This document shows positions 1-64,000 of a DNA stretch of 64,000 bases, one piece after another. The stretch is taken from positions 1,736,001-1,800,000 of the forward strand of contig NZ_LT629696.1 of assembly GCF_900100265.1 (NCBI RefSeq). The letters run 5' to 3'. The notes below the pieces were generated by a model. That model was not told the origin of the DNA. It ran no database searches and was given only the letters and a program-made list of their open reading frames with translations. Within the stretch, counting starts at the first letter, position 1. Each line of letters begins with the position of its first letter. Origin of the DNA: Leifsonia sp. 466MF (GTDB lineage Bacteria; Actinomycetota; Actinomycetes; Actinomycetales; Microbacteriaceae). The position numbers were made by a program, and so were the translations under genes.

Positions 1-279
1 CGTACCGTCGACTCGACCATCGGTACTGAATGGATGGCTGTTGAGGTCCGCGCGGAGCGGTCTGACGGGGTCTTTTACGGTCTCACCGCCACCACGGAAC
101 AGGTAGGAATCGACGTACTGACGGAGTGTTCCGCGGACCCCTCAATCCATGAGTGGGCGGAGGAACGGGTGCAACGGAGACTCGATTCTCTCTACTCGAC
201 CCCGACACCGTCGTCGGCTGCGGAAACCGGCATCGCGGACATCGCAGCGGATATCGACGACCGGTTCTGGGGATTCTGA
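1..279 (+). CDS. Putative lipoprotein paralogue, 3' part only
   Basis: The frame is open from the first base of the window and stops at 277-279, so the 5' part, including any signal peptide, lies outside. The visible 92 codons closely match the C-terminal third of the next gene: both share RAERSDGVFYGLTATTE, a TECSADPSI segment, WAEERVQRRLDSLY and the terminal DDRFWGF. An internal ATG at 34 is unlikely to be the true start, because homology to the neighbour continues upstream of it (RTVD). I recognise no characterised family. The function is unknown; an exported lipoprotein is inferred only from the intact neighbour. Confidence 0.6.
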   Translation, partial: RTVDSTIGTEWMAVEVRAERSDGVFYGLTATTEQVGIDVLTECSADPSIHEWAEERVQRRLDSLYSTPTPSSAAETGIADIAADIDDRFWGF

Positions 280-302
280 CGCGTGACAGCGCAAACGGGT
301 CC

Positions 303-322
303 CCGCCAACTCTTGACGGTTT
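303..322 (+). terminator. Degenerate terminator hairpin of the first copy
   Basis: Arms CCGCCAA (303-309) and TTGACGG (313-319) enclose CTC and are followed by TTTCC. One of seven pairs is mismatched, while the equivalent hairpin after the second copy is perfect. Confidence 0.35.
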
Positions 323-425
323 CCGTCCACCGAATCGAGACCCGGGTGTCTACGGATACCGACCACGTCGCCTTCATCGGGAGCGGCCAGCCCGGGACAG
401 TCGAAGGCGAAATGAGGCACTCCTG

Positions 426-1136
426 ATGAACCAGCTCGCGGGTGCGATCGTAGGTCGGGACGTGAAGAAGTCCTGTGTCGCGGTCGTGATGATCGTGGCG
501 GTGTCGTTGTTAGGAGGATGTATGTCTGTTCCTGCTCTGCGTGATCCTGTCCCGCGTACCCCCGAAGGTCCGGAGAAGACCATGACCGAGTTGCTGGCGC
601 AGTGGGTAGACCTCACCAATGCTGCAATCGAGGCGACGGGAGATACCGAAGGATGGAAGGAGGACACGCCCTTAGCGACGAGCAAGCAGTGGGACCCCGC
701 CTCGGAGAACGTGAGCCTGGCTCCCTGCGGGAGTGTTGGGTCGAAGGATGCGAGTCAAGTCGCCTCCATCATCTTCCACGGGGCGTTCGAGGACGATCCG
801 CATCCGATCGCGGACACGCTCACCGCGTACTGGGAGAGCCAAGGCTTCACCGTTACCAGAACCGTCGACTGGACCTCCCCCTCGGGCAAGACAAGCGTTG
901 AGCTCCGCGCGGAGCGCTCCGACGGGGTCTTTTACGGTCTCACCGCGACAACCGAGCTTGTGGCCATCGACGTGTACACGGAATGCTCAGCGGACCCATC
1001 GATCGATGAGTGGGCGGAGGAACGGGTGCAACGGAGGCTCGATTCTCTCTACTGGACCCCAACCCCGTCGTCGGCAGCAGAAACCGGCGTAACGGACACC
1101 GCAGCGGATACCGACGACCGGTTCTGGGGCTTCTAA
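426..1136 (+). CDS. Putative secreted lipoprotein, intact paralogue
   Basis: This is a 236-residue protein with an N-terminal lipoprotein signal: a hydrophobic stretch ends in LLGGC, predicting lipidation at Cys32 and anchoring on the outer face of the membrane. The start is ambiguous. ATG 426 has GAGG eight bases upstream. GTG 462 would give a tighter signal peptide beginning MKKSCVAVV, with AGG six bases upstream. The mature part is acidic and has no motif I recognise; the last about 90 residues match the truncated gene at the window start. The function is unknown. Tandem lipoprotein paralogues of this kind are often surface or accessory proteins, but nothing here shows a partner. Confidence 0.65.
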   Translation: MNQLAGAIVGRDVKKSCVAVVMIVAVSLLGGCMSVPALRDPVPRTPEGPEKTMTELLAQWVDLTNAAIEATGDTEGWKEDTPLATSKQWDPASENVSLAPCGSVGSKDASQVASIIFHGAFEDDPHPIADTLTAYWESQGFTVTRTVDWTSPSGKTSVELRAERSDGVFYGLTATTELVAIDVYTECSADPSIDEWAEERVQRRLDSLYWTPTPSSAAETGVTDTAADTDDRFWGF

Positions 1137-1158
1137 CGCGTGACGGCGGACACGCCCC

Positions 1159-1182
1159 CCGTCAACTCTTGACGGTTTCTGT
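1159..1182 (+). terminator. Intrinsic terminator after the lipoprotein gene
   Basis: A perfect 7-base stem, CCGTCAA (1159-1165) and TTGACGG (1169-1175), with loop CTC is followed by TTTCTGT. It lies 22 bases after the stop codon. The rest of the gap up to 1346 shows no gene. Confidence 0.55.
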
Positions 1183-1346
1183 CCTCCGAATTGAGGACCC
1201 GGCGGCCCGCGGGTTAGCGTTGTCGAGGCCCGGGGATGCCGGACCGACGCGGATACGAATTCTCAGCGAAAACGTCTCAACCCGACGCGAAACGGAACGG
1301 CATCCCGGGAAACCCTCTCCCCTGTGTTGCGCAGCGCGCGCGGCGT

Positions 1347-1709
1347 TCAGCCCGCGCTGTGGTCGACCAGCGGCTGCACCTGCACCCCGCTGTGGTCGTG
1401 CCGGGCCTCGGCGAGACCCGACGCCAGAGCGACCGCCGCGTCCCGGTCGGGCACGTCGATGACGTAGAAGCCGCCGACGACCTCCTTCGCCTCGGTGAAC
1501 GGGCCGTCGACCGCGATCGGCTCCCCGTCGTCACCGCGCCGGACGGTCACCGCGGTCTCCGGCCCCTGCAGCTCGCCGGACGCGACCACGGCATCCCCTG
1601 CCTTCTGCCAGAACTCGCGGTGGGCGGAGTCGATCTCCGCGCGCTCGTCGGCGGACATCGCCTTCCATCGGTCCGCGTCGCCCTGGATGAGAATGATGAA
1701 CTGGCTCAT
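1347..1709 (-). CDS. YCII-related domain protein
   Basis: This 120-residue protein is a single YCII domain, a ferredoxin-like dimeric fold named after E. coli YciI. The defining DGPF motif is present as VDGPFTEAKE, followed by the GGFYVIDVPD strand. The N-terminus MSQFIILIQGD and the full length are normal for the family. AGGAAGG lies about nine bases before the ATG at 1709. The molecular function is not established. Related small proteins are often found near ECF sigma factors, but none is present here. It is probably a monocistronic cytoplasmic gene. Confidence 0.8.
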   Translation of the reverse strand: MSQFIILIQGDADRWKAMSADERAEIDSAHREFWQKAGDAVVASGELQGPETAVTVRRGDDGEPIAVDGPFTEAKEVVGGFYVIDVPDRDAAVALASGLAEARHDHSGVQVQPLVDHSAG

Positions 1710-1800
1710 CGGTCATGCCTTCCTGTTGTCGGAACATCTTCTGACCAGGCGTCGAACGAACACGCCGGAAATCGACACGGGCGCAGGGATGCGAGCGGCC

Positions 1801-2544
1801 TCACCCGACGCGGTCGAGGAGGATGAGGGGTGTCCGGTAGTGCTCGGTGACCGTCCCGCCGAGGTTGCGGACCGCGCGAGCGGCCTCCTCGGCCTCCGCC
1901 TCAGACCAATCGCTGAACGTCGTGAACAGCCCGCGCACCCCGTCCTCGTCGAGGTCGATGGCCCAGGCGATCTCGGCCACATGCGACGCACGGAAGTACC
2001 CGCCGGACTCCAGCAGCCGGGCCCACTTCGCCGTCTGCGACTCGTCCGGTCCGGGCCGGGGCGGCGCATCCCGCCGGTCGACGATCGCCTGCACCCGCTC
2101 ACGGAACGGCGTCGGCGCCACGGCAGCGTCCCCGTAGGCGTTCCGCCAGACCGTCAGGTGTGCTCCCGGCACCAGTGCGGAGTGCAGCTTCGGCAGCACC
2201 ACGCCGAGGTCGAACCAGTGCACCGCGGTCGCGATCGTCGCGAGGGTGAAGGATGCGGTGGGCAGGTCCGCCTCCTCCGCCGTCGCCGCGATCACCCGCA
2301 CATCCGGAAACCGTTCGGCGAGCCGTGCCGCCAGCGCCGCGCCCGGCTCGACGGCGGTCACCTCCATCCCCGCCTCCACCAACCCTCGGGTCGCCTGCCC
2401 GCTCCCGGCGCCCAGATCGAGTGCCCGCGCGCCGGCTACCAGCAGCCCGAGCTCAGCGAGCCGCTCCCACAGCGCAGCCGGATACGGCGGCCGAGCGCGG
2501 TCGTACAGGTCGGCGTGCCGATCGAAATGCATCGGGTCGGGCAT
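1801..2544 (-). CDS. Class I SAM-dependent methyltransferase
   Basis: This 247-residue protein has a Rossmann-type methyltransferase core: motif I is ALDLGAGSGQATRGL at about residues 43-57 and the post-I acidic residue is in VTAVEPG. The segment ATAVHWFD is typical of the Methyltransf_11 / trans-aconitate methyltransferase-like group. The substrate cannot be read from sequence. The start at 2544 is chosen because TATCGT lies exactly six bases upstream, the spacing of a leaderless transcript; the frame stays open further upstream but has no better start. It is transcribed alone, away from the neighbouring photoreceptor gene's end. Confidence 0.8.
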   Translation of the reverse strand: MPDPMHFDRHADLYDRARPPYPAALWERLAELGLLVAGARALDLGAGSGQATRGLVEAGMEVTAVEPGAALAARLAERFPDVRVIAATAEEADLPTASFTLATIATAVHWFDLGVVLPKLHSALVPGAHLTVWRNAYGDAAVAPTPFRERVQAIVDRRDAPPRPGPDESQTAKWARLLESGGYFRASHVAEIAWAIDLDEDGVRGLFTTFSDWSEAEAEEAARAVRNLGGTVTEHYRTPLILLDRVG

Positions 2545-2550
2545 GCGCCG

Positions 2551-2556
2551 ACGATA
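2551..2556 (-). promoter_or_regulatory. Leaderless -10 element TATCGT
   Basis: TATCGT on the minus strand is six bases from ATG 2544, so transcription would start at the start codon. Confidence 0.45.
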
Positions 2557-2738
2557 CCGCGGACCGCCGCCGGGCGGACGTGGCGAGGTGCCCGTTGCGA
2601 CGGAAGCATCGGGCACCTCTGCGCACGGATCCCGTATCCCCCACCATGCGCAATCGCCATCGTGGCGGACTCGCGCACGACCGCGAAAGACGGTGGATGC
2701 GGTGGTCCGCCGGCGACCCGGGGCGCGTTGACCGCGGG

Positions 2739-4661
2739 TCAGAGCGACACGCGGTTGCGGCCCTGCTTCTTCGCCCGATACATGGCGGCATCCGCCTCGT
2801 CGAGCAGCTGCTTCGCCGTGAGCCCCGCCTCGATGGGCAGCACGCCGCACGACGCCGTCACGGTCATCGGGCCGCGCGCGGTGTCGATCGGCAGTGCGAT
2901 CTCGTGCACCAGCCGCGCGGCGAACCGCTCGCCGTCCTCCGGCGTCACACCGACGCTGAGCACCACGAACTCGTCGCCCGCCAGCCGGGAGATCACGTCG
3001 GTGGCGCGGCTGCCCCCGGTGAGGCGCTCGGCGACCGTCCGCAGTACGGCGTCCCCGGTCTCGTGCCCGTGCCGGTCGTTGATGGCCTTGAAACCGTCCA
3101 GGTCGAGGAACAGCAGCACGCCGCCGTCGCCCTGCACGACCGCGGACTCGAGGCGGCGCTCCAGGGAACGCCGGTTGTGCAGGCCCGTCAGATGGTCGAT
3201 CAGCGCGAGCTGGGCGAGTCGCGCCTCCTGCCGGCGATCGAGTGCACGCGCGAGGTCGCGTCCCAGTTCACGCGCCTCCTCGGGGATGGTTCCCCACACC
3301 AGCGCCGTGCCCTCCACGCTCTGCCGCCACTCCGAGAACGACCGGCGCGGCGACAGCGGGGTGTCGCGGTTCTCCGGGCTCTGGTCGCCGAGCCAGCGGA
3401 TCACCTGGGTGACCTCATGCCGGAAGAACAGCAGGACGCCGTGAGCGCCGACCGGGACAACGAGCAGTCCCGCGAAACCGGGCATCAGCGCTGCCAGTGC
3501 GGGATGGGTGCGCTGCAGCTCGCTCGTGTGGAACGGTTCGATCCCGACGGCGGAGAGCAGCAGACTGCGGTCGACCGTCGGGACGTCGCCCACGCTGCGG
3601 CTCACCCCATCCAGAGCCAGCACCGCTCCATCGGCGCCGACCAGCCGGCACAGCTCATCGCCGCCGTCGACCAGCGTCAGCAGGGGTTCAGCGGACGACG
3701 GGATGCCCGCGAGCACCGCCGCGCGCTGCTCGCGGATGGTGAGGTCACGGCGCAGCCGCGCGATCGACTCGAGGGCGGTGAGCTGCAGGGTCAGCTGGGT
3801 GGCGAGCACCTCCAGCGCGCGGCGGAGCAGGATGGGCATGCGCCGCTCGGTCCTGTGCGCGCAGGTGATCATGCCGGTCAGCCGGTCGTCCTCGATCAGC
3901 GAGAACGACACCGTGGACGCCTGGCCCATGTTGCGCATGAACTGCAGGTGGTGGGGCGAGACCGCCCGGAGCTCGCCGCTGCTGAGGTCGAGCGGCGGAA
4001 CGTTCTCGTCGACGGACACGAGCGGGGTGCCGGGGTCCTCGGTGCTCACGATCTGGCGAGACAGCTTCGTCAGGTACAGCGAACGCGCCTGCTGCGGGAT
4101 GTCGGATGCGGGAAAGTGGAGGCCGCGGTACGACTCCATGTCGGGCTCGGACGCCTCGCCAGCGACCTCGCCATGGCCGTCCTCGAAGAAGCGGTAGACC
4201 ATGACGCGGTCGAACCCGCTGATCCGCTTGACCTCCTCGGCCGCCGCCTGGCGAAGCTCCGCCGCACTCGAGACGAGCCCCAGCGACCGGATCGCGCCGA
4301 CCACGGACGCGGTCGGCAGATCCCGGGTGGTCGGGGCCGGCTCCAGCTCGATGACGACCTGCTCGCCCAGGCGGTGCGTGATGGCGTCGTACGGCTCGCC
4401 CTGCAGGTCGACGCGGACCGGGTCGCCGTGCGTCTCGGCCGCGATGCTCCACTCCAGGGTGGGACTGCCGAGTTCGGACACGGAACGGCCGAGCCACTGC
4501 GCCGCGTTCTCGCTCGCGGTCACGATCTCGTAGGTCGCCGCGCTGACGACCAGCAGCATCCCGAACGACTGGATCCGGCCCGGGGTGCGGATCGGCTCCT
4601 TCACGCACTCCGTGAGTCTCCGAAGCTCCGACGCGTCGGGAACCGCACCACCATCCACCAC
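2739..4661 (-). CDS. Bacteriophytochrome-GGDEF diguanylate cyclase
   Basis: This 640-residue red/far-red photoreceptor has a diguanylate cyclase output, PAS-GAF-PHY-GGDEF. The PAS segment has TECVKEPIRTPGRIQSFG, with Cys19 where bacteriophytochromes attach biliverdin. The GAF domain carries GFDRVMVYRFFEDGHGEV, PASDIPQQAR and SPHHLQFMRNMG, so the chromophore-contacting Asp and His are kept. The PHY tongue has PRRSF. The C-terminal domain has RATD-VISRL-AGDEF: an AGDEF active-site variant that is usually active, with an RxxD inhibitory site five residues before it. It should make cyclic di-GMP under light control. No heme oxygenase to supply biliverdin is in this window. GTG 4661 is chosen because TAGGGT lies six bases upstream. 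Confidence 0.9.
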   Translation of the reverse strand: MVDGGAVPDASELRRLTECVKEPIRTPGRIQSFGMLLVVSAATYEIVTASENAAQWLGRSVSELGSPTLEWSIAAETHGDPVRVDLQGEPYDAITHRLGEQVVIELEPAPTTRDLPTASVVGAIRSLGLVSSAAELRQAAAEEVKRISGFDRVMVYRFFEDGHGEVAGEASEPDMESYRGLHFPASDIPQQARSLYLTKLSRQIVSTEDPGTPLVSVDENVPPLDLSSGELRAVSPHHLQFMRNMGQASTVSFSLIEDDRLTGMITCAHRTERRMPILLRRALEVLATQLTLQLTALESIARLRRDLTIREQRAAVLAGIPSSAEPLLTLVDGGDELCRLVGADGAVLALDGVSRSVGDVPTVDRSLLLSAVGIEPFHTSELQRTHPALAALMPGFAGLLVVPVGAHGVLLFFRHEVTQVIRWLGDQSPENRDTPLSPRRSFSEWRQSVEGTALVWGTIPEEARELGRDLARALDRRQEARLAQLALIDHLTGLHNRRSLERRLESAVVQGDGGVLLFLDLDGFKAINDRHGHETGDAVLRTVAERLTGGSRATDVISRLAGDEFVVLSVGVTPEDGERFAARLVHEIALPIDTARGPMTVTASCGVLPIEAGLTAKQLLDEADAAMYRAKKQGRNRVSL

Positions 4662-4667
4662 CTCTCG

Positions 4668-4673
4668 ACCCTA
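4668..4673 (-). promoter_or_regulatory. Leaderless -10 element TAGGGT
   Basis: TAGGGT on the minus strand is six bases from GTG 4661, the phytochrome start codon. Confidence 0.5.
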
Positions 4674-4727
4674 GCCCAGACCCACGCGCCGCGTGACCGG
4701 GGCGGACATCCGTCGCGCCGCCTGATG

Positions 4728-4764
4728 TCTCCTCCCTTTCCGCCGCCGCGCGAAAGGGAGGAGA
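4728..4764. repeat. Perfect 13-base inverted repeat
   Basis: Arms TCTCCTCCCTTTC (4728-4740) and GAAAGGGAGGAGA (4752-4764) surround an 11-base loop. A further partial copy of the right arm, GAAAGGGAGG, occurs near 4793. The element lies between two divergent genes, so it is more likely an operator, RNA structure or repeat element than a terminator. Confidence 0.6.
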
Positions 4765-4925
4765 TACTGGTCGGCTTCCCGGTGTGTCGCGAGAAAGGGA
4801 GGGGACGCGACCCGCCCCGCCGATCAGCACCTCCGTTTCCGCCGCGGAGCGGAGCAGCGGACGAGCCGGGGGTGTGCTGCGGGTGCCGGGCGGTGGATGA
4901 TGCCTACAGACACGGAAGGACGCAC

Positions 4926-5141
4926 ATGGACGAGACAGCGAACACCGACCGCTCCGAATACCCCGACGACGCCGGTTACCCCGACGGCCAGGGCACCCTC
5001 GACGAAGGGACCGGCGCCTTCCGCGGCCCGACCGGCGACGAAGCGGCCGACGACGGCGGCCGTGACGACACGGGACTCGAGGGCGAGGAGGTCGTCGAGG
5101 AGCTGTCCGAGTTCGACGGGCCGGATGAGCGGGACGAGTAG
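4926..5141 (+). CDS. Small acidic hypothetical protein
   Basis: This 71-residue protein is extremely acidic: roughly a third of residues are Asp or Glu, with the run LEGEEVVEELSEFDG near the C-terminus. It has no membrane segment or cysteine. GGAAGGA lies six bases before the ATG, so it is probably translated. A long open frame continues upstream but overlaps the photoreceptor gene and has no support. I know no characterised family. It is likely disordered in solution; the function is unknown. Confidence 0.6.
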   Translation: MDETANTDRSEYPDDAGYPDGQGTLDEGTGAFRGPTGDEAADDGGRDDTGLEGEEVVEELSEFDGPDERDE

Positions 5142-5159
5142 CGAGCGACCAGTGGCCGC

Positions 5160-5549
5160 CTAGCGCGGAACCGCCGCCACCGCGTCGATCTCCACCAGCG
5201 CACCGGGCCGCGCCGGCGCGACGGTGAGCACCGTCACCGCGGTCCGCTGGTCGCCCCACACCGCCCGCGTCGCCCCGTACGCGTCGGTCGGGTCGATCCC
5301 GGGCGCCAGGTGGATGGTGAGCTTGGCGACCTGCTCGGGCCCGCTGCCTGCCTCTTCGAGCACGGCGAGGAGGTTGCGGAGCGCCTGCTCCGTCTGAGCG
5401 GCGAGGCCGTCCAGCAGGGCGCCCTCCGCATCCACCCCGTTCTGGCCGCCGACGAAGAGCAGCGGACCTGGGGGGACGATCATCCCCTGCGCGAACGCCG
5501 GGCTGCGGTACAGCTGGGGCGGGTCGACGGGGGTCGGTGTCTCGGACAT
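5160..5549 (-). CDS. RidA family protein (reactive imine/enamine deaminase-like)
   Basis: This 129-residue protein has the YjgF/YER057c/UK114 fold. Typical RidA proteins hydrolyse reactive enamine or imine intermediates from pyridoxal-phosphate enzymes as homotrimers. Recognisable are FVGGQNGVDAEG, the central TEQALRNLLAVLEEAGSG helix, WGDQRTAVTVL, which offers the conserved Arg, and VEIDAVAAVPR with the conserved Glu. GGGAGGA lies seven bases before ATG 5549. It is close to family length and appears intact. It seems to be a single gene, and its in vivo substrate is unknown. Confidence 0.82.
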   Translation of the reverse strand: MSETPTPVDPPQLYRSPAFAQGMIVPPGPLLFVGGQNGVDAEGALLDGLAAQTEQALRNLLAVLEEAGSGPEQVAKLTIHLAPGIDPTDAYGATRAVWGDQRTAVTVLTVAPARPGALVEIDAVAAVPR

Positions 5550-5743
5550 GGCGCGTCCTCCCTGGTGACGTCTGGTGAGTCTCCAGTGTCCCGCCGACCC
5601 CTGACACCGCGGCTGCCGAATAGCAGTCGGGTACGGTTCCTCCCCCGCGACTGACGGATCCGGCGCGCCTGCCGACTATGACTGAGGAAGGGCGGACGCC
5701 TCGCTCCGCCGTACCGTCCCCGTCCCCGACCCCGAGGAATCCC

Positions 5744-6142
5744 GTGTCTCAGCCGCTCTCCACCGCCGCCCGCACCGCACCGACCGTCATCACCGCCTCC
5801 TTCTGGCTGTGGATCGCCAGCACGGTGGTGAGCCTGATCGCGTTCGCCCTCCTTCTCCCCGGCCTGTTCGGCGGCGCGCCGGACGCGGGCGGGATCGCCG
5901 CCGGCTCCGTCGCCGGAGCGATCATCGGCTCCGCGCTCCGCGTGTTCCTCGCGATCTACCTGTTGCGCGGAGCGAACTGGGCGCGCATCGTGCTCACCGT
6001 CATCGGCGTGGTGGTTCTGCTCACCGGCATCCCGTCGCTCCTGACCGGCGACCTGCTCGGGCTGCTCGTCGTTCTCATCGTCGTCGTCGCCGCCGTGCTC
6101 ATGTGGCTGCCCGCGGCGCGCCCGCACTTCCGCCGGGCCTGA
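5744..6142 (+). CDS. Small integral membrane protein, four predicted helices
   Basis: From GTG 5744 this gives 132 residues with four hydrophobic helices: SFWLWIASTVVSLIAFALLL; a Gly/Ala-rich helix ending FLAIYLL; IVLTVIGVVVLLTGI; and LLVVLIVVVAAVLMWLP. GAGGAA lies four bases before the GTG. An in-frame ATG at 5678 would add a Pro/Ser-rich tail but has no ribosome binding site. I recognise no characterised family; similar small membrane proteins are common in Microbacteriaceae. The function is unknown. Confidence 0.6.
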   Translation: MSQPLSTAARTAPTVITASFWLWIASTVVSLIAFALLLPGLFGGAPDAGGIAAGSVAGAIIGSALRVFLAIYLLRGANWARIVLTVIGVVVLLTGIPSLLTGDLLGLLVVLIVVVAAVLMWLPAARPHFRRA

Positions 6143-6168
6143 TCCCGGGCGGCTGTCGCGCCTCGCTG

Positions 6169-6188
6169 TTGACAGCCCCCGGTAGAGT
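6169..6188 (+). promoter_or_regulatory. Promoter of the FBP leader transcript
   Basis: TAGAGT (6183-6188) is six bases before GTG 6195, giving a leaderless start at the leader peptide. TTGACA at 6169-6174 is only eight bases upstream of TAGAGT, so it is not a classical -35 for that hexamer. Confidence 0.5.
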
Positions 6189-6194
6189 GGATGT

Positions 6195-6290
6195 GTGAAC
6201 CCGCTCATCTCGCAGCCTGACGCCGCCCTCGCGGCCGCCGGGCGTCTGGAGGTCGTCGGCGCACTCAGCGCCGGCGTCAGAGCGTTCTGA
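6195..6290 (+). CDS. Leader peptide (upstream ORF) of the FBP gene
   Basis: This is a 31-codon frame from GTG 6195 to TGA 6288-6290. The peptide starts MNPLISQPD and ends AGVRAF. It begins exactly where a leaderless transcript from TAGAGT would begin, and is followed by hairpin-rich sequence and then a gene that acts on stalled EF-G. I infer a regulatory leader whose translation state controls the downstream gene. It is far below normal gene length, and I have no homology evidence for the peptide itself. Confidence 0.55.
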   Translation: MNPLISQPDAALAAAGRLEVVGALSAGVRAF

Positions 6291-6412
6291 CCCCGTTTCG
6301 GTGATCTCTCGCGCGCACGGCGCGCGATCCGCTGCCGCGGCATGCCCGCGCGCGGACCATTTCCCCCATCGGCTCGACCGATGACGGTTTCAGACATGTC
6401 AGGCGTTCATTC
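6291..6412 (+). promoter_or_regulatory. Putative attenuator region before the FBP gene
   Basis: There are two clear hairpins: TCGCGCGC-ACG-GCGCGCGA (6309-6327), perfect over eight pairs, and CATCGG-CTCGA-CCGATG (6367-6383), which is followed by ACGGTTT like a weak terminator. A GC-rich stretch between them (6328-6355) offers alternative pairing. The stop codon of the leader peptide is 18 bases before the first hairpin, so a stalled ribosome could change the folding. The FBP start at 6413 has only a weak ribosome binding site. Confidence 0.45.
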
Positions 6413-6898
6413 ATGCATCCATTGACCGAGAAGCAGCTCCGTTCCTCCTTCGTCAACGCGTCCCAGCGCGAGCGCAAGGAGCTCACCATCCCCGACCTGG
6501 CGCAGGTGCGCTGGGACGACATCGACTACCTCGGCTGGCGCGACCGCAAGCTGCCCGCCCTCGGGTACGTCGTGGCCAAGATCGACGGCGAGCCCGTCGG
6601 CGTCCTCCTGCGCCAGGCGGAGGGCCGCGTCCGATCGCGTCCGCAGTGCTCCTGGTGCGAAGACGTGCAACTGCCCAACGAGGTGCTCTTCTTCATCGCG
6701 AAGCGCGCCGGGAAGGCGGGCCGCAACGGCAACACCCTGGGCACGCTGGTGTGCGCCGAGTTCCAGTGCTCGGCCAACGTCCGGAAGCGACCGCCGACCG
6801 CTTACGTCGGCTTCGACGTCGAGGCGGCCCGGCACGCGCGCATCGAGGCTCTGCGGGAGCACGTCGACGCGTTCGTCCGCAGGGTGATGGCCGAGTGA
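6413..6898 (+). CDS. FBP (FusB-like) elongation factor G-binding protein
   Basis: This 161-residue protein has the C-terminal treble-clef zinc finger of FusB-type proteins: Cys79-x2-Cys82 in RPQCSWCED and Cys114-x4-Cys119 in LVCAEFQCSANVR. The N-terminal half is a helical region beginning HPLTEKQLRSSFVNASQRE, as in the family. Characterised FusB/FusC proteins bind EF-G and release it from the ribosome, giving fusidic acid resistance. Chromosomal actinobacterial homologues are less well studied and may have a general ribosome-rescue role. The leader peptide and hairpins upstream point to control by translation stalling. The length and all four zinc ligands look intact. Confidence 0.8.
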   Translation: MHPLTEKQLRSSFVNASQRERKELTIPDLAQVRWDDIDYLGWRDRKLPALGYVVAKIDGEPVGVLLRQAEGRVRSRPQCSWCEDVQLPNEVLFFIAKRAGKAGRNGNTLGTLVCAEFQCSANVRKRPPTAYVGFDVEAARHARIEALREHVDAFVRRVMAE

Positions 6899-6947
6899 GA
6901 GCCGTCCGGTGAGAGCCGGCGAGTAGGACCTGGGTGAGGCGGCCCCG

Positions 6948-7790
6948 TCAGGCCGCCTCACTCAGGAACGGCTCGTGCCGGTATCCATCGTCGTCCAGCA
7001 CGGCGACCGTGTTCTCCGGCACCTCCACGAAGGCGCCGGGCATGTCGTTGAGCGGCTCGGAGACGACGACCTTGGCGTGGTCGCCGAACACGTCCAGCCG
7101 GGCGGCATCCGGGAACATCTCCCGCAGCTCCGGCACGGCCACCGAGTGGAAGAGCGAGCGGCTGCGCTGGGCGGACGAGTAGCGGAACGCCCACATCCTG
7201 GTCCCGTCGGACACCGCGAACGTCCCTTGCACCGGGAACTGGATGCCGTGCTTATGCCCGGTCTCCTCGACGAATCGCAGCGCCCGCCCGAGGCCGGCGA
7301 CCGGGTCGTCCATCAGGCCCATCGTGAGGGCCACGTAGAACAGGGTCTCCGTGTCGGTCGTCCCCTGGATGAGCGGGAACAGCTCCGAGTCGACCGAGAA
7401 TGCCAGGTCGCGCTTCATCTTCGTGAAGCCGTCGAGGAATCCGTTGTGCATGAACAGCCAGTTCTCGTAGCGGAACGGATGGCAGTTCGACTGCTGGATG
7501 GGCGGATGCGCCGCGGCCCGCACGTGCCCGAAGAACAGCGGGCTGGCGATGGCGTTGGTGAGCTCGTGCAGGTTCTCGTCGTGCCACGCCGGCTCGATGC
7601 TGTGGAACAGCGCGGGGATATTGCCCTCGCTCGTATCCTCCGGGTACCAGCCGAAACCGAAGCCGTCGCCGTTCACGGTCTCCGCGCCGAGCGGCGAGTT
7701 GAGCGACTGGGCGACCAGGGAGTGCTGCGCGTCCAGGATGAGGACGGCGGGTTTCAGGGGCTCCCCCGAGTATGCAAGCCAGCGGCACAT
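6948..7790 (-). CDS. Class II glutamine amidotransferase-like protein
   Basis: This 280-residue protein starts MCRWLAYSG: after Met removal, Cys2 is the N-terminal nucleophile of class II (Ntn) glutamine amidotransferases. NGDGFGFGWY, FGHVRAAAHPP and CHPFRYENWLFMHNG are the usual glutamine-pocket motifs. It resembles the YafJ/EgtC group, which has a glutaminase domain without an attached synthase; EgtC removes glutamate in ergothioneine synthesis. No ergothioneine genes are next to it, so the substrate is open. GAGGAGG seven bases before ATG 7790 fixes the start. It is probably monocistronic and cytoplasmic. Confidence 0.85.
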   Translation of the reverse strand: MCRWLAYSGEPLKPAVLILDAQHSLVAQSLNSPLGAETVNGDGFGFGWYPEDTSEGNIPALFHSIEPAWHDENLHELTNAIASPLFFGHVRAAAHPPIQQSNCHPFRYENWLFMHNGFLDGFTKMKRDLAFSVDSELFPLIQGTTDTETLFYVALTMGLMDDPVAGLGRALRFVEETGHKHGIQFPVQGTFAVSDGTRMWAFRYSSAQRSRSLFHSVAVPELREMFPDAARLDVFGDHAKVVVSEPLNDMPGAFVEVPENTVAVLDDDGYRHEPFLSEAA

Positions 7791-7954
7791 GACGACCTCC
7801 TCGAACGTGGTGGGCCCTGCGGACGGCTTGACCATAGCCCCGGTCCGGCAGCCGCGGGAATACACCACTTCCGCCGACGGCGCGGCAGCCGACCACGCCG
7901 TCCTGGAGCTGTCAAGGGATGGCCGCGGAACGCTCGGTCTACTTGGCTGGACAC

Positions 7955-8179
7955 ATGAAGACGCACGCACGGTTCCTCCGTCAGGGGCTGGAGGTGACGG
8001 AGATCTCGAACCGCGAATGGCGGGTGACTGACACCCGGTTCGCCGAGCTCGGTGCTCCGGACGTGGTCGGCTTCATCCTTCAGCTGGAGGGGATGTTCGA
8101 GGTGACGCAGATCGGCCGGCCCGGCCAGCGCACCTATTTCCGTTCATTCGACGCCGCTCTGGACGCTCTGCGGTCCTGA
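7955..8179 (+). CDS. Small conserved hypothetical protein
   Basis: This is a 74-residue soluble protein, start ATG 7955, with an alternative in-frame ATG at 7919. It contains EVTEISNREWRVTDTRF and a central GFILQLEGMFEVTQIG segment that looks like one small mixed alpha/beta domain, ending SFDAALDAL. I see no strong ribosome binding site. Its last 36 bases overlap the 3' end of the convergent membrane-protein gene. I do not recognise the family and can assign no function. Confidence 0.55.
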   Translation: MKTHARFLRQGLEVTEISNREWRVTDTRFAELGAPDVVGFILQLEGMFEVTQIGRPGQRTYFRSFDAALDALRS

Positions 8180-8830
8180 TCGCCTCCGGTCCCGGCGGCG
8201 TGCCCGCACGGGGATCGAGCGACGGCTGAGCACAGCGGCCACGAGGAAGCACGCCGCGCCGAGGAACGTGCCGACGTTCGCCCAGAACAGGCTCACCAGC
8301 GACCCCGTCGACGGGATGACGTAGGCGCCGACGGCGGAGAACGCGAACAGCACGGAGCCGAGCATGTTCAGCCAGGTGCCGTGCCAGGTGCGTGCGCGGG
8401 GATCCCACAGGCGGTCCCGGTCGACGGTCGCGACGACGGCGAGGGCGCTGGCGACCAGGAAGCAGATCGAGCCGAAAGCGTCCGGCCGCCAGCCAGTACC
8501 CACCCGGGCCGCATCGTTGGCGGCGGTGAGGAGCGCCTCTGTGGTGCTGACGTTGAAGAACAGGGTGCCCGCGAACTGTATGGCGGCCGCCCACCAGTCG
8601 AACAGGTCGGGGCGCTCGCCTCCGCGTCGTGGCGGCTTTCGGCCGCTCAGCGCCAGCTGGACGAAGGCGGCGGCCGTGAAGAACAACGCGCCGACGAAGA
8701 ACGTGACGGCGGCGATGACCGGGCCGACCGCCTCCTGGTAGTACGGCACTGCGCCGATCAGGAAGAACAGCGACCCGATCGCGAATCCCCAGGCCTCCCG
8801 CCTGAGTCGGATGGCGCGTTCTGCCGGCAT
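8144..8830 (-). CDS. Six-helix membrane protein, YrhK-like
   Basis: This 228-residue protein has six hydrophobic helices in three pairs, each with a repeating G-S-x-F/C-F-L pattern: GFAIGSLFFLIGAVPYY, FGSICFLVASALAVVAT and GTFLGAACFLVAAVLS. Repeated two-helix units of this style are typical of YrhK-domain proteins, of unknown function. A basic C-terminal tail follows. TAGTCT is six bases before ATG 8830, a leaderless promoter that supports this start. The 3' end overlaps the convergent small gene by 36 bases. The family assignment is tentative. Confidence 0.65.
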   Translation of the reverse strand: MPAERAIRLRREAWGFAIGSLFFLIGAVPYYQEAVGPVIAAVTFFVGALFFTAAAFVQLALSGRKPPRRGGERPDLFDWWAAAIQFAGTLFFNVSTTEALLTAANDAARVGTGWRPDAFGSICFLVASALAVVATVDRDRLWDPRARTWHGTWLNMLGSVLFAFSAVGAYVIPSTGSLVSLFWANVGTFLGAACFLVAAVLSRRSIPVRARRRDRRRSGPQSVQSGVE

Positions 8831-8836
8831 GGTCGA

Positions 8837-8842
8837 AGACTA
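8837..8842 (-). promoter_or_regulatory. Leaderless -10 element TAGTCT
   Basis: TAGTCT on the minus strand is six bases from ATG 8830. Confidence 0.45.
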
Positions 8843-8880
8843 GAGCGGGGGATGCGTTCGGCGGCAGTGGGTCGTTCGGC

Positions 8881-9474
8881 TCACGCGAGCGTCGGACCGT
8901 TCCGGTCTCTCGTCACCGGCACGACCACGACCGGGACGGTCTGGTCGTGCGTCAGGTGCGCTCCGACCGATCCGGCCAGCCAGTTCTCCAGGGTGTGCGA
9001 GAACCCGCGGCGGTGCGTGCCGACCACGATGATCCGCGCGTCGACCTCGACGGCCAGCCGTGCGAGCGCCTTGGCCGGATCGCCGGCGAGCAGGCGGAGC
9101 GCCCAGTTCGAGGGCTTGTCCGGCCTTTCGTCGAGCGCTGATCCGATGGCGGCCGACAGTGCGAGGACCGCTTCGCCCTCGCCGGATCCGACCTCCGTGG
9201 GGTGCAGTGACTCCCCCGCGACGTCGGATGGATCCCATTCGGTCAGGTAGCTGTCCTCCGAGACGTACGCGCACAGCAGCGGACGCTCGAACTCGACCGC
9301 CAGGCGCGCCGCTTCGTCGAGCACCGCCCGGGCCTGGCCGCGGTGCACCCCGACGATGATCGCGCCACTGAGGTCCGGGCCGCTCGGGTCCGGGTCGCTC
9401 GGGTCCGGGTCGCTCGGGTCCGGGTCGCTCCGGTCCGGGTCAGCATCCGCGGGAGGCTCGTCCATCTCGACCAC
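8881..9474 (-). CDS. Universal stress protein (UspA domain)
   Basis: This 197-residue protein has one Usp domain from about residue 37, starting GAIIVGVHRGQARAVLDEA. The nucleotide-binding loop reads GTHRRGFSHTLENWLAGSVG, close to the G-2x-G-9x-G pattern of ATP-binding Usp proteins, followed by VPVVVVPV. The N-terminus is a low-complexity acidic arm of DPDPS units encoded by a tandem 15-base repeat. The start is GTG 9474 or ATG 9465; the latter gives MDEPPADADPD and is equally credible. Usp proteins act in stress and dormancy responses; the partner is unknown. Confidence 0.8.
   Translation of the reverse strand: MVEMDEPPADADPDRSDPDPSDPDPSDPDPSGPDLSGAIIVGVHRGQARAVLDEAARLAVEFERPLLCAYVSEDSYLTEWDPSDVAGESLHPTEVGSGEGEAVLALSAAIGSALDERPDKPSNWALRLLAGDPAKALARLAVEVDARIIVVGTHRRGFSHTLENWLAGSVGAHLTHDQTVPVVVVPVTRDRNGPTLA
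9375..9440. repeat. 15-base tandem repeat inside the UspA gene
   Basis: The unit GCTCGGGTCCGGGTC is repeated about four times with small changes and encodes DPDPS units in the N-terminal arm. The copy number may vary between strains, as replication slippage would keep the frame. Confidence 0.75.
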
Positions 9475-9492
9475 CGCCGATCCGGCGCCGGC

Positions 9493-9921
9493 CTAGGCCT
9501 CCGCCGCCTGCGGCGTCCCGGCGATGTTCACCAGCCACTGCACGCCGAAGCGGTCGACCGCCATGCCGAAGCTGTCGCCCCAGGGCGCCTTGTTGAGCGG
9601 CTCGACCACGGTGCCGCCGTCGATGAGCTTCTCCCAGTAGCCGGTCAGCTCGGCCTCGTCGTCGCCGCTCAGCGAAATGCTGATCGCGCTGCCTTCGGTG
9701 AAGTCCATGTGCGCCGGGACGTCCGCAGCCATGAGCGTGAAGCCGCCCGGTGTCGTCAGCTGCGAGTGCATGATCAGGTCGTTGTCGGCCGGGTCTTGAG
9801 CCATCTGGAACTCGGCGAAGGTGCTGCGCTGCACCTCTCCGCCGAAGACCGACTGGTAGAAGTCCATTGCTTCGCGCGCGGACGAGCGGAAGTTCAGGTA
9901 CGGGTTGAGTGTCGACGGCAT
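9493..9921 (-). CDS. VOC family protein, PhnB-like
   Basis: This 142-residue protein matches the PhnB/YjdN branch of the vicinal oxygen chelate (glyoxalase/dioxygenase) superfamily: an N-terminal PYLNFRSSAREAMDFYQSVFGGEV, then MHSQLTTPGGFTLMAAD, and a C-terminal PWGDSFGMAVDRFGVQWLVN. These proteins form beta-alpha-beta dimers. Members of this branch are mostly of unknown function, and the metal ligands are only partly conserved. GAGGAGG about eight bases before ATG 9921 fixes the start. The gene is 18 bases downstream of the UspA start and reads the same way, so the two may be co-transcribed. Confidence 0.8.
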   Translation of the reverse strand: MPSTLNPYLNFRSSAREAMDFYQSVFGGEVQRSTFAEFQMAQDPADNDLIMHSQLTTPGGFTLMAADVPAHMDFTEGSAISISLSGDDEAELTGYWEKLIDGGTVVEPLNKAPWGDSFGMAVDRFGVQWLVNIAGTPQAAEA

Positions 9922-10037
9922 GGTGTCCTCCTCGTGAGAGCTCCGGAGAGCCGGTAGGTGCCGGTTCGCCGCCCAGCGTAGCGAGCACCCGCCGCCCGGG
10001 ACCAGAGCCTTCACGCGCGGGAAGGCATGCGATGCGG

Positions 10038-11105
10038 TCAGCGCAGGTACGCCGCGACGAACAGGTCGCCGCGGATCTCCCCCAGCCGCGCGACGATCCG
10101 GTCCACCAACGCGTCGGTGATTCCGCCGGCGTGCACGTCGTAGGGGCCGATCGGCTGCAGCTTGCCGCAGCGGACGCGCACCACCTCCCATCCCGATGCG
10201 CGCAGCAGACGGTCCTTGCGACGGTCCGAGGTCTCGCGCGGACCGACGTGCTCCAGACCGTGCCTCCCGGTGGTGTCGTACTCGATCGCCACGCGGAATT
10301 CGGGCAGCAGGATGTCGGGCCACACCTCCAGATGGGAGTGGAACGGTTTCGCGACACGGACGGCGTTCTTCGACAAGTCGATGTCCAACCGCTCGGCGAG
10401 ACGCCGCTTCAGTTCCGGTTCGGCCGCGGAGGCGGGCGTCGGCGCCCAGCGGCTGACGAACGCCTCGCCGACCGGCACCGCGTCCGCCCCGGCACGAGCA
10501 TGCCGGCAGATCGGGCACCTCCTGCCGCCGAGGATGCGCTCGATGCTCGTCTGGTACGACGGATGCCCTTTCTCGCACTGCCAGGAGAACGTCCCCGCCG
10601 TGCTGTTCGCGTTCGACACGGCGACGCGCGATCCGGGGGCGGCCATGCTCACCAGCTGCTCGCGCGTCAGCGCTTCGCGATCGAGCCGGCGGCAGAGATA
10701 GCAGCGGTCGTCGCTTGGGTCCTTCTCGATCCCCCGAAGGTCGCGGGCGTGGCCGCACACGTGCAGTCCGGCGTCCGGCTCCACTGCCCGCACCGGTTTC
10801 GGCGCCGCAGCCTCGGCGCACTGCGGGCACCACGCCGAGCGACGCCGCGTTCCACCGGGCCGAGCCCGCTGCTCCTCCGGGGTCGCGACGAACCGGTGAC
10901 CGGAGTCGCACTCCCACACCAGGTAGACGTCGGCCGCGGGCGGCACCTGCGTCAGCGTGATCCCATGGTTGAGGTCGGGGTGGTACTGGCGGACGAGCAC
11001 GGGATACCGCTCCCAGTCGGTGCGGTACCGCCCGACCTCGTAGGGCACGGCGACGCCCTTCGACCACTGGCGGCGCGCCCACCACTGCTCGACGCTCTCC
11101 GGCAC
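10038..11105 (-). CDS. Zinc-ribbon protein with nuclease-like C-terminus
   Basis: This 355-residue protein has three zinc-ribbon-like units: WECDSGH...CPQC, VCGHAR...CYLC and WQCEKGH...CPIC, in the style of the probable zinc-ribbon domain DUF4379. The last about 120 residues contain WPDILLPEFRVAIEYDTT, then RRKDRLLRASGWEVVRVR. This Asp...Glu-x-Asp plus basic helix pattern resembles Vsr/DUF559-type restriction-endonuclease folds. I infer a DNA-binding nuclease, but no activity is known. GTG 11105 is preferred because AGGAGGG lies five bases upstream; ATG 11120 is an alternative. It stands alone with no methylase beside it. Confidence 0.65.
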   Translation of the reverse strand: MPESVEQWWARRQWSKGVAVPYEVGRYRTDWERYPVLVRQYHPDLNHGITLTQVPPAADVYLVWECDSGHRFVATPEEQRARPGGTRRRSAWCPQCAEAAAPKPVRAVEPDAGLHVCGHARDLRGIEKDPSDDRCYLCRRLDREALTREQLVSMAAPGSRVAVSNANSTAGTFSWQCEKGHPSYQTSIERILGGRRCPICRHARAGADAVPVGEAFVSRWAPTPASAAEPELKRRLAERLDIDLSKNAVRVAKPFHSHLEVWPDILLPEFRVAIEYDTTGRHGLEHVGPRETSDRRKDRLLRASGWEVVRVRCGKLQPIGPYDVHAGGITDALVDRIVARLGEIRGDLFVAAYLR

Positions 11106-11158
11106 GGCATCCCTCCTCATCCCGAGGCTAGAACGCACCACCGTCACTGCAGCCCCGC

Positions 11159-11213
11159 GATTCGTGCCGGATGTGCGCTTTCGCGGCGCCAGAGCGCACA
11201 TTCGGCACGAATC
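11159..11213. repeat. Long palindrome, family B copy 1
   Basis: The 21-base arms 11159-11179 and 11193-11213 pair with one mismatch around a 13-base loop. Each arm contains the small hairpin ATTCG-TGC-CGAAT or its diverged form. The same sequence recurs at 46476-46528. It lies just downstream of the steroid-reductase-like gene. Confidence 0.8.
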
Positions 11214-11223
11214 TGCGCGCGGC

Positions 11224-11976
11224 TCAGAGCACGAACGGGAGGAGAGCGCGCCGCTCGGAGGGGTAATCCGGGAACGTCTCCCGGTACCAGCGGTGGTTCG
11301 CGAACGCCCGGGGCGCCAGGTTCGCGAACGTGTACAGCGCGAATGCGGTGCCCGCGAGAGACCAGGTGGCGATCGCCCATCCCGTCCACTCGATCATCTC
11401 GCCGAGGTAGTTGGGGCTGGAGACGTACCGGAAGCCGCCGCCCTGAGGGATGCGGTATCCGCCCCCCGACCGTCGCAACAGCCGCAGCGTGCGGTCGGAG
11501 CGCGCATTCAGGGTCAGCCCGCCCGCGAACAGGACGACGCCGGCCCAGAACCGCCAGTCCGCCAGCCACGACACGGGATAGCTCCCGTACTCCGAGATCC
11601 ATCGCGCGTTGACCCACGCGTTCAGCAGGTTGAAGCCGATCGCGAGCAGCATCACGAGCACGGGCATGCGCGACCCGGAGCGCATCAGGAACGGGTAGAC
11701 GAACGCCCGGTAGACGTAGTGCACGAGCCAGAGCGCCAGGAACAGCAGCGGCACCGGCTCGAAGCGGTGCGATCCGAGCAGGTAGAACACCACGAAGAGG
11801 ATGGACGCGGGCGCCTCCATGACGACCCAGCCGACCCGCGCGGGCACCGTGGGGCCCCATCCACCGCGCCCGTGCCGCCCGCCGTACGGCGCGACGATGA
11901 ACAGCAGCGCGACGAACGTCACGACGGCCAGCGCGATCTCGGCGTAGACGAACCAGCGGTAGGGTCCCTCGGGCAT
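11224..11976 (-). CDS. Steroid 5-alpha-reductase-like membrane protein
   Basis: This 250-residue polytopic membrane protein matches the 3-oxo-5-alpha-steroid 4-dehydrogenase family in its conserved C-terminal half: GYRIPQGGGFRYVSSPNYLG, then EWTGWAIATWS, NLAPRAFANHRWYRETFPDYP and a C-terminus ending LLPFVL. The NADPH-contacting region of this family sits there. In animals the enzyme reduces the delta-4 bond of 3-oxo steroids. Bacterial members probably reduce other polyprenyl or enone lipids, and the substrate is unknown. About six helices are visible. TAGGCT six bases before ATG 11976 suggests a leaderless transcript and supports the start. Confidence 0.82.
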   Translation of the reverse strand: MPEGPYRWFVYAEIALAVVTFVALLFIVAPYGGRHGRGGWGPTVPARVGWVVMEAPASILFVVFYLLGSHRFEPVPLLFLALWLVHYVYRAFVYPFLMRSGSRMPVLVMLLAIGFNLLNAWVNARWISEYGSYPVSWLADWRFWAGVVLFAGGLTLNARSDRTLRLLRRSGGGYRIPQGGGFRYVSSPNYLGEMIEWTGWAIATWSLAGTAFALYTFANLAPRAFANHRWYRETFPDYPSERRALLPFVL

Positions 11977-11982
11977 GCCGCC

Positions 11983-11988
11983 AGCCTA
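11983..11988 (-). promoter_or_regulatory. Leaderless -10 element TAGGCT
   Basis: TAGGCT on the minus strand is six bases from ATG 11976. Confidence 0.45.
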
Positions 11989-12015
11989 TCTACGCGGCAG
12001 CTCGGCAGGACGATG

Positions 12016-12050
12016 CCCCGGCCCGCCGAGCTGGACTCGACGGACCGGGG
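12016..12050 (-). terminator. GC-rich hairpin after the beta-glucosidase gene
   Basis: CCCCGGCCCG (12016-12025) pairs with CGGACCGGGG (12041-12050) with one mismatch, just past the glucosidase stop. There is no U tract, so termination is only suggested. Confidence 0.3.
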
Positions 12051-12056
12051 CCGGCG

Positions 12057-14345
12057 TCACTGCTGCTGCGCGTTCGCGGCGGCGAGCAGCCCGTCGATCA
12101 TGTCGGGCGTCACCTGGCCGCCGGACATCATGCCGACGCGTCCGATCGGGAACGACGCCATCATCCGCTCCATCGACACGCCTTCCGGCATGATCGACGA
12201 CGCGCCGTCGAGCAGTTCCGACATCCCCGCCAGCGCTCCCTGCACCATCGGGCCGGCGACGGGATGCGCGAGCACCTCGCCGAGCGACGACTCGCGCGTG
12301 AGCGGCAGCCGCACCTCGTCTCCGTCGACCGCGGCCAGGACCCTGGCCCGAAGATCGCGGCTTGAGGCGCCCACCTCGATCGTGTACTCGCCGCCCTCGA
12401 CCACCCAGCGGTCGGCGCGAACATCCCAGTACGCCAGGTCCTCTCGCCGGACCGTCACCGCGACCTCACCGGAGGCGCCCGGCTCGAGCTCGATCACCTT
12501 GAAGCCCTTGATCTCCCGCGGCGGACGCTGCACGTGCGACCCGGCCAGCGACGTGTACACCTGCACGACCTCGCGACCGGAGCGCTCCCCCGTGTTCGTC
12601 ACGGTGAGGCGGACCTCGATGTCACCGGATGCGGTCACGGATGCGCTGACGTCGCCGTACGAGAAGGTCGTGTACGAGAGGCCGTGTCCGAACGGGTACT
12701 CGACCTCCATCCGGCGCGCGTCGTACCAGCGGTAGCCGACGAACAGGCCCTCGCCGTACCGGACGTGTCCCTCCTCGCCCGGGAAGTTGAGGAACGCCGG
12801 GGTGTCCTCCAGCCGCAGCGGCACCGTCTCGGTGAGCTTGCCCGACGGGTTGACCGCGCCGAACAGCACGTCCGCGGTCGCGGAGCCGCCCGCCTGACCG
12901 AGCAGCCAGCCCTCCACGAGCGCCGGGACGGTCCGCGAGAACGGGAGCGTCACCACGCCGCCGTTGGACAACACGACGACCGTGCGCGGGTTGGCCGCGA
13001 CCACAGCATCGATGACGGCCAGCTGGTCCGCCGGCAGGTCGATGTCGTCGCGATCGTAGCCCTCGGACTCCAGCCGTGCGGGCAGCCCGGCGAAGACCAC
13101 GGCGACGTCGGCGGTGGATGCGGCCGCGACCGCTTCGTCGCGCAGTCGCGACGACTCGTCCGCATCCACCTCGGCCGCGAGCGAGAACCCGGGAGCGTAG
13201 GCGACATCCCCGGCGACCGCGCGGATGCCCGTGAGGGCGTCGTCGAGCCGGGTGGGGCGGATCATCGACGAGCCGGCGCCCTGGTACCGCGGCTTCTCGG
13301 CGAACGCGCCGATGACCGCGATCGACCGGTCGGCGGCGAGCGGGAGGAGCGGGCGGTCATCGGACGCCGGGACGTCGTTCTTCAGCAGCACGATGGATCG
13401 GCCGGCCGCCTCCCGGGCCAGCGCGTGGTGGGCGTCCACGTCGAGCGGACCCTCCACGCGCTCCGTGTCGGCCCACCGGGTCGCGAGCTCGGCCACCCGG
13501 GCCGCCGACGCATCCAGCACGGACTCGTCGAGCGAGCCGTCGCCCACCGCCGCGACGACCGCGGCATCGCTCAGCCCGGCGTTGCCCGGCATCTCTAGGT
13601 CGAGCCCGGCGCGCAGGGCGGCGACCCGGTCGCTGACCGCTCCCCAGTCGGAGACGACGAGGCCCTGGAAGCCCCACTCGTCGCGCAGCACGTCCGTGAG
13701 CAGCCACCGGTTCTCGGACGCGAACACGCCGTTGATGCGGTTGTACGAGCACATCACGGTGTGCGGCTGAGCGTCCTCGACGACGCGCTGGAAGCCGCGC
13801 AGGTAGATCTCGCGCAGCGGGCGGGGGTCGACGTCGGAGGAGGAACGCATCCGGTCGTCCTCCTGGTTGTTCGCGGCGAAGTGCTTCAGCGACGCACCGA
13901 CCCCCTGCGACTGGATGCCGCGCACGAGCGCAGCGCCGAGAACGCCGGAGACGATGGGATCCTCGCTCAGGTACTCGAAGTTGCGGCCGCACAACGGCGA
14001 CCGCTTGATGTTGATGCCCGGCCCCAGGAGGACGGCGACATCCTCGATGGACGACTCGACGCCCAGCGCGGTGCCGACGCGCTCGACCAGCTCCACATCC
14101 CACGAGGAACCGAGGGCCACCGCGGGCGGGAAGCAGGTCGCCGGAACGCTGTCGCCGATCCCCAGGTGATCGCCGCCCTCCCGCTGCTTGCGGAGGCCGT
14201 GCGGGCCGTCGGTGAGCATGACGGACGGGATGTCGCCGACCGCCTTCGTGCGCCAGAAGCTCTCCCCGCTGGTGAGCGAGGCCTTCTCCTCGACGCTGAG
14301 CCCGGAGATGTCGGCGGCGGTGGCCGCCGTGGTCGTGTCTGTCAT
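12057..14345 (-). CDS. Glycoside hydrolase family 3 beta-glucosidase
   Basis: This 762-residue protein has the three-domain GH3 layout: an N-terminal TIM-barrel-like domain with the conserved KHFAANNQE and LVVSDWGAVSD, where Asp233 is the expected nucleophile; the alpha/beta sandwich with AVIGAFAEKPRYQGAGSS; and a C-terminal fibronectin III-like domain beginning near ERSGREVVQVYTS. There is no signal peptide, so it should act in the cytoplasm on imported oligosaccharides. GGAAGG lies four bases before ATG 14345. It follows the GPH-type sugar transporter by 61 bases and probably shares its transcript. Exact linkage and sugar preference cannot be read. Confidence 0.92.
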   Translation of the reverse strand: MTDTTTAATAADISGLSVEEKASLTSGESFWRTKAVGDIPSVMLTDGPHGLRKQREGGDHLGIGDSVPATCFPPAVALGSSWDVELVERVGTALGVESSIEDVAVLLGPGINIKRSPLCGRNFEYLSEDPIVSGVLGAALVRGIQSQGVGASLKHFAANNQEDDRMRSSSDVDPRPLREIYLRGFQRVVEDAQPHTVMCSYNRINGVFASENRWLLTDVLRDEWGFQGLVVSDWGAVSDRVAALRAGLDLEMPGNAGLSDAAVVAAVGDGSLDESVLDASAARVAELATRWADTERVEGPLDVDAHHALAREAAGRSIVLLKNDVPASDDRPLLPLAADRSIAVIGAFAEKPRYQGAGSSMIRPTRLDDALTGIRAVAGDVAYAPGFSLAAEVDADESSRLRDEAVAAASTADVAVVFAGLPARLESEGYDRDDIDLPADQLAVIDAVVAANPRTVVVLSNGGVVTLPFSRTVPALVEGWLLGQAGGSATADVLFGAVNPSGKLTETVPLRLEDTPAFLNFPGEEGHVRYGEGLFVGYRWYDARRMEVEYPFGHGLSYTTFSYGDVSASVTASGDIEVRLTVTNTGERSGREVVQVYTSLAGSHVQRPPREIKGFKVIELEPGASGEVAVTVRREDLAYWDVRADRWVVEGGEYTIEVGASSRDLRARVLAAVDGDEVRLPLTRESSLGEVLAHPVAGPMVQGALAGMSELLDGASSIMPEGVSMERMMASFPIGRVGMMSGGQVTPDMIDGLLAAANAQQQ

Positions 14346-14406
14346 GTGTTTCCTTCCGTATGGTGCGTGGAGCAGTGAGGCAGAGAAGCGGTGAGGTCGG
14401 TCGGGG

Positions 14407-15723
14407 TCAGCGGGTCGCCTTGATGGGCCAGACGGCCAATGCCCCCAGGATGCCGAGGACGATCGCGATCGGGAAGAGCGCGCTGTAGCCGAAGGCGAGG
14501 ACGATGGCGCCGGCGACGCCGGGGGCGAGGGTCTGCGGGAGGGTGGCGGCGATGTTCACGACGCCGAGGTCCTTCGCGAACGACTTCGCGGACGGGAGGA
14601 CCTCGCTCATGAGGGCCGTGTCCACGGCCTGGAACATCCCGAACCCGAAGCCGGCGATGATCGTCATGATGATCCACGCGGTCACGTCCGGCCACAGCCA
14701 CGGCAGCAGGAATCCCAGGCTGACGACGGCGGCGGAGGCGAAGACGAACGGCTTGCGGCGCCCGAACCGGTCCGACAGGGGGCCGGAGACGACGGTGGAC
14801 ACGATGATGCCGACGAGGCTGAGAAGCCCGAGGAGCGGGATGATCTGCTCGGGGTGGTCGACGTGGAAGTAGTCGGTGAGCAGGTAGAGCTGGAACCCGG
14901 TCACCGCGAAGTAGCCGGTGTACAGGAGCAGACGGCCGGTGAACGCCCAGAAGAAGTCGGGGTGCGCGACCGGGTTCACCCAGAAGGTCTTGAGGAAGTC
15001 GACGAGCGTGAAGGGCTCGCGGTCCAGCCGAGCGCTTGAGTAATCCGGGTTGAACAGGACGAACAGGCTCAGGACGACGAGCGAGAACGCCGCGAAGAAG
15101 ATGTAACCGACTGTGAGGCTGTTGAAGAACAGCGCGCCGACGATCTGGCCGCCGAGCGCGCCCACCATGAGGCCGATCCCGGAGAGGGCGGCGAACGTGC
15201 CGCGGCGCTTCAGCGGCACGCGGTCGGGCATGATCGCGGTGAGCGGGCCCTGCGCGAAGTTGTAGCAGATCTGCACGAGCGTCCAGGCGATGATCACGCC
15301 GATGAGCGAGTTCGCGAAAGCGAGTCCGATCAGCGAGAGACCGCCGGCGAGGGAGCCGATGACGATCCAGGGCGCCCGGCGCCCGAAACGGGATCGGGTG
15401 CGGTCGGAGATCTGTCCGGCGATCGGCTGAGCCACCATGGCGGCGAACGCGCCGATGCTCGCCACGATCGTGAGGTTGGCGACCTTGTCCTGTTCGCCGA
15501 ACAGCAGGGTGATTTGCTGCGGGAGGAGGATGCCGGGCAGGGCGCCCCAGATCAGGTAGATGCCGAGGTTGGCGGGGATGATCCACACCATCAGCCGGCG
15601 GAGGCCCCTGATGGGCGCGGGCGGGTCGTCGTTGCCGGAGGCGGTGCCGACGAAGGTGTTGGTCGTGATCGGTGTCGGCTCGGCGGCGGGTTCGCCGAGC
15701 GGGACGGAGGTGTCTGACGTCAT
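14407..15723 (-). CDS. MFS/GPH-type sugar transporter
   Basis: This 438-residue membrane protein has about twelve helices. The loop motif GQISDRTRSRFGRRAPWIVIG and its second-half counterpart GPLSDRFGRRKPFVFA are typical of the glycoside-pentoside-hexuronide / SLC45 branch of the major facilitator superfamily. The N-terminus is a 45-residue hydrophilic Pro/Thr-rich tail. The start at ATG 15723 has GAGGACC upstream; an ATG at 15771 would extend it into the regulatory gap. Its position in front of a GH3 beta-glucosidase, with a divergent TetR gene, suggests proton-coupled uptake of a beta-glucoside controlled by that regulator. Confidence 0.88.
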   Translation of the reverse strand: MTSDTSVPLGEPAAEPTPITTNTFVGTASGNDDPPAPIRGLRRLMVWIIPANLGIYLIWGALPGILLPQQITLLFGEQDKVANLTIVASIGAFAAMVAQPIAGQISDRTRSRFGRRAPWIVIGSLAGGLSLIGLAFANSLIGVIIAWTLVQICYNFAQGPLTAIMPDRVPLKRRGTFAALSGIGLMVGALGGQIVGALFFNSLTVGYIFFAAFSLVVLSLFVLFNPDYSSARLDREPFTLVDFLKTFWVNPVAHPDFFWAFTGRLLLYTGYFAVTGFQLYLLTDYFHVDHPEQIIPLLGLLSLVGIIVSTVVSGPLSDRFGRRKPFVFASAAVVSLGFLLPWLWPDVTAWIIMTIIAGFGFGMFQAVDTALMSEVLPSAKSFAKDLGVVNIAATLPQTLAPGVAGAIVLAFGYSALFPIAIVLGILGALAVWPIKATR

Positions 15724-15821
15724 TGTCGAAGGGGTCCTCTCACCATCCATCGTGGACGGTGGGAAAACCATACGTCACTCGGTTTTCAGAAAGCAAGCGC
15801 TGTTCGGTTTATGGTGGAGGC
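15724..15821. promoter_or_regulatory. Divergent regulatory region, transporter/TetR
   Basis: This gap of 98 bases between divergent starts is notably AT-richer than the genes. It contains a direct repeat (CTCGGTTTT near 15777 and TTCGGTTTA near 15803) and the separated inverted pair ACCATA/TATGGT. These are candidate operator half-sites for the adjacent TetR protein; no single perfect palindrome stands out. Confidence 0.4.
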
Positions 15822-16460
15822 ATGGCACGACGAGGTTCCTACGCGAAAGGCGTGGCCAAGAGGGACGAGATCCTGGAGCGCGCGCTTGAGGTGATCGCCC
15901 GCGAGGGCATCCGCGGAGCGTCGGTGAAGGAGCTGGCGGATGCGGTGGGCCTCAGCCAGGCCGGCCTCCTCCACTACTTCGACAGCAAAGAGGAGCTGTT
16001 CACGGCGATCCTCCGCAAGCGCGACGAGGTCGACAGCCGCCGCTTCGGCGACGTGGACGAGGAGCCCTCGCTCGACCGCATCCGCGACGGCTACGTCGGA
16101 ATCGTGCGGCACAACGCCGAGGTTCCGGGTCTGGTCCAGCTGTTCTCACGCCTGGCGGTCGACGCCGGCGACCCGCAGCATCCCGCCCACGACTACTTCG
16201 TCGAGCGCAGTGCGGCCCTCCGGCAGACCTTCGCCGCGGCGCTGGCGCAACGGCGGGGTGACGACGCCGTCAGCAGCAAGGTGGACCCGGACACGCTCGC
16301 GCGCATCCTGCAGGCGGTCTCCGACGGCATGCAGCTGCAGTGGTTGCAGGACCCATCGGTCGACATGGCCGCCACGGTCGACGCGCTCTTCGAGCTGCTC
16401 GCGCCCGGCGGAAAAGGAGTGGGCCCTGCCGGGATCGAACCGACGACATCCACGGTGTAA
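15822..16460 (+). CDS. TetR family regulator, 3' end runs into tRNA-Val
   Basis: This 212-residue protein has an N-terminal helix-turn-helix of TetR type: AKRDEILERALEVIAREGIRGASVKELADAVGLSQAGLLHYFDSKEELF. A TetR_C-like ligand domain follows. GGTGGAGG is placed well before ATG 15822. It is divergent from the sugar transporter and beta-glucosidase genes, which it most likely represses until a sugar-derived inducer is present. The last 14 codons (ending GIEPTTSTV) are read from the complement of the tRNA-Val gene, so the natural C-terminus is encoded by antisense tRNA sequence or the native stop has been lost. Confidence 0.85.
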   Translation: MARRGSYAKGVAKRDEILERALEVIAREGIRGASVKELADAVGLSQAGLLHYFDSKEELFTAILRKRDEVDSRRFGDVDEEPSLDRIRDGYVGIVRHNAEVPGLVQLFSRLAVDAGDPQHPAHDYFVERSAALRQTFAAALAQRRGDDAVSSKVDPDTLARILQAVSDGMQLQWLQDPSVDMAATVDALFELLAPGGKGVGPAGIEPTTSTV

Positions 16461-16492
16461 ACGTGGCGCTCTACCAGCTGAGCTAAAGGCCC
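16420..16492 (-). tRNA. tRNA-Val, anticodon TAC
   Basis: Read on the minus strand, this 73-base sequence folds as a cloverleaf: acceptor GGGCCTT paired with AGGGCCC, D-arm GCTCAGCTGGTAGAGC, anticodon loop TTTACAC between CCACG and CGTGG, and T-arm GGTTCGATCCC. The anticodon TAC reads valine GTA codons and wobble partners. No CCA is encoded. It overlaps the 3' end of the TetR gene on the opposite strand. Confidence 0.93.
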
Positions 16493-16530
16493 GTGACGCC
16501 CCTCTACCCTACCGAACCCCTCACCTCGCG

Positions 16531-16590
16531 AGAGATTTGCGCCAAATCTCTGTTATGCGTGTCTCATAACCGAGATTTGCGCCAAATCTT
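16531..16590. repeat. Compound palindrome, family A copy 1
   Basis: Two copies of the near-palindromic block GATTTG-CGC-CAAATC (16533-16547 and 16574-16588) flank a hairpin GTTATG-7 bases-CATAAC (16552-16570). The blocks are in the same orientation. It lies between tRNA-Val and the end of the peroxiredoxin gene, and recurs in altered form at 48841-48900. Confidence 0.8.
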
Positions 16591-16615
16591 CGCCACGCGG
16601 AGGGCGTAAGGCGGG

Positions 16616-17086
16616 TCAGACGTGGGCGGGGAGGCGGTCGAGCGCGGCGCGGTACGACTCGATCGAGCGGGCCTCGCCCGGCGCCGTGATGAAGGACGCG
16701 CGGATGATGCCGCGCTCGTCCACCAGGAAGGTCGCTCGGTTCGCGAAGCCCTTCTCGGCCAGGAAGACGCCGTACTCCTTGGCGATGTCGCCGTGCGGCC
16801 AGAAGTCCGCGAGCAGCGAGAAGCCGTAGCCCTCCTGCTCCGCCCACGCCCGCAGCGTGAACTTGGAGTCGACCGAGACGCCCAGCAATTCGACCCGGTG
16901 GTCCTCGAACAGGGAGATGTTGTCGCGAAGAGCGCACAGCTCGCCGGTGCAGGTGCCCGAGAAGGCGAGCGGGAAGAAGACGATCGCGACGGCCTTCCGG
17001 CCACGGAAGTCGCTCAGTCGAACCGTCTCCCCGTACTGGTTGAGCAGTTCGAAATCGGGTGCGAGCGTGTCGTTCTCTAGAGCCAC
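16616..17086 (-). CDS. Peroxiredoxin, AhpE/BCP type
   Basis: This 156-residue thiol peroxidase reduces hydrogen peroxide or organic hydroperoxides. It closely follows mycobacterial AhpE in APDFELLNQYGETVRLSDF, FFPLAFSGTCTGEL, LLADFWPHGDIAKEYGVF and ANRATFLVDERGIIR. Cys46 is the peroxidatic residue. A second cysteine, Cys51, sits five residues later, as in E. coli BCP, and could act as the resolving cysteine; AhpE itself is usually one-Cys. The start is GTG 17086, which removes a long upstream open frame lying antisense to aceE. It is divergent from aceE, with a 156-base shared upstream region. Confidence 0.9.
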   Translation of the reverse strand: MALENDTLAPDFELLNQYGETVRLSDFRGRKAVAIVFFPLAFSGTCTGELCALRDNISLFEDHRVELLGVSVDSKFTLRAWAEQEGYGFSLLADFWPHGDIAKEYGVFLAEKGFANRATFLVDERGIIRASFITAPGEARSIESYRAALDRLPAHV

Positions 17087-17242
17087 GATGACACAGCCTA
17101 GACCTCGGTTCTCGCAGTACCAAGCGACGGTCAACGACGGCGTCGGAGTGAGGCTAGGCTGGACGATGGTGCCCGCGCTTGTCGAAACCCGACAGCGCTC
17201 CGGCTTGTCCACGATCCATCCGACACAAGAAAGAGGTCGAGG

Positions 17243-19969
<2,727 letters not shown>

Positions 19970-19977
19970 CGGCTCCC

Positions 19978-21192
19978 GTGGCTGGCGGCCAGGTGGAGAG
20001 GACGAAGCCCGAGACCCTCGCGTGGCTGCGCAAGATCTCGGGTGAGCTGGCGACGACCACGCTCAAGCGGCTCGAGGACACCCTCCCCTGGTACCGCGAC
20101 ATGCCACCGGGCCGGCGCAGCGCCGTCGGCCTGGTGGCCCAGGCGGGCATCTCGTCGTTCATCTCTTGGTACGACGACCCGCGCTCGACGCCGTGGATCG
20201 CCGCCGACGTGTTCGGCGCGGCCCCCCGCGAGCTGCTCCGCAGCGTGAGCCTGCAGCAGACGCTGCAGCTCATCAAGATCACCGTCGAGGTGGTCGAGGA
20301 GCGCGTGAAGACGGCGGGAAGCGAGGATCTGCGGGAGGCCATCCTGCTGTACTCCCGCGAGATCGCGTTCGCGGCGGCCGACGTCTACGCGCGTGCCGCC
20401 GAGGCTCGCGGCCTGTGGGACGCACGCCTCGAGGCCCTGGTCGTCGACAGCATCCTGACCGGCGAGTACGACGACGAGCTCCCCAGCCGCATCGCCGCGC
20501 TCGGCTGGCACGGGCACGGCGAGGTCAGCGTCCTCGTCGGTACCGCGCCGAAGATGCTCGACGTCGACCAGCTGCGCCGCACCGCACGCCACATGTCGGC
20601 GGACGTGCTGATCGGCGTGCAGGGCAGCCGGCTGGTGCTGGTGATCGGCCGCGCCTGGCCGAGCAACAGCACGCCGGAGGAGGCGATCGGCGCCGCTCCC
20701 GTGGTCTCGTTCATGGAGATCGCACAGCAGCTGGAGCCCGGCTTCGGCCCCGGCCATCTGGTACTCGGCCACGAGGTCCCGAGCCTGGTGGATGCGTCCA
20801 AGAGCGCGAAGGCGGCCCTCGCCGGTTTCGCGGTCGCCCGGGCCTGGCGCAACTGCCCTCGCCCGGTGCACGCGGACGACCTGCTCCCGGAACGCGCCCT
20901 CGCCGGCGACGGCCTCGCCCGCGCGACGCTGATCAGCCGCATCTACCGCCCGCTGCAGGGCTACTCCACCGAGCTGCTCACCACGCTGTGGTGCTACCTC
21001 GACAACGGCCGGTCGCTGGAGGCGACGGCGCGCGAGCTGTTCGTGCACCCGAACACCGTCCGCTACCGCCTGAAGCGCGTCTCCGAGGTCATCGGCTGGG
21101 ATGCGACCGGCGCGCGCGAGGCCCTCATCCTGCAGGCGGCGCTGATCGTCGGCTCGATCAACGAGCCCGACTCGCCCCGCCGCGGCGGCTGA
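19978..21192 (+). CDS. fasR: PucR-type activator of fatty-acid synthesis (FasR)
   Basis: This 404-residue regulator has a C-terminal PucR helix-turn-helix: GYSTELLTTLWCYLDNGRSL, then EATARELFVHPNTVRYRLKR. The N-terminal part is an all-helical sensor region (PGRRSAVGLVAQAGISSFISW, LLYSREIAFAAADVYARAAE), followed by a GGDEF-like CdaR fold. In Streptomyces and mycobacteria the orthologue FasR sits upstream of fabD and activates the fab operon. The same order here supports the name. The start at GTG 19978 is eight bases after aceE, so the two are probably co-transcribed. A nearby GTG at 19993 is an alternative start. Confidence 0.9.
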   Translation: MAGGQVERTKPETLAWLRKISGELATTTLKRLEDTLPWYRDMPPGRRSAVGLVAQAGISSFISWYDDPRSTPWIAADVFGAAPRELLRSVSLQQTLQLIKITVEVVEERVKTAGSEDLREAILLYSREIAFAAADVYARAAEARGLWDARLEALVVDSILTGEYDDELPSRIAALGWHGHGEVSVLVGTAPKMLDVDQLRRTARHMSADVLIGVQGSRLVLVIGRAWPSNSTPEEAIGAAPVVSFMEIAQQLEPGFGPGHLVLGHEVPSLVDASKSAKAALAGFAVARAWRNCPRPVHADDLLPERALAGDGLARATLISRIYRPLQGYSTELLTTLWCYLDNGRSLEATARELFVHPNTVRYRLKRVSEVIGWDATGAREALILQAALIVGSINEPDSPRRGG

Positions 21193-21204
21193 GTTGTAGA
21201 CAAC
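21193..21204. promoter_or_regulatory. Candidate operator upstream of fabD
   Basis: GTTGT-AG-ACAAC is a perfect five-base-arm palindrome right after the fasR stop and 73 bases before fabD. It is the only clear palindrome in this AT-richer 84-base gap and a natural candidate for FasR binding. CAGACT, seven bases before GTG 21277, may be the -10 element. Confidence 0.4.
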
Positions 21205-21276
21205 CACAAAGCATTCTCGAATAGTTCGTATCCATCCGACACATCCGCCTGGCGGAAGATTGGCAGACTGGAAACC

Positions 21277-22197
21277 GTGATCGTCATCGTGTGCCCGGGT
21301 CAGGGATCCCAGACCCCCGGCTTCCTGGACCCCTGGCTCAGCGAGTCCTCGTTCCGCGACCAGCTCACCGGCATCTCCGACGCGGTCGGCATCGACCTGG
21401 TGGCGCACGGCACCGTGAGTGACGCCGACACCATCCGTGACACCGCGATCGCTCAACCGCTCATCGTCTCGGCCGGACTGCTGACACTGTCCGCACTCTT
21501 CGCCGACGAGCGCCGCGATCGGGTCGGCGGCATCGCCGGTCACTCGGTCGGCGAGCTCACCGCGGCTGCCGGAGCCGGTGTCCTCAGCGAGACCGACGCC
21601 GTCGCCTTCGTGCGCGAGCGCGGTGCCGCCATGGCCCGCGCGGCCGCCGAGGCGCAGACCGGCATGAGCGCCGTGATCGGCGCCGACGAGACCGAGCTCC
21701 TCGCCCGACTCGACGAGCTGGGCCTCTCCCCCGCCAATTACAACGGCGGCGGCCAGATCGTCGTCGCCGGCGCCCTGGATGCGCTCGCCCAGCTGGCCGA
21801 GAACCCGCCGGTCCGCGCGCGCGTCATCCCGCTGCAGGTCGCCGGTGCGTTCCACACCCGGTACATGGCGTCCGCCGTCCCGGCGCTCGAGCAGTTCGCC
21901 TCCACCCTGACGACGAACGACCCGACGCTGCGCCTCTGGACCAACAAGGACGGCTCCGAGGTGACCGACGGCGCCGAGTTCCTGCGACTCCTCGTCGGCC
22001 AGGTCTCGTCGCCGGTGCGCTGGGACCTCGACATGAAGGCCTTCGAGGAGGCCGGCGTCACCGGCCTGATCGAGGTCGCCCCCGCCGGCGCGCTCGTCGG
22101 CCTCGCCAAGCGCGGCCTGAAGGGCGTGCCGACCGTCGCCATCAAGACCCCCGACGACCTGCCGGCCGCCTTCGACCTCATCGACCAGGCCGCGTAA
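21277..22197 (+). CDS. fabD: Malonyl-CoA:ACP transacylase
   Basis: This 306-residue protein transfers malonyl groups from CoA to acyl carrier protein, the entry step for type II fatty-acid elongation. The catalytic serine lies in GHSVGELTAAAGAG, the N-terminal VCPGQGSQTPGFL forms the oxyanion region, and the catalytic His is in GAFHTRYM. The length is typical. It is the first gene of a fabD-fabH-acpP-fabF run in which the genes follow one another on the same strand with short gaps, as in Streptomyces and other actinomycetes. The start is GTG 21277. Confidence 0.96.
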   Translation: MIVIVCPGQGSQTPGFLDPWLSESSFRDQLTGISDAVGIDLVAHGTVSDADTIRDTAIAQPLIVSAGLLTLSALFADERRDRVGGIAGHSVGELTAAAGAGVLSETDAVAFVRERGAAMARAAAEAQTGMSAVIGADETELLARLDELGLSPANYNGGGQIVVAGALDALAQLAENPPVRARVIPLQVAGAFHTRYMASAVPALEQFASTLTTNDPTLRLWTNKDGSEVTDGAEFLRLLVGQVSSPVRWDLDMKAFEEAGVTGLIEVAPAGALVGLAKRGLKGVPTVAIKTPDDLPAAFDLIDQAA

Positions 22198-22217
22198 GGC
22201 CGCAAGGAGCTCCCCCG

Positions 22218-23222
22218 ATGTCCCACCCCACCCTGCAGCAGTCGCACGGCCCGCAGTACACCCGCATCCTCTCGATCGGCGCCGCCCGCGGCGAGAACGT
22301 CGTGCCGAACGACGACCTGGTCGGGCCGATCAACTCCTCCGACGAGTGGATCCGGCAGCGCACCGGCATCATCACCCGGACGCGCGCCGGCCGCGACGTG
22401 CTCGCCGTCGACCTCGCCACCGAGGCGTCGAAGGAGGCCATCGCGAAGTCGGGCGTCGACCCGAAGCTGATCGACGCCGTCATCGTCGCGACCGTCTCGA
22501 ACGTGCAGCAGACGCCATCCATCGCCGCCGTGCTCGCCGACCGCGTCGGCGCCAACCCGGCAGCCGCGTACGACATGAACGCCGCCTGCGCCGGGTACGC
22601 CTACGCGGTGGCCCAGGCGGATGCGCTCATCCGCACCGGCGCGGCGCACTACGCGCTCGTCGTCGGCGCCGAGAAGCTCTCCGACGTCGTCGACCCGACC
22701 GACCGCACCATCTCGTTCCTGCTCGGCGACGGCGCAGGCGCCGTGGTCATCGGCCCGAGCGACTACCCCGGCATCGCCAAGACGGTGTGGGGCTCCGACG
22801 GCTCCAAGGCCGACGCGGTCGGGATGGGCAACACGCTCCTCGAGTTCCGCGACGGCGAGAAGCCGTGGCCGACCCTCCGCCAGGAGGGCCAGACGGTCTT
22901 CCGCTGGGCGGTCTGGGAGATGGCCAAGGTCGCCAAGCAGGCGCTCGACGAGGCCGGGGTCTCCCCCGACCAGCTGGCCGCGTTCATCCCGCACCAGGCC
23001 AACATGCGCATCGTCGACGAATTCGCCAAGCAACTGAAGCTTCCGGATACCGTCGCCATCGCCCGTGACATCGAGACGACGGGCAACACGTCCGCCGCAT
23101 CCATCCCCCTCGCGACCCACCGACTGCTCCAGGAACACCCGGAGTTGAGCGGCGGCCTGGCCCTCCAGATCGGCTTCGGGGCCGGTCTGGTGTTCGGCGC
23201 GCAGGTCGTCGTGCTGCCCTAG
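22218..23222 (+). CDS. fabH: Beta-ketoacyl-ACP synthase III
   Basis: This 334-residue initiating condensing enzyme joins a short acyl-CoA primer to malonyl-ACP. The Cys-His-Asn triad is visible: Cys124 in NAACAGYAYAV, His259 in IPHQANMRI and Asn290 in GNTSAASIPL. In actinomycetes the primer is often branched (isobutyryl, methylbutyryl), giving iso/anteiso fatty acids; this cannot be read directly. AAGGAG lies eight bases before the ATG, 20 bases after fabD. No truncation is seen. Confidence 0.96.
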   Translation: MSHPTLQQSHGPQYTRILSIGAARGENVVPNDDLVGPINSSDEWIRQRTGIITRTRAGRDVLAVDLATEASKEAIAKSGVDPKLIDAVIVATVSNVQQTPSIAAVLADRVGANPAAAYDMNAACAGYAYAVAQADALIRTGAAHYALVVGAEKLSDVVDPTDRTISFLLGDGAGAVVIGPSDYPGIAKTVWGSDGSKADAVGMGNTLLEFRDGEKPWPTLRQEGQTVFRWAVWEMAKVAKQALDEAGVSPDQLAAFIPHQANMRIVDEFAKQLKLPDTVAIARDIETTGNTSAASIPLATHRLLQEHPELSGGLALQIGFGAGLVFGAQVVVLP

Positions 23223-23268
23223 ACTGTTTCCCGGTCACAACGACACCCCCCTCAAGGAGAGAAAAACC

Positions 23269-23520
23269 ATGGCATTGTCCACCGAAGAAGTTCTTGCCGG
23301 CCTGGCCGAGCTCATCAACGACGAGACCGGCATCGCGACCGACACGGTTGAGCTGGACAAGTCGTTCACCGACGACCTCGACATCGACTCGATCTCGATG
23401 ATGACCATCGTGGTCAACGCCGAGGACAAGTTCGACGTGAAGATCCCCGACGAGGAGGTCAAGAACCTCAAGACCGTCGGAGACGCGGTCGAGTTCATCG
23501 TCAAGGCGCAGAACGCCTAG
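23269..23520 (+). CDS. acpP: Acyl carrier protein
   Basis: This 83-residue acidic four-helix protein carries the growing acyl chain on 4'-phosphopantetheine. The attachment site is Ser41 in DDLDIDSISMM; the usual DSL triad is DSI here, as in several actinobacterial ACPs. It is preceded by AAGGAGAG, consistent with strong expression. It is followed by a perfect 13-base intercistronic hairpin before fabF, which may raise acpP transcript level relative to fabF. Confidence 0.96.
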   Translation: MALSTEEVLAGLAELINDETGIATDTVELDKSFTDDLDIDSISMMTIVVNAEDKFDVKIPDEEVKNLKTVGDAVEFIVKAQNA

Positions 23521-23540
23521 GCGCAGAGCCAGGATTCTTC

Positions 23541-23577
23541 CGCGCGGGCGGCGCGCGACCGTGTCGCCGCCCGCGCG
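23541..23577 (+). terminator. Intercistronic hairpin acpP-fabF
   Basis: CGCGCGGGCGGCG (23541-23553) pairs perfectly with CGCCGCCCGCGCG (23565-23577) around an 11-base loop, 20 bases after the acpP stop. There is no U tract. It may act as a partial terminator or an RNA-stabilising structure rather than a full stop. Confidence 0.5.
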
Positions 23578-23630
23578 TGCGGCAGCGCTCTGACCGAGCG
23601 CCGCCATCCTCATTCAGGAGAGTTGCCGTT

Positions 23631-24866
23631 ATGACCAAGAAGATCGTCGTCACCGGTATGGGCGCGTCCTCGCCCCTCGGTGGCACCGCCCCCGAGAGCT
23701 GGAGCGCTCTGCTCGCCGGCGTCTCCGGCGCCCGCACCCTCGAGCACGACTGGGTCGCCCAGTACGAGCTGCCGGTCACCTTCGCCGCCGAGGCCAAGGT
23801 GCGCCCGGAGGAGGTGCTGGAGCGTCCCGTCGCCAAGCGTCTCGACCCGTCCAGCCAGTTCGCCCTCATCTCCGCCATGGAGGCGTGGGAGGACGCCGGC
23901 CGTCCGGATGTCGCACCCGAGCGTCTCGGTGTCGACTACGCCACCGGCATCGGCGGCGTGTGGACGCTGCTGGACGCCTGGGACACGCTGCGCGAGCGCG
24001 GACCGCGCCGGGTCCTCCCGATGACCGTCCCGATGCTCATGCCGAACGCGGCATCGGCTGCGGTCTCCATGCACTTCGAGGCGCGTGCCTACGCCCGCAC
24101 GGTCGCCTCCGCCTGCGCCTCCAGCACCGAGTCGATCGTCAACGCCTACGAGCACCTGCAGCTGGGTCTGGCGGACGTGGTCATCGCCGGTGGCACGGAG
24201 TCCGCCATCCACCCGATCACCGTCGCGTCGTTCTCGTCGATGCAGGCGCTCTCGCGCCGCAACGACGACCCGGCGCACGCCTCCCGCCCGTACAGCGTCG
24301 ACCGTGACGGCTTCGTGATGGGTGAGGGCGCGGCCAGCCTGGTGCTCGAGACCGAGGAGCACGCCCTCGCTCGCGGCGCCCGGATCTACGCCGAGCTCGC
24401 CGGCGGTGGAGTGACCGCCGACTCGTATCACATCACCGCGAACGACCCGGAGGGCCGCGGCGCCAGCCGTGCTCTGCGCATCGCCCTCGACCGCGCAGGT
24501 GCGGTGCCGGACGACGTCACCCACATCAACGCGCACGCGACCAGCACCCCGGTGGGCGACCCGTCCGAGTACGTGGCGCTGCGCGAGGTATTCGGTGAAC
24601 GCGTCCACGGCATCCCCGTTTCCGCCACCAAGGCGTCCACCGGACACCTGCTCGGCGGCACCGGTGCGCTGGAGGCCGTGTTCAGCATCCTCGCGATCCG
24701 CGACCGTCAGGCACCGCCGACGATCAACATCACGGAGATGGACCCGGCGATCCCGCTGCAGGTGAAGAGCGAGCCGCAGCCGCTCGGCGACGAACCCCAG
24801 CTCGTCATCAGCAACTCCTTCGGCTTCGGCGGCCACAACGCCGTCGCCGCGTTCCGCAGCTACTGA
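23631..24866 (+). CDS. fabF: Beta-ketoacyl-ACP synthase II
   Basis: This 411-residue elongating condensing enzyme has the Cys-His-His triad: Cys162 in VASACASSTESI, His302 in INAHATSTPVGD and His339 in KASTGHLLGGTGALEA. The C-terminal SNSFGFGGHNA loop is also conserved. It elongates acyl-ACP with malonyl-ACP. CAGGAGAG precedes ATG 23631. It closes the fab operon and is followed after about 20 bases by a strong intrinsic terminator. There is no sign of polyketide-type divergence. Confidence 0.96.
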   Translation: MTKKIVVTGMGASSPLGGTAPESWSALLAGVSGARTLEHDWVAQYELPVTFAAEAKVRPEEVLERPVAKRLDPSSQFALISAMEAWEDAGRPDVAPERLGVDYATGIGGVWTLLDAWDTLRERGPRRVLPMTVPMLMPNAASAAVSMHFEARAYARTVASACASSTESIVNAYEHLQLGLADVVIAGGTESAIHPITVASFSSMQALSRRNDDPAHASRPYSVDRDGFVMGEGAASLVLETEEHALARGARIYAELAGGGVTADSYHITANDPEGRGASRALRIALDRAGAVPDDVTHINAHATSTPVGDPSEYVALREVFGERVHGIPVSATKASTGHLLGGTGALEAVFSILAIRDRQAPPTINITEMDPAIPLQVKSEPQPLGDEPQLVISNSFGFGGHNAVAAFRSY

Positions 24867-24884
24867 GCCGACGCACGGACACAG

Positions 24885-24920
24885 GAAGGCCCCGCTCATC
24901 ACGAGCGGGGCCTTCTCTGT
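24885..24920 (+). terminator. Strong intrinsic terminator of the fab operon
   Basis: A perfect 13-base stem, GAAGGCCCCGCTC (24885-24897) with GAGCGGGGCCTTC (24903-24915), and a five-base loop, followed by TCTGTTT. It also works for the convergent DUF3145 gene, whose end lies 59 bases away. Confidence 0.8.
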
Positions 24921-24973
24921 TTCACCGCAGGCGGGCGGCCGTGCCAGGCCCGCCGCGGGAGTCGGTGCGTCGT

Positions 24974-25477
24974 TCAGCCGACGTTGTGCAGCCAGATGAC
25001 CGACGTGTCGTCGTGGGCGTGCCGGAACGGCTCCAGCTCGTCGTCCCACGCCTGACCGAGGGCCAGCCGGAGCTCGCGGTGCAGCTCGAGCGCGTTCGCT
25101 CCGGCGATCTCCATGGCGTAACGGATGCGATCCTCCGGCACGACCATGTTGCCGGCCGTGTCGACCTGGGCGAAGAAGATGCCCAGATCGGGCGTGTGCA
25201 TCCACCGGCCGCCGTCGGTGCCGTGACCGGCGTCCTCCGTCACCTCGTAGCGCAGGTGCTCCCAACCGCGCAGGGCGGACGCGAGGCGCGCGCCGGTGCC
25301 GGGAGGGCCGTCCCAGAAGAACTCCGTGCGCTGGGAGCCCTTCAGCACGGGCTGCGACTCCCAGGTGAAGTTCACTGCACGCCCGAGGGCGCGACCCGCC
25401 GCCCACTCGATGTGGGGGCAGAGCGCGCTGGGAGAGGAGTGCACGTAGAGCACCCCTCGAGCGACGTGTGCCGACAT
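24974..25477 (-). CDS. DUF3145 family protein
   Basis: This 167-residue protein matches the actinobacterial family DUF3145, which is commonly found beside the fab operon. Characteristic segments are ARGVLYVHSSPSALCPHIEWAAG, FFWDGPPGTGARL, RWMHTPDLGIFFAQVDTAGN and WDDELEPFRHAHDDTSVIWLH. It is soluble, without signal peptide. AGGAGAA sits directly before ATG 25477. Its function is not known. The conserved place next to fabF suggests, but does not prove, a link to lipid metabolism. Confidence 0.88.
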   Translation of the reverse strand: MSAHVARGVLYVHSSPSALCPHIEWAAGRALGRAVNFTWESQPVLKGSQRTEFFWDGPPGTGARLASALRGWEHLRYEVTEDAGHGTDGGRWMHTPDLGIFFAQVDTAGNMVVPEDRIRYAMEIAGANALELHRELRLALGQAWDDELEPFRHAHDDTSVIWLHNVG

Positions 25478-25651
25478 AGTTCTCCTCCGTTCGTTGGTGC
25501 GTCTTCCCCTACGACCAGGAACGGATGGAAATCTTCGGCGTGTGAAGTTGCGGTAGCGCTCGCGCGCGTTGCCACGATTATGCCCGAGAACCGCGGGGAG
25601 TTACAAGATTGTGATTCGGCGATTCGCTCGCCGGGCGAACACCGGACGGAA

Positions 25652-25657
25652 TAGCAT
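25652..25657 (+). promoter_or_regulatory. Leaderless -10 element TAGCAT
   Basis: TAGCAT is seven bases before ATG 25665, and no ribosome binding site is present. Confidence 0.45.
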
Positions 25658-25664
25658 ACCGAGT

Positions 25665-26276
25665 ATGTCGGTCCAGAACGGTTTCCTCGCGCTCCTCACC
25701 CAGGGCGCTGCCTACGGCTCGCAGCTCCAGAGCGAGTTCCTCTGCCGTGCCGCACACCGACGGCAACTCAATCCCGGCCAGGTGTATTCGACGCTCGACC
25801 GGATGACGGATCAAGGTCTCGTCGCTTCCGCAGGCGCCACCGACGACGGCCTTCCGCTCTACGAGCTGACCGCGGCGGGACGGGAGGCGGCAGCAGCCTG
25901 GCTCGGCGATGCGCCCGCCGACGGCCGCCCGGACTGGGACGAGATGCAGGACCAGGTGCTGATCGCCGCCTCCCTGGAGGGGGTGGATGCGCTGGTCGTC
26001 GTCGACGGCTACCGCGCCGCCTACGCCGAGAAGATCCGCTACCTCACCCACGAAGCGGACTCGCGCGCCCTGCTCGCGGCGAACCGCGCGGCCGAACTGG
26101 GCGCCAAAGCAGCCATCGAGTGGCTGGACGAGGTCGCGGCCACCCTGCGGTCACATCCCGGCGCGCTGGTGCAACCGCGCTCCCCCGAGCGCCCGCGGCG
26201 CGGCCGCCGACCGGCCTCCGAGGCGGCTGCCCCGCAGGCAGCCGCAGCGCGGGCGGAGAGCCGCAGCGCGACCTAG
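25665..26276 (+). CDS. PadR-like winged-helix regulator
   Basis: This 203-residue protein has an N-terminal winged helix of PadR type: QNGFLALLTQGAAYGSQLQSEF, then LNPGQVYSTLDRMTDQGLVAS with the wing at DDGLPLYELTAAG. A helical dimerisation segment follows (YRAAYAEKIRYLTHEADSRALL), then a basic, Pro/Arg-rich tail. PadR proteins repress efflux or detoxification genes on binding small aromatic ligands; the target here is not evident. ATG 25665 is chosen because of TAGCAT seven bases upstream. Its stop overlaps the end of the convergent DUF1684 gene by four bases. Confidence 0.82.
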   Translation: MSVQNGFLALLTQGAAYGSQLQSEFLCRAAHRRQLNPGQVYSTLDRMTDQGLVASAGATDDGLPLYELTAAGREAAAAWLGDAPADGRPDWDEMQDQVLIAASLEGVDALVVVDGYRAAYAEKIRYLTHEADSRALLAANRAAELGAKAAIEWLDEVAATLRSHPGALVQPRSPERPRRGRRPASEAAAPQAAAARAESRSAT

Positions 26277-27121
26277 TGCAGCAGCTCGCCCTGCGTGTTG
26301 AGGACGTTCTTCTCGCCGGCCTCGATCGGCACGGCGAAGCGGTTCTGCGCCGGCGGCAGCGGGCAGTTGAAGTTGTAGCTGAACGCGCACGGCGGCAGGA
26401 CCGCGAGGTTGAAGTCGAGCGTGACCGTGCCGTCCTCGTTCGGCACCACGAAGAGGAACCGGCCGACCGAGTAGGTGCTGTCGCCGTTCGTGGTGTCCGC
26501 GAAGACGAGCTGGAGGGCGCGTCCGGCCTTGAACGCGGCGAGGTTGTAGTCGACGCCGTCCTTGGTGAAGGTGATCTCGCCCGGGATGACCATGTCGCGC
26601 GTTGCGCCGTCGTCCTTGAGGTGCTCGAAGCCGACGGTCTTGCCGCCCTCGATCGGGGTGAACGCGGCCTGGATGATCCACTCCGGGTTGAACGGGAAGG
26701 CGTCGATCGAGCCGAACTCCTGGATCGCCTCGGAGTTCGCATCCCACACGCGGAGCGCGTAGTCGCCGTCCTCGCTGGCGATGACGAATCCGCTGACCGT
26801 GTCGCTGAAACGGATCGTGCCGGGGTTGGGGTCATCCTTGCCGCGCACGATCGCCGAGCCGTCGACCAGCACGTCGTCGACGAAGATGTTGTCGGTCGCC
26901 GCGGCGGTGACCTTGAGGCCCGACTGGCCCTTCGGCAGCGGAGACCAGAGACCGGGGACGCCCCAGATCGGCTGCTCCGAGTCCGGCTCTCCCGTGATCC
27001 ACTGGGTGTTCACCAGCGCCAGGTTGCCCTGCGGCGCGGTCACGGCCTGTTCGCGGCGGGCGCGGTAGCGGGCCAGGACGGCGTTCGGGTCGGTGGGAGC
27101 AGCAGCGGCGGTGTCGGTCAT
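26273..27121 (-). CDS. DUF1684 domain protein
   Basis: This 282-residue soluble protein of the DUF1684 family has the diagnostic C-terminal segment LAVLPPCAFSYNFNCPLPPA, then NRFAVPIEAGEKN, and a central GKTVGFEHLKDDGATRDMVIPG. The family is widespread in actinobacteria and has no established biochemical role; a beta-rich fold is likely. ATG 27121 is preferred because GAGGATGG is well spaced from it; ATG 27130 lies directly against that sequence. There is a four-base convergent overlap with the PadR gene. Confidence 0.82.
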   Translation of the reverse strand: MTDTAAAAPTDPNAVLARYRARREQAVTAPQGNLALVNTQWITGEPDSEQPIWGVPGLWSPLPKGQSGLKVTAAATDNIFVDDVLVDGSAIVRGKDDPNPGTIRFSDTVSGFVIASEDGDYALRVWDANSEAIQEFGSIDAFPFNPEWIIQAAFTPIEGGKTVGFEHLKDDGATRDMVIPGEITFTKDGVDYNLAAFKAGRALQLVFADTTNGDSTYSVGRFLFVVPNEDGTVTLDFNLAVLPPCAFSYNFNCPLPPAQNRFAVPIEAGEKNVLNTQGELLH

Positions 27122-27188
27122 GGTCTCCATCCTCGGTCAGGTCGGAGGTGACAACCAACTCCGACACTCGGGCATTCCGCGGGCGACG

Positions 27189-28916
27189 TCATTTCGCCTC
27201 AGCGTAGCTGTCGACGATCGCGGCCGTCACAGGGAACTCCACCGGGAATGCGCCGAACAGCAGCCTGCCCGCCTGCTCCGCCGCGGCGTGCACGGCGGCA
27301 GCGACCTCGTCCGCCAGCGCCTCCGGGGTGTGGACGATGACCTCGTCGTGCAGGAAGTAGACGAGATGCGGGGATGCCGTGAGCGGTGCATCCGGGGCGA
27401 GGGCGGTCAGGCGGTTGCGGAGCTCGGCCATCCAGCACAGCGCCCACTCGGCGGCGCTGGCCTGCACGACGAAGTTGCGGGTGAACCGGCCCCAGTCACG
27501 GGACAGGCCGCGGGCACGCCGTTCGTCGGCCTCGGTCGCATCGGACGCCGACGCCGCCGATTGAGCCGCCGCCCATCGGCCGCCCGGAACCGGCGAACTG
27601 CGGCCGAGCCGGGATGTGACCTTTTCGCCGCGCTCCCCCGCCCGCGCCGCCTCCTCCACGAGCCGGACGGCCCGCGGGAAGGCGCGCGTGAGTCGCGGCA
27701 TCAGTCGGCCGCTCTCCCCCGTCGTCGCCCCGTACATCGCGCCGAGCATGGCGACCTTCGCCTGCGCGCGGGCTTCGACGGCGCCGGACGCGACGATGCC
27801 CTCGTAGAGGTCTTTGCCCCGGCCGGCGGCGGCCATCGCCTGGTCGCCGGAGAGTCCGGTGAGGACGCGCGGCTCGAGCTGGGCGGCGTCCGCCACGACC
27901 AGCTTCCAGCCCGGATCGGCCACGACGGCCCCGCGGACCTGCCGCGGCAGCTGCAAGGCGCCGCCGCCGCGGGTCGCCCAGCGGCCGGTGACGACGCCGC
28001 CGGGAACGTAGTCAGGCCGGAAGCGGCCGTCGTGCACCCAGGCGTCCAGCCACGTCCAGCCGTTCGCGGTCAGCAGCCGCGACAGCTTCTTGTAGCGCAG
28101 CAGCGGGTCGATGACGGGGTGTTCGATGCGCCGGAGCTCCCATGACCGCGTCGATGTCGCCATGATGCCGGCGCGCTGCAGGGCCTTGAGCAGGTCCGGC
28201 GGGCTGTCGGGGTTCAGATCGGGCGCATCCAACTGGTCGCGGAGTTCCCGCGCGAGGGTCTCCAGTACGGCGGGACGACCGTACGCGGGACGGGGGCCGA
28301 GCAGGTCGGTCAGCAATTCGTCGTGCCGCTCGGCGCTGTAGGGCAGGCCTGCGTGCTGCAGCTCCACTCCGATGAGCGCGCCTGCGGACTCGGCCGCGAG
28401 CAGGAGCCGCAGGCGGCGCGGGTCGGCGCTCGCGGCGACGGCCTCCTCCTGCGCTGCGAACTCATCGCGAACGGATGGCGTGGTCGCGTTCGCCGTCTCG
28501 GCCGGCTCCACAGAATCGAAGAGGGCCTCGTCGAAGTCGAAGAGAGCCGTGTGCGAGGCCGGCGACTCGGTCTCGGGCTCGACCGCCACATCCCAGGCAC
28601 CCGGCTCGGCACGCGCCAGAGGTGTGGATGCGGTCAGCGTGGAGTTGCGGAGGATCACGTGGCAGAGCCGCAGGTCGACGCAGCGCTCCACCCGCACCCC
28701 GGCGGAGAGGAGCGTGGGATACCAGGCCCGCGTGTCATCCCACACCCAGCGCGGCCGATCGCCGCCGCCTGCCGCGCCCGTCTCCTCCGTACGCACGAGC
28801 TCCGGCAGGGCGTCGAGCGCAAGGGTCGCGCTCCGCTCGGCCCCGCCGCCGTGCGACGGATCGAGCCGCGTCGCGCGGACGTCGCCGCGCCCGACGCGCT
28901 CGAGGAGGATGTGCAC
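27189..28916 (-). CDS. Family A DNA polymerase without 5' nuclease (PolA-like)
   Basis: This 575-residue protein resembles the 3'-5' exonuclease/polymerase part of DNA polymerase I. The polymerase motifs are present: motif A VVADAAQLEPRVL with the metal-binding Asp, motif B RAQAKVAMLGAMYG and motif C FLHDEVIVH. The first about 200 residues are a divergent exonuclease-like domain in which I cannot find the full DEDD set, so proofreading may be lost. The family is known in actinobacteria as a second polymerase alongside PolA; a repair role is inferred. GTG 28916 is chosen for HILLERVG, the usual N-terminus; GGGAGG abuts it. Confidence 0.85.
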   Translation of the reverse strand: MHILLERVGRGDVRATRLDPSHGGGAERSATLALDALPELVRTEETGAAGGGDRPRWVWDDTRAWYPTLLSAGVRVERCVDLRLCHVILRNSTLTASTPLARAEPGAWDVAVEPETESPASHTALFDFDEALFDSVEPAETANATTPSVRDEFAAQEEAVAASADPRRLRLLLAAESAGALIGVELQHAGLPYSAERHDELLTDLLGPRPAYGRPAVLETLARELRDQLDAPDLNPDSPPDLLKALQRAGIMATSTRSWELRRIEHPVIDPLLRYKKLSRLLTANGWTWLDAWVHDGRFRPDYVPGGVVTGRWATRGGGALQLPRQVRGAVVADPGWKLVVADAAQLEPRVLTGLSGDQAMAAAGRGKDLYEGIVASGAVEARAQAKVAMLGAMYGATTGESGRLMPRLTRAFPRAVRLVEEAARAGERGEKVTSRLGRSSPVPGGRWAAAQSAASASDATEADERRARGLSRDWGRFTRNFVVQASAAEWALCWMAELRNRLTALAPDAPLTASPHLVYFLHDEVIVHTPEALADEVAAAVHAAAEQAGRLLFGAFPVEFPVTAAIVDSYAEAK

Positions 28917-29032
28917 CCTCCCATTCTCGCCGCGACCGCCGACACGGACCGACGCCCGAATGCTTGCTTGCGGGCCCGCAGCTGAGGATAATTCACGGAA
29001 CGACGATGCCGACCCGAAAGGCATGATCGACG

Positions 29033-29368
29033 ATGACCGTCTACCTGCACGACAGCCAGGGGGTCTGGATCGCGTTCCGAAGCGACCTGACCTCCCGCGA
29101 CCTCTTCAACCCCGATGGCGACTGGATCGGATGGTTCCCCTGGGGCGACGACGACGCCGTCACGCCCGATGGTGACTATCTGGGAACCGTCCGCGGCGAC
29201 CGGCTGTTCGCCCGCGCCGACGCCCCGTACCGCGGCCGGCCCGGCTATCCCGGGGCACCGGCGTACCCGGGCACGGTGCCGTATCCCGGTGCCGCGTCGT
29301 ACACGGGTCTGCCCGACGGCTGCGAGGACGTCCCCGGCGCCCTGCTCTGGCCGCGCGTAGCCTCCTGA
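29033..29368 (+). CDS. Small beta-repeat protein, hypothetical
   Basis: This 111-residue protein begins with several short strands punctuated by turns: VYLHDSQGVWIAFRSD, LFNPDGDWIGWFPWGD, VTPDGDYLGTVRGDRLF. The repeating D/N-G-x-x-I/L-G pattern resembles the 4-fold beta flower domain. The C-terminal third is low-complexity Pro/Gly/Tyr (YPGAPAYPGTVPYPG). There is no signal peptide or membrane segment. AAAGG lies upstream of ATG 29033, at a longer than usual spacing. The function is unknown; the domain call is tentative. Confidence 0.55.
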   Translation: MTVYLHDSQGVWIAFRSDLTSRDLFNPDGDWIGWFPWGDDDAVTPDGDYLGTVRGDRLFARADAPYRGRPGYPGAPAYPGTVPYPGAASYTGLPDGCEDVPGALLWPRVAS

Positions 29369-29371
29369 CCC

Positions 29372-29456
29372 ACGCCCCCAGCGAACAGCTCCTGAGTTTT
29401 TCCGGCCCGGACCCGCGTGTCGACCCGAAAAACTCAGGAGCTGTTGGCTGGGGCGT
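29372..29456. repeat. Long palindrome between convergent genes
   Basis: Left arm 29372-29402 pairs with right arm 29427-29456. The core AACAGCTCCTGAGTTTTTC (29384-29402) is perfect over 19 bases, and pairing extends outward to about 30 bases with few mismatches. The loop is 24 bases. It lies three bases after one gene end and before the end of the convergent Nudix gene, so it may terminate both. Confidence 0.8.
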
Positions 29457-29489
29457 CAGGTTGGCTGGGGTGTCGGGTGGGCTGGGCGG

Positions 29490-29948
29490 TCAGTCCGAGA
29501 GGGCGGTGAGGCGCGCGCGGAGCTGGGGCCACGACGCCGCGAAGCCCGGATGCAGCGGGAGCGCGTTCACCTCGTCGACCGGCACCCAGCGCAGTTCGAT
29601 GCTCTCCACGTCCGCCATGTGCGGCTCGAACGGGCGCACGGCCTGACCGACGACGGTGGTGTACGACCAGAAGCCGAGGTCGAGCACACTCTCGAACAGC
29701 ACGTGCACCGCGTCGGGCGGTACGGCGGCCTCCTCCGCTGCCTCCCGCAGCGCCCCGTCGACAGCGCTCTCACCGGCGTGGCGCGCTCCGCCCGGGAGCC
29801 CCCAGGTGCCGCCGAAGTGACTCCAGTCGGCCCGGTGCTGCAGCAGGATGCCGCGCCGCAGGTCGTGCACGAGCAGCCCGGCGGCGCCGAACCGACCCCA
29901 GAACCGCTGGCCGTCCGGCCCTTCCACCCACGCGTCTCCCGAGTCCAC
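29490..29948 (-). CDS. Nudix hydrolase
   Basis: This 152-residue pyrophosphohydrolase has an intact Nudix box: GGARHAGESAVDGALREAAEEAAV, matching Gx5Ex7REUxEExGU with Ala at the final Gly. The N-terminus WGRFGAAGLLVHD and the region GTWGLPGG before the box are typical of the MutT-like group. The substrate (nucleotide, sugar nucleotide or cofactor) cannot be read. GTG 29948 is chosen because TAACGT lies six bases upstream. It is divergent from the potassium-channel gene. Confidence 0.87.
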   Translation of the reverse strand: MDSGDAWVEGPDGQRFWGRFGAAGLLVHDLRRGILLQHRADWSHFGGTWGLPGGARHAGESAVDGALREAAEEAAVPPDAVHVLFESVLDLGFWSYTTVVGQAVRPFEPHMADVESIELRWVPVDEVNALPLHPGFAASWPQLRARLTALSD

Positions 29949-29954
29949 AGCTCC

Positions 29955-29960
29955 ACGTTA
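29955..29960 (-). promoter_or_regulatory. Leaderless -10 element TAACGT
   Basis: TAACGT on the minus strand is six bases from GTG 29948. Confidence 0.45.
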
Positions 29961-30012
29961 GTCGCGCCTGAGCGGGTGCACGCACGAGGTGTCACACGAC
30001 GACGCGCGGTCC

Positions 30013-30018
30013 TAATGT
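30013..30018 (+). promoter_or_regulatory. Leaderless -10 element TAATGT
   Basis: TAATGT is six bases before ATG 30025 of the potassium-channel gene. Confidence 0.5.
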
Positions 30019-30024
30019 GTTGCC

Positions 30025-30735
30025 ATGACTTTGGAGCGCTGGCGCACAATCGCTGACTGGCCGCTCACGGCGGCCGCATTCCTCTTCCTGATCGCATACG
30101 CCTGGGAAGTCATCGGAGACCTCGCGGGGTCGGCTTCCGCCGTCGCGGAAGCTGTGATCGCCGTTACCTGGACGGCCTTCGTCATCGACTATGTCGTCTG
30201 CCTCGTGTTGGCCCCGCGCAGGTGGCGCTGGTTCTACACTCACCTTCTCGACCTGGCGATCGTCGTCCTGCCGGCACTCCGGCCTCTGCGCCTCCTCCGC
30301 CTGGTCACCGTCCTCGCCGTGCTCCAACGCACGGCCGGGCGCGCGTTCCGCGGGCGGGTGATCATGTACGTCGCCGGGGCCGTCGCTCTGCTTGTGTTCA
30401 CCGCAGCGCTCGCGGTGCTGGACGCCGAGCGGTCCGCGCCGGCTTCACCGATCCATACGTTTCCTCAGGCCGTCTGGTGGGCGTTCGAGACGATCTCGAC
30501 CGTCGGATACGGCGACTTCACCCCGATCACCGAGACGGGGCGGCTGGTCGCGGTCGGACTCATGGTCGGCGGCGTCGCCACCTTGGGGATCGTCACGGCG
30601 ACCCTTGCCTCGTGGATCGTCGAACGTGTGGCGGAGACGGAGGCGGATGAGCGCGCTGCGACGCACGGTGAGATCGTCGCCCTGTCGGCGCAGATCGCGG
30701 AACTGAGAGAGCTTCTCGAGGAGAAGGCAGCCTGA
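30025..30735 (+). CDS. Potassium channel family protein, Kv-like
   Basis: This 236-residue membrane protein has the voltage-gated channel layout: helices S1-S3, an S4-like segment with spaced arginines (RPLRLLRLVTVLAVLQRT), S5, a pore loop with the selectivity filter TVGYGD at about residues 159-164, S6, and a short C-terminal coiled coil (EIVALSAQIAELRELLEE). It should form a tetrameric K+ channel in the cytoplasmic membrane. The stop overlaps the start of the next gene as TGATG, so channel and Nudix protein are translationally coupled. Confidence 0.88.
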   Translation: MTLERWRTIADWPLTAAAFLFLIAYAWEVIGDLAGSASAVAEAVIAVTWTAFVIDYVVCLVLAPRRWRWFYTHLLDLAIVVLPALRPLRLLRLVTVLAVLQRTAGRAFRGRVIMYVAGAVALLVFTAALAVLDAERSAPASPIHTFPQAVWWAFETISTVGYGDFTPITETGRLVAVGLMVGGVATLGIVTATLASWIVERVAETEADERAATHGEIVALSAQIAELRELLEEKAA

Positions 30736-31214
30736 TGCCCGCCCGCAGCGCCGCCCTCCTGCTCTACCGCCGTCGCGCCGCCGTCGAGGTGTGGATCGCC
30801 CACATGGGCGGCCCGTTCTGGGCGCGCAAGGACGAGGGGGCATGGTCGCTGCCGAAGGGCATCGTGGAGTCCGACGACCTGGGCGACGAGCTGGCCGCCG
30901 CGCGCCGCGAGTTCGCCGAGGAGATGGGCTCCCCCGCGCCGGATGCCGACTACGTTCCGCTCGGCGAGTTCCGTGGTTCGGGCAAGACGATCGTCGTGTT
31001 CGCCGCCGAGTCGGAGTTCGAGCCGGACGCGATCGACAGCAACACGTTCGAGCTGGAGTGGCCTCCGCGATCGGGTCGGATGCAGGAGTTCCCGGAGATC
31101 GACGACGCCCGGTGGTTCTCGGTGGACGACGCGCGCCTGAAGCTGACGAAAGCCCAGCGGCCCATTCTGGACACGCTGCTCGCCCGCCTGGAGGAGGACG
31201 CGGAAATCCACTAG
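30735..31214 (+). CDS. Nudix domain protein
   Basis: This 159-residue protein has a Nudix box reading GIVESDDLGDELAAARREFAEEMG, close to consensus with the REFxEE core intact. It begins RSAALLLYRRRAAVEVWIAHMGGPFWARKDEGAWSLPKG, matching the group of Nudix proteins that resemble mycobacterial and diadenosine-polyphosphate hydrolases; the exact substrate is not known. GAGGAGAAGG from the channel gene serves as ribosome binding site, and the ATG overlaps the channel stop. Co-translation with a potassium channel hints at a nucleotide-linked control of the channel, an inference only. Confidence 0.83.
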   Translation: MPARSAALLLYRRRAAVEVWIAHMGGPFWARKDEGAWSLPKGIVESDDLGDELAAARREFAEEMGSPAPDADYVPLGEFRGSGKTIVVFAAESEFEPDAIDSNTFELEWPPRSGRMQEFPEIDDARWFSVDDARLKLTKAQRPILDTLLARLEEDAEIH

Positions 31215-31276
31215 TCCCCACAGCTTCCCCGCGCCGTAGGGTAAGCCTCAGCAGGGCGGAACCCGAAGGAGGGGCT

Positions 31277-31639
31277 GTGGCGAAGAGCAAGGCCGAGAAG
31301 GCCGCCGAGAAGGCACTCGACGCGGCGCGGGTCGCCGTCGGCGAAGCGGAGCAGGCGGTCAAGAAGCTCGACAAGAAGACACGGCGCGAGGCGGAGGATC
31401 TTGCCGACCGCCTCCAGCAGGCCGCGAAGGATGCGAAGAAGGCGGTCCGCCGGGCCAAGAAGACCGCGGACGACGCACGGACCTCGGCGAAGCAGATCGT
31501 CGAGCACGTGGCGGCGCCCGCGTCGAGCACCGGCATCCCGACGTTCCGCGAGCTGCGCGACCGGGCGAAGGCGCGCGGCATCCAGGGGTACTCGCGCATG
31601 AACAAGGCCCAGCTGCTGCACGCGCTGGGCGAGGGGTGA
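31277..31639 (+). CDS. Basic coiled-coil protein with SAP/Rho-N-like tail
   Basis: This 120-residue protein is rich in Lys, Ala and Glu. Residues 1-80 form a continuous charged helix (KAEKAAEKALDAARVAVGE, RRAKKTADDARTSAKQIVEH). The C-terminus PTFRELRDRAKARGIQGYSR, then MNKAQLLHAL, resembles the helix-extended-helix of SAP or Rho N-terminal domains, which bind nucleic acid. I infer a small DNA- or RNA-binding protein. GTG 31277 follows AAGGAGGGG. It is 50 bases before the Pls-like synthetase gene but need not be in the same transcript. Confidence 0.65.
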   Translation: MAKSKAEKAAEKALDAARVAVGEAEQAVKKLDKKTRREAEDLADRLQQAAKDAKKAVRRAKKTADDARTSAKQIVEHVAAPASSTGIPTFRELRDRAKARGIQGYSRMNKAQLLHALGEG

Positions 31640-31677
31640 TCGGGGCGTCCGTTCACCGGCGCTTTACCGGGCACCCG

Positions 31678-31683
31678 TAGCGT
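31678..31683 (+). promoter_or_regulatory. Leaderless -10 element TAGCGT of the synthetase operon
   Basis: TAGCGT is six bases before GTG 31690, placing the transcription start on the start codon of the synthetase. Confidence 0.5.
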
Positions 31684-31689
31684 GCGGCC

Positions 31690-34600
31690 GTGGCCGATGC
31701 TCCCCTGACCGATGTGTCCGACGGCGACGTGCCGACAGCCGGCAGCCCGCGCGCCGGTCTGCTGCTGCGGTCGGAGGATGCGCCTCCCGCGCGAACGCTG
31801 ATCGACATCCTGACGGAGACGGCGCGCCGTTTCCCCGATGCCTCCGCGCTGGAGGACGCCGCGGGAGCGCTGAGCTATCGCGAACTCCTGGCGCGGGTCG
31901 CGGCCGGCGCAGGCCGTCTGCGCGAGCACGGCGTGAGCCGGGGCGACCGGGTCGGCGTGCGGATGAGCTCGGGCAGCCGGGAGCTGTACCTGGCGATCCT
32001 CAGCGTGCTCGCGGCCGGCGCGGCGTACGTGCCGGTGGACGCCGACGACCCGCAGGAGCGCGCCGACCTCGTCTTCGGTGAGGCCGCCGTCCGGGCGGTC
32101 CTGACCGATGCCGGACTGGTCCTGGCGGGCGAGGACGCGCCGCAGCAGGTGCTCCGCGACGCGCCGCATCCCTCGACGGCTGCGCTCCCCGTCGTCGCCC
32201 CTCCGGAGCCGCAGGACGACGCGTGGATCATCTTCACGTCCGGCTCCACGGGAACGCCGAAGGGCGTCGCCGTGCGCCACCGGTCCGCGGCCGCGTTCGT
32301 GGACGCCGAATCCCGGCTGTTCCTGCAGGAGGAGCCGATGGGCCCGCAGGATCGCGTGCTCGCCGGGCTCTCGGTCGCGTTCGACGCATCCTGTGAGGAG
32401 ATGTGGCTGGCCTGGGCGCACGGCGCCTGCCTCGTGCCCGCACCGCGCGCGCTCGTCCGTACCGGGATGGACCTCGGCCCCTGGCTCTCCGCCCGCCGCA
32501 TCACCGTGGTCTCCACCGTCCCGACCCTCGCGGCGCTGTGGCCGGTGGATGCGCTGGACAACGTCCGGCTGCTCATCTTCGGCGGGGAGGCGTGCCCGCC
32601 GGAGCTGGTGAGCCGGCTCGCCGTACCGGGGCGCGAGGTGTGGAACACGTACGGGCCGACGGAGGCGACCGTCGTCGCATGCGCGGCACCGCTGGTCGCG
32701 GGCGAGCCCGTGCGCATCGGGTTGCCGCTCGACGGCTGGGATCTGGCGGTGGTGGATTCGGAGGGCCGCCCGGTCGCGGACGGCGAGAGCGGCGAGCTCG
32801 TCATCGGCGGCGTCGGCCTCGCCCGCTACCTCGATCCGGCGAAGGACGCGGAGAAGTACGCGCCGATGCCCACGCTCGGCTGGGAGCGCGCGTACCGGAG
32901 CGGCGACCTGGTGCGGTTCGACCCGGCCGGGCTGTTCTACCAGGGCCGCGCCGACGACCAGGTGAAGGTCGGCGGCAGGAGGATCGAGCTGGGCGAGGTG
33001 GAGTCGGCGCTGCAGCAGCTTCCCGGCGTCTCCGGTGCCGCGGCCGCGGTTCGCCGTTCCGCCGCGGGCAACGACATCCTGGTCGGCTACCTGGCCGTGC
33101 CGGATGCCGCATCCTTCGACCGCGCGGCCTCGCTCGCCCAGCTGCGCGAGACGCTTCCCGCCGCGCTCGTTCCGCTGCTCGCCGTGATCGACGAGCTTCC
33201 GGTGCGCACCTCCGGCAAGGTGGACAAGGCCGCGCTGCCGTGGCCGCTGGAGGACACCGCGTCCGACGGCGCGACCACGGACGACCCGGTGGCAGCCGCG
33301 CTGGCGGACGACTGGCGCAGCGTCCTCGGGCTGCCGGTCACCGGCCCTGACGACAACTTCTTCGACCTGGGCGGAGGTTCGTTGGCGGCGGCGCAGCTGG
33401 TGTCGTTGATCCGCCGGCGGCATCCCGACATCACCGTCGCCGACGTGTACGCGACGCCGCGTTTCGGGGCGATGGCGCAGGCGCTGGCGGAGAGCTCGCC
33501 GTCGTCGTCGGCCGCGTCCACGCACGTGGTCCCGCCGACCCCGCTGCGAATGCGTGCACTGCAGACCGTCCTCGGCATCCCGCTGTTCATCCTCGGCGGC
33601 ATCCGCTGGCTGCTGTATCTGCTGGCCGCGTCCGCGCTGCTGCGGCCTTTTGGCGGGTTCGACGTGCTGCCCGCGGCCGACCCGGTCTGGCTCATCCTCG
33701 GGCTCGTCGTGTTCGTCACGCCCTGGGGGCGTATGGCGATCGCGGTGGTCGCCGCCCGGCTGCTCCTGCTCGGGGTGCGGGCGGGCGACCATCCCCGTGG
33801 CGGCGGCGTGCACCTCCGGCTGTGGCTGGCCGAGCAGGTCGCCCACCAGATCGGCGCCGCCAGCCTCGCGGGAGCCCCGTGGATCCTGTACTACGCCCGC
33901 GCGCTCGGTGCGACGATCGACCGCGGCGTCGACCTCCACACCCTGCCGCCGGTGACCGGGATGCTGCGGATCGGCGCCGGCGCCTCCATCGAGCCGGAGG
34001 TCGACCTGGCCGGCTACTGGATCGACGGCGACGTCGTGCGGATCGGCGAGATCCGCATCGGCGCCGGCAGCTCGGTCGGCGCACGCAGCTCGCTCATGCC
34101 CGGCACCAAGATCGGCCGCAACGCGACCGTGGCCCCGGGGTCGGCCGTGTTCGGCCGGGTGCCCGCGGGCCAGAACTGGTCGGGCTCGCCCGCCGTCCGC
34201 GTCGGCCGGGCGCACGACTGGTGGCCGCAGGAGCGGCCGCAACGCCGGACCCGCTGGCTCGCCGCGTACGCGCTGTCGTCGATCGTCGTCTCGCTCGTCC
34301 CGGTTGTCGCCCTCGCGGCGGGTGCCGCGGTGGTCGCCGCCTTCCTCCGTGGTGCGGCCGGCTGGGGCGACGTGATCGCCCGCGCTGCGGCCGGCCTGGT
34401 TCCCGGCACGCTCGTCGCCGGCGTCGTGCTCGCCGCGCTGGTCGTCGTGCTGGTCAGGCTGCTCGGCATCGGGATGCGCGAGGGCATCTACCCGGTCCGC
34501 AGCAGGACGGGGTGGCAGGCGTGGTCGACGGAGCGTCTGCTCGACCAGGCCCGCACGATGCTCTTCCCGCTGTACTCGAGCCTGTTCACTCCGGTCTGGC

Positions 34601-35670
34601 TGCGGATGCTCGGTGCCCGAGTGGGCTCCGATGTCGAGGCATCGACCGTGCTGCTCCTCCCCCGCATGACCCGCATCCGCGACGGCGCGTTCCTCGCCGA
34701 CGACACGCTCGTGGCGTCGTACGAGCTCGGCGGCGGATACGTCCGCATCGCCGCGGTCGACATCGGGGCGCGCGCCTTCCTCGGAAACTCGGGAATGGCC
34801 GGAGCGGGCAACCGGGTCCCTCGTGACGGCCTGGTCGCCGTGCTGTCGTTCGCGCCGCGCAAGGCGAAGGCCGGCACGTCGTGGCTGGGTTCTCCGCCCG
34901 TGAAGCTCCGCCGCCAGACGCAGGACGCCGACCTCTCGCGCACCTTCGAGCCGCCGACGCGCCTGCGGGTCGCCCGCACCGCGTGGGAGCTGCTGCGGAT
35001 CGTGCCCGTGATCGTCACCTGCGCCATCGGCCTGGCCGTCGTCATCGCGCTGGGCGCCGTGGACGTGGCCTGGGGTCCGATCTGGGCGATCATCCTGAGC
35101 GGGCCCGTCCTCCTGCTCGCGGGCGCCGTCGCCGCAGCGCTCAGCACCGCCGCCAAGTGGGCGCTGATCGGGAGGCTGAAGCCGGGCGAGCATCCCCTCT
35201 GGTCGTCGTTCGTGTGGCGCAGCGAGGTGTCCGACACGTTCACAGAGATGGTCGCGGCGCCCTGGTTCGCCTGGGCGGCCTCCGGGACCCCCGCGCTGGT
35301 GTGGTGGCTGCGCAGCCTCGGCGCACGGATCGGCTCCGGCGTCTGGATCGACAGCTACTGGCTCCCGGAGGCCGATCTGGTCACGCTGGGCGACGCATCC
35401 ACCGTCAATCGGGGCTGCGTCGTGCAGACGCACCTGTTCCATGATCGAATCATGAGCATGGACCAGGTCACCATCGAACGCGGCGGAACGCTCGGGCCGC
35501 ACAGCGTCATCCTGCCCGCAGCCGATATCGGCGCCGACGCGACCGTCGGGCCCGCCTCCCTCGTGATGCGCGGCGAGACCGTCCCCGCGGGCAGCCGCTG
35601 GAGCGGCAACCCGATCGGTCCGTGGCGCGAAGTCGTCGTGCGCGAGTACCGGGCGCGGGCCGGCGGATGA
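31690..35670 (+). CDS. Pls/PosA-family peptide synthetase (poly-amino-acid synthetase-like)
   Basis: This 1326-residue single-module synthetase anchored in the membrane consists of an adenylation domain, carrier domain, six helices and three soluble C-domains. Adenylation motifs: FTSGSTGTPKG (about 181), NTYGPTEATV (319), YRSGDLV, GRADDQVKVGGRRIELGEVE, SGKVDKAALP. The carrier serine is Ser564 in FFDLGGGSLAAAQ. Helix pairs near 625-690, 857-930 and 1098-1150 separate three left-handed-beta-helix-like C-domains beginning near 759, 974 and 1210. This is the order and almost the length of Streptomyces epsilon-poly-L-lysine synthetase. Pocket residues D232, A233, E236, S275, I296, G298, T320, V328, V329 plus Lys suggest lysine or a close analogue. 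The stop overlaps the M1 peptidase start. Confidence 0.9.
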   Translation: MADAPLTDVSDGDVPTAGSPRAGLLLRSEDAPPARTLIDILTETARRFPDASALEDAAGALSYRELLARVAAGAGRLREHGVSRGDRVGVRMSSGSRELYLAILSVLAAGAAYVPVDADDPQERADLVFGEAAVRAVLTDAGLVLAGEDAPQQVLRDAPHPSTAALPVVAPPEPQDDAWIIFTSGSTGTPKGVAVRHRSAAAFVDAESRLFLQEEPMGPQDRVLAGLSVAFDASCEEMWLAWAHGACLVPAPRALVRTGMDLGPWLSARRITVVSTVPTLAALWPVDALDNVRLLIFGGEACPPELVSRLAVPGREVWNTYGPTEATVVACAAPLVAGEPVRIGLPLDGWDLAVVDSEGRPVADGESGELVIGGVGLARYLDPAKDAEKYAPMPTLGWERAYRSGDLVRFDPAGLFYQGRADDQVKVGGRRIELGEVESALQQLPGVSGAAAAVRRSAAGNDILVGYLAVPDAASFDRAASLAQLRETLPAALVPLLAVIDELPVRTSGKVDKAALPWPLEDTASDGATTDDPVAAALADDWRSVLGLPVTGPDDNFFDLGGGSLAAAQLVSLIRRRHPDITVADVYATPRFGAMAQALAESSPSSSAASTHVVPPTPLRMRALQTVLGIPLFILGGIRWLLYLLAASALLRPFGGFDVLPAADPVWLILGLVVFVTPWGRMAIAVVAARLLLLGVRAGDHPRGGGVHLRLWLAEQVAHQIGAASLAGAPWILYYARALGATIDRGVDLHTLPPVTGMLRIGAGASIEPEVDLAGYWIDGDVVRIGEIRIGAGSSVGARSSLMPGTKIGRNATVAPGSAVFGRVPAGQNWSGSPAVRVGRAHDWWPQERPQRRTRWLAAYALSSIVVSLVPVVALAAGAAVVAAFLRGAAGWGDVIARAAAGLVPGTLVAGVVLAALVVVLVRLLGIGMREGIYPVRSRTGWQAWSTERLLDQARTMLFPLYSSLFTPVWLRMLGARVGSDVEASTVLLLPRMTRIRDGAFLADDTLVASYELGGGYVRIAAVDIGARAFLGNSGMAGAGNRVPRDGLVAVLSFAPRKAKAGTSWLGSPPVKLRRQTQDADLSRTFEPPTRLRVARTAWELLRIVPVIVTCAIGLAVVIALGAVDVAWGPIWAIILSGPVLLLAGAVAAALSTAAKWALIGRLKPGEHPLWSSFVWRSEVSDTFTEMVAAPWFAWAASGTPALVWWLRSLGARIGSGVWIDSYWLPEADLVTLGDASTVNRGCVVQTHLFHDRIMSMDQVTIERGGTLGPHSVILPAADIGADATVGPASLVMRGETVPAGSRWSGNPIGPWREVVVREYRARAGG

Positions 35671-36971
35671 GCGACGGAGCACCGCACACCTACCTGCCGC
35701 GCTCCGGCACCCACGACTTCTCGGTCCTCCGGTACGACCTCGACCTCGACTACCGGGTGACGACGAACCGGTTGGATGCGACGGCGCTGATCCGCGCGCG
35801 GGCCGACGTCCCGCTGACGGCGATCGTGCTGGACCTCGTCCATCTCAAGGCCAAGAAGGTGCGGGTGGACGGGCAGAAGCGCGCCCGGTTCAGCCAGAGC
35901 GCGACGCACCTCCGCATCCTTCCGGCGTCGCCCATCCCGGCCGGCGAGGAGTTCATCGTCGAGATCGCTTACGACGGCTCGCCCGTGCCGCGCAGGACCC
36001 GCTGGGGCACGCTCGGCTGGGAGGAGCTGACCGACGGGGTCATCGTGGCCTCGCAGCCCTCCGGAGCGCCCACCTGGTTCCCGTGCAACGACCGGCCCTC
36101 CGACCGCGCCGCCTACGGCATCCGCGTGACGACCGAACAGGCGTACACGGTGCTCGCGACCGGCGAGCCAACCGGGCACGGCGTCAGCGGAGGGCGCGGG
36201 ACGTGGACGTTCGAGCGCGAGGAGCCGACGGCGACCTACCTCGCGTCGGTGCAGATCGGCCGCTACACGCTCGAACCGCGGCGGACGGCCGGTGTGGAGT
36301 GGGTGGTCGCCTATCCGCCCGCTCTCGCACGCCGCGTGCTGCACGACTTCGAACCCGTCGGGCGGATGCTGGAGCGCTTCCAGACGCTGTTCGGGCCGTA
36401 CCCGTTCCCGTCGTACACGGTCGTCGTCACGGAGGATGCGCTGGAGATCCCGCTCGAATCCCAGGCGATGGCGACCTTCGGGTCGTCGCACGCCGACGGC
36501 CGGAGCGGCTCGGAACGCCTGGTCGCCCATGAGCTGGCGCACCAGTGGTTCGGCAACAGCGTCGGGCTCGCCTCCTGGCACGACATCTGGCTGAACGAGG
36601 GGTTCGCCTGTTACGCCGAGTGGCTGTGGTCGGAGGTCTCCGGCGGGATGTCCGCGGCGGCGCACGCGCGCATCCACCACGCCGCTCTGCGCGTCACGCC
36701 CGGCGACCTGCTGCTCGGCGACCCGGGGCCGGACTCGATGTTCGACGACCGCGTGTACAAGCGGGGCGCGTGCCTGCTGCACGCACTCAGGCTGCGGCTG
36801 GGCGACGACGTGTTCTTCGAGCTGTTGCGGACCTGGACGCGGGAGAACCGGTTCGGGACGGTCACGAGCGCCGATTTCGAGGCACTCGCGGAGCGGTTCT
36901 CGGAGGAGCCGCTCGGCGGTTTCTTCGATGCCTGGCTGCGGGAGACGCGGCTGCCGTCGCTCGGGCGCTGA
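35667..36971 (+). CDS. M1 family metallopeptidase, short form
   Basis: This 434-residue zinc aminopeptidase has the N-terminal beta-saddle and the thermolysin-like catalytic domain: HELAH at residues 288-292, with the third ligand Glu311 in NEGFACYAEW. The exopeptidase loop is MATFGSS rather than the usual GAMEN. The large C-terminal helical domain of full-length M1 enzymes is absent, and there is no signal peptide. The ATG overlaps the synthetase stop as ATGA, so the two proteins are made together. In epsilon-polylysine producers a membrane-associated zinc aminopeptidase degrades the polymer. A similar trimming or self-protection role is inferred here. Confidence 0.88.
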   Translation: MSDGAPHTYLPRSGTHDFSVLRYDLDLDYRVTTNRLDATALIRARADVPLTAIVLDLVHLKAKKVRVDGQKRARFSQSATHLRILPASPIPAGEEFIVEIAYDGSPVPRRTRWGTLGWEELTDGVIVASQPSGAPTWFPCNDRPSDRAAYGIRVTTEQAYTVLATGEPTGHGVSGGRGTWTFEREEPTATYLASVQIGRYTLEPRRTAGVEWVVAYPPALARRVLHDFEPVGRMLERFQTLFGPYPFPSYTVVVTEDALEIPLESQAMATFGSSHADGRSGSERLVAHELAHQWFGNSVGLASWHDIWLNEGFACYAEWLWSEVSGGMSAAAHARIHHAALRVTPGDLLLGDPGPDSMFDDRVYKRGACLLHALRLRLGDDVFFELLRTWTRENRFGTVTSADFEALAERFSEEPLGGFFDAWLRETRLPSLGR

Positions 36972-36984
36972 ACTCGCGGCGCGG

Positions 36985-37578
36985 TCACACCGTGCGACGT
37001 AAGCCCGTCGCCACGGTGATCAGGCAGTCGCCCGCGCGCGTGGTGCGCAGCGTGTAGAGGCGGCCGTCGAGGCGCGCGGAGAGCCGCCCGACACGCACGG
37101 CACCGGGATCCCGTCGCAGCCCCCTCCCGTCGGCTTTGAGCACGGCCTCGACGGCCGTCCACCGACGTCCGGGGTCGCCGTGGCCGGGAGCGAGCTCGTC
37201 GATCGCCTGTGCGCGCCCGCGCAGAGCGCCCATTGTCTCCGCGTCGATGCCGACGGGATACCGGGCAGCGACCGCGAACGCCTGTCCGTCCGCGTGCGAG
37301 ACCGAGACGGAGAGGCGCCCGGACCCGTCCACGACCACCGGCCGGCCGTGCGACAGTCCGCAGTCCGGGCAGGTCGCGTCGATGCGCGCATCCGGGGCTC
37401 CCGCATCGCTCAGCGCGCGCTGGAGGGCTGCCCGCCCCGCGACGAAGGCCGCGAGACCGTCGAGGTCGTGGTGCAGCGACGACAGCCGCGCGAGATCGCC
37501 CTCCGAGAGACGGGATGCGACGCGCGCGACGAGGGCGGCATCCACTGAGCGATGCGGGACGATGACGAGGGCGGGCAT
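36985..37578 (-). CDS. 4'-phosphopantetheinyl transferase, Sfp-like
   Basis: This 197-residue enzyme transfers phosphopantetheine from CoA to a carrier-protein serine. The core motifs are VSVSHADGQAFAV, the magnesium-binding VGIDAE and WTAVEAVLKADGRGL (usual form WxxKEAxxK). A CPDCGLSHGRP segment before the core is typical of the group. GGAGG precedes ATG 37578. It converges on the synthetase-peptidase operon with a 13-base gap and is the obvious candidate to activate the synthetase carrier domain, though it may serve other carrier proteins. WTAVEA in place of WxxKEA is a mild deviation. Confidence 0.85.
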   Translation of the reverse strand: MPALVIVPHRSVDAALVARVASRLSEGDLARLSSLHHDLDGLAAFVAGRAALQRALSDAGAPDARIDATCPDCGLSHGRPVVVDGSGRLSVSVSHADGQAFAVAARYPVGIDAETMGALRGRAQAIDELAPGHGDPGRRWTAVEAVLKADGRGLRRDPGAVRVGRLSARLDGRLYTLRTTRAGDCLITVATGLRRTV

Positions 37579-37642
37579 CGCACCTCCGTCCCGTGTGCCG
37601 GTCGTGACGATGCTAGCGCGCTGCGCGTCGACGGCAGAGAAG

Positions 37643-37676
37643 TGCGGGCCGCCGGTCTCGCTTCCGACGGCCCGCA
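37643..37676 (-). terminator. Hairpin between coiled-coil and transferase genes
   Basis: TGCGGGCCGCCGG (37643-37655) pairs with CCGACGGCCCGCA (37664-37676) with one G-U-type mismatch. On the minus strand it follows the membrane coiled-coil gene and is followed by CTTCTCT. Confidence 0.4.
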
Positions 37677-37691
37677 GCTGGGGGGCGGGAC

Positions 37692-38285
37692 TCAGCGGGC
37701 GGTACCGCCGGTGCCGTCGTCGAAACGGGGCGCCTCGTGACGTGCAGCACGGCGCGGCGAGTCGTCCACCGCCGCGTTCGGGTCCTGCGGCCGGTCGGCG
37801 ACAGGTGCCGCATCGGGATCGGGAGCGGGAGCGGCCGGTGCCGCGGTCGTCCCGGGTGCGGCGGCCGGAGCCGCCGTCGTGCCGGGTGCGGCCGCCGGTG
37901 CAGCGGTGTCGGCACGCGCGCCGTCGTCGACGCGGTTGCCGTGACGGTCGGTGCGCACGTCGGGGTCCACATGGTCGGCGCGGCGCAGGGCCTCCTCCGA
38001 CTCGGTACGGGCGTCGGCGGCAGCGCTCTGACGCTCCTCCGCCTCCCGACGCAGACGTTCGGCGTCGACCTCGGCCTGCTTCGCATCGGCGGCGGCCCGG
38101 GCGGCCTTCGCCTCGCGCTCGCGCGCCTCGAGTTCGGTCTGCGCGGCAGACTGCCGCATCTCCTCCGCCTTACGACGATCCGCCTCGCGCTTGCGGTTGC
38201 GGCCCACCGTGGCGGCGATGATGGCGATCACGATGATGACGACCACCACGACGACGATGAGGACGATCCATCCGGTTGTGTTCAT
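37692..38285 (-). CDS. Membrane-anchored coiled-coil protein
   Basis: This 197-residue protein has an N-terminal helix (TTGWIVLIVVVVVVIIVIAI), then a charged coiled coil of about 80 residues (KREADRRKAEEMRQ...), and a Pro/Ala-rich tail with two copies of APGTTAAPA. The predicted topology is one membrane anchor with the rest probably cytoplasmic, as RNRKRE follows the helix. I recognise no family; similar proteins are common and unstudied in Microbacteriaceae. The start is ATG 38285. Confidence 0.65.
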   Translation of the reverse strand: MNTTGWIVLIVVVVVVIIVIAIIAATVGRNRKREADRRKAEEMRQSAAQTELEAREREAKAARAAADAKQAEVDAERLRREAEERQSAAADARTESEEALRRADHVDPDVRTDRHGNRVDDGARADTAAPAAAPGTTAAPAAAPGTTAAPAAPAPDPDAAPVADRPQDPNAAVDDSPRRAARHEAPRFDDGTGGTAR

Positions 38286-38318
38286 GCCGTGTCACGGTAC
38301 CCCCGGCTCCCGGAATAG

Positions 38319-40544
38319 CTAGGGGATTGAACCATCCGACCGGACGGATACCGGCGGATGGAGTGGCACGACCCAGTTCTCGTCGCTGTAGTCGTCCTTG
38401 TACACGGCCAGTCGGGTGAACCCGACGACCGACCGCCAGGCGTCTCCGAAGCGGAACCGGCTCGAACCGGTCTCGTGCGACTCACTGAGCACGACGGGCA
38501 CCTCGACGACCCGGAGCCCCTGCTGCTCGGCCGCGAGCACGAGCTCCGTCGTCCACATCAGGCCGGACTCCCGCGACACCACCGCGAGCGAGCGGCACCA
38601 GTCGCCGTCGGCCCAGATGGTGCCCTGGCTGTCGCCGACCTTCGACTGCAGCAGCGCCTCACGGAGGAACCGGAAGATGCGCGACTGCACCGAACGCCGC
38701 CAGGAGCGGCGCACGCGCGAGTCGGGGTGCGCCTTCGATCCGATGGCGACCACGACGTCGTCCGGCAGCTGCTCGAACTGCTCGTAATCGGACATCCCGA
38801 ACGGGAGGTCGTCGGCCGTCAGCAGGACGCGGTTCCCACGGCTGTTCATGACTCCGGTGCGCAGGGCCTCGCCCAGGCCCGGCTGGGACTGCCGCAAGAC
38901 GAGCTGGGGGATGCCGGACCACGACGCCTGCTCACGCTGCAACATCTCCCAGGTGTCGTCGGTGGAGCCGTTCTCGACGACGATGATCTCGTCGCGGGAG
39001 GTCAGGGCGGCGCCGAGGGTGGCCAGTGTCCCGCCGAGCACGGCCGAGCCGTTGCGGGTGGGGACGATCACGCTGAGGCGGACGGGCGACTCCGACCGAG
39101 GCTCGCCGGGCAGCGCGCGCGTGCTCAGGCGGTTGCGCTCCGAAGCCCGCACGTGTGCCGGCATCGACGTGAGCGACCAGACGAGACCGCCGAGGCTGAT
39201 CGCGACGAGGATGCTCAGGGCCGCGGTGAGCTCGGAGTAGTAGTACAGCAGCGGCATCACGAGCACCGGTGGGATGAGACCGAGCAAGATCGTGGGGATC
39301 GTCACGGCGATCGCCGCCCCCAGCGGCCGGCGTTGCGGCGCCCGTCTCATCAGTGCCAGCACGAGTCCGACGAGGATGAAGGCGAGCATCGCCCCGAAGT
39401 GCTTGACCACGTAGAGGAACTTCTGCAGGTAGAGCTTCGCGACCGTGAGCGGGTGCTCCTTGACCTGGTCGAGGTAGAGGTCCTTGATGATCAGGTCGTA
39501 CTTGTCGCTCGCGATCACGACGTCCGGGTCGACGGCGCGCGCCTTGTCCCAGCCGAACTTGTCCGACCACACGATGCCGAGCGGCGACGGCTGGCCGGTG
39601 ATCGGCTGCGGGTAGGCGAGGCCGAGGTACAGCGGATGCCACGTGCCGTGCGCGTTCGGGAGATCCGCCATGCTCTGGCCCGTCGTCGCGCTGCGTGCGG
39701 CGTTCAGGCCCGTCATCGTCGCCGTCTGCAGCCCGAAGGTGAGGACGACCGCGACCACGGCGGCTCCGAGCCCGGCCAGCCAGCGCCACTTCTTCCGCAC
39801 GTGCAGCCACCACAGCACGCCCACACCGGCCGCGATGCCCATCCCGGACAGCGAGCGGGAGAGGTCGCCGATCGCCGCAAGCACGACGAATCCGCAGCTC
39901 ACCGCGATGAGGAGGCTGGTTCGGAGCCGGAAGGTGCAGAAAAGCACCAGCAGAGAGAGCGACAGGAAGGCGATGGACGCGGCGATGCCGTACAAGGCGT
40001 AGACCCGCGTGGTGCTCACCGAGTCGGACAGGCCGTACTCCGTGCCCGCGAGGATGGTGCCGTTGTTCAGCAGCCACATCAGCGGAGGCAGCAGCACGAC
40101 GGCGTACCCGGCCCTGGCTCGCTTGAAGATACGAGCGACGGCGGTCGGAAGCCAGAGCAGCGGCAGGGCGACGAGGAGCGCCTCCGCGATGCCCAGCCCC
40201 GGGTAGGCCGAGGCGGAGTGCGTGACGAGGCTCATCAGGCTGGCGACGATATACGCGCCGGGGTCGTCATCCCAGGCGGCGGAGACCCACGGGCCGGGCG
40301 CCGGGACCTGCGTGTAGTAGGAGCCGGAGTGCACGGCCTTGATGAGCAGCGTCCCGGTTTCGCGGAACGCGTCGTAGGTCGCCTGCAGCTCGTCCGAGCG
40401 CGCCGGGTGCCACGGCAGCGCCGGCATGTTGATGACGACGATGAACGAGAGGACGCTCAGCACCACCCCGACGAGGATGAGGAAGATGCTGGTGGATCGT
40501 GGCCACAGACGGTTCGCCGAATCGGCTCTGATCTGGAGAGACAT
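38319..40544 (-). CDS. Polytopic membrane protein fused to GT2 glycosyltransferase
   Basis: This 741-residue protein has about ten helices in the first 480 residues. The large extracytoplasmic loop after the first helix contains SGSYYTQVPAPGPWV. A cytoplasmic GT-A domain follows at about 500-720: LSVIVPTRNGSAVLGGTL, EIIVVENGSTDDTWEML and TADDLPFGMSD. The order (membrane domain first, transferase last) is unusual compared with dolichol-phosphate-mannose-synthase-like proteins. It probably helps build or modify cell-surface glycans. The start at ATG 40544 is preceded by a long untranslated segment, with TAGACT near 40621-40626 as possible -10. Confidence 0.82.
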   Translation of the reverse strand: MSLQIRADSANRLWPRSTSIFLILVGVVLSVLSFIVVINMPALPWHPARSDELQATYDAFRETGTLLIKAVHSGSYYTQVPAPGPWVSAAWDDDPGAYIVASLMSLVTHSASAYPGLGIAEALLVALPLLWLPTAVARIFKRARAGYAVVLLPPLMWLLNNGTILAGTEYGLSDSVSTTRVYALYGIAASIAFLSLSLLVLFCTFRLRTSLLIAVSCGFVVLAAIGDLSRSLSGMGIAAGVGVLWWLHVRKKWRWLAGLGAAVVAVVLTFGLQTATMTGLNAARSATTGQSMADLPNAHGTWHPLYLGLAYPQPITGQPSPLGIVWSDKFGWDKARAVDPDVVIASDKYDLIIKDLYLDQVKEHPLTVAKLYLQKFLYVVKHFGAMLAFILVGLVLALMRRAPQRRPLGAAIAVTIPTILLGLIPPVLVMPLLYYYSELTAALSILVAISLGGLVWSLTSMPAHVRASERNRLSTRALPGEPRSESPVRLSVIVPTRNGSAVLGGTLATLGAALTSRDEIIVVENGSTDDTWEMLQREQASWSGIPQLVLRQSQPGLGEALRTGVMNSRGNRVLLTADDLPFGMSDYEQFEQLPDDVVVAIGSKAHPDSRVRRSWRRSVQSRIFRFLREALLQSKVGDSQGTIWADGDWCRSLAVVSRESGLMWTTELVLAAEQQGLRVVEVPVVLSESHETGSSRFRFGDAWRSVVGFTRLAVYKDDYSDENWVVPLHPPVSVRSDGSIP

Positions 40545-40649
40545 GCTGGAGCGGAAATCCTCGCGGTGGTCGTGCCCGATGGGGCGCCTCGGGTGCCGGC
40601 CTGTCCGAACACCCCCGCGGAGTCTAACAGCGGGCCGCACGCGCCCTGG

Positions 40650-41891
40650 TCATCCGCGCGGCGTCTCCACGAGCCCCTGCGTCTCCGCGCCGGACGCGCG
40701 GCCCTTTGTCCTCCGCAACTCCACGACGATCCCGACGACGACGAGGACGGCAGCGATCACCGATGTGCAGATGACGATCGCGGAGACCGATTGATGCGCC
40801 CACAGGGAGACGACCACCACCTGGCAGATCAGCGCGCAGCCGGTGAGGATGCCCAGAGCGCGCGCCTCCGACGAAAAACCTGCATAGAGGATCACCTGGA
40901 CGACGGCGAACAGGCTGCCTTCGAGCGCGAACAGCCACGCGAGCGACGCGAACTCCGCGTACTTGTCGCCTCCGATCAGCCACACGAGCGGACCGGCGAG
41001 GACGGCGGCTCCGACGGTCGCCACCGCCCCGATCGCGGCCGACAGACCGGTCGCAAGGGCGAACGCGTGGCGCATCGTCCCCGCCGACATCTTCGGGAAG
41101 AACACCGTGATCACGGCATAGGGGAGGAAGAAGGCGATCTTCGCCACAAGGGAGCCCAGCGCGTACTCCCCCGACCCCGTCCCGTCGAGGAAGATGCGAG
41201 CGAGCAGGAGGTCGACGTTGGAGAGGGCGTACAGCGCGACGAGCGAACCCGTCGTCGCGGCGAACTCCCGGGCGAGCCGCGGCGTCAGTCGCAGCCGGGG
41301 CCGCGATGGCCCCGCGATGATGACGGCGGCGACGGTGCCCGCGATGCTCCCGACCAGGATCCCCGCGCAGGCCGAGGTCACATCCGGGTGGATGAAGAGG
41401 GCGACGATTCCTCCGGCGGCACGGAGGCAGCCGATCGCGGCGTACGCGTACCCGTAGTGGCCGTGGCGCTCGTTCCCCTGCACCAGACCGAGCGCTCCGA
41501 ACCCCATCACCGACGCAGCCACCGAAAGCACAGTGAGGGCGACGGCGGCGAACGGGACGTCGAAGAGCACGGCCAGCGGCCAGCTGAGGGCGAGCCCCAC
41601 GACAGCGATCAGAGCGGTGAGGCGTAGGCCGAGGGATACGACGGCCGCCCGCTCCTGGTCTTCTCCCGGCCCCGAGCTCGCGATGCGGCGTGCCGCGACC
41701 GCCTGAATGCCGAGTGCTGCGGTCCCCCCGATGATCGACACGCTGAGCATCGCCCCGAGCGCCCCGTACTCGGGCACACTCATGAGCCGTGCAGCGAACA
41801 TCGACAGCAGGTACGACGCCGCGTTCGCGAGCATGGTGGCGACACCGACGAGGAGGATTCCGCCGGCGATGGCACGACGGGTCTGACTCAC
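40650..41891 (-). CDS. Flippase-like polysaccharide/lipid-linked exporter
   Basis: This 413-residue protein has about twelve helices and belongs to the MVF/Wzx (MOP) group. The N-terminal ANAASYLLSMFAARLMSVPEYG and GALGLVQGNERHGHYG are typical, as is the charged S-N-x-D-L-L segment ALYALSNVDLLLARIFL in helix 7, seen in Wzx proteins. It presumably moves lipid-linked sugars across the membrane, in keeping with the glycosyltransferase immediately downstream. GTG 41891 is chosen because TAGAGT lies six bases upstream. Confidence 0.82.
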   Translation of the reverse strand: MSQTRRAIAGGILLVGVATMLANAASYLLSMFAARLMSVPEYGALGAMLSVSIIGGTAALGIQAVAARRIASSGPGEDQERAAVVSLGLRLTALIAVVGLALSWPLAVLFDVPFAAVALTVLSVAASVMGFGALGLVQGNERHGHYGYAYAAIGCLRAAGGIVALFIHPDVTSACAGILVGSIAGTVAAVIIAGPSRPRLRLTPRLAREFAATTGSLVALYALSNVDLLLARIFLDGTGSGEYALGSLVAKIAFFLPYAVITVFFPKMSAGTMRHAFALATGLSAAIGAVATVGAAVLAGPLVWLIGGDKYAEFASLAWLFALEGSLFAVVQVILYAGFSSEARALGILTGCALICQVVVVSLWAHQSVSAIVICTSVIAAVLVVVGIVVELRRTKGRASGAETQGLVETPRG

Positions 41892-41897
41892 CCGAGG

Positions 41898-41903
41898 ACT
41901 CTA
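41898..41903 (-). promoter_or_regulatory. Leaderless -10 element TAGAGT
   Basis: TAGAGT on the minus strand is six bases from GTG 41891. Confidence 0.5.
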
Positions 41904-41978
41904 CCAGCCCGCCCGTCGTCCCCTCCGCTCACTGCGCCCGACCGTCGTGCCGAGTGCCCGCTCTTGTCAGGCGAGAAG

Positions 41979-42052
41979 TAGGGCGGACGGGACTTGAACC
42001 CGTGACCGAGGAATTATGAGTTCCCTGCTCTGACCAGCTGAGCTACCGCCCC
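41979..42052 (-). tRNA. tRNA with anticodon CAT (Met, possibly Ile2)
   Basis: This 74-base cloverleaf on the minus strand has acceptor GGGGCGG with CCGCCCT, D-arm GCTCAGCTGGTCAGAGC, anticodon stem GGGAA/TTCCT with loop CTCATAA, and T-arm ACGGGTTCAAGTCCCGT. The CAT anticodon and the G1-T72 wobble, which is not the initiator mismatch, fit elongator methionine. An isoleucine tRNA with modified C34 cannot be excluded from sequence alone. Confidence 0.88.
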
Positions 42053-42071
42053 GATCGTGCGCCGGCTCCGG

Positions 42072-43325
42072 TCACTCGGGAGCGGGCACGCTGGGGGCCG
42101 CGTCCGTCACCGGCTCGGCCACCGGCTCCCCACGATACAGGCTTTCGAAGGTGCTGATCGTGGTCTGGATGTCGTGCGCGGCGACGATGCGGAGGGACGC
42201 GCGCTTGAGCACATCCAGCTCCTCCTGGGGCAGCCGCAGCACGCTCTCCAGCTTGTCCGCGAGGTCCTGCGCGTCGCCCGGGCGGAACAGGTGCCCGTTC
42301 TCGCCCTCGTGGACCAGGTGCGGCAGCGCCATGGCGTCGGCGGCGACCACCGGGAGGGCGGAGGCCATGGCCTCCATCGTCGCGATCGACTGGAGTTCGG
42401 CGATCGACGGCATCGCGAAGACCGTTGCGCGCGTGTACGCCTGGCGCAGCTCCTCGTCGCTCACGTAGCCGAGGAACTCGACGCGGTCGGCGATACCGAG
42501 CGTCTCGGCCATCGACTGCAGGTTCTTGAGCTGGTCGCCGCCGCCGACGATCTGCAGGCGCGCGTCGAGGTCCTCGGGCAGCAGCTTGACCGCGTTGAGC
42601 AGCACGTCGATGTGCTTCTCGCCGGTGACACGGCCGACGAACAGGATGCGGTTGCCGGTGCGCGGGGTGAAGTCGGGGGTGTAGTTGTGGGCGTCGATGC
42701 CGCACGACACCGCGTGGACGCCACGGAGGCCGGTGGACGCCTCGAGGAACTCGGCCGCCTTGCGGGTGGGCGTCGTGACCGACTCTGCGCGGTCGAAGCT
42801 CTTGCGGGCGTCCGCCCAGGCCAGCCTGACGAACGTCTTGCGCAGGAACTTCGGCAGCAGCGTGAACTCGACGATGTTGTCCGCCATGACGTGGTTCGTC
42901 GCGACGATGCGGATGCCGCGCTTCTCGGCCTCGGCCGCGAGACCACGACCGACGACGATGTGCGACTGGAAGTGCACGACATCCGGCTTCACCTCGTCGA
43001 GCACCCGGCGCGCGTTCGCCTTGCTCATCCACGGAAGGGCGAACCGCAGCCAGTCGTGCGGGTACCAGCGCCAGCTGCGGAGCCGGTGCGCCGTCATCTT
43101 CTGGCCTTCGTGCTCCTCGATCCACGTGCCGTGCTTGCGGCTCGCGGCCGGCGCGACGATGTGCACGTCGTGGCCGTGCTCGACCAGGCCGGCGGCGAGG
43201 CGCTCGGCGAAACGTGCAGCGCCGTTGACGTCGGGGGCGAAGGTGTCGCACCCCATCACGATGGTCAGCGGCTTCTTCTCAGCCGGGGCGGCAGGGGTGG
43301 GATGCGGTCCGCTCGAGTCAGGCAC
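42072..43325 (-). CDS. GT4 glycosyltransferase (mannosyl/glucosyl type)
   Basis: This 417-residue GT-B enzyme has the N-terminal acceptor motif CDTFAPDVNGAARFAERLA and the donor-site segments NRILFVGRVTGEKHIDVLL, DARLQIVGGGDQLKNL and ELQSIATMEAMASALPVVA. It resembles the PimB/MgtA and diacylglycerol glucosyltransferase group, which use GDP-mannose or UDP-glucose on lipid acceptors. The C-terminus is a short Pro/Ala tail. The start is GTG 43325 with GAGGGAA upstream. Its place near the flippase and membrane glycosyltransferase suggests a common envelope-glycan role. Confidence 0.85.
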   Translation of the reverse strand: MPDSSGPHPTPAAPAEKKPLTIVMGCDTFAPDVNGAARFAERLAAGLVEHGHDVHIVAPAASRKHGTWIEEHEGQKMTAHRLRSWRWYPHDWLRFALPWMSKANARRVLDEVKPDVVHFQSHIVVGRGLAAEAEKRGIRIVATNHVMADNIVEFTLLPKFLRKTFVRLAWADARKSFDRAESVTTPTRKAAEFLEASTGLRGVHAVSCGIDAHNYTPDFTPRTGNRILFVGRVTGEKHIDVLLNAVKLLPEDLDARLQIVGGGDQLKNLQSMAETLGIADRVEFLGYVSDEELRQAYTRATVFAMPSIAELQSIATMEAMASALPVVAADAMALPHLVHEGENGHLFRPGDAQDLADKLESVLRLPQEELDVLKRASLRIVAAHDIQTTISTFESLYRGEPVAEPVTDAAPSVPAPE

Positions 43326-43418
43326 GTGGTTCGTTCCCTCGGTCGTGGGCTTCGGATGGCGAATCCGGCGACGGCGTTCGCGGCCCGGGCGGATGGTCGC
43401 GCCCGGTCGTTCAACGGC

Positions 43419-44384
43419 CTAGTCTAAGCGGGTTTGCTCCGCGGCGTCGGCAATGCGGTCGGCTACCGGCGCGTCCGACGCGCTCTGCGGATGGTACTTC
43501 GCCAGTTGGAACACGCCGAGGATGGCGACCGCGCCCGTCAGCGCGAACCCGACCATGGCCCACCAGGGCGCCCCGGCCGCCTCATTGAGCACCAGGATGC
43601 CGATCGTGACGGCGACCAGCGGGTCGATGACCGTGAGGCCGGCGATGACCAGGTCCGGCGGGCCGGACGAGTAGGCGTTCTGCACGAAGTAGGCGCCGAG
43701 CACCGCGGCGAGCAGCAGCGCGACGATGCAGGCGACCAGCAGCCAGTCCCACTCCTGATTCGAGATGCGGTCGATGGCGACCTTGGCGAGCGTTGCGACG
43801 AAGCCGTAGAGCACGCCGGCGCCGACGATGTAGATGATCGCCTTGAACTTGTGGCGCAGGAACCAGAACAGGGTGCCGAACGCGATCAGCACGACGGCGA
43901 GGATGATCAGGATGACGATCAGCGCGCGACTGGTGACCGGCAGATCCCGCGCGAACACGGCAGCAAGCAGCACGAACGCGCCGACGCCGCTGACGCACAG
44001 GGTGACCGCGATCACGGATTGATGGTTGAGCTTCACCCCGCTGACCCGCGCGTTGAGGATGCTCGTGATCACGAGACCGACCACGCCGAGCGGCTGCACC
44101 AGGATGATCGGCGACAGCTTCAGGCTGACCAGCTGGAAGACGATGGCGAGGCCGAGCAGCAGCGTCCCGATCACCCAGGACGGGCGGGCGAGCAGACGAC
44201 CCATCTGGCGGCCGCTGAGTCCGCCGTCCGCGTGGCCCGCTGTCGCCTCGACCTTGGCCACGCCGTGGTGCTGCAGCTGAGCGCCGACGGACAAGAAGCA
44301 GGCACCGACGAGCGCGACCGGGATGCCCAGGAGCTGGCTGGGCTGATACGACAGGTCGAACGCGTCCATCAGTTCCGTGCCCAC
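43419..44384 (-). CDS. DMT family transporter, NIPA-like
   Basis: This 321-residue protein has about nine helices and belongs to the drug/metabolite transporter superfamily. LVQPLGVVGLVITSILNARVSGVKL and VIDPLVAVTIGILVLNEA mark the two inverted repeats. The closest described relatives are NIPA-type magnesium transporters, but the substrate is not defined here. GTG 44384 has TAGGGT six bases upstream; this promoter is back to back with that of def, only 16 bases apart. Confidence 0.75.
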   Translation of the reverse strand: MGTELMDAFDLSYQPSQLLGIPVALVGACFLSVGAQLQHHGVAKVEATAGHADGGLSGRQMGRLLARPSWVIGTLLLGLAIVFQLVSLKLSPIILVQPLGVVGLVITSILNARVSGVKLNHQSVIAVTLCVSGVGAFVLLAAVFARDLPVTSRALIVILIILAVVLIAFGTLFWFLRHKFKAIIYIVGAGVLYGFVATLAKVAIDRISNQEWDWLLVACIVALLLAAVLGAYFVQNAYSSGPPDLVIAGLTVIDPLVAVTIGILVLNEAAGAPWWAMVGFALTGAVAILGVFQLAKYHPQSASDAPVADRIADAAEQTRLD

Positions 44385-44390
44385 CCCACG

Positions 44391-44396
44391 ACCCTA
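44391..44396 (-). promoter_or_regulatory. Leaderless -10 element TAGGGT
   Basis: TAGGGT on the minus strand is six bases from GTG 44384. Confidence 0.5.
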
Positions 44397-44412
44397 CCGG
44401 GAATGATCCGGA

Positions 44413-44418
44413 TAGTCT
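44413..44418 (+). promoter_or_regulatory. Leaderless -10 element TAGTCT of def
   Basis: TAGTCT is six bases before ATG 44425. Confidence 0.5.
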
Positions 44419-44424
44419 TGCTGA

Positions 44425-44991
44425 ATGGCCGTCATCCCCATCCGAATCACCGGTGACCCCGTTCTCCACTCCCCCGCTCTCCCCGTCACCGAGATCGACG
44501 ACGACGTGCGCACCCTGGTCGCCGACATGTTCGAGACGATGGATGAGGCCCCGGGCGTCGGGCTCGCCGCACCTCAGGTGGGTGTGCCGCTCCGCCTGTT
44601 CGTCTACGGCTGGACCGACGACGACGGCGTCTCGCACCGCGGTGTCGCGATCAACCCGACGCTGTGGCTGAGCCCGCTGCGCGTCGGCGAGCTGGACGAG
44701 GACACCGAGTCGGAGGGATGCCTGTCGTTCCCGGGCGAGCGCTTCCCTCTGCGACGCGCCGAGCGCGCCATCCTGCAGGCAACCGACCTCGACGGCGCCG
44801 AGTACGAGGTGCAGGCCACAGGCTGGCTCGCACGGATCTTCCAGCACGAGTACGACCACCTCGACGGGGTGCTCTACGTGGACCGGCTGACGCATCCCTT
44901 CGGGAAGGCGGCCCTCAAGACGCAGAAGAAGAACATCTGGGGCGTGCCCGGGCTGAGCTGGCTGCCGGGACGCGACCACCTCGAGGACTGA
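44425..44991 (+). CDS. def: Peptide deformylase
   Basis: This 188-residue metalloenzyme removes the formyl group from the initiator methionine of new proteins. All three motifs are intact: motif I GVGLAAPQVG, motif II EGCLSFPG with Cys99, and motif III HEYDH with His141 and His145, which together bind the metal. The length is typical. The transcript looks leaderless. It stands alone, without the fmt gene that often accompanies def, so it may be one of several deformylases in the genome. Confidence 0.96.
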   Translation: MAVIPIRITGDPVLHSPALPVTEIDDDVRTLVADMFETMDEAPGVGLAAPQVGVPLRLFVYGWTDDDGVSHRGVAINPTLWLSPLRVGELDEDTESEGCLSFPGERFPLRRAERAILQATDLDGAEYEVQATGWLARIFQHEYDHLDGVLYVDRLTHPFGKAALKTQKKNIWGVPGLSWLPGRDHLED

Positions 44992-45042
44992 CCCGGCCGC
45001 GATCGACGGCCCTGGGACCGACGCTGCTTCGGCGGATTGCGG

Positions 45043-45918
45043 TCAACGCCGCAGGTCGACCCCGTGGATGCCGTTGTGATGGCGCAGGGCGGGGAACACC
45101 GCAGACAGGGTGAAGCCGACCCCGGCGATGGTCTGCGCATTCAGGGTGCCGCCGAATAGGGCGGCACGATCGCGCATCTCGATGATGCCTGCGCCCTCGT
45201 AGTGCTCGGTGAGCGCCCGGACGTCGTCGGCGATCGAGTACGCGGTGGCCTGGTCGACGCCCTCGCGGTCGAGACCCAGCCGACGCGCGGCTGCGCGGAT
45301 GCCGTCGTCCTCGACGCTCACGGCCAGGCCCTCGGGCGTCCAGGCGAAGGCGACCGCCGCGTTCGTGCCGGGACCCCCGTGCTTCAGCGCGTTCTCCAGG
45401 CTCGTCTGCAGGATGCGGAAGACGGCGAGCTCGGCACCGGGCCGGAGTTCGAAGCGCTCCCCGCTCTCGGTGAACGTGACCGCGAGCCCGGCGTCGCGCA
45501 TGACGCGGAACAGGTCGCGTGCCGAGTGGAGACTGGGCTGCGGTGACGAGGCGTCCTGGGCCTCTCGGGCGACGGCCTGCAGCCGGCGGAGGTCGGCCAG
45601 AGCATCGCGGGCGGAGGTTTCGAGCACGCCGGCCGATCGCGCGGCCGCTGCGGGGTCGGCGGCAGCGGAGTACCGCACGCCCTCGGCCTGCGTGACGAGC
45701 CGCGAGACCGACTGGATGGCCACATCGCCCAGGTCGCCGATGATGCGGAACCGTCCGGCCTGCTCGGCGAGATCGAGCTCGCGGTCGATGCGATCCCACT
45801 CCGATTCCTGACGAGTGTCGCGGAGGCGGATGCGGCGGCTGCGCTCCCACAGCCAGAGGCCCAGGAAGACGAGCGCGACGATGCCGAGCGCGGCGGCCGC
45901 GATCACCATGACGTCCAT
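45043..45918 (-). CDS. Histidine-kinase-like protein lacking phospho-acceptor His
   Basis: This 291-residue protein has one N-terminal helix (MVIAAAALGIVALVFLGLWLW), a dimerisation helix and a C-terminal GHKL ATPase fold (FRILQTSLENALKHGG with N-box Asn, VSVEDDGIRAAARRLG, GAGIIEMRDRAALFGG). It resembles NarL-type sensor kinases, but the position of the HisKA_3 His reads FRIIGDLGDVAIQS, without His. Autophosphorylation in the usual way is therefore unlikely. It could act as a scaffold, a partner in heterodimers or a phosphatase. No response regulator is adjacent. GGAGACGG precedes ATG 45918. Confidence 0.72.
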   Translation of the reverse strand: MDVMVIAAAALGIVALVFLGLWLWERSRRIRLRDTRQESEWDRIDRELDLAEQAGRFRIIGDLGDVAIQSVSRLVTQAEGVRYSAAADPAAAARSAGVLETSARDALADLRRLQAVAREAQDASSPQPSLHSARDLFRVMRDAGLAVTFTESGERFELRPGAELAVFRILQTSLENALKHGGPGTNAAVAFAWTPEGLAVSVEDDGIRAAARRLGLDREGVDQATAYSIADDVRALTEHYEGAGIIEMRDRAALFGGTLNAQTIAGVGFTLSAVFPALRHHNGIHGVDLRR

Positions 45919-46043
45919 CTTCCGTCTCCTTCCGCCGCACGGCTGTGCGGCCCGGTCAACACTACCGGCCCGCACAGCAGGGCGGACGGGACCGGACGCG
46001 GCTGTGGATGACTCCGCGTCCGGCCGCCCTGTGGAGAAACCGA

Positions 46044-46355
46044 TCAGGCGCTGTCGCGGTTCGCGCGCAGCACCTCCAGGCGCGCCCGGTACTCCTGCTC
46101 GTCGATGTCTCCGTTGGCGTACCGCTGCGCGAGCGTCTTCTCGGCGGAGCGGACGCCGCCGTTCGGGCCCCAGCCGTCGTATCCACCGCGTGCTGCGGCA
46201 GCGCGGCGCCAACGTCGACCGGCGAATCCGAAGATGGCGACGAAGACGAGGATCCAGAAGATCGGGATGAAGATCCACCACCAGCCGACGAACGGCGGGC
46301 CGTACGCGACGGCGCAGGGCGCGGCGGCGACGACGGTGGCCAGTGAGCTGAGCAT
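46044..46355 (-). CDS. SHOCT domain membrane protein
   Basis: This 103-residue protein has one or two hydrophobic helices (MLSSLATVVAAAPCAVA and WWWIFIPIFWILVFVAIFGF), a Gly/Arg linker and a C-terminal SHOCT motif AEKTLAQRYANGDIDEQEYRARLEVL. SHOCT is a short C-terminal oligomerisation helix found in many membrane proteins of unknown role. It lies upstream of, and on the same strand as, the kinase-like gene, with a gap of 125 bases, so co-regulation is possible. Confidence 0.8.
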   Translation of the reverse strand: MLSSLATVVAAAPCAVAYGPPFVGWWWIFIPIFWILVFVAIFGFAGRRWRRAAAARGGYDGWGPNGGVRSAEKTLAQRYANGDIDEQEYRARLEVLRANRDSA

Positions 46356-46475
46356 GATGCGTGTCCAATCGTGAGTGGTCCGCGCCTATCGCGGACCGAC
46401 ACCCCCAGCCTCGTGGCCCCTCCCCTCCACCGAATCCGCCCCCGGGTGCGTTCCGCCCTACTCCCCCGGGAGCAC

Positions 46476-46528
46476 ATTCGTGCCGAATGTGCGCTTAGCG
46501 GAGCTCAAAGCGCACATTCGGCACGAAT
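46476..46528. repeat. Long palindrome, family B copy 2
   Basis: The arms 46476-46496 and 46508-46528 are perfect over 21 bases with an 11-base loop. Each arm contains ATTCG-TGC-CGAAT or its complement. It is the same element as at 11159-11213, here between divergent genes, so a terminator role is unlikely at this site. Confidence 0.85.
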
Positions 46529-46581
46529 CTCGCGACCCCAGCACGAGAAGCGTGCACTGTCGCATGGGCGGCATGCGGCCG

Positions 46582-46587
46582 TACGAT
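46582..46587 (+). promoter_or_regulatory. Leaderless -10 element TACGAT
   Basis: TACGAT is six bases before ATG 46594. Confidence 0.4.
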
Positions 46588-46593
46588 GCCCGC

Positions 46594-46794
46594 ATGGAGC
46601 ACGAGGACGGCCGCCACGAGGCCGACGACGAACAGCCGGATGACGCGGTCACCGAGTACGAGAACGACCAGGCGGAGAACCGGGAGTCCTTGGAGCGGGA
46701 GGCCGGACTGACGGCGTTCGGCGGCCCGACCTTCGGCCACCTGTTCGACCAGCAGCCCGACGACGGCGGGTTCGACGCCGAGCACAACCCGTGA
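46594..46794 (+). CDS. Small acidic hypothetical protein
   Basis: This 66-residue, strongly acidic protein (EHEDGRHEADDEQPDDAVTE) ends FGGPTFGHLFDQQPDD and a short tail. It has no cysteine or membrane helix. ATG 46594 is chosen over upstream in-frame ATGs at 46564 and 46573 because TACGAT lies six bases before it. It is probably disordered. It does not match the other acidic gene at 4926 beyond composition. The function is unknown. Confidence 0.5.
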   Translation: MEHEDGRHEADDEQPDDAVTEYENDQAENRESLEREAGLTAFGGPTFGHLFDQQPDDGGFDAEHNP

Positions 46795-46876
46795 GCTCGC
46801 CGCACGCCGCCCTCATACTTCCTCGGGAGTAGCCCCGAGACACCCGCCGGGGGACGTGACGCCCAGGTGCCCTGGC

Positions 46877-46882
46877 TAGCAT
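46877..46882 (+). promoter_or_regulatory. Leaderless -10 element TAGCAT
   Basis: TAGCAT is six bases before ATG 46889; the six bases happen to be GAGGAG. Confidence 0.45.
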
Positions 46883-46888
46883 GAGGAG

Positions 46889-48172
46889 ATGCCCTGGAAC
46901 GCGCCCCTCGATCAGGGAGCGAACGCGCGCTTCGGAGACACCCCCACCGAGCCGCCCGGCTGGGAGCGAACGCCCTGGACCGAACGCGGACGCCCGCGCG
47001 GCGCCCGCTGGTTCGCCGTCATCGTCGCCGCTCTCATCCAGCTGCCCTTCATCGTCATTGCGGCTCGGGATGCGTCGCACGACCCGCTGACCCTCGCCTT
47101 CTCGCTGCTCGCCTTCGCCTCCTCGTTCGTCCTTCTCGCATCTCCCCGGCATCCCGGCCCCACGGTCGTCGCCGTCGCCGTGCTCTGCGCCCCGGCCATC
47201 GCGGTGACCAGCGGACCGCCGTTCTCCGCCGTCCCGCTGGCCTTCGCCGTCGTCACCGCGGTGGTCCGAGGCGCGCGCGTGTGGGCGTGGTGGACGCTCG
47301 CGGGCTTCGCCATCGCCGCGCCGGTCGCCGCCTACCTGCTGCGCGGGCAGCCGGCCGCCATGCTGCGGCCCCTGATCGTCGCGCTCATCCTCTGCCTCCT
47401 GCTGGGCGTCGGCGAGGCCCTGCGCAACCGCCGGGAGCGGTTCCGGGAGGTCGCCCGGCAGGTCGCGGCACGGCGGGAGGCGGCGGCGGAGGCCGAGCGC
47501 CTCCGCATCGCCCGCGAACTCCACGACGTGCTCGCGCACTCGCTCTCGCAGATCAGCGTCCAGGCCGGGGTCGGCCTCCACCTGTTCGACTCCCGTCCGG
47601 AGAAGGCCCGCGAGAGTCTGGAGGCGATCAAGACCACCAGCAGCCAGGCACTGGAAGAGGTGCGCGGCGTGCTCGGCTTCCTCCGCGGCACCGAGGAACA
47701 GGCTGCCCGCTCCCCCGAGCCCGATCTCACGCGCATCCCGGTCCTCGTGGAGACCTACCAGAAGGCCGGCCTGCGCGTCAGCTACGACACCGACCTGACC
47801 TCGACCCCGTCGGCCGCGGCGCAGCTGGCGCTGTACCGGATCGTCCAGGAGTCCCTGACCAACGTCGGCCGGCACGCACAGGCGTCGAGCGTTGCGATCC
47901 GCCTCACCGAGATCGACGGCTGGTACGTGCTGACCGTGCGCGACGACGGCCGCGGTCTGCCCACCACCGCGAGCGGAGACGGCCGCACCTCGGCCCAATC
48001 CGCCGCCGCGGGCATCGGGCGGGGCGGCCGGGGCATGGTCGGGATGCGCGAGCGCGCCGAGCTGCTCGGTGGCCGCTTCGACGTCCGCCCGGCCGATGGC
48101 GGAGGGCTCCTCGTCGAGGCCCGCATCCCGTCCTCGGCACCGCGGACGGCGCCGAGCAGGGCCGCATCGTGA
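46889..48172 (+). CDS. Two-component sensor histidine kinase, NarL-type
   Basis: This 427-residue protein has about five helices at residues 40-170, then a HisKA_3 dimerisation domain with the phospho-acceptor His212 in RIARELHDVLAHSLSQI, and a HATPase_c domain (IVQESLTNVGRHA, VRDDGRGLP, GRGMVGMRERAELLGG). The hydrophobic N-terminus has short loops, so it probably senses the membrane or an intramembrane signal. Its stop overlaps the response regulator start as GTGA, fixing the partner. Confidence 0.92.
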   Translation: MPWNAPLDQGANARFGDTPTEPPGWERTPWTERGRPRGARWFAVIVAALIQLPFIVIAARDASHDPLTLAFSLLAFASSFVLLASPRHPGPTVVAVAVLCAPAIAVTSGPPFSAVPLAFAVVTAVVRGARVWAWWTLAGFAIAAPVAAYLLRGQPAAMLRPLIVALILCLLLGVGEALRNRRERFREVARQVAARREAAAEAERLRIARELHDVLAHSLSQISVQAGVGLHLFDSRPEKARESLEAIKTTSSQALEEVRGVLGFLRGTEEQAARSPEPDLTRIPVLVETYQKAGLRVSYDTDLTSTPSAAAQLALYRIVQESLTNVGRHAQASSVAIRLTEIDGWYVLTVRDDGRGLPTTASGDGRTSAQSAAAGIGRGGRGMVGMRERAELLGGRFDVRPADGGGLLVEARIPSSAPRTAPSRAAS

Positions 48173-48831
48173 TCCGCGTCCTTCTCGCGGACGACCAGCT
48201 CCTGGTCCGCGCCGGCTTCCGTGCTCTCCTGGAGGCGGAGGACGACGTCGAGATCGTCGGCGAGGCCGGGACCGGCCGCGCGGCGGTCGACCTCGTGCGC
48301 GAGACGCACCCCGACGTCGTGCTGATGGACATCCGGATGCCCGACGGCGACGGGTTGTGGGCGACCGGCGAGATCGTCGGAGACCCGGCCCTCGCGGGCA
48401 CCCGCATCGTCATCGTGACGACGTTCGAGCTGGACGAGTACGTCGCCCAGGCGATCATCGCCGGCGCCAGCGGCTTCCTGGTGAAGGACACCGAACCGGT
48501 GGAGCTCATCCGCGCTGTCCACGTCGTGGCGGACGGCGACGCGCTGCTCTCCCCCGGCGTGACGCGGCGGCTCATCGAGCGCGTGTCGGGCGGCCTCCGA
48601 CCGGCTCCGGATGCGGCAGCGCTGCAACATCTCACCGACCGCGAACGCGAGGTGCTGACCCTGGTCGCACACGGCCTGACGAACACCGAGATCGGCGAAC
48701 GCCTCTTTCTCAGCCCGCTCACCGCGAAGACGCACGTGTCGCGGATCATGACGAAGCTGGATGCGCGCGACCGCGTCCACCTCGTCGTCCTGGCTTACGA
48801 GACCGGCCTCGTTCAGCCCGGCTGGCAGTAG
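48169..48831 (+). CDS. Response regulator, NarL/LuxR type
   Basis: This 220-residue protein has a receiver domain with the acidic pair ADDQ and phospho-acceptor Asp54 in HPDVVLMDIRMPDGDG, Thr in VIVTTFELDEY and Lys in FLVKDTEP. The output domain is a LuxR helix-turn-helix: LTDREREVLTLVAHGLTNTE, then IGERLFLSPLTAKTHVSRIM. The GTG start overlaps the kinase stop by four bases. Targets are not evident; such pairs often control adjacent ABC transporters, but the next genes are a tRNA and, beyond it, minus-strand genes. Confidence 0.92.
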   Translation: MIRVLLADDQLLVRAGFRALLEAEDDVEIVGEAGTGRAAVDLVRETHPDVVLMDIRMPDGDGLWATGEIVGDPALAGTRIVIVTTFELDEYVAQAIIAGASGFLVKDTEPVELIRAVHVVADGDALLSPGVTRRLIERVSGGLRPAPDAAALQHLTDREREVLTLVAHGLTNTEIGERLFLSPLTAKTHVSRIMTKLDARDRVHLVVLAYETGLVQPGWQ

Positions 48832-48840
48832 CTGCGGGCC

Positions 48841-48900
48841 GCAGATTTGCGCCAAATCGTCGTTCTGCGCGCGCCATAACAGAGATTTGGCGCAAATCGC
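48841..48900. repeat. Compound palindrome, family A copy 2
   Basis: The block GATTTGCGCCAAATC (48844-48858) is followed, 25 bases on, by its exact reverse complement (48884-48898), with CATAAC (48875-48880) beside the right block. Compared with copy 1 at 16531-16590 the right block is flipped. It lies just after the response regulator stop and near tRNA-Asn. Confidence 0.8.
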
Positions 48901-48923
48901 GGGCTCGAAGGGGCGCACAACGA

Positions 48924-48957
48924 AAACCCCCGGCCTTCCGAAGAAGACCGGGGGTTT
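48924..48957. terminator. Bidirectional terminator, tRNA-Asn / response regulator
   Basis: AAACCCCCGGCCTT (48924-48937) pairs with AAGACCGGGGGTTT (48944-48957), with one mismatch and a six-base loop. T runs flank the stem on both strands, so it can end the tRNA-Asn transcript on the minus strand and the two-component transcript on the plus strand. Confidence 0.65.
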
Positions 48958-48964
48958 CACAACG

Positions 48965-49037
48965 CTCCCCGACTTGGACTCGAACCAAGAACCTGCCGGT
49001 TAACAGCCGGCTGCTCTGCCAATTGAGCTATCGAGGA
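48965..49037 (-). tRNA. tRNA-Asn, anticodon GTT
   Basis: This 73-base cloverleaf on the minus strand has acceptor TCCTCGA with TCGGGGA, D-arm GCTCAATTGGCAGAGC, anticodon stem GCCGG/CCGGC with loop CTGTTAA, and T-arm CTTGGTTCGAGTCCAAG. The anticodon GTT reads both asparagine codons. No CCA is encoded. Confidence 0.94.
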
Positions 49038-49116
49038 ATGCTTGATCAGCGAAGCTACTCTAGCAAGGTTCGCGGCCACGGGAGAAATCGGGCGTGCATC
49101 CCGCGCGCGTCCAGCC

Positions 49117-50148
49117 TCAGTACCCTGCCGACGGGTCGACCACCCCCACGAACCGGCCGTCGTCGAGGAAGGCGTGGACGTTCAGACGGATGCGCTCGGC
49201 GAGCAGCGGGGCCGTCATCTCGGGGGTGTCCGCCTGGTGCGGCGTGATGATCACGTTCGGCTCGTCCCAGAGGGGATGGCCGTCCGGCAGCGGTTCCGGG
49301 TCCGTCACATCGATGCCCGCGCCCGCGATCGTGCCGGAGCGCAGCGCCTCCAGCAGGGCATCCGTGTCGACGAGTCCGCCGCGCGCGATGTTCACCAGGT
49401 ACGCGGTGTCCTTCATCGCCGCGAACTCGTCCGCGCCGAACAGGTGCCGCGTTCCACCGGTGAGCGCGGCGGCGACGACCACGAGGTCGGCCGAGGGCAG
49501 CACCTCGCTGAGCCGGTCGGCGGTCACGGTGCGGACGGCACCCTCCACCGGTGATGCGGTGCGCCGGACGATGGTGACGCGCACACCGAACGGCTCCAGC
49601 AGCCGCATCAGCTCCAGGGCGATGCCGCCGGCGCCGACGATGACGACGTCGAGGCCGTACAGCGACCGTCCCTCCTGCTCCGTCGCCCACGACCGGGCAC
49701 GAACGCGCTTCGGGATCACCCGCAGCAGCGCGAGGCTCAGTACCAGGGCGTGCTCGGCCACCGGCTGCGCGTAGGCACCTTTCGCGCTGGTCCAGATCAG
49801 CCCCGGGCGGTCCTCGGTCGCGAGGACGTCGGCGAACGCATCCACTCCGGCCCACGGAAGCTGCACCCAGCCGATTCCGGGATGCGCGTGCAGCACCGCC
49901 GGGAAGTCCGCCGCCTGCGTGTTCGACAGCCAGACGACACCGCGGGTGCGCTCGGAGAGCGGCTCGACCGTCCCGCCGGCCGACTCGACGGCATCCACGA
50001 AACGCTGCGACGGCTGAGGCAGCACGGCGATCGGTCCGGGCTCCGGCCGCTGGTCCTCGGGAAGCGCGGTCACCTCGACGGCCAGCACGGCCCGGTGATG
50101 CGACGGCGCCCCGGTCTGCTCGGTCTCGTCCATTCCCTCTGCGCTCAT
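49117..50148 (-). CDS. D-isomer specific 2-hydroxyacid dehydrogenase
   Basis: This 343-residue NAD(P)-dependent oxidoreductase has the nucleotide-binding loop VVIVGAGGIALELMRLLEPFG and the catalytic Arg (NIARGGLVDTDALLEAL), Glu (TDPEPLPDGHPLW) and His (VIITPHQADTPEM). It is of the GhrA/SerA-like superfamily, but the substrate is not evident; the C-terminal regulatory domain of SerA is absent. The start ATG 50148 overlaps the stop of the ABC ATPase by four bases, making it the last gene of the peptide-transporter operon. Confidence 0.87.
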   Translation of the reverse strand: MSAEGMDETEQTGAPSHHRAVLAVEVTALPEDQRPEPGPIAVLPQPSQRFVDAVESAGGTVEPLSERTRGVVWLSNTQAADFPAVLHAHPGIGWVQLPWAGVDAFADVLATEDRPGLIWTSAKGAYAQPVAEHALVLSLALLRVIPKRVRARSWATEQEGRSLYGLDVVIVGAGGIALELMRLLEPFGVRVTIVRRTASPVEGAVRTVTADRLSEVLPSADLVVVAAALTGGTRHLFGADEFAAMKDTAYLVNIARGGLVDTDALLEALRSGTIAGAGIDVTDPEPLPDGHPLWDEPNVIITPHQADTPEMTAPLLAERIRLNVHAFLDDGRFVGVVDPSAGY

Positions 50149-51065
50149 CGCGTCTCCACTCCGTGCTGGTCCACCGTTCCCGTGCTCTCCGCCGCCGCGC
50201 TCTCCGCCGCCGCGCGCCGGGTCGCCCCGCGCTGTGGTCGCCGCTCCGTGCGCTGCGCCGGGGGCTTCAGCGCTCGCGCGAGGCCCGCGACGAAGGGATG
50301 CGTCGGGTCGGCGAGCACCTCCTCGATCGGCCCGTAGCCCACCGGTCGGCCGCCCTGCAGCACGAGCGACACATCCGTCGCCCGGCGCAGCACGGCCAGG
50401 TCGTGGCTCACGACGACCGCCGAGAAGTCGGGATGCCCGCGCAGCTGCCCGAGCAGGTCGATCACCGCGTCGCGCACGGTCGCGTCGATCCCGGCGGTCG
50501 GCTCGTCGGCGACGAGGATGGTGGGGCCGAGCACGAGCGCCCGTGCCAGTGCGACACGCTGGCGCTGTCCCGAGCTCAGCTCGTACGGGTACTTGTTGAG
50601 CACGCTCAGCGGCAGGTGCACGGTGTCGAGCATGGTCGCGGCCCGGGCTCCCGCCGTCCGCCGCGGGTAGTGCTCGTCGCGCTCGAAGATCGGCAGCGTG
50701 ACGTTGTCCTGCACGCTCAGCGACGGCTCCAGTGTCGCGGCGGCCTCCTGCGGCAGGTAGCCGACGTGGAAGGTCACCTCGGCCAGGTCGCGCTTGCGCG
50801 CCTTCCGCAGCGGGTGGCCGAGGACGGACGCCTCTCCCCCACTGATCCGCGGGCCCGGATCGGACGCACGCGGAGGGAGCACCCGTCCGGAGAGCACCTG
50901 CGCGAGCGTGCTCTTGCCCGAGCCGGTCTCGCCCAGCACGCCGAGCACCTGGCCCTGCTCGAGGCGGAAACTCACCCCGCGCAGGGCCACGCATGACGCG
51001 CTCGGGCCCCGCGCAGGGTATTCGACGGACAGGTCGCTGACGACGATGGCGGGGACGGAACTCAC
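50145..51065 (-). CDS. ABC transporter ATPase, DppF-like
   Basis: This 306-residue nucleotide-binding protein has Walker A GETGSGKST, Q-loop YLPQEAAATLEP, signature LSSGQRQRVALARAL and Walker B ILVADEPTAGID. It is closest to oligopeptide/nickel-type ATPases but lacks the usual C-terminal OppF extension; an Arg/Ala-rich tail replaces it. It follows the fused ATPase gene by 10 bases and is translationally coupled to the dehydrogenase gene. With the fused protein before it, the operon encodes three ATPase domains for one pair of permeases, so this one may serve another transporter. Confidence 0.87.
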   Translation of the reverse strand: MSSVPAIVVSDLSVEYPARGPSASCVALRGVSFRLEQGQVLGVLGETGSGKSTLAQVLSGRVLPPRASDPGPRISGGEASVLGHPLRKARKRDLAEVTFHVGYLPQEAAATLEPSLSVQDNVTLPIFERDEHYPRRTAGARAATMLDTVHLPLSVLNKYPYELSSGQRQRVALARALVLGPTILVADEPTAGIDATVRDAVIDLLGQLRGHPDFSAVVVSHDLAVLRRATDVSLVLQGGRPVGYGPIEEVLADPTHPFVAGLARALKPPAQRTERRPQRGATRRAAAESAAAESTGTVDQHGVETR

Positions 51066-51075
51066 ATCTTCGACC

Positions 51076-52764
51076 CTAGGCGCTCTCCGCCTGCAACTCC
51101 CGCAGCGCCTCGCGCCGGTCGGCCTGTTCGACCGGGTCCGGGACGGGCAGGGAGGCGAGCAGCCGCTGGGTGTACGCCTCCCGCGGGTTGCCGAGCACCT
51201 CGGCGCCTGTCCCCTCCTCGACGAGCTTTCCGCGGTGGAGCACCGCGATCCGGTCGGCGAGCAGGTCGACCACGGCGAGATCGTGGCTGATGAACAGCGA
51301 CGCGAAGCCGAACTCCCTCTGCAGGTCGGCGAACAGCTCCAGCACGCGCGCCTGCACCGACACGTCGAGTGCCGAGGTCGGCTCGTCGGCGATCAGGAGG
51401 CTCGGCTCCAGCGCGAGCGCACGCGCCAGACTGGCGCGCTGCCGCTGACCGCCGGACAGCTCGTGCGGGTACCGATCTCCGTAGGCGCGCGGCAGCTGAA
51501 CCGCCTCGAGCAGCTCGTCGACGCGGCGACGGGCCTCGGCGGCCGAGCTCGCGCGCCCGTGCACCACGAGAGGCTCGGCAACGCACTCGGCGATGGTGAG
51601 CAGCGGATTGAAGCTCGACGCCGGATCCTGGAACACGAACCCGATATCGCTCCGCACCTTGCGGAATCGCCGCTCGCGGACGCCGTTCATCTCGATCCCG
51701 AGCACTTCGAGCGACCCGCCGGTGACCTTGTTGAGGCCCGCGATGGCCCGCCCGATGGTCGTCTTGCCCGAGCCGGACTCACCGACGAGGCCGAGCACCT
51801 CGCCCGGACGGATCTCGAAGGAGACCCCGTCGACGGCCACGAACCCGGGCCGACCGAGCCGGCCCGGGTACTGGATGCGCAGGTCGCGCGCCTGGACCAC
51901 CGGCGCCTCGATCGGGCGCTCGGCCCGGGCGATGGCACGATCCTGCGTGGCGATCAGGCCCTGGCCGATCTTCGGCACGGCAGCGAGCAGCTTGCGCGTG
52001 TAGTCGGCCTGCGGGGAGGAGAACAGCGTCCGCACATCCGCCTGCTCGACCAGCTTGCCCTGGTACATGACCGCGACGCGGTCCGCCAGGTCGGCGACGA
52101 CGCCCATGTTGTGCGTGATGAGCACGATGGCGGCCCCGAACTCGTCGCGGCAGCGCCGCAGCAGGTCCAGGATCTCGGCCTGGACCGTCACATCCAGAGC
52201 GGTCGTCGGTTCGTCCGCCACGATCAGCCCGGGGTTCAGCACGAGCGCCATCGCGATGACGATGCGCTGCTTCTGGCCGCCGGAGAACTGGTGCGGGTAG
52301 TACTTGACCCGCTTCTCGGGCTCCGGGATGCCGACCCGGCCGAGGATCTCGATGGCGCGCTCGCGCGCCTCCTTCTTCGACAGCTTCGCGTGCGCCCGCA
52401 GACCTTCCGCGATCTGCCAGCCGACGGGGTAGACCGGGTTCAGCGCCGTCGACGGCTCCTGGAACACCATGGCGACGTCGGTGCCGCGCACCTCGCGCAG
52501 CTTGCTCTTGCCGATCGAGACGATGTCCGCCTCCGTCTTGCCGTCGCGGCTGCGCAGGATGACGGCACCGGAAGCGGTCGCCGTCTCGGGCAGCAGCCCG
52601 AGGATCGTCTTGGCGGTGACCGTCTTGCCCGACCCGGACTCTCCGACGATGGCGAGCACCTCGCCGGGGGCGACGCTGAGGCTCACCCCGTCGACCGCCT
52701 TCACGGCGCCGGCGTCGGTGGAGAAGGAGACCGAGAGGTCCTTGATCTGTACGACGTCGCTCAT
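51076..52764 (-). CDS. Fused dual ABC ATPase of a peptide-type transporter
   Basis: This 562-residue protein is a fusion of DppD- and DppF-like domains. The first has GESGSGKTV, FQEPSTALNPV, FSGGQKQRIVIAMAL and LIVADEPTTALD. The second, from about residue 300, has GESGSGKTT, FQDPASSFNPL, LSGGQRQRASLARAL and LLIADEPTSALD. Both halves look active. The fusion is common in actinobacteria. It energises import by the two permeases encoded upstream, whose distal gene overlaps its start by four bases. Confidence 0.93.
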   Translation of the reverse strand: MSDVVQIKDLSVSFSTDAGAVKAVDGVSLSVAPGEVLAIVGESGSGKTVTAKTILGLLPETATASGAVILRSRDGKTEADIVSIGKSKLREVRGTDVAMVFQEPSTALNPVYPVGWQIAEGLRAHAKLSKKEARERAIEILGRVGIPEPEKRVKYYPHQFSGGQKQRIVIAMALVLNPGLIVADEPTTALDVTVQAEILDLLRRCRDEFGAAIVLITHNMGVVADLADRVAVMYQGKLVEQADVRTLFSSPQADYTRKLLAAVPKIGQGLIATQDRAIARAERPIEAPVVQARDLRIQYPGRLGRPGFVAVDGVSFEIRPGEVLGLVGESGSGKTTIGRAIAGLNKVTGGSLEVLGIEMNGVRERRFRKVRSDIGFVFQDPASSFNPLLTIAECVAEPLVVHGRASSAAEARRRVDELLEAVQLPRAYGDRYPHELSGGQRQRASLARALALEPSLLIADEPTSALDVSVQARVLELFADLQREFGFASLFISHDLAVVDLLADRIAVLHRGKLVEEGTGAEVLGNPREAYTQRLLASLPVPDPVEQADRREALRELQAESA

Positions 52765-53831
52765 GGACGCACCTCGATTCCGTGCTCGTCGAACGATTCG
52801 CCGCCCTCGAGGCCGTCGACCCCGCCGGGGCCGGCGGTGAGGGTGCCGCCGGGGACCACCGAGGTCTCGGCGACCTCTCCGGACGCCGCAGCCGCACGGC
52901 GGCGGCCGCGCAGACGCGGGTCGGCCAGGTCGTTGAGGCTCTCGCCTACCAGGGTGATGCCCAGCACGACCAGCACGATGGCGAGACCCGGGTAGATGGA
53001 GGTCCACCAGATCCCGCTGGTCACGTCATCCACGGCCTTGTTCAGGTCGTAGCCCCACTCAGCGGCGGCGGTCGGCTCGATGCCGAAGCCGAGGAAGCCG
53101 AGGCCGGCGAGCGTGAGGATGGCCTCCGACGAGTTCAGGGTGAAGATCAGCGGGAGCGTCCTGGTCGAGTTGCGCAGCACGTGCCGGAACATGATCCGGC
53201 TGTTGCTCGCGCCGACGACGCGCGCCGACTCGACATACGCCTCCGCCTTGATCCGGACGACCTCCGAACGGATCACGCGGAAGTACTGCGGGATGTAGAC
53301 GACGGTGATCGAGATCGCCGCCGCCAGGATGCCGCCCCACAGGCTCGACTGGCCGCCGCTGATCGCGATGGCCATGACGATGGCGAGCAGCAGGGAGGGG
53401 AAGGCGTAGATCGCGTCGCAGATGACGACGAGCACGCGGTCGAGCCAGCCGCCGAAGTAGCCGGAGACGAGTCCGAGCAGCACGCCGAGGAAGATCGACA
53501 GGAGGACGGCGATGATGATGACGAGGATCGCGGTCTGCGCTCCCCAGATCACCCGCGAGAACACGTCGTATCCACCGGACGTGGTGCCCCAGATGTGCGC
53601 GGCGCTCGGCGGCTGCTGCGCGCCGAACGACTTCCCGTCGGCCTTCGACTGCGCGAAGCCGTACGGCGCGATGACCGCCGCGAAGATCGCGGTCAGGATG
53701 AACAGGGCGGTGAGCACGAGGCCCACCACGAGCATCCCGCGCTGCAGGCCGACGCTCTGGCGGAGCTGGTGGACGACGGGCAGGCGGTCCCAGAGGGAGC
53801 GCTTGCGGGAGGTCAGCGATGCGGTCGACAT
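52761..53831 (-). CDS. ABC permease, DppC/OppC type
   Basis: This 356-residue inner-membrane permease has the N-terminal OppC-type segment (QRGMLVVGLVLTALFILTAIF), the periplasmic QPPSAAHIWGTTSGGYDVFSR motif and the EAA loop VESARVVGASNSRIMFRHVL that contacts the ATPase. About six helices are visible. The C-terminal extension after LADPRLRGRR is about 40 residues longer than usual and Gly/Pro-rich. There is one base between this gene and the DppB-type permease, and a four-base overlap with the ATPase gene. Confidence 0.93.
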   Translation of the reverse strand: MSTASLTSRKRSLWDRLPVVHQLRQSVGLQRGMLVVGLVLTALFILTAIFAAVIAPYGFAQSKADGKSFGAQQPPSAAHIWGTTSGGYDVFSRVIWGAQTAILVIIIAVLLSIFLGVLLGLVSGYFGGWLDRVLVVICDAIYAFPSLLLAIVMAIAISGGQSSLWGGILAAAISITVVYIPQYFRVIRSEVVRIKAEAYVESARVVGASNSRIMFRHVLRNSTRTLPLIFTLNSSEAILTLAGLGFLGFGIEPTAAAEWGYDLNKAVDDVTSGIWWTSIYPGLAIVLVVLGITLVGESLNDLADPRLRGRRRAAAASGEVAETSVVPGGTLTAGPGGVDGLEGGESFDEHGIEVRP

Positions 53832-53832
53832 C

Positions 53833-54930
53833 TCAGTACCTCACTCTCGGGTCGATGAGGGCCGCGATGACGTCGACCACGAAGTTGGTGAGGGTCACGA
53901 TGACGGCGAGCAGGACGACCATGCCCTGCACGGCCACGAAGTCGCGCGCCTGCAGGTAGTGGACGAGCTGGAAGCCGAGGCCCTTCCACTCGAACGTCGA
54001 CTCCGTCAGCACGGCACCGCCGAGGAGCAGGGCGATCTGCAGGCCGATGACCGTGATGATCGGGATGAGCGCCGGACGGTAGGCGTGCTTGCGCAGCAGC
54101 CGCGATTCGCCGACGCCACGCGATCGTGCCGCGTCGACGTAGTCGGTGGACAGCGTCCCGATCACGTTGGTGCGGACCAGCCGGAGGAAGATGCCGGCGG
54201 TCAGCAGACCGAGGGCGAGCCCCGGCAGGATGGCGTGCATGAGCACGTCGCCGACCACGGCCGGGTCGCCGGTCTGGAACGCGTCGATCAGGTAGATGCC
54301 GGTCTTGTTGTCGAGCGTCTGCATCTCCAGTTCGGAGCTCGTCGACGCGCGTCCGGCGACCGGGAGCCAGCCCAGCCAGATGGAGAAGATGAGCTTCAGA
54401 ACGAGGCCGACGAAGAAGACCGGGGTGGCGTAGAACAGGATCGCCATGATTCGGAGGCCCGCATCCGGGGCCTTGTCACGGAAGTAGGCGGCGATCAGGC
54501 CGAGCGGGATGCCGACGATGAACGCGACGATGAGCGCGTAGAACGCCAGCTCCAGCGTCGCTGCGCCGTACGTCAGCAGCACCTGCGTGACCGGCTGGTT
54601 GTCGGTGAACGTCGTCCCGAAGTCGCCGCGCAGCAGCTGGCCCAGGTACTCGAGGTACTGGACGATGATCGGCCGGTCGTATCCGGCCTCGTGCACGCGC
54701 TGGGCGAGCTGCGCCGGAGGCAGCTTCCCGCCGAGGGCCGCGGTGATCGGGTCTCCGGTCGACCGCATCAGGAAGAAGACGACGGTGACCAGGATGAAGA
54801 TGGTCGGGATGATGAGAAGCGCGCGGACGAGGATGTAGCGGCCGAGGCCGCCGCCGGATCGTCGCTTCGCCTTCGTTCGGTCCGGCCCGGGGGCGGTCCC
54901 GGCCGCCGGGGCGCTGACAGTCGCTGTCAT
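53833..54930 (-). CDS. ABC permease, DppB/OppB type
   Basis: This 365-residue permease has the N-terminal helix and the typical RGDFGTTFTDNQPV segment after it, and the EAA loop DAARSRGVGESRLLRKHAYRPA near residue 290. About six helices are visible. The N-terminus up to residue 25 is a short Pro/Ala tail. The start at ATG 54930 is chosen over an upstream extension. It follows the binding-protein gene after 95 bases that hold a strong hairpin. Confidence 0.93.
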   Translation of the reverse strand: MTATVSAPAAGTAPGPDRTKAKRRSGGGLGRYILVRALLIIPTIFILVTVVFFLMRSTGDPITAALGGKLPPAQLAQRVHEAGYDRPIIVQYLEYLGQLLRGDFGTTFTDNQPVTQVLLTYGAATLELAFYALIVAFIVGIPLGLIAAYFRDKAPDAGLRIMAILFYATPVFFVGLVLKLIFSIWLGWLPVAGRASTSSELEMQTLDNKTGIYLIDAFQTGDPAVVGDVLMHAILPGLALGLLTAGIFLRLVRTNVIGTLSTDYVDAARSRGVGESRLLRKHAYRPALIPIITVIGLQIALLLGGAVLTESTFEWKGLGFQLVHYLQARDFVAVQGMVVLLAVIVTLTNFVVDVIAALIDPRVRY

Positions 54931-54958
54931 GGAAGCCAATCGTGGTGGTTCGTGGAAA

Positions 54959-54991
54959 GGGGGCGGCTCGCTGCGTGAGCGAGCCACCCCC
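54959..54991 (-). terminator. Intercistronic hairpin after the binding-protein gene
   Basis: The arms 54959-54972 and 54978-54991 pair over 14 bases with one mismatch; the core is GGCTCGCT/AGCGAGCC around GCGTG. There is no U tract. It probably limits transcription into the permease genes or protects the binding-protein mRNA, giving more binding protein than permease. Confidence 0.5.
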
Positions 54992-55025
54992 CGGTTCGGC
55001 TCAGAGCTGGTGGCTCAGGGCCGGA

Positions 55026-56657
55026 TTACTTCGAGAGTGCCGCGTAGCGGAACTTGAAGGACGGGTCGAGCGTCTTGTCGGCGCCCGAGACACCCTTCGC
55101 GACGACCGCGATCTGCGAGCCCTGCAGCAGCGGAAGCGTGCTGAGGTCCGCCCCGACCTTGGCCTGGATCTCCTCGATCAGCTTGGTGCGCTCGGCCTTG
55201 TCGGTCGTGCCCGCCTGCTTCGCGATGAGGTCCTGGACCTCCGGGTTGTCGTAGTGGTTCGCGAGGAAGTTGTCCTTGATGAAGAACGGCGACAGGTAGT
55301 TGTCGGCGTCCGAGTAGTCCGGGAACCAGCCGAGCTGGTACGCCGGGTAGACGTCCTTCGTGCGGTCCTTCGAGTACTGCACCCACTCGGTGGACTGCAG
55401 GTTGACCTTGAACAGGCCGCCGTTCTCCAGCTGCTCCTTGACGAGCGCGTACTCGTCACCGGAGGACGGGCCGTAGTGGTCCGGGTTGTACTGGAGGTTC
55501 AGCGAGACCGGGGTGGAGACGCCGGCCGCCTGGAGGGCCTGCTTGGCCTTGTCGAGGCTGGGGCCGCCGTTGCCGTCGCCGTACAGCTCCTTCAGCACCG
55601 TGGTGGCGCCGGTCAGGCCGTCCGGGACGAACGAGTACAGCGGGGTGTAGGTGCCCTTGTAGACCTGGTCGGCGATCGCCGAGCGGTCGACGAGGTCGGC
55701 CGCCGCCTGACGCACGGCGAGGGCCTTCTTCGCGTCGGCCTCCGGCGTGGTCGCGCCGTACGGCTGGGTGTTGAAGTTGAACACGATGTAGCGGGTCTCG
55801 CCACCCGGGCCCTTGACGACCTTGACCTTGTCGTTGTTCTCGAGGCTGGCGACGTCCGTGGCCGAGAGGCTGCGGAAGGCGACGTCGATCGCTGCCTTCT
55901 GGATGTCGAGCTTCAGGTTCGACGACTCGGCGTAGTACTTGACGTTGACCTTGTCGGTCGCGGGCTTTCCGAGCAGACCCTTGTATCCCGGGTACGCCTT
56001 GTAGGCGATCAGGTTGTTGAAGTCGTAGCTCGTGATGTCGTACTGACCGGCGAACGGGTGGCCCTTGACGATGGTGTTGTCGGGCGTGACCTTGTCGGCC
56101 GAGAAGACCTGCTCATCCACGATCGGACCGGCGGGGCTGGAGAGCACCTGGGGGAAGGTCTGGTCGTTCGGCACCTTGAGCTTGAAGACGACCGTGGTCT
56201 TGTCCGGCGCGGAGACGCTGTCCAGGTTGGCCAGCAGCGATGCCGGGCCGTTGGGGTCGTTGATCTTGATCTGGCGGTCGAAGGTGAACTTGACGTCCGA
56301 CGAGGTGAGGTCGTGTCCGTTGGCGAACTTCAGTCCCGGCTTGAGCTTGACCGTGTACTCGGTCGGCGAGGTGAAGTCGGCGCTCTCGGCGATGTCCGGC
56401 TTGACGTCCGGGCTGCCGTACGGGGTGTTCAGAAGGAACGGGTAGACCTGGTTCATGACGGCGAACGAGCCGTTGTCGTACGAGCCGGCGGGGTCGATCG
56501 ACGTGATCTTGTCGGTGGTGCCGACGGTGATGGCGCCACCGCCGCCGCCGCCCGAGCCGTTGTTGTTCCCGGAGCAGCCGGCGAGCACCAGTGCCGCGGC
56601 CGCGAACGCGGCGGATACGGCGAGCAGGCGCCGTCCGCCGTTGTGTGCGGATGTCAT
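55026..56657 (-). CDS. ABC substrate-binding lipoprotein, family 5
   Basis: This 543-residue extracytoplasmic binding protein has a lipoprotein signal ending ALVLAGC, with lipidation at Cys28. It belongs to the oligopeptide/dipeptide/nickel-binding family SBP_bac_5. Typical segments are YTVKLKPGLKFANGHDLTSSD and QLGWFPDYSDADNYLSPFF. A Gly/Asn/Ser linker follows the lipid Cys. AAGAGG precedes ATG 56657. First gene of the transporter operon; the ligand (peptide, opine, nickel or other) cannot be read from sequence. Confidence 0.92.
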   Translation of the reverse strand: MTSAHNGGRRLLAVSAAFAAAALVLAGCSGNNNGSGGGGGGAITVGTTDKITSIDPAGSYDNGSFAVMNQVYPFLLNTPYGSPDVKPDIAESADFTSPTEYTVKLKPGLKFANGHDLTSSDVKFTFDRQIKINDPNGPASLLANLDSVSAPDKTTVVFKLKVPNDQTFPQVLSSPAGPIVDEQVFSADKVTPDNTIVKGHPFAGQYDITSYDFNNLIAYKAYPGYKGLLGKPATDKVNVKYYAESSNLKLDIQKAAIDVAFRSLSATDVASLENNDKVKVVKGPGGETRYIVFNFNTQPYGATTPEADAKKALAVRQAAADLVDRSAIADQVYKGTYTPLYSFVPDGLTGATTVLKELYGDGNGGPSLDKAKQALQAAGVSTPVSLNLQYNPDHYGPSSGDEYALVKEQLENGGLFKVNLQSTEWVQYSKDRTKDVYPAYQLGWFPDYSDADNYLSPFFIKDNFLANHYDNPEVQDLIAKQAGTTDKAERTKLIEEIQAKVGADLSTLPLLQGSQIAVVAKGVSGADKTLDPSFKFRYAALSK

Positions 56658-56866
56658 ATCCGATTACCTCTTCCTGGTGTGGGATGCGCAAGCGGCGTCG
56701 TCACGGGCGTGCGGGATCGCCGTTCGCGTGAGAACTTTCCTAGCACGGAATGCTCGTTCTTCCTGCATTCGGATGCGGATCCGGGCGCGATCTTTACACG
56801 GACGCAACAAAAGAGCGCATCTGCAGGCATTCGTCTGCGGATTCCGCAGGCGGCGCTTCCGGCGTG

Positions 56867-58750
56867 CTATTCGCCGCGCAGGCGGCGCCGTTCGCTCTCG
56901 ATCGCGACCATGGCGAGCGAGATCTGGCGACGCAGCTCCGGGTCCTCCGTGCGGCCGAGGCGTGAGGTGAGTTCCGCCTTCTCGCGGAGCAGGTCGCGGT
57001 CGATCAGGCCGTCGACGATCGACCGCGCGTACCGCCCGGGATCGCCGCCCTGCGGGAGTTCCGCCACCGCCAGAGCGTTGACCGTCGGCGCGTATGCCTG
57101 CGGGACCTCGGCGAGCACGCGATCCACCCATCCGGGCTGTTGCAGCGTCGCCAATTGACTGGCGATCGCGTCGCGGACCACGGCGTGGGTCGGGTTGACG
57201 AACGGGACCTGCACGGCGCGCGCCGCCCGCTCCTGACCCACCTCGCCGGGGAGCTGCAGCAGCACCATGAGGCTCTCGCGCTCGGTCCGCTGCGTCGGGT
57301 CGGCGAGGTCGGCCTGCGCGAGGGGACGCGGCTGCTCGGCGGAGCCGGATTGGCCGTCGCCGCCCGGGTACGAGCGGGTGCGGCCGTCGTCGCGGGATCC
57401 GTCGCGCGAGCCCTCCCGTGAGCCGGAACCCCGCTGGGCGGCGCGGACGGCGCGGATCGCATCCTGCAGGTCGGCGCCGGAGAGCCGCGCGAGCTCACGG
57501 GTGTAGCCGTTCTGCGACGCCGGGTCGCGGATCGTGGCGACGATCGGTGCTCCCGCACGCAGGGCCGCCGCCCGCCCCTCGACCGAGTCGAGGTCGAACC
57601 GTTCGACGGTCCGGCGGATCATGAACTCGAACATCGGCTTGCGTGCGTCGATCATGCGGCGCACCGCCACATCCCCCTGGGCCAGCCGCAGATCGCACGG
57701 GTCGAGGCCGTCCGGTCCGACCGCGACGTAGGTCTGCGCGGAGAACCGCTGCTCCTCGCCGAACGCGCGGGATGCCGCCTTCTGGCCGGCGGCATCCGGG
57801 TCGAATGTGAAGATCACCGAACCCTGGCTGTTGTCGTCGCCCATCACCCGGCGGATCACCTTGATGTGGTCGACGCCGAACGACGTGCCGCAGGTGGCGA
57901 CGGCGGTCGTGATCCCGGCGAGGTGGCACGCCATGACGTCCGTGTAGCCCTCGACCACGACGACCTGGTCCTGCCGCGAGATGTCGCGCTTGGCCAGATC
58001 CAGCCCGTAGAGCACCTGCGCCTTCTTGTAGACGGGCGTCTCGGGGGTGTTGAGGTACTTCGGGCCCTTGTCGTCGTCGAGCAGGCGGCGCGCGCCGAAG
58101 CCGATGGTCTGGCCGGTGACGTCGCGGATGGGCCAGATCAGGCGGCCTCGGAACCGGTCGTAGACGCCGCGGTCACCCTGGGAGACGAGTCCGGCCGTGA
58201 GTAGCTCCTCCTGACTGAAGCCCTTGCCGCGCAGGTGCTTGGTCAGTTCGTCCCAGCTCTTCGGGGCGAACCCGACGCCGAAGTGCGCTGCGGCCGCGGC
58301 GTCGAAGCCGCGTTCGCCCAGGAACCGGCGCCCGGGGTCGGCATCGGGAGCGGACAGGCGGTCGCGGAAGAACTCCTCCGCCGCGGCGTTCGCCGCGAGC
58401 AGGCGGGCGCGGTTGCCGGAGCTCTCGGAGGGTCCGCCACCGCCCTCCTCATAGTGGAGCTGGTAGCCGATGCGCGCGGCGAGCCGCTCGACCGCGTCGG
58501 TGAAGGAGACGTGGTCCATCTTGAGCAGGAACTCGTAGACGTCGCCCCCCTCGCCGCAGCCGAAGCAGTGGTAGCGGCCGACGCCCGGGCGCACGTAGAA
58601 GCTGGGGCTCTTCTCGTCGTGGAAGGGGCAGAGGCCCTTGAGCGCGCCGACGCCGCCGGTCTTGAGGCTGACGTAGTCGCCGACGATGTCGCCGATGTTG
58701 GTGCGGGCTTTGACCTCTTCGATGTCGCTCTGTCGAATCCGGCCTGCCAT
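56867..58750 (-). CDS. dnaG: DNA primase
   Basis: This 627-residue protein synthesises RNA primers for lagging-strand replication. The N-terminal CHC2 zinc finger is LCPFHDEKSPSFYVRP then YHCFGCGEGGD. The TOPRIM domain follows with VVVEGYTDVMACHLAG and FTFDPDAAGQKAASR. A Gly/Ser/Arg linker joins a C-terminal helicase-binding region. TAGAAT is seven bases before ATG 58750, so the transcript may be leaderless. The neighbours dgt and dusB are the common actinobacterial arrangement. rpoD is not in the window. Confidence 0.96.
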   Translation of the reverse strand: MAGRIRQSDIEEVKARTNIGDIVGDYVSLKTGGVGALKGLCPFHDEKSPSFYVRPGVGRYHCFGCGEGGDVYEFLLKMDHVSFTDAVERLAARIGYQLHYEEGGGGPSESSGNRARLLAANAAAEEFFRDRLSAPDADPGRRFLGERGFDAAAAAHFGVGFAPKSWDELTKHLRGKGFSQEELLTAGLVSQGDRGVYDRFRGRLIWPIRDVTGQTIGFGARRLLDDDKGPKYLNTPETPVYKKAQVLYGLDLAKRDISRQDQVVVVEGYTDVMACHLAGITTAVATCGTSFGVDHIKVIRRVMGDDNSQGSVIFTFDPDAAGQKAASRAFGEEQRFSAQTYVAVGPDGLDPCDLRLAQGDVAVRRMIDARKPMFEFMIRRTVERFDLDSVEGRAAALRAGAPIVATIRDPASQNGYTRELARLSGADLQDAIRAVRAAQRGSGSREGSRDGSRDDGRTRSYPGGDGQSGSAEQPRPLAQADLADPTQRTERESLMVLLQLPGEVGQERAARAVQVPFVNPTHAVVRDAIASQLATLQQPGWVDRVLAEVPQAYAPTVNALAVAELPQGGDPGRYARSIVDGLIDRDLLREKAELTSRLGRTEDPELRRQISLAMVAIESERRRLRGE

Positions 58751-58757
58751 GCTCTCG

Positions 58758-58763
58758 ATTCTA
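58758..58763 (-). promoter_or_regulatory. Leaderless -10 element TAGAAT of dnaG
   Basis: TAGAAT on the minus strand is seven bases from ATG 58750. Confidence 0.45.
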
Positions 58764-58822
58764 GTGAGCCGGACCGACGCTCCGGCCCGATCGGGGAAAC
58801 CCGGACGGCCCGCCGGTCGCGG

Positions 58823-60202
58823 TCACTCCCTCGGCGGACGGCGGCGGCGCGTGTTCTGGGCGATCTCGATGATGGCGCAGAACACCTCGATGCCGACGCG
58901 CAGCAGAAGCACGCTCAGCATCGCCCCGACGAGGGTGATGAGGACGCCGAACAGGAACACGAACGCACCGATCGGCGCGTGCGTCGCGATCGCCGAGGTG
59001 AGCGAGTTCGCGAAGCCGACGATGATGCCGAGCGCGATCAGGACAAGCCCGACGACGTACACGGGACCGGCGAGCTTGCGCGTGACGTAGTTCGTGAACG
59101 TGAAGTCGAACAGGGAGGAGAAGAACCGCGAGTCGTCCAGGCGGTCGGCGAGATCGCCGACCGTGCGGCCGTGAGCGGACTGTGCGCCGGGGCCGGTGGC
59201 AGCGCCTGCGGCGGGTGTCGCGCCGGTGGCGGCGGGTGCGCCCCGGGTCGCATCCGGAGCGGTTGCCTCGGGCGCAGCGGTGGCGGGCGGTTCGGTGGCG
59301 TCGGTGGGCTGGTCGCCCGTCTCGCGCGCCGTCGTCGAGTCCACAGCGGCCTCCTGGTCGGTGTCGGTCGTGTCGGCAGCGAGCCGCTCGGTCGGAGTGT
59401 CTGCGGGCGCGGCGGCAGCTGCGCCGACAGGAGGTGGCGTGCCCGTGGATGCGACGGCAGCCGCTACGGCGGCCGCACCGGCGTCGGTCGATGCGGGTGC
59501 GGCGTAGAGCTCCTCGGCCGTCGGGAGACGCTTGGTCGCTGCGGCGCCGGTGTCGTCGGATGTCTCGGCGGTTCCCGTGCTTTCCTCGATCGGGGGCTCG
59601 GCGATCAGGGGCTCGGCGGGCGAGGTGGACGTGTCACGGGCCGACGCACTGCGGCTCCGGCTCGATCCGCCGCTGGGCGCGAGCGGTTCGCGGGCGCCGA
59701 GGGTCGCATCCATGATGTCGGGCGCTTCCCCCTCCGGTGCGATCGGGGTGGTCTTCGCGGTCGTCCGGCGAGTCCGAGGCGTCGTGGTCTTCTTGGCGGC
59801 GGGCTTTCGCGCAGCCCCAGACGCAGACGCAGACGCAGACGTAGACGTCTCGCCGGTCGGGGCGGCGGCTTCGGTCGCCTGATCCGTCTCAGGGGTCTGC
59901 GCGGTGGTGCTCTTCGTCGCCCGCGGCTTCGTCGACCGCGCTGAGGGCGCGCCCGCGGTGGACGAGGCCGTCTTGGCCCCTGTCGTCGAGGCGCCTGTCG
60001 TCTTGGCCGCAGTCGTCTTGGCCGTTCGGCTCGTCGAGGAGCCGGTCGTTCGCGGAGTCCGGGTCGTGCCTGAGCCCGCGGTCGCACCGCCGCCCGCCGC
60101 CGGCGTGGCGGCTCCGGTCCCCTCCGGTGGGGCGCCGGCCGTCTCCGTCGACTCCCCCTCTGCGGGGCGGTCGCCGTCGGACGGTGGTAGTGCGGTGCTC
60201 AT
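58823..60202 (-). CDS. DUF4282 protein with long Ala/Thr-rich arm
   Basis: This 459-residue protein is low-complexity over about its first 340 residues: Thr/Ala/Lys/Pro-rich, with repeats such as TTAKTTGASTTGAKTA that resemble histone H1-like tails. The C-terminal about 110 residues form a DUF4282 domain: FFSSLFDFTFTNYVTRKLAG, then two helices (VVGLVLIALGIIVGFAN, FVFLFGVLITLVGAMLS) and LRVGIEVFCAIIEI. GGAGGAG precedes ATG 60202. It is a predicted membrane protein with a long, probably cytoplasmic, disordered arm. The function of the family is unknown. Confidence 0.8.
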   Translation of the reverse strand: MSTALPPSDGDRPAEGESTETAGAPPEGTGAATPAAGGGATAGSGTTRTPRTTGSSTSRTAKTTAAKTTGASTTGAKTASSTAGAPSARSTKPRATKSTTAQTPETDQATEAAAPTGETSTSASASASGAARKPAAKKTTTPRTRRTTAKTTPIAPEGEAPDIMDATLGAREPLAPSGGSSRSRSASARDTSTSPAEPLIAEPPIEESTGTAETSDDTGAAATKRLPTAEELYAAPASTDAGAAAVAAAVASTGTPPPVGAAAAAPADTPTERLAADTTDTDQEAAVDSTTARETGDQPTDATEPPATAAPEATAPDATRGAPAATGATPAAGAATGPGAQSAHGRTVGDLADRLDDSRFFSSLFDFTFTNYVTRKLAGPVYVVGLVLIALGIIVGFANSLTSAIATHAPIGAFVFLFGVLITLVGAMLSVLLLRVGIEVFCAIIEIAQNTRRRRPPRE

Positions 60203-60323
60203 TCGTCTCCTCCCGAAGCCTGACTCCCAGCATTCTGCACTGCGCCGCGGTATACAACCCCGGCGCGCGGAGCATGCGGTGCTTCACAGCGGTTCTGCGC
60301 CGAAGCCCACGACCTTTCCGTGC

Positions 60324-61634
60324 TCAGTGCTGCACGAGACGCTCGTACCAGCTGAGCGCGGACTGATCGGTCAGGCTGGCGACCTGGTCGACGACGACGC
60401 GTCTCCGCGCATCGTCTGTCGCGGCCGCGCGCCAGTCTTCCGCGAATCCCGGGTCGAGCTCGGCCGGACCGCGCTGGTAGAGCAGGTCGGCCAGCGTCGT
60501 CAGGATCTGCCGCTGCTGGGCGTAGATCGGCTGCCGTGTGTTCCGTGACATGACGAACGTGGCGACGATGCCCTTCAGCACAGCGATCTCGGCCTGGATC
60601 CCGGCCGGCACGACCACGTCGGCGCCGATGCGGATGAGGTCCACCCGTCCCGCGGCCTCCTTCGTGGCGTGGACAGCCGCGTGTGCGAAGCGCCCGATCA
60701 GCTGGCTCGTGAGGTTCTTCAGGCGCGCCTGGGACCGGCGCGAACCGTCCCACCCGTCGAGCCAGATGTCCATGCTGTCGAGCCGGTCGAACGCCTCGAT
60801 GAGCTCTTGGTGGCTGACTTCGCCGCCGATCCACTCGTGCATGGACTCGACGAGGTCTTCGTGGTCGACCCGGCTTCCGAGGGCCGCGACGTCGATGTAG
60901 CCGTTCACCACGGCGTCCTCGAAGTCGTGGACGGAGTAGGCGATGTCGTCGGAGAGGTCCATGACCTGCGCCTCGATGCAGCGCTGGCGCTCGGGGGCGC
61001 CCTGGCGCATCCACTCGAACACGGCGCGGTCGTCGGCGTAGAAGCCGAACTTCGCCCGCCCGCTCGGGTCTGCCACCGACGAGGCCGCAGGCCACGGGTA
61101 CTTGCAGCTCGCGTCGAGGCTCGCGCGGGTGAGGTTGAGCCCGTACGGCCGGCCGTCGCGGCCGAACACCTTCGGTTCGAGCCGGCTCAGCAACCGCAGT
61201 GTCTGCGCGTTGCCCTCGAAGCCGCCGATGTCGTCGGCCCAGGTGTTGAGGGCCCGCTCGCCGTTGTGGCCGAACGGTGGATGCCCGATGTCGTGTGCGA
61301 GGCAGGCGGTGTCGACGATGTCCGGGTCGAGTCCGAGGCTGTTGGCCAGCTCGCGGCCGACCTGGGCGACCTCCAGGGAGTGCGTCAGCCGGTTGCGTGC
61401 GAAGTCGAGCCCCGCAGTGGGGCTGAGCACCTGCGTCTTCGCCGCGAGACGGCGGAGCGCACTGGAGTGCAGCAGCCGCGCCCGGTCGCGGGCGAAGTCG
61501 CTGCGCCGGTTCGAGTGCTGCTCGGGGAGCCAGCGCTCCCGGTCGTGCTCGGAGTACCCGCGATCGGCGGACGCCTCGGCCGTCTGCACCGCGCCGGCAC
61601 CCGTGCTCGTGGTCGCCGCGACGTCATCCACCAC
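60324..61634 (-). CDS. dgt: Deoxyguanosinetriphosphate triphosphohydrolase-like protein
   Basis: This 436-residue HD-domain enzyme hydrolyses dGTP, or dNTPs in many homologues, to nucleoside and triphosphate. The metal site is RLTHSLEVAQVGRELA with LAHDIGHPPFGHNGE, followed by MDLSDDIAYSVHDFEDAV. The length matches the short actinobacterial type. GTG 61634 is chosen because GGAGGTG lies seven bases upstream; ATG 61652 is an alternative. The start lies inside the 3' end of dusB, so the two are translationally coupled. Confidence 0.92.
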   Translation of the reverse strand: MVDDVAATTSTGAGAVQTAEASADRGYSEHDRERWLPEQHSNRRSDFARDRARLLHSSALRRLAAKTQVLSPTAGLDFARNRLTHSLEVAQVGRELANSLGLDPDIVDTACLAHDIGHPPFGHNGERALNTWADDIGGFEGNAQTLRLLSRLEPKVFGRDGRPYGLNLTRASLDASCKYPWPAASSVADPSGRAKFGFYADDRAVFEWMRQGAPERQRCIEAQVMDLSDDIAYSVHDFEDAVVNGYIDVAALGSRVDHEDLVESMHEWIGGEVSHQELIEAFDRLDSMDIWLDGWDGSRRSQARLKNLTSQLIGRFAHAAVHATKEAAGRVDLIRIGADVVVPAGIQAEIAVLKGIVATFVMSRNTRQPIYAQQRQILTTLADLLYQRGPAELDPGFAEDWRAAATDDARRRVVVDQVASLTDQSALSWYERLVQH

Positions 61635-62814
61635 TGTTGTGCACCTCCGCATCGGCGACCTCGGCGCGCTGCACGCCGTCGAGGTCCCGGCTCTCGAGCC
61701 AGCCGTCCGGCAGCGCCGGCCGCTTCGGGGAGCCGGCACGACCGCGCTGACCCTCTGCCGCCTCGCCCGGGTACTCCTGGGCGGGGTCGAGCGTGGCGAG
61801 CAGCTCGTCGAGGTGCTCGAGCGTGTCGACGGTCGCGAGGCTCGCCCGCAGGTCGCCGCCGACCGGGTAGCCCTTGAAGTACCAGGCGACGTGCTTCCGG
61901 ATGTCGCGGCAGCCACGCTCCTCGCTGTCGAAGAACTCGACCAGCAGCTCCGCGTGGCGGCGGAACGTCTGCGCCACCTGCCCGAGCGTCGGATGCGCCT
62001 GGGCGGCCTCCGCCTCTGCTGCCGAGATCTCGCCCGCCCGCGCGCGGAAGGCGGCGGCCAGGTCGCCGAACAGCCAGGGACGCCCGAGGCAGCCGCGGCC
62101 GACCACGACGCCGTCGCAGCCGGTCTCCTCCACCATCCGGATCGCGTCGGCGGCCGACCAGATGTCGCCGTTGCCGAGCACGGGCGTCGAGGTCACCGTC
62201 TCCTTCAGCTTGGCGATGGCGGACCAGTCGGCGTGACCCGAGTAGAACTCCGCAGCCGTGCGCGCGTGCAGGGCCATCGAGGCGACACCGGCGCCCTCGG
62301 CGATGCGCCCGGCCTCGAGGTAGGTCAGGTGGTCGCCGTCGATGCCCTTGCGCATCTTGATCGTGAGCGGGATGTCGCCGGCCGCCTGCACGGCGCCTTC
62401 GACGATCTCGCGGAACAGCCCGAGCTTCCAGGGAAGCGCCGCTCCCCCGCCCTTGCGGGTGACCTTCGGCACCGGGCATCCGAAGTTGAGGTCGATGTGG
62501 TCGGCGCGGTCTTCGGCGACGAGCATCGTCACGGCTTCGCGCACGGTGACGGGGTCGACACCGTAGAGCTGGATGGACCGCGGCGTCTCCGACTCGTGGT
62601 GCGTGATGAGGCGCAGCGACTCCGGAGTGCGTTCGACGAGGGCGCGGGACGTGATCATCTCGCTGACGTAGAGACCGGCTCCGAACTCACGGCAGAGCCG
62701 CCGGAACGCCGTGTTGGTGATCCCGGCCATCGGTGCGAGGACGACTGGCACGTCGAGCCTCAGCGGACCGATGGTCAGCTGAGGCGCGTGGCTTAGGGTG
62801 GCAGTGGTAGACAT
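61624..62814 (-). CDS. dusB: tRNA-dihydrouridine synthase B
   Basis: This 396-residue flavoenzyme reduces uridines in the D-loop of tRNA. The N-terminus is PLRLDVPVVLAPMAGITNTA, FRRLCREFGAGLYVSEMI follows, and the catalytic Cys is in LNFGCPVPKVTRKGGGAALP. IGNGDIWSAADA-like and GVVVGRGCLGRPWLF segments bind FMN. It overlaps dgt by 11 bases, a common pairing in actinobacteria. The start is ATG 62814. The C-terminus carries an extra about 60 residues that are hydrophilic. Confidence 0.94.
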   Translation of the reverse strand: MSTTATLSHAPQLTIGPLRLDVPVVLAPMAGITNTAFRRLCREFGAGLYVSEMITSRALVERTPESLRLITHHESETPRSIQLYGVDPVTVREAVTMLVAEDRADHIDLNFGCPVPKVTRKGGGAALPWKLGLFREIVEGAVQAAGDIPLTIKMRKGIDGDHLTYLEAGRIAEGAGVASMALHARTAAEFYSGHADWSAIAKLKETVTSTPVLGNGDIWSAADAIRMVEETGCDGVVVGRGCLGRPWLFGDLAAAFRARAGEISAAEAEAAQAHPTLGQVAQTFRRHAELLVEFFDSEERGCRDIRKHVAWYFKGYPVGGDLRASLATVDTLEHLDELLATLDPAQEYPGEAAEGQRGRAGSPKRPALPDGWLESRDLDGVQRAEVADAEVHNSGG

Positions 62815-62847
62815 CTCACTCGATTCTCCCAGAAAGCGTGCTGAGCT

Positions 62848-63366
62848 ATGGCCGAGAGCCCGGAATCCGTGGACAACTCCCCTGTTGGCGCACCTGTGAG
62901 CACCGGTCGGGAGCGCGTCGCCGCCGACGCGCAGGCCCGCGGCATCGAGGTCGACATCGTGGAGCGTCCCGCCGCACGCAGCCTTGAGGAGGCCGCCCAG
63001 CTGCTCGGCATCCAGCCCGGCGACATCGTCAAGACGCTCGTGGTGAAGCGCAGCGATGACACGTTCGTCTTCGCCCTCGTGCCCGGCGGCCGCAAGATCG
63101 CCTGGCCGAAACTGCGCTCGGTGCTGCAGGTCAACAAGCTGCAGCTCCCGGATGCGTCGGTCGCGTTCGCCGCCACCGGCTACGAGCGCGGCACGATCAC
63201 GCCGTTCGGCAGCACCACCGCGTGGCCGGTCGTCGCCGACGCCACCATCCCCGGCCGTCGCGTGTCGATGGGCGCCGGCGAGCACGGCTACTCCCTCTTC
63301 GTCGACGCGGACGCCCTCATCACCGCCTTCGGCGCGACAGTCGCCGACATCACCGACCCCGAGTAG
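62848..63366 (+). CDS. YbaK/EbsC-type aminoacyl-tRNA deacylase
   Basis: This 172-residue protein has the YbaK fold: AAQLLGIQPGDIVKTLVVKR with the conserved Lys, FVFALVPGGRKIAWPKL, ITPFGSTTAWPVVADA and VSMGAGEHGYSLFVDADAL. Members clear mischarged Cys-tRNA(Pro) or other mischarged tRNAs. The N-terminus has a short acidic tail. It is divergent from dusB with only 33 bases between starts, so the promoters overlap. No ribosome binding site is obvious. Confidence 0.88.
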   Translation: MAESPESVDNSPVGAPVSTGRERVAADAQARGIEVDIVERPAARSLEEAAQLLGIQPGDIVKTLVVKRSDDTFVFALVPGGRKIAWPKLRSVLQVNKLQLPDASVAFAATGYERGTITPFGSTTAWPVVADATIPGRRVSMGAGEHGYSLFVDADALITAFGATVADITDPE

Positions 63367-63393
63367 CGCGCCGCTCCCCGGCCCGCCATCGAC

Positions 63394-63443
63394 TTGACGC
63401 AACACGCCGTCGCACCCGGTCGAGCGACGGCGTGTTGCGTCAA
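63394..63443. repeat. Perfect 20-base palindrome
   Basis: The arms 63394-63413 and 63424-63443 are perfect over 20 bases around a 10-base loop; the left arm begins TTGACGCAACACGCC. It lies 27 bases after the YbaK-like gene and 60 before the next start. There is no U tract. Confidence 0.85.
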
Positions 63444-63503
63444 CTCGTGTGCGAGCTGTGGATAACGGCGGCAGGCAATAGTCACGACTGGCAACCTGTG
63501 GCG

Positions 63504-64000
63504 ATGGAACCGCTCAGGATTGGACCCCACTTCACGACGCGCGAGGCCCTGCTGCACGGTGTCTCGCGCTCTCGGCTGCGACGAGGAGACTTGACGCGCC
63601 CCCACCACGGCGTCCGTGCCATCGGTCCCGCGCAGGATCTCGTCGAGCGTTGCCGGGCATTCCAACCGGCGATGACTGAGGGGATGCTGTTCAGTCACAT
63701 CACCGCCGCACGTCTCCATGGGCTTCCCTTAGGCCGGGAGGCGGATCCCGACGAGCCGCTCCACGTCTCTACACGGGCGCCGGGACGGGCACCGCGGCAC
63801 CGTGGAATCCACGGCCATCAGACGAGGATCGCCGACGACGCGACCACAACACTCCATGGACTACCGGTCGTGTCCGCGGTCGAGACCTGGTGCCAGCTCG
63901 CCAGCATGCTTGCCGAAGATGACCTGGTCGTCTGCGGGGACGCCCTCGTCCGTCGCAAGGAGCCAATCGCGACAATGGAGCAACTGGCTGCCGCCGTCGC
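63504..64000 (+). CDS. AbiEi-antitoxin/DUF559-like protein, 5' part
   Basis: The frame opens at ATG 63504 and runs past the window end; 165 codons are visible. The N-terminus LRIGPHFTTREALLHGVSRSRLRRGDL looks like a small winged helix. MLFSHITAARLHGLPL and VVSAVETWCQLASML, with GDALVRRK, are typical of actinobacterial proteins that carry an AbiEi-like antitoxin N-terminus and often a DUF559 (Vsr-like) nuclease at the C-terminus. The nuclease part, if any, lies outside the window. The start could also be the in-frame GTG 63498. The family call is tentative. Confidence 0.6.
   Translation, partial: MEPLRIGPHFTTREALLHGVSRSRLRRGDLTRPHHGVRAIGPAQDLVERCRAFQPAMTEGMLFSHITAARLHGLPLGREADPDEPLHVSTRAPGRAPRHRGIHGHQTRIADDATTTLHGLPVVSAVETWCQLASMLAEDDLVVCGDALVRRKEPIATMEQLAAAV

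Follow-up and report, generated by a model that had tools for sequence, protein, structure and literature searches.

A Pls-type synthetase, its coupled peptidase, and a linked phosphopantetheinyl transferase form a probable epsilon-poly-L-lysine cassette in Leifsonia sp. 466MF

Epsilon-poly-lysine, an antimicrobial polymer produced with Streptomyces, is approved for preserving food. A 64,000-nucleotide stretch of the Leifsonia sp. 466MF genome (hereafter the window) carries a gene for a Pls-like synthetase, followed by a peptidase gene and a convergent gene for a small phosphopantetheinyl transferase (PPTase), which raises the question of what the locus makes and whether the PPTase belongs to it. 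We consider it likely that the whole is an epsilon-poly-L-lysine cassette with a PPTase dedicated to Pls. The PPTase would turn Ser564 of Pls to the holo form; the adenylation (A) domain, judging from its pocket, would adenylate L-lysine and load the carrier; and the membrane-linked C domains, as known for Pls, would repeatedly join the epsilon-amine of each lysine to the carboxyl group of the following one. The polymer would then exit the cell, as is also known for Pls, and the coupled M1 peptidase would cleave it and protect the producer, as reported for PldII. The PPTase would be dedicated to Pls, with no other client evident in the genome.

The synthetase and its predicted product

The pls gene (31690..35670, forward strand), a predicted ortholog of epsilon-poly-L-lysine synthetase genes, starts with GTG and encodes 1326 residues according to the open reading frame list. 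The Pfam search placed an AMP-binding domain (PF00501) at residues 42-379, a PP-binding carrier domain (PF00550) at 537-599, and hexapeptide repeats at 788-820. The NCBIfam model TIGR02353 ('Pls/PosA family non-ribosomal peptide synthetase') matched residues 623-1309 with 702.8 bits (cut-off 423.1) and was covered over its full length (1-695 of 695). The carrier serine is residue 564, within FFDLGGGSL, and the closest solved chain to the A domain was 7wew, an epsilon-poly-L-lysine synthase (626 bits over residues 15-521). Three paired hydrophobic regions (approximately 624-689, 855-933, and 1097-1160) are compatible with six helices, a topology judged from hydropathy only, while a weak hydrophobic stretch (98-117) falls inside the A domain; a search of the cryo-EM literature found nothing. 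Judged by sequence, the product is a full-length Pls/PosA-family synthetase composed of an A domain, a carrier (T) domain, and a terminal region of three C domains, and it shows the Pls-family sequence features that were looked for. The levels of score and conservation seen at the locus exclude chance as their cause. A preliminary description of this DNA had proposed a 1326-residue adenylation-carrier-three-C-domain protein with the domain order of Streptomyces albulus Pls, and both proposals were borne out by PF00501, PF00550, and the full-length TIGR02353 match.

The ten pocket positions were set by motif anchors and were checked against the residue spacing of PosA, the delta-poly-L-ornithine synthetase of Acinetobacter baumannii, as given in the accessible text of PMC10522769; the spacing agrees except for one inserted residue. 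The pocket obtained, DAESIGTVVK, is the same as in 7wew at all ten aligned residues, and it occurs together with the carrier serine in 81/81 aligned Pls proteins (that of the window and those of the best 80 of 592 loci). PosA belongs by name to the TIGR02353 family, as does the Pls studied here, but activates another substrate and has methionine where lysine-activating members have alanine (PMC10522769, accessible text); the Leifsonia pocket has alanine at this position. Because the ten residues equal those of 7wew and include the alanine of lysine activators, L-lysine is by far the likeliest substrate of the enzyme. The isopeptide-linked amino-acid homopolymer put forward in the preliminary description is therefore supported and can be narrowed, as a sequence-based prediction, to a polymer of L-lysine.

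Poly-ornithine, poly-diaminobutyrate, poly-diaminopropionate, and poly-beta-lysine are the other isopeptide polymers to be considered, and the architecture described above is common to the synthetases of these products (accessible texts of PMC8117764 and PMC10522769). Their substrates were judged unlikely from the pocket residues, which differ from the codes DMEHNGTVSK of PosA and DGESISVVNK of the poly-beta-lysine type (PMC10522769, accessible text), and the gene context of the three other synthetases differs from the pls-peptidase operon (PMC8117764, accessible text), so that we give such a product very little credence. It is also conceivable that no polymer is made at all: native cultures of Corynebacterium variabile, which carries an orthologous gene, contained neither detectable polymer nor a Pls protein signal (PMC8117764, accessible text), and the Leifsonia locus may therefore be silent or yield nothing in practice. 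We regard this as improbable, since all three reading frames are open and the motifs checked are present, except for Lys143 of the PPTase.

Among the best 80 of the 592 loci, the nearest named Pls proteins (83%) come from three Leifsonia loci (L003, L004, and L010). A gene for a family A DNA polymerase-like protein is situated upstream of pls in these three loci and in the window (27189-29024, reverse strand; 611 aa; PF00476, 71.2 bits). The open reading frame directly upstream of pls (30791-31639) is rich in Lys and Ala, probably has a later true start, and ends in a weakly Rho_N-like C-terminus (PF07498, 22.0 bits, below the cut-off of 24.9).

The coupled M1 peptidase

The second gene (35667..36971, forward strand) encodes a 434-residue M1 zinc metallopeptidase, putatively PldII-like. 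The longer frame from 35622 matched the catalytic (PF01433, 99.1 bits) and N-terminal (PF17900) M1 domains in Pfam, and the HELAH and NEGFA motifs are present. The ATG of the gene (35667-35669) overlaps the TGA of pls (35668-35670) as ATGA, which confirms the overlap of start and stop noted in the preliminary description. In S. albulus, pldII is translationally coupled to pls and associated with self-protection (PMC9223678, accessible text), and the Leifsonia gene, by its sequence, shares this position and coupling. Each of the best 80 of the 592 loci had an M1 homolog downstream of pls in the same orientation, at a distance of up to 200 nt in 75 of them and beyond that in L052, L059, L068, L069, and L070. 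Among the 120 peptidase matches listed of 7994, many of the nearest named ones were from Leifsonia, and none was named PldII.

The preliminary description had also assigned the peptidase a role in trimming the polymer. Such trimming is suggested by homology only, and chain length was unchanged when both PLD, the second degrading enzyme of S. albulus, and PldII were inactivated in earlier work cited in the accessible text of PMC9223678. No signal peptide was obvious by eye at the N-terminus of the Leifsonia protein, and PldII is reported to lie outside the membrane. Two further M1 relatives are encoded in the genome, with 35% and 26% identity to the coupled peptidase; the former is located at G000:C1:3464047-3465351.

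Taken together, the locus is like that of S. albulus Pls and PldII in domain order, pocket (7wew), carrier motif, and coupled peptidase gene (PMC9223678, accessible text). The same pls-peptidase operon has been published for Streptomyces and, outside that genus, for C. variabile and other coryneforms, along with Pls homologs in Microbacterium, which shares the family of our genome (PMC8117764, accessible text). Closer still, antiSMASH gave 100% matches to epsilon-poly-L-lysine in Leifsonia isolates (PMC10628120, accessible text), and a NAPAA cluster is reported in Herbiconiux (PMC10011130, accessible text); these cases concern the same or a neighboring genus and are predictions only. The synthetase-peptidase pair is thus already known, and there is an earlier prediction of such a cluster in Leifsonia (PMC10628120, accessible text).

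The phosphopantetheinyl transferase and its candidate clients

The third gene (36985..37578, reverse strand, convergent with the other two) encodes a protein of 197 residues that scored 20.5 against PF01648, under the Pfam cut-off of 25. Its AlphaFold model, built with an alignment of 28 sequences, had a mean pLDDT of 93.4. Foldseek matched the model to the aminoadipate-semialdehyde dehydrogenase PPTase, Sfp, and PptT with E values from 2.2e-10 to approximately 1e-6 (best, 2cg5, 2.2e-10; Sfp 4mrt, 5.7e-9), with TM scores by query length of approximately 0.54-0.68 and a large rmsd of approximately 5-7 Å. Residues D112, W140, E144, and K148 are invariant in 28/28 aligned rows, as are C70, H77, G78, A145, and G151, and the fold and the conserved D, W, E, and K are common to Sfp, PptT, and AASDHPPT. 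The catalytic motifs of Sfp-type enzymes are GxDxE and WxxKEAxxK, with position 143 normally Lys. The Leifsonia protein is shorter than the Sfp chain 4mrt (225 residues) and has V143 in place of this first lysine. The same position is non-Lys in 14 of the 28 aligned pls-linked PPTases, all of them from Microbacteriaceae, which have V, I, A, or F there and keep the W, the E, and the second K. The model and the conserved residues point to an Sfp-type PPTase, in agreement with the convergent Sfp-like enzyme proposed in the preliminary description, and its predicted role is the activation of Pls.

The genome offers few clients for such an enzyme. Only two PP-binding domains were found in it, that of Pls and that of a fatty-acid-type acyl carrier protein (23269..23520, forward strand; NF002147, 132.7 bits against a cut-off of 84; PP-binding match at G000:C1:1759302-1759499, window 23302-23499), which lies beside FabH- and FabF-like reading frames named by eye. 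One further PPTase was found, a 118-residue AcpS (NF000832, 161.3 bits against a cut-off of 107), and a genome search for condensation domains found none. With two carriers, one of them the fatty-acid ACP, one AcpS, and no condensation domain, Pls appears to be the sole evident client of the Sfp-type PPTase, which would make the Leifsonia enzyme a clear example of a PPTase whose genome holds a single evident client. For comparison, in vitro work on full-length PosA included treatment with Sfp and CoA (PMC10522769, accessible text).

Descriptions of the related systems differ from the Leifsonia locus in this third gene. A convergent PPTase neighbor is not mentioned in the accessible text of PMC9223678 for S. 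albulus, nor is a PPTase linkage described in that of PMC8117764 for C. variabile and other coryneforms. The term 'phosphopantetheinyl' has no occurrence in PMC10628120, so a PPTase is unmentioned for the predicted Leifsonia clusters, as it is for Herbiconiux in the accessible text of PMC10011130; the word 'peptidase' is absent from the text of PMC10522769 on PosA. PMC13291983, in its accessible part, describes PUFA-type clusters that contain a PPTase and, apart from these, a Pls/PosA-like gene. A PPTase gene as a partner of pls was not found in the literature searched, which mostly excluded subscription papers and included the accessible parts of PMC4361855, PMC4668381, PMC8949500, PMC13291983, and PMC11078359, and searches on Leifsonia and Microbacteriaceae likewise found no link between pls and a PPTase. 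The partnership may therefore be new, although absence from the literature is weak evidence of novelty. C. glutamicum carrying the C. variabile pls gene yielded no polymer (PMC8117764, accessible text); the idea that Pls fails in hosts without a partner PPTase was dropped, as C. glutamicum has a PPTase of its own, PptAcg (PMC11078359, accessible text).

Linkage and co-occurrence of the PPTase with pls

We compared the best 80 of 592 confirmed pls stretches, assigned to families from their record titles. The PPTase type was present inside the flanks in 33 of these 80 loci, and in 31 of the 33 it was convergent and less than 1 kb from the peptidase end; the others were L074 (convergent, 2.5 kb away) and L014 (same strand, just upstream of pls). 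Linkage was seen in 21/25 Microbacteriaceae, 11/12 Micrococcaceae, and 1/43 other loci (Humibacillus), a few of these 43 ending soon past the peptidase (e.g., L057). The Microbacteriaceae and Micrococcaceae loci lacking a linked PPTase were L007 (Planctomonas), L040, whose contig stops approximately 0.5 kb beyond the peptidase, and L003, L004, and L010, which are all three of the named Leifsonia loci among the 80.

Additionally, 249 Microbacteriaceae genomes were searched with TIGR02353 and with an alignment of the PPTase type; PF01648 was kept out of the survey because it matched only 18 of the 28 members. Genomes above the TIGR02353 cut-off (n = 106, two of them, G070 and G228, with split matches) were counted as pls-positive. 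At E <= 0.001 the PPTase was matched in 106/106 pls-positive and 16/143 pls-negative genomes, and at E < 1e-13 in 105/106 and 12/143, the weak pls-positive match being G226 (2.9e-4). Fisher's p of 1.4e-53 for this co-occurrence ignores relatedness and is not to be taken as a probability. Within the 21 genera in which both states occur, the PPTase was present in 46/46 pls-positive and 8/44 pls-negative genomes, and in 15 of the 21 no pls-negative genome had it. The search model derives from pls-linked PPTases, and at most 15 candidates were scored per genome, so divergent PPTases in pls-negative genomes may have been missed, and the linkage itself makes joint loss likely.

Distances were measured from the 3' edge of the terminal-domain match of pls. 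The PPTase lay within 10 kb in 95 of the 106 genomes, in 87 of them downstream and convergent and in 8 upstream in the orientation of pls. In four of the remaining genomes it shared a contig with pls but was more distant (10.2 kb in two of them), and in six it was on another contig, the place in G226 not being listed; one of the six genomes of Leifsonia's own genus (G161) has the PPTase 755 kb away. Chance adjacency of the two genes was ruled out by the survey and the within-genus contrast. The same figures strengthen, well beyond adjacency, the proposal in the preliminary description that the PPTase activates Pls.

The neighboring PPTase might instead be an Sfp-type enzyme of general use that acts on any carrier. 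This would suit the 16 pls-negative genomes that have the type. Six of them encode condensation domains and one (G239) has a partial pls; in the other nine neither feature accounts for the match, which is weak in four (E 1e-8 or worse). It would also suit G066, G067, G170, G230, and G248, each of which has a large NRPS gene and, approximately 5 kb from it, a second copy, but in all five one copy still adjoins pls. Moreover, the client search across the 249 genomes, which covered condensation domains and left out polyketide synthases and carboxylate reductases, gave a condensation match in 13 of the 106 pls-positive genomes and none in 93, all of which still have the PPTase; the enzyme therefore persists where no NRPS-like client other than Pls was seen. 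As no other client was found in the Leifsonia genome studied either, we consider a general enzyme unlikely and prefer a PPTase dedicated to Pls. For Microbacteriaceae and Micrococcaceae as a whole, the evidence leans toward a short Sfp-type PPTase being a near-obligatory third cassette gene that serves Pls alone and that, in 14 of the 28 aligned sequences, every one from Microbacteriaceae, has lost the first motif lysine. Such a near-constant partner, probably the activator of Pls, could provide a testable handle on Micrococcales pls genes that may be silent.

Three genomes (G065, G123, and G169) have two full-length TIGR02353 matches each; in these, the PPTase is situated approximately 5-8 kb from the lower-scoring match, and the higher-scoring match is far from it or on another contig.
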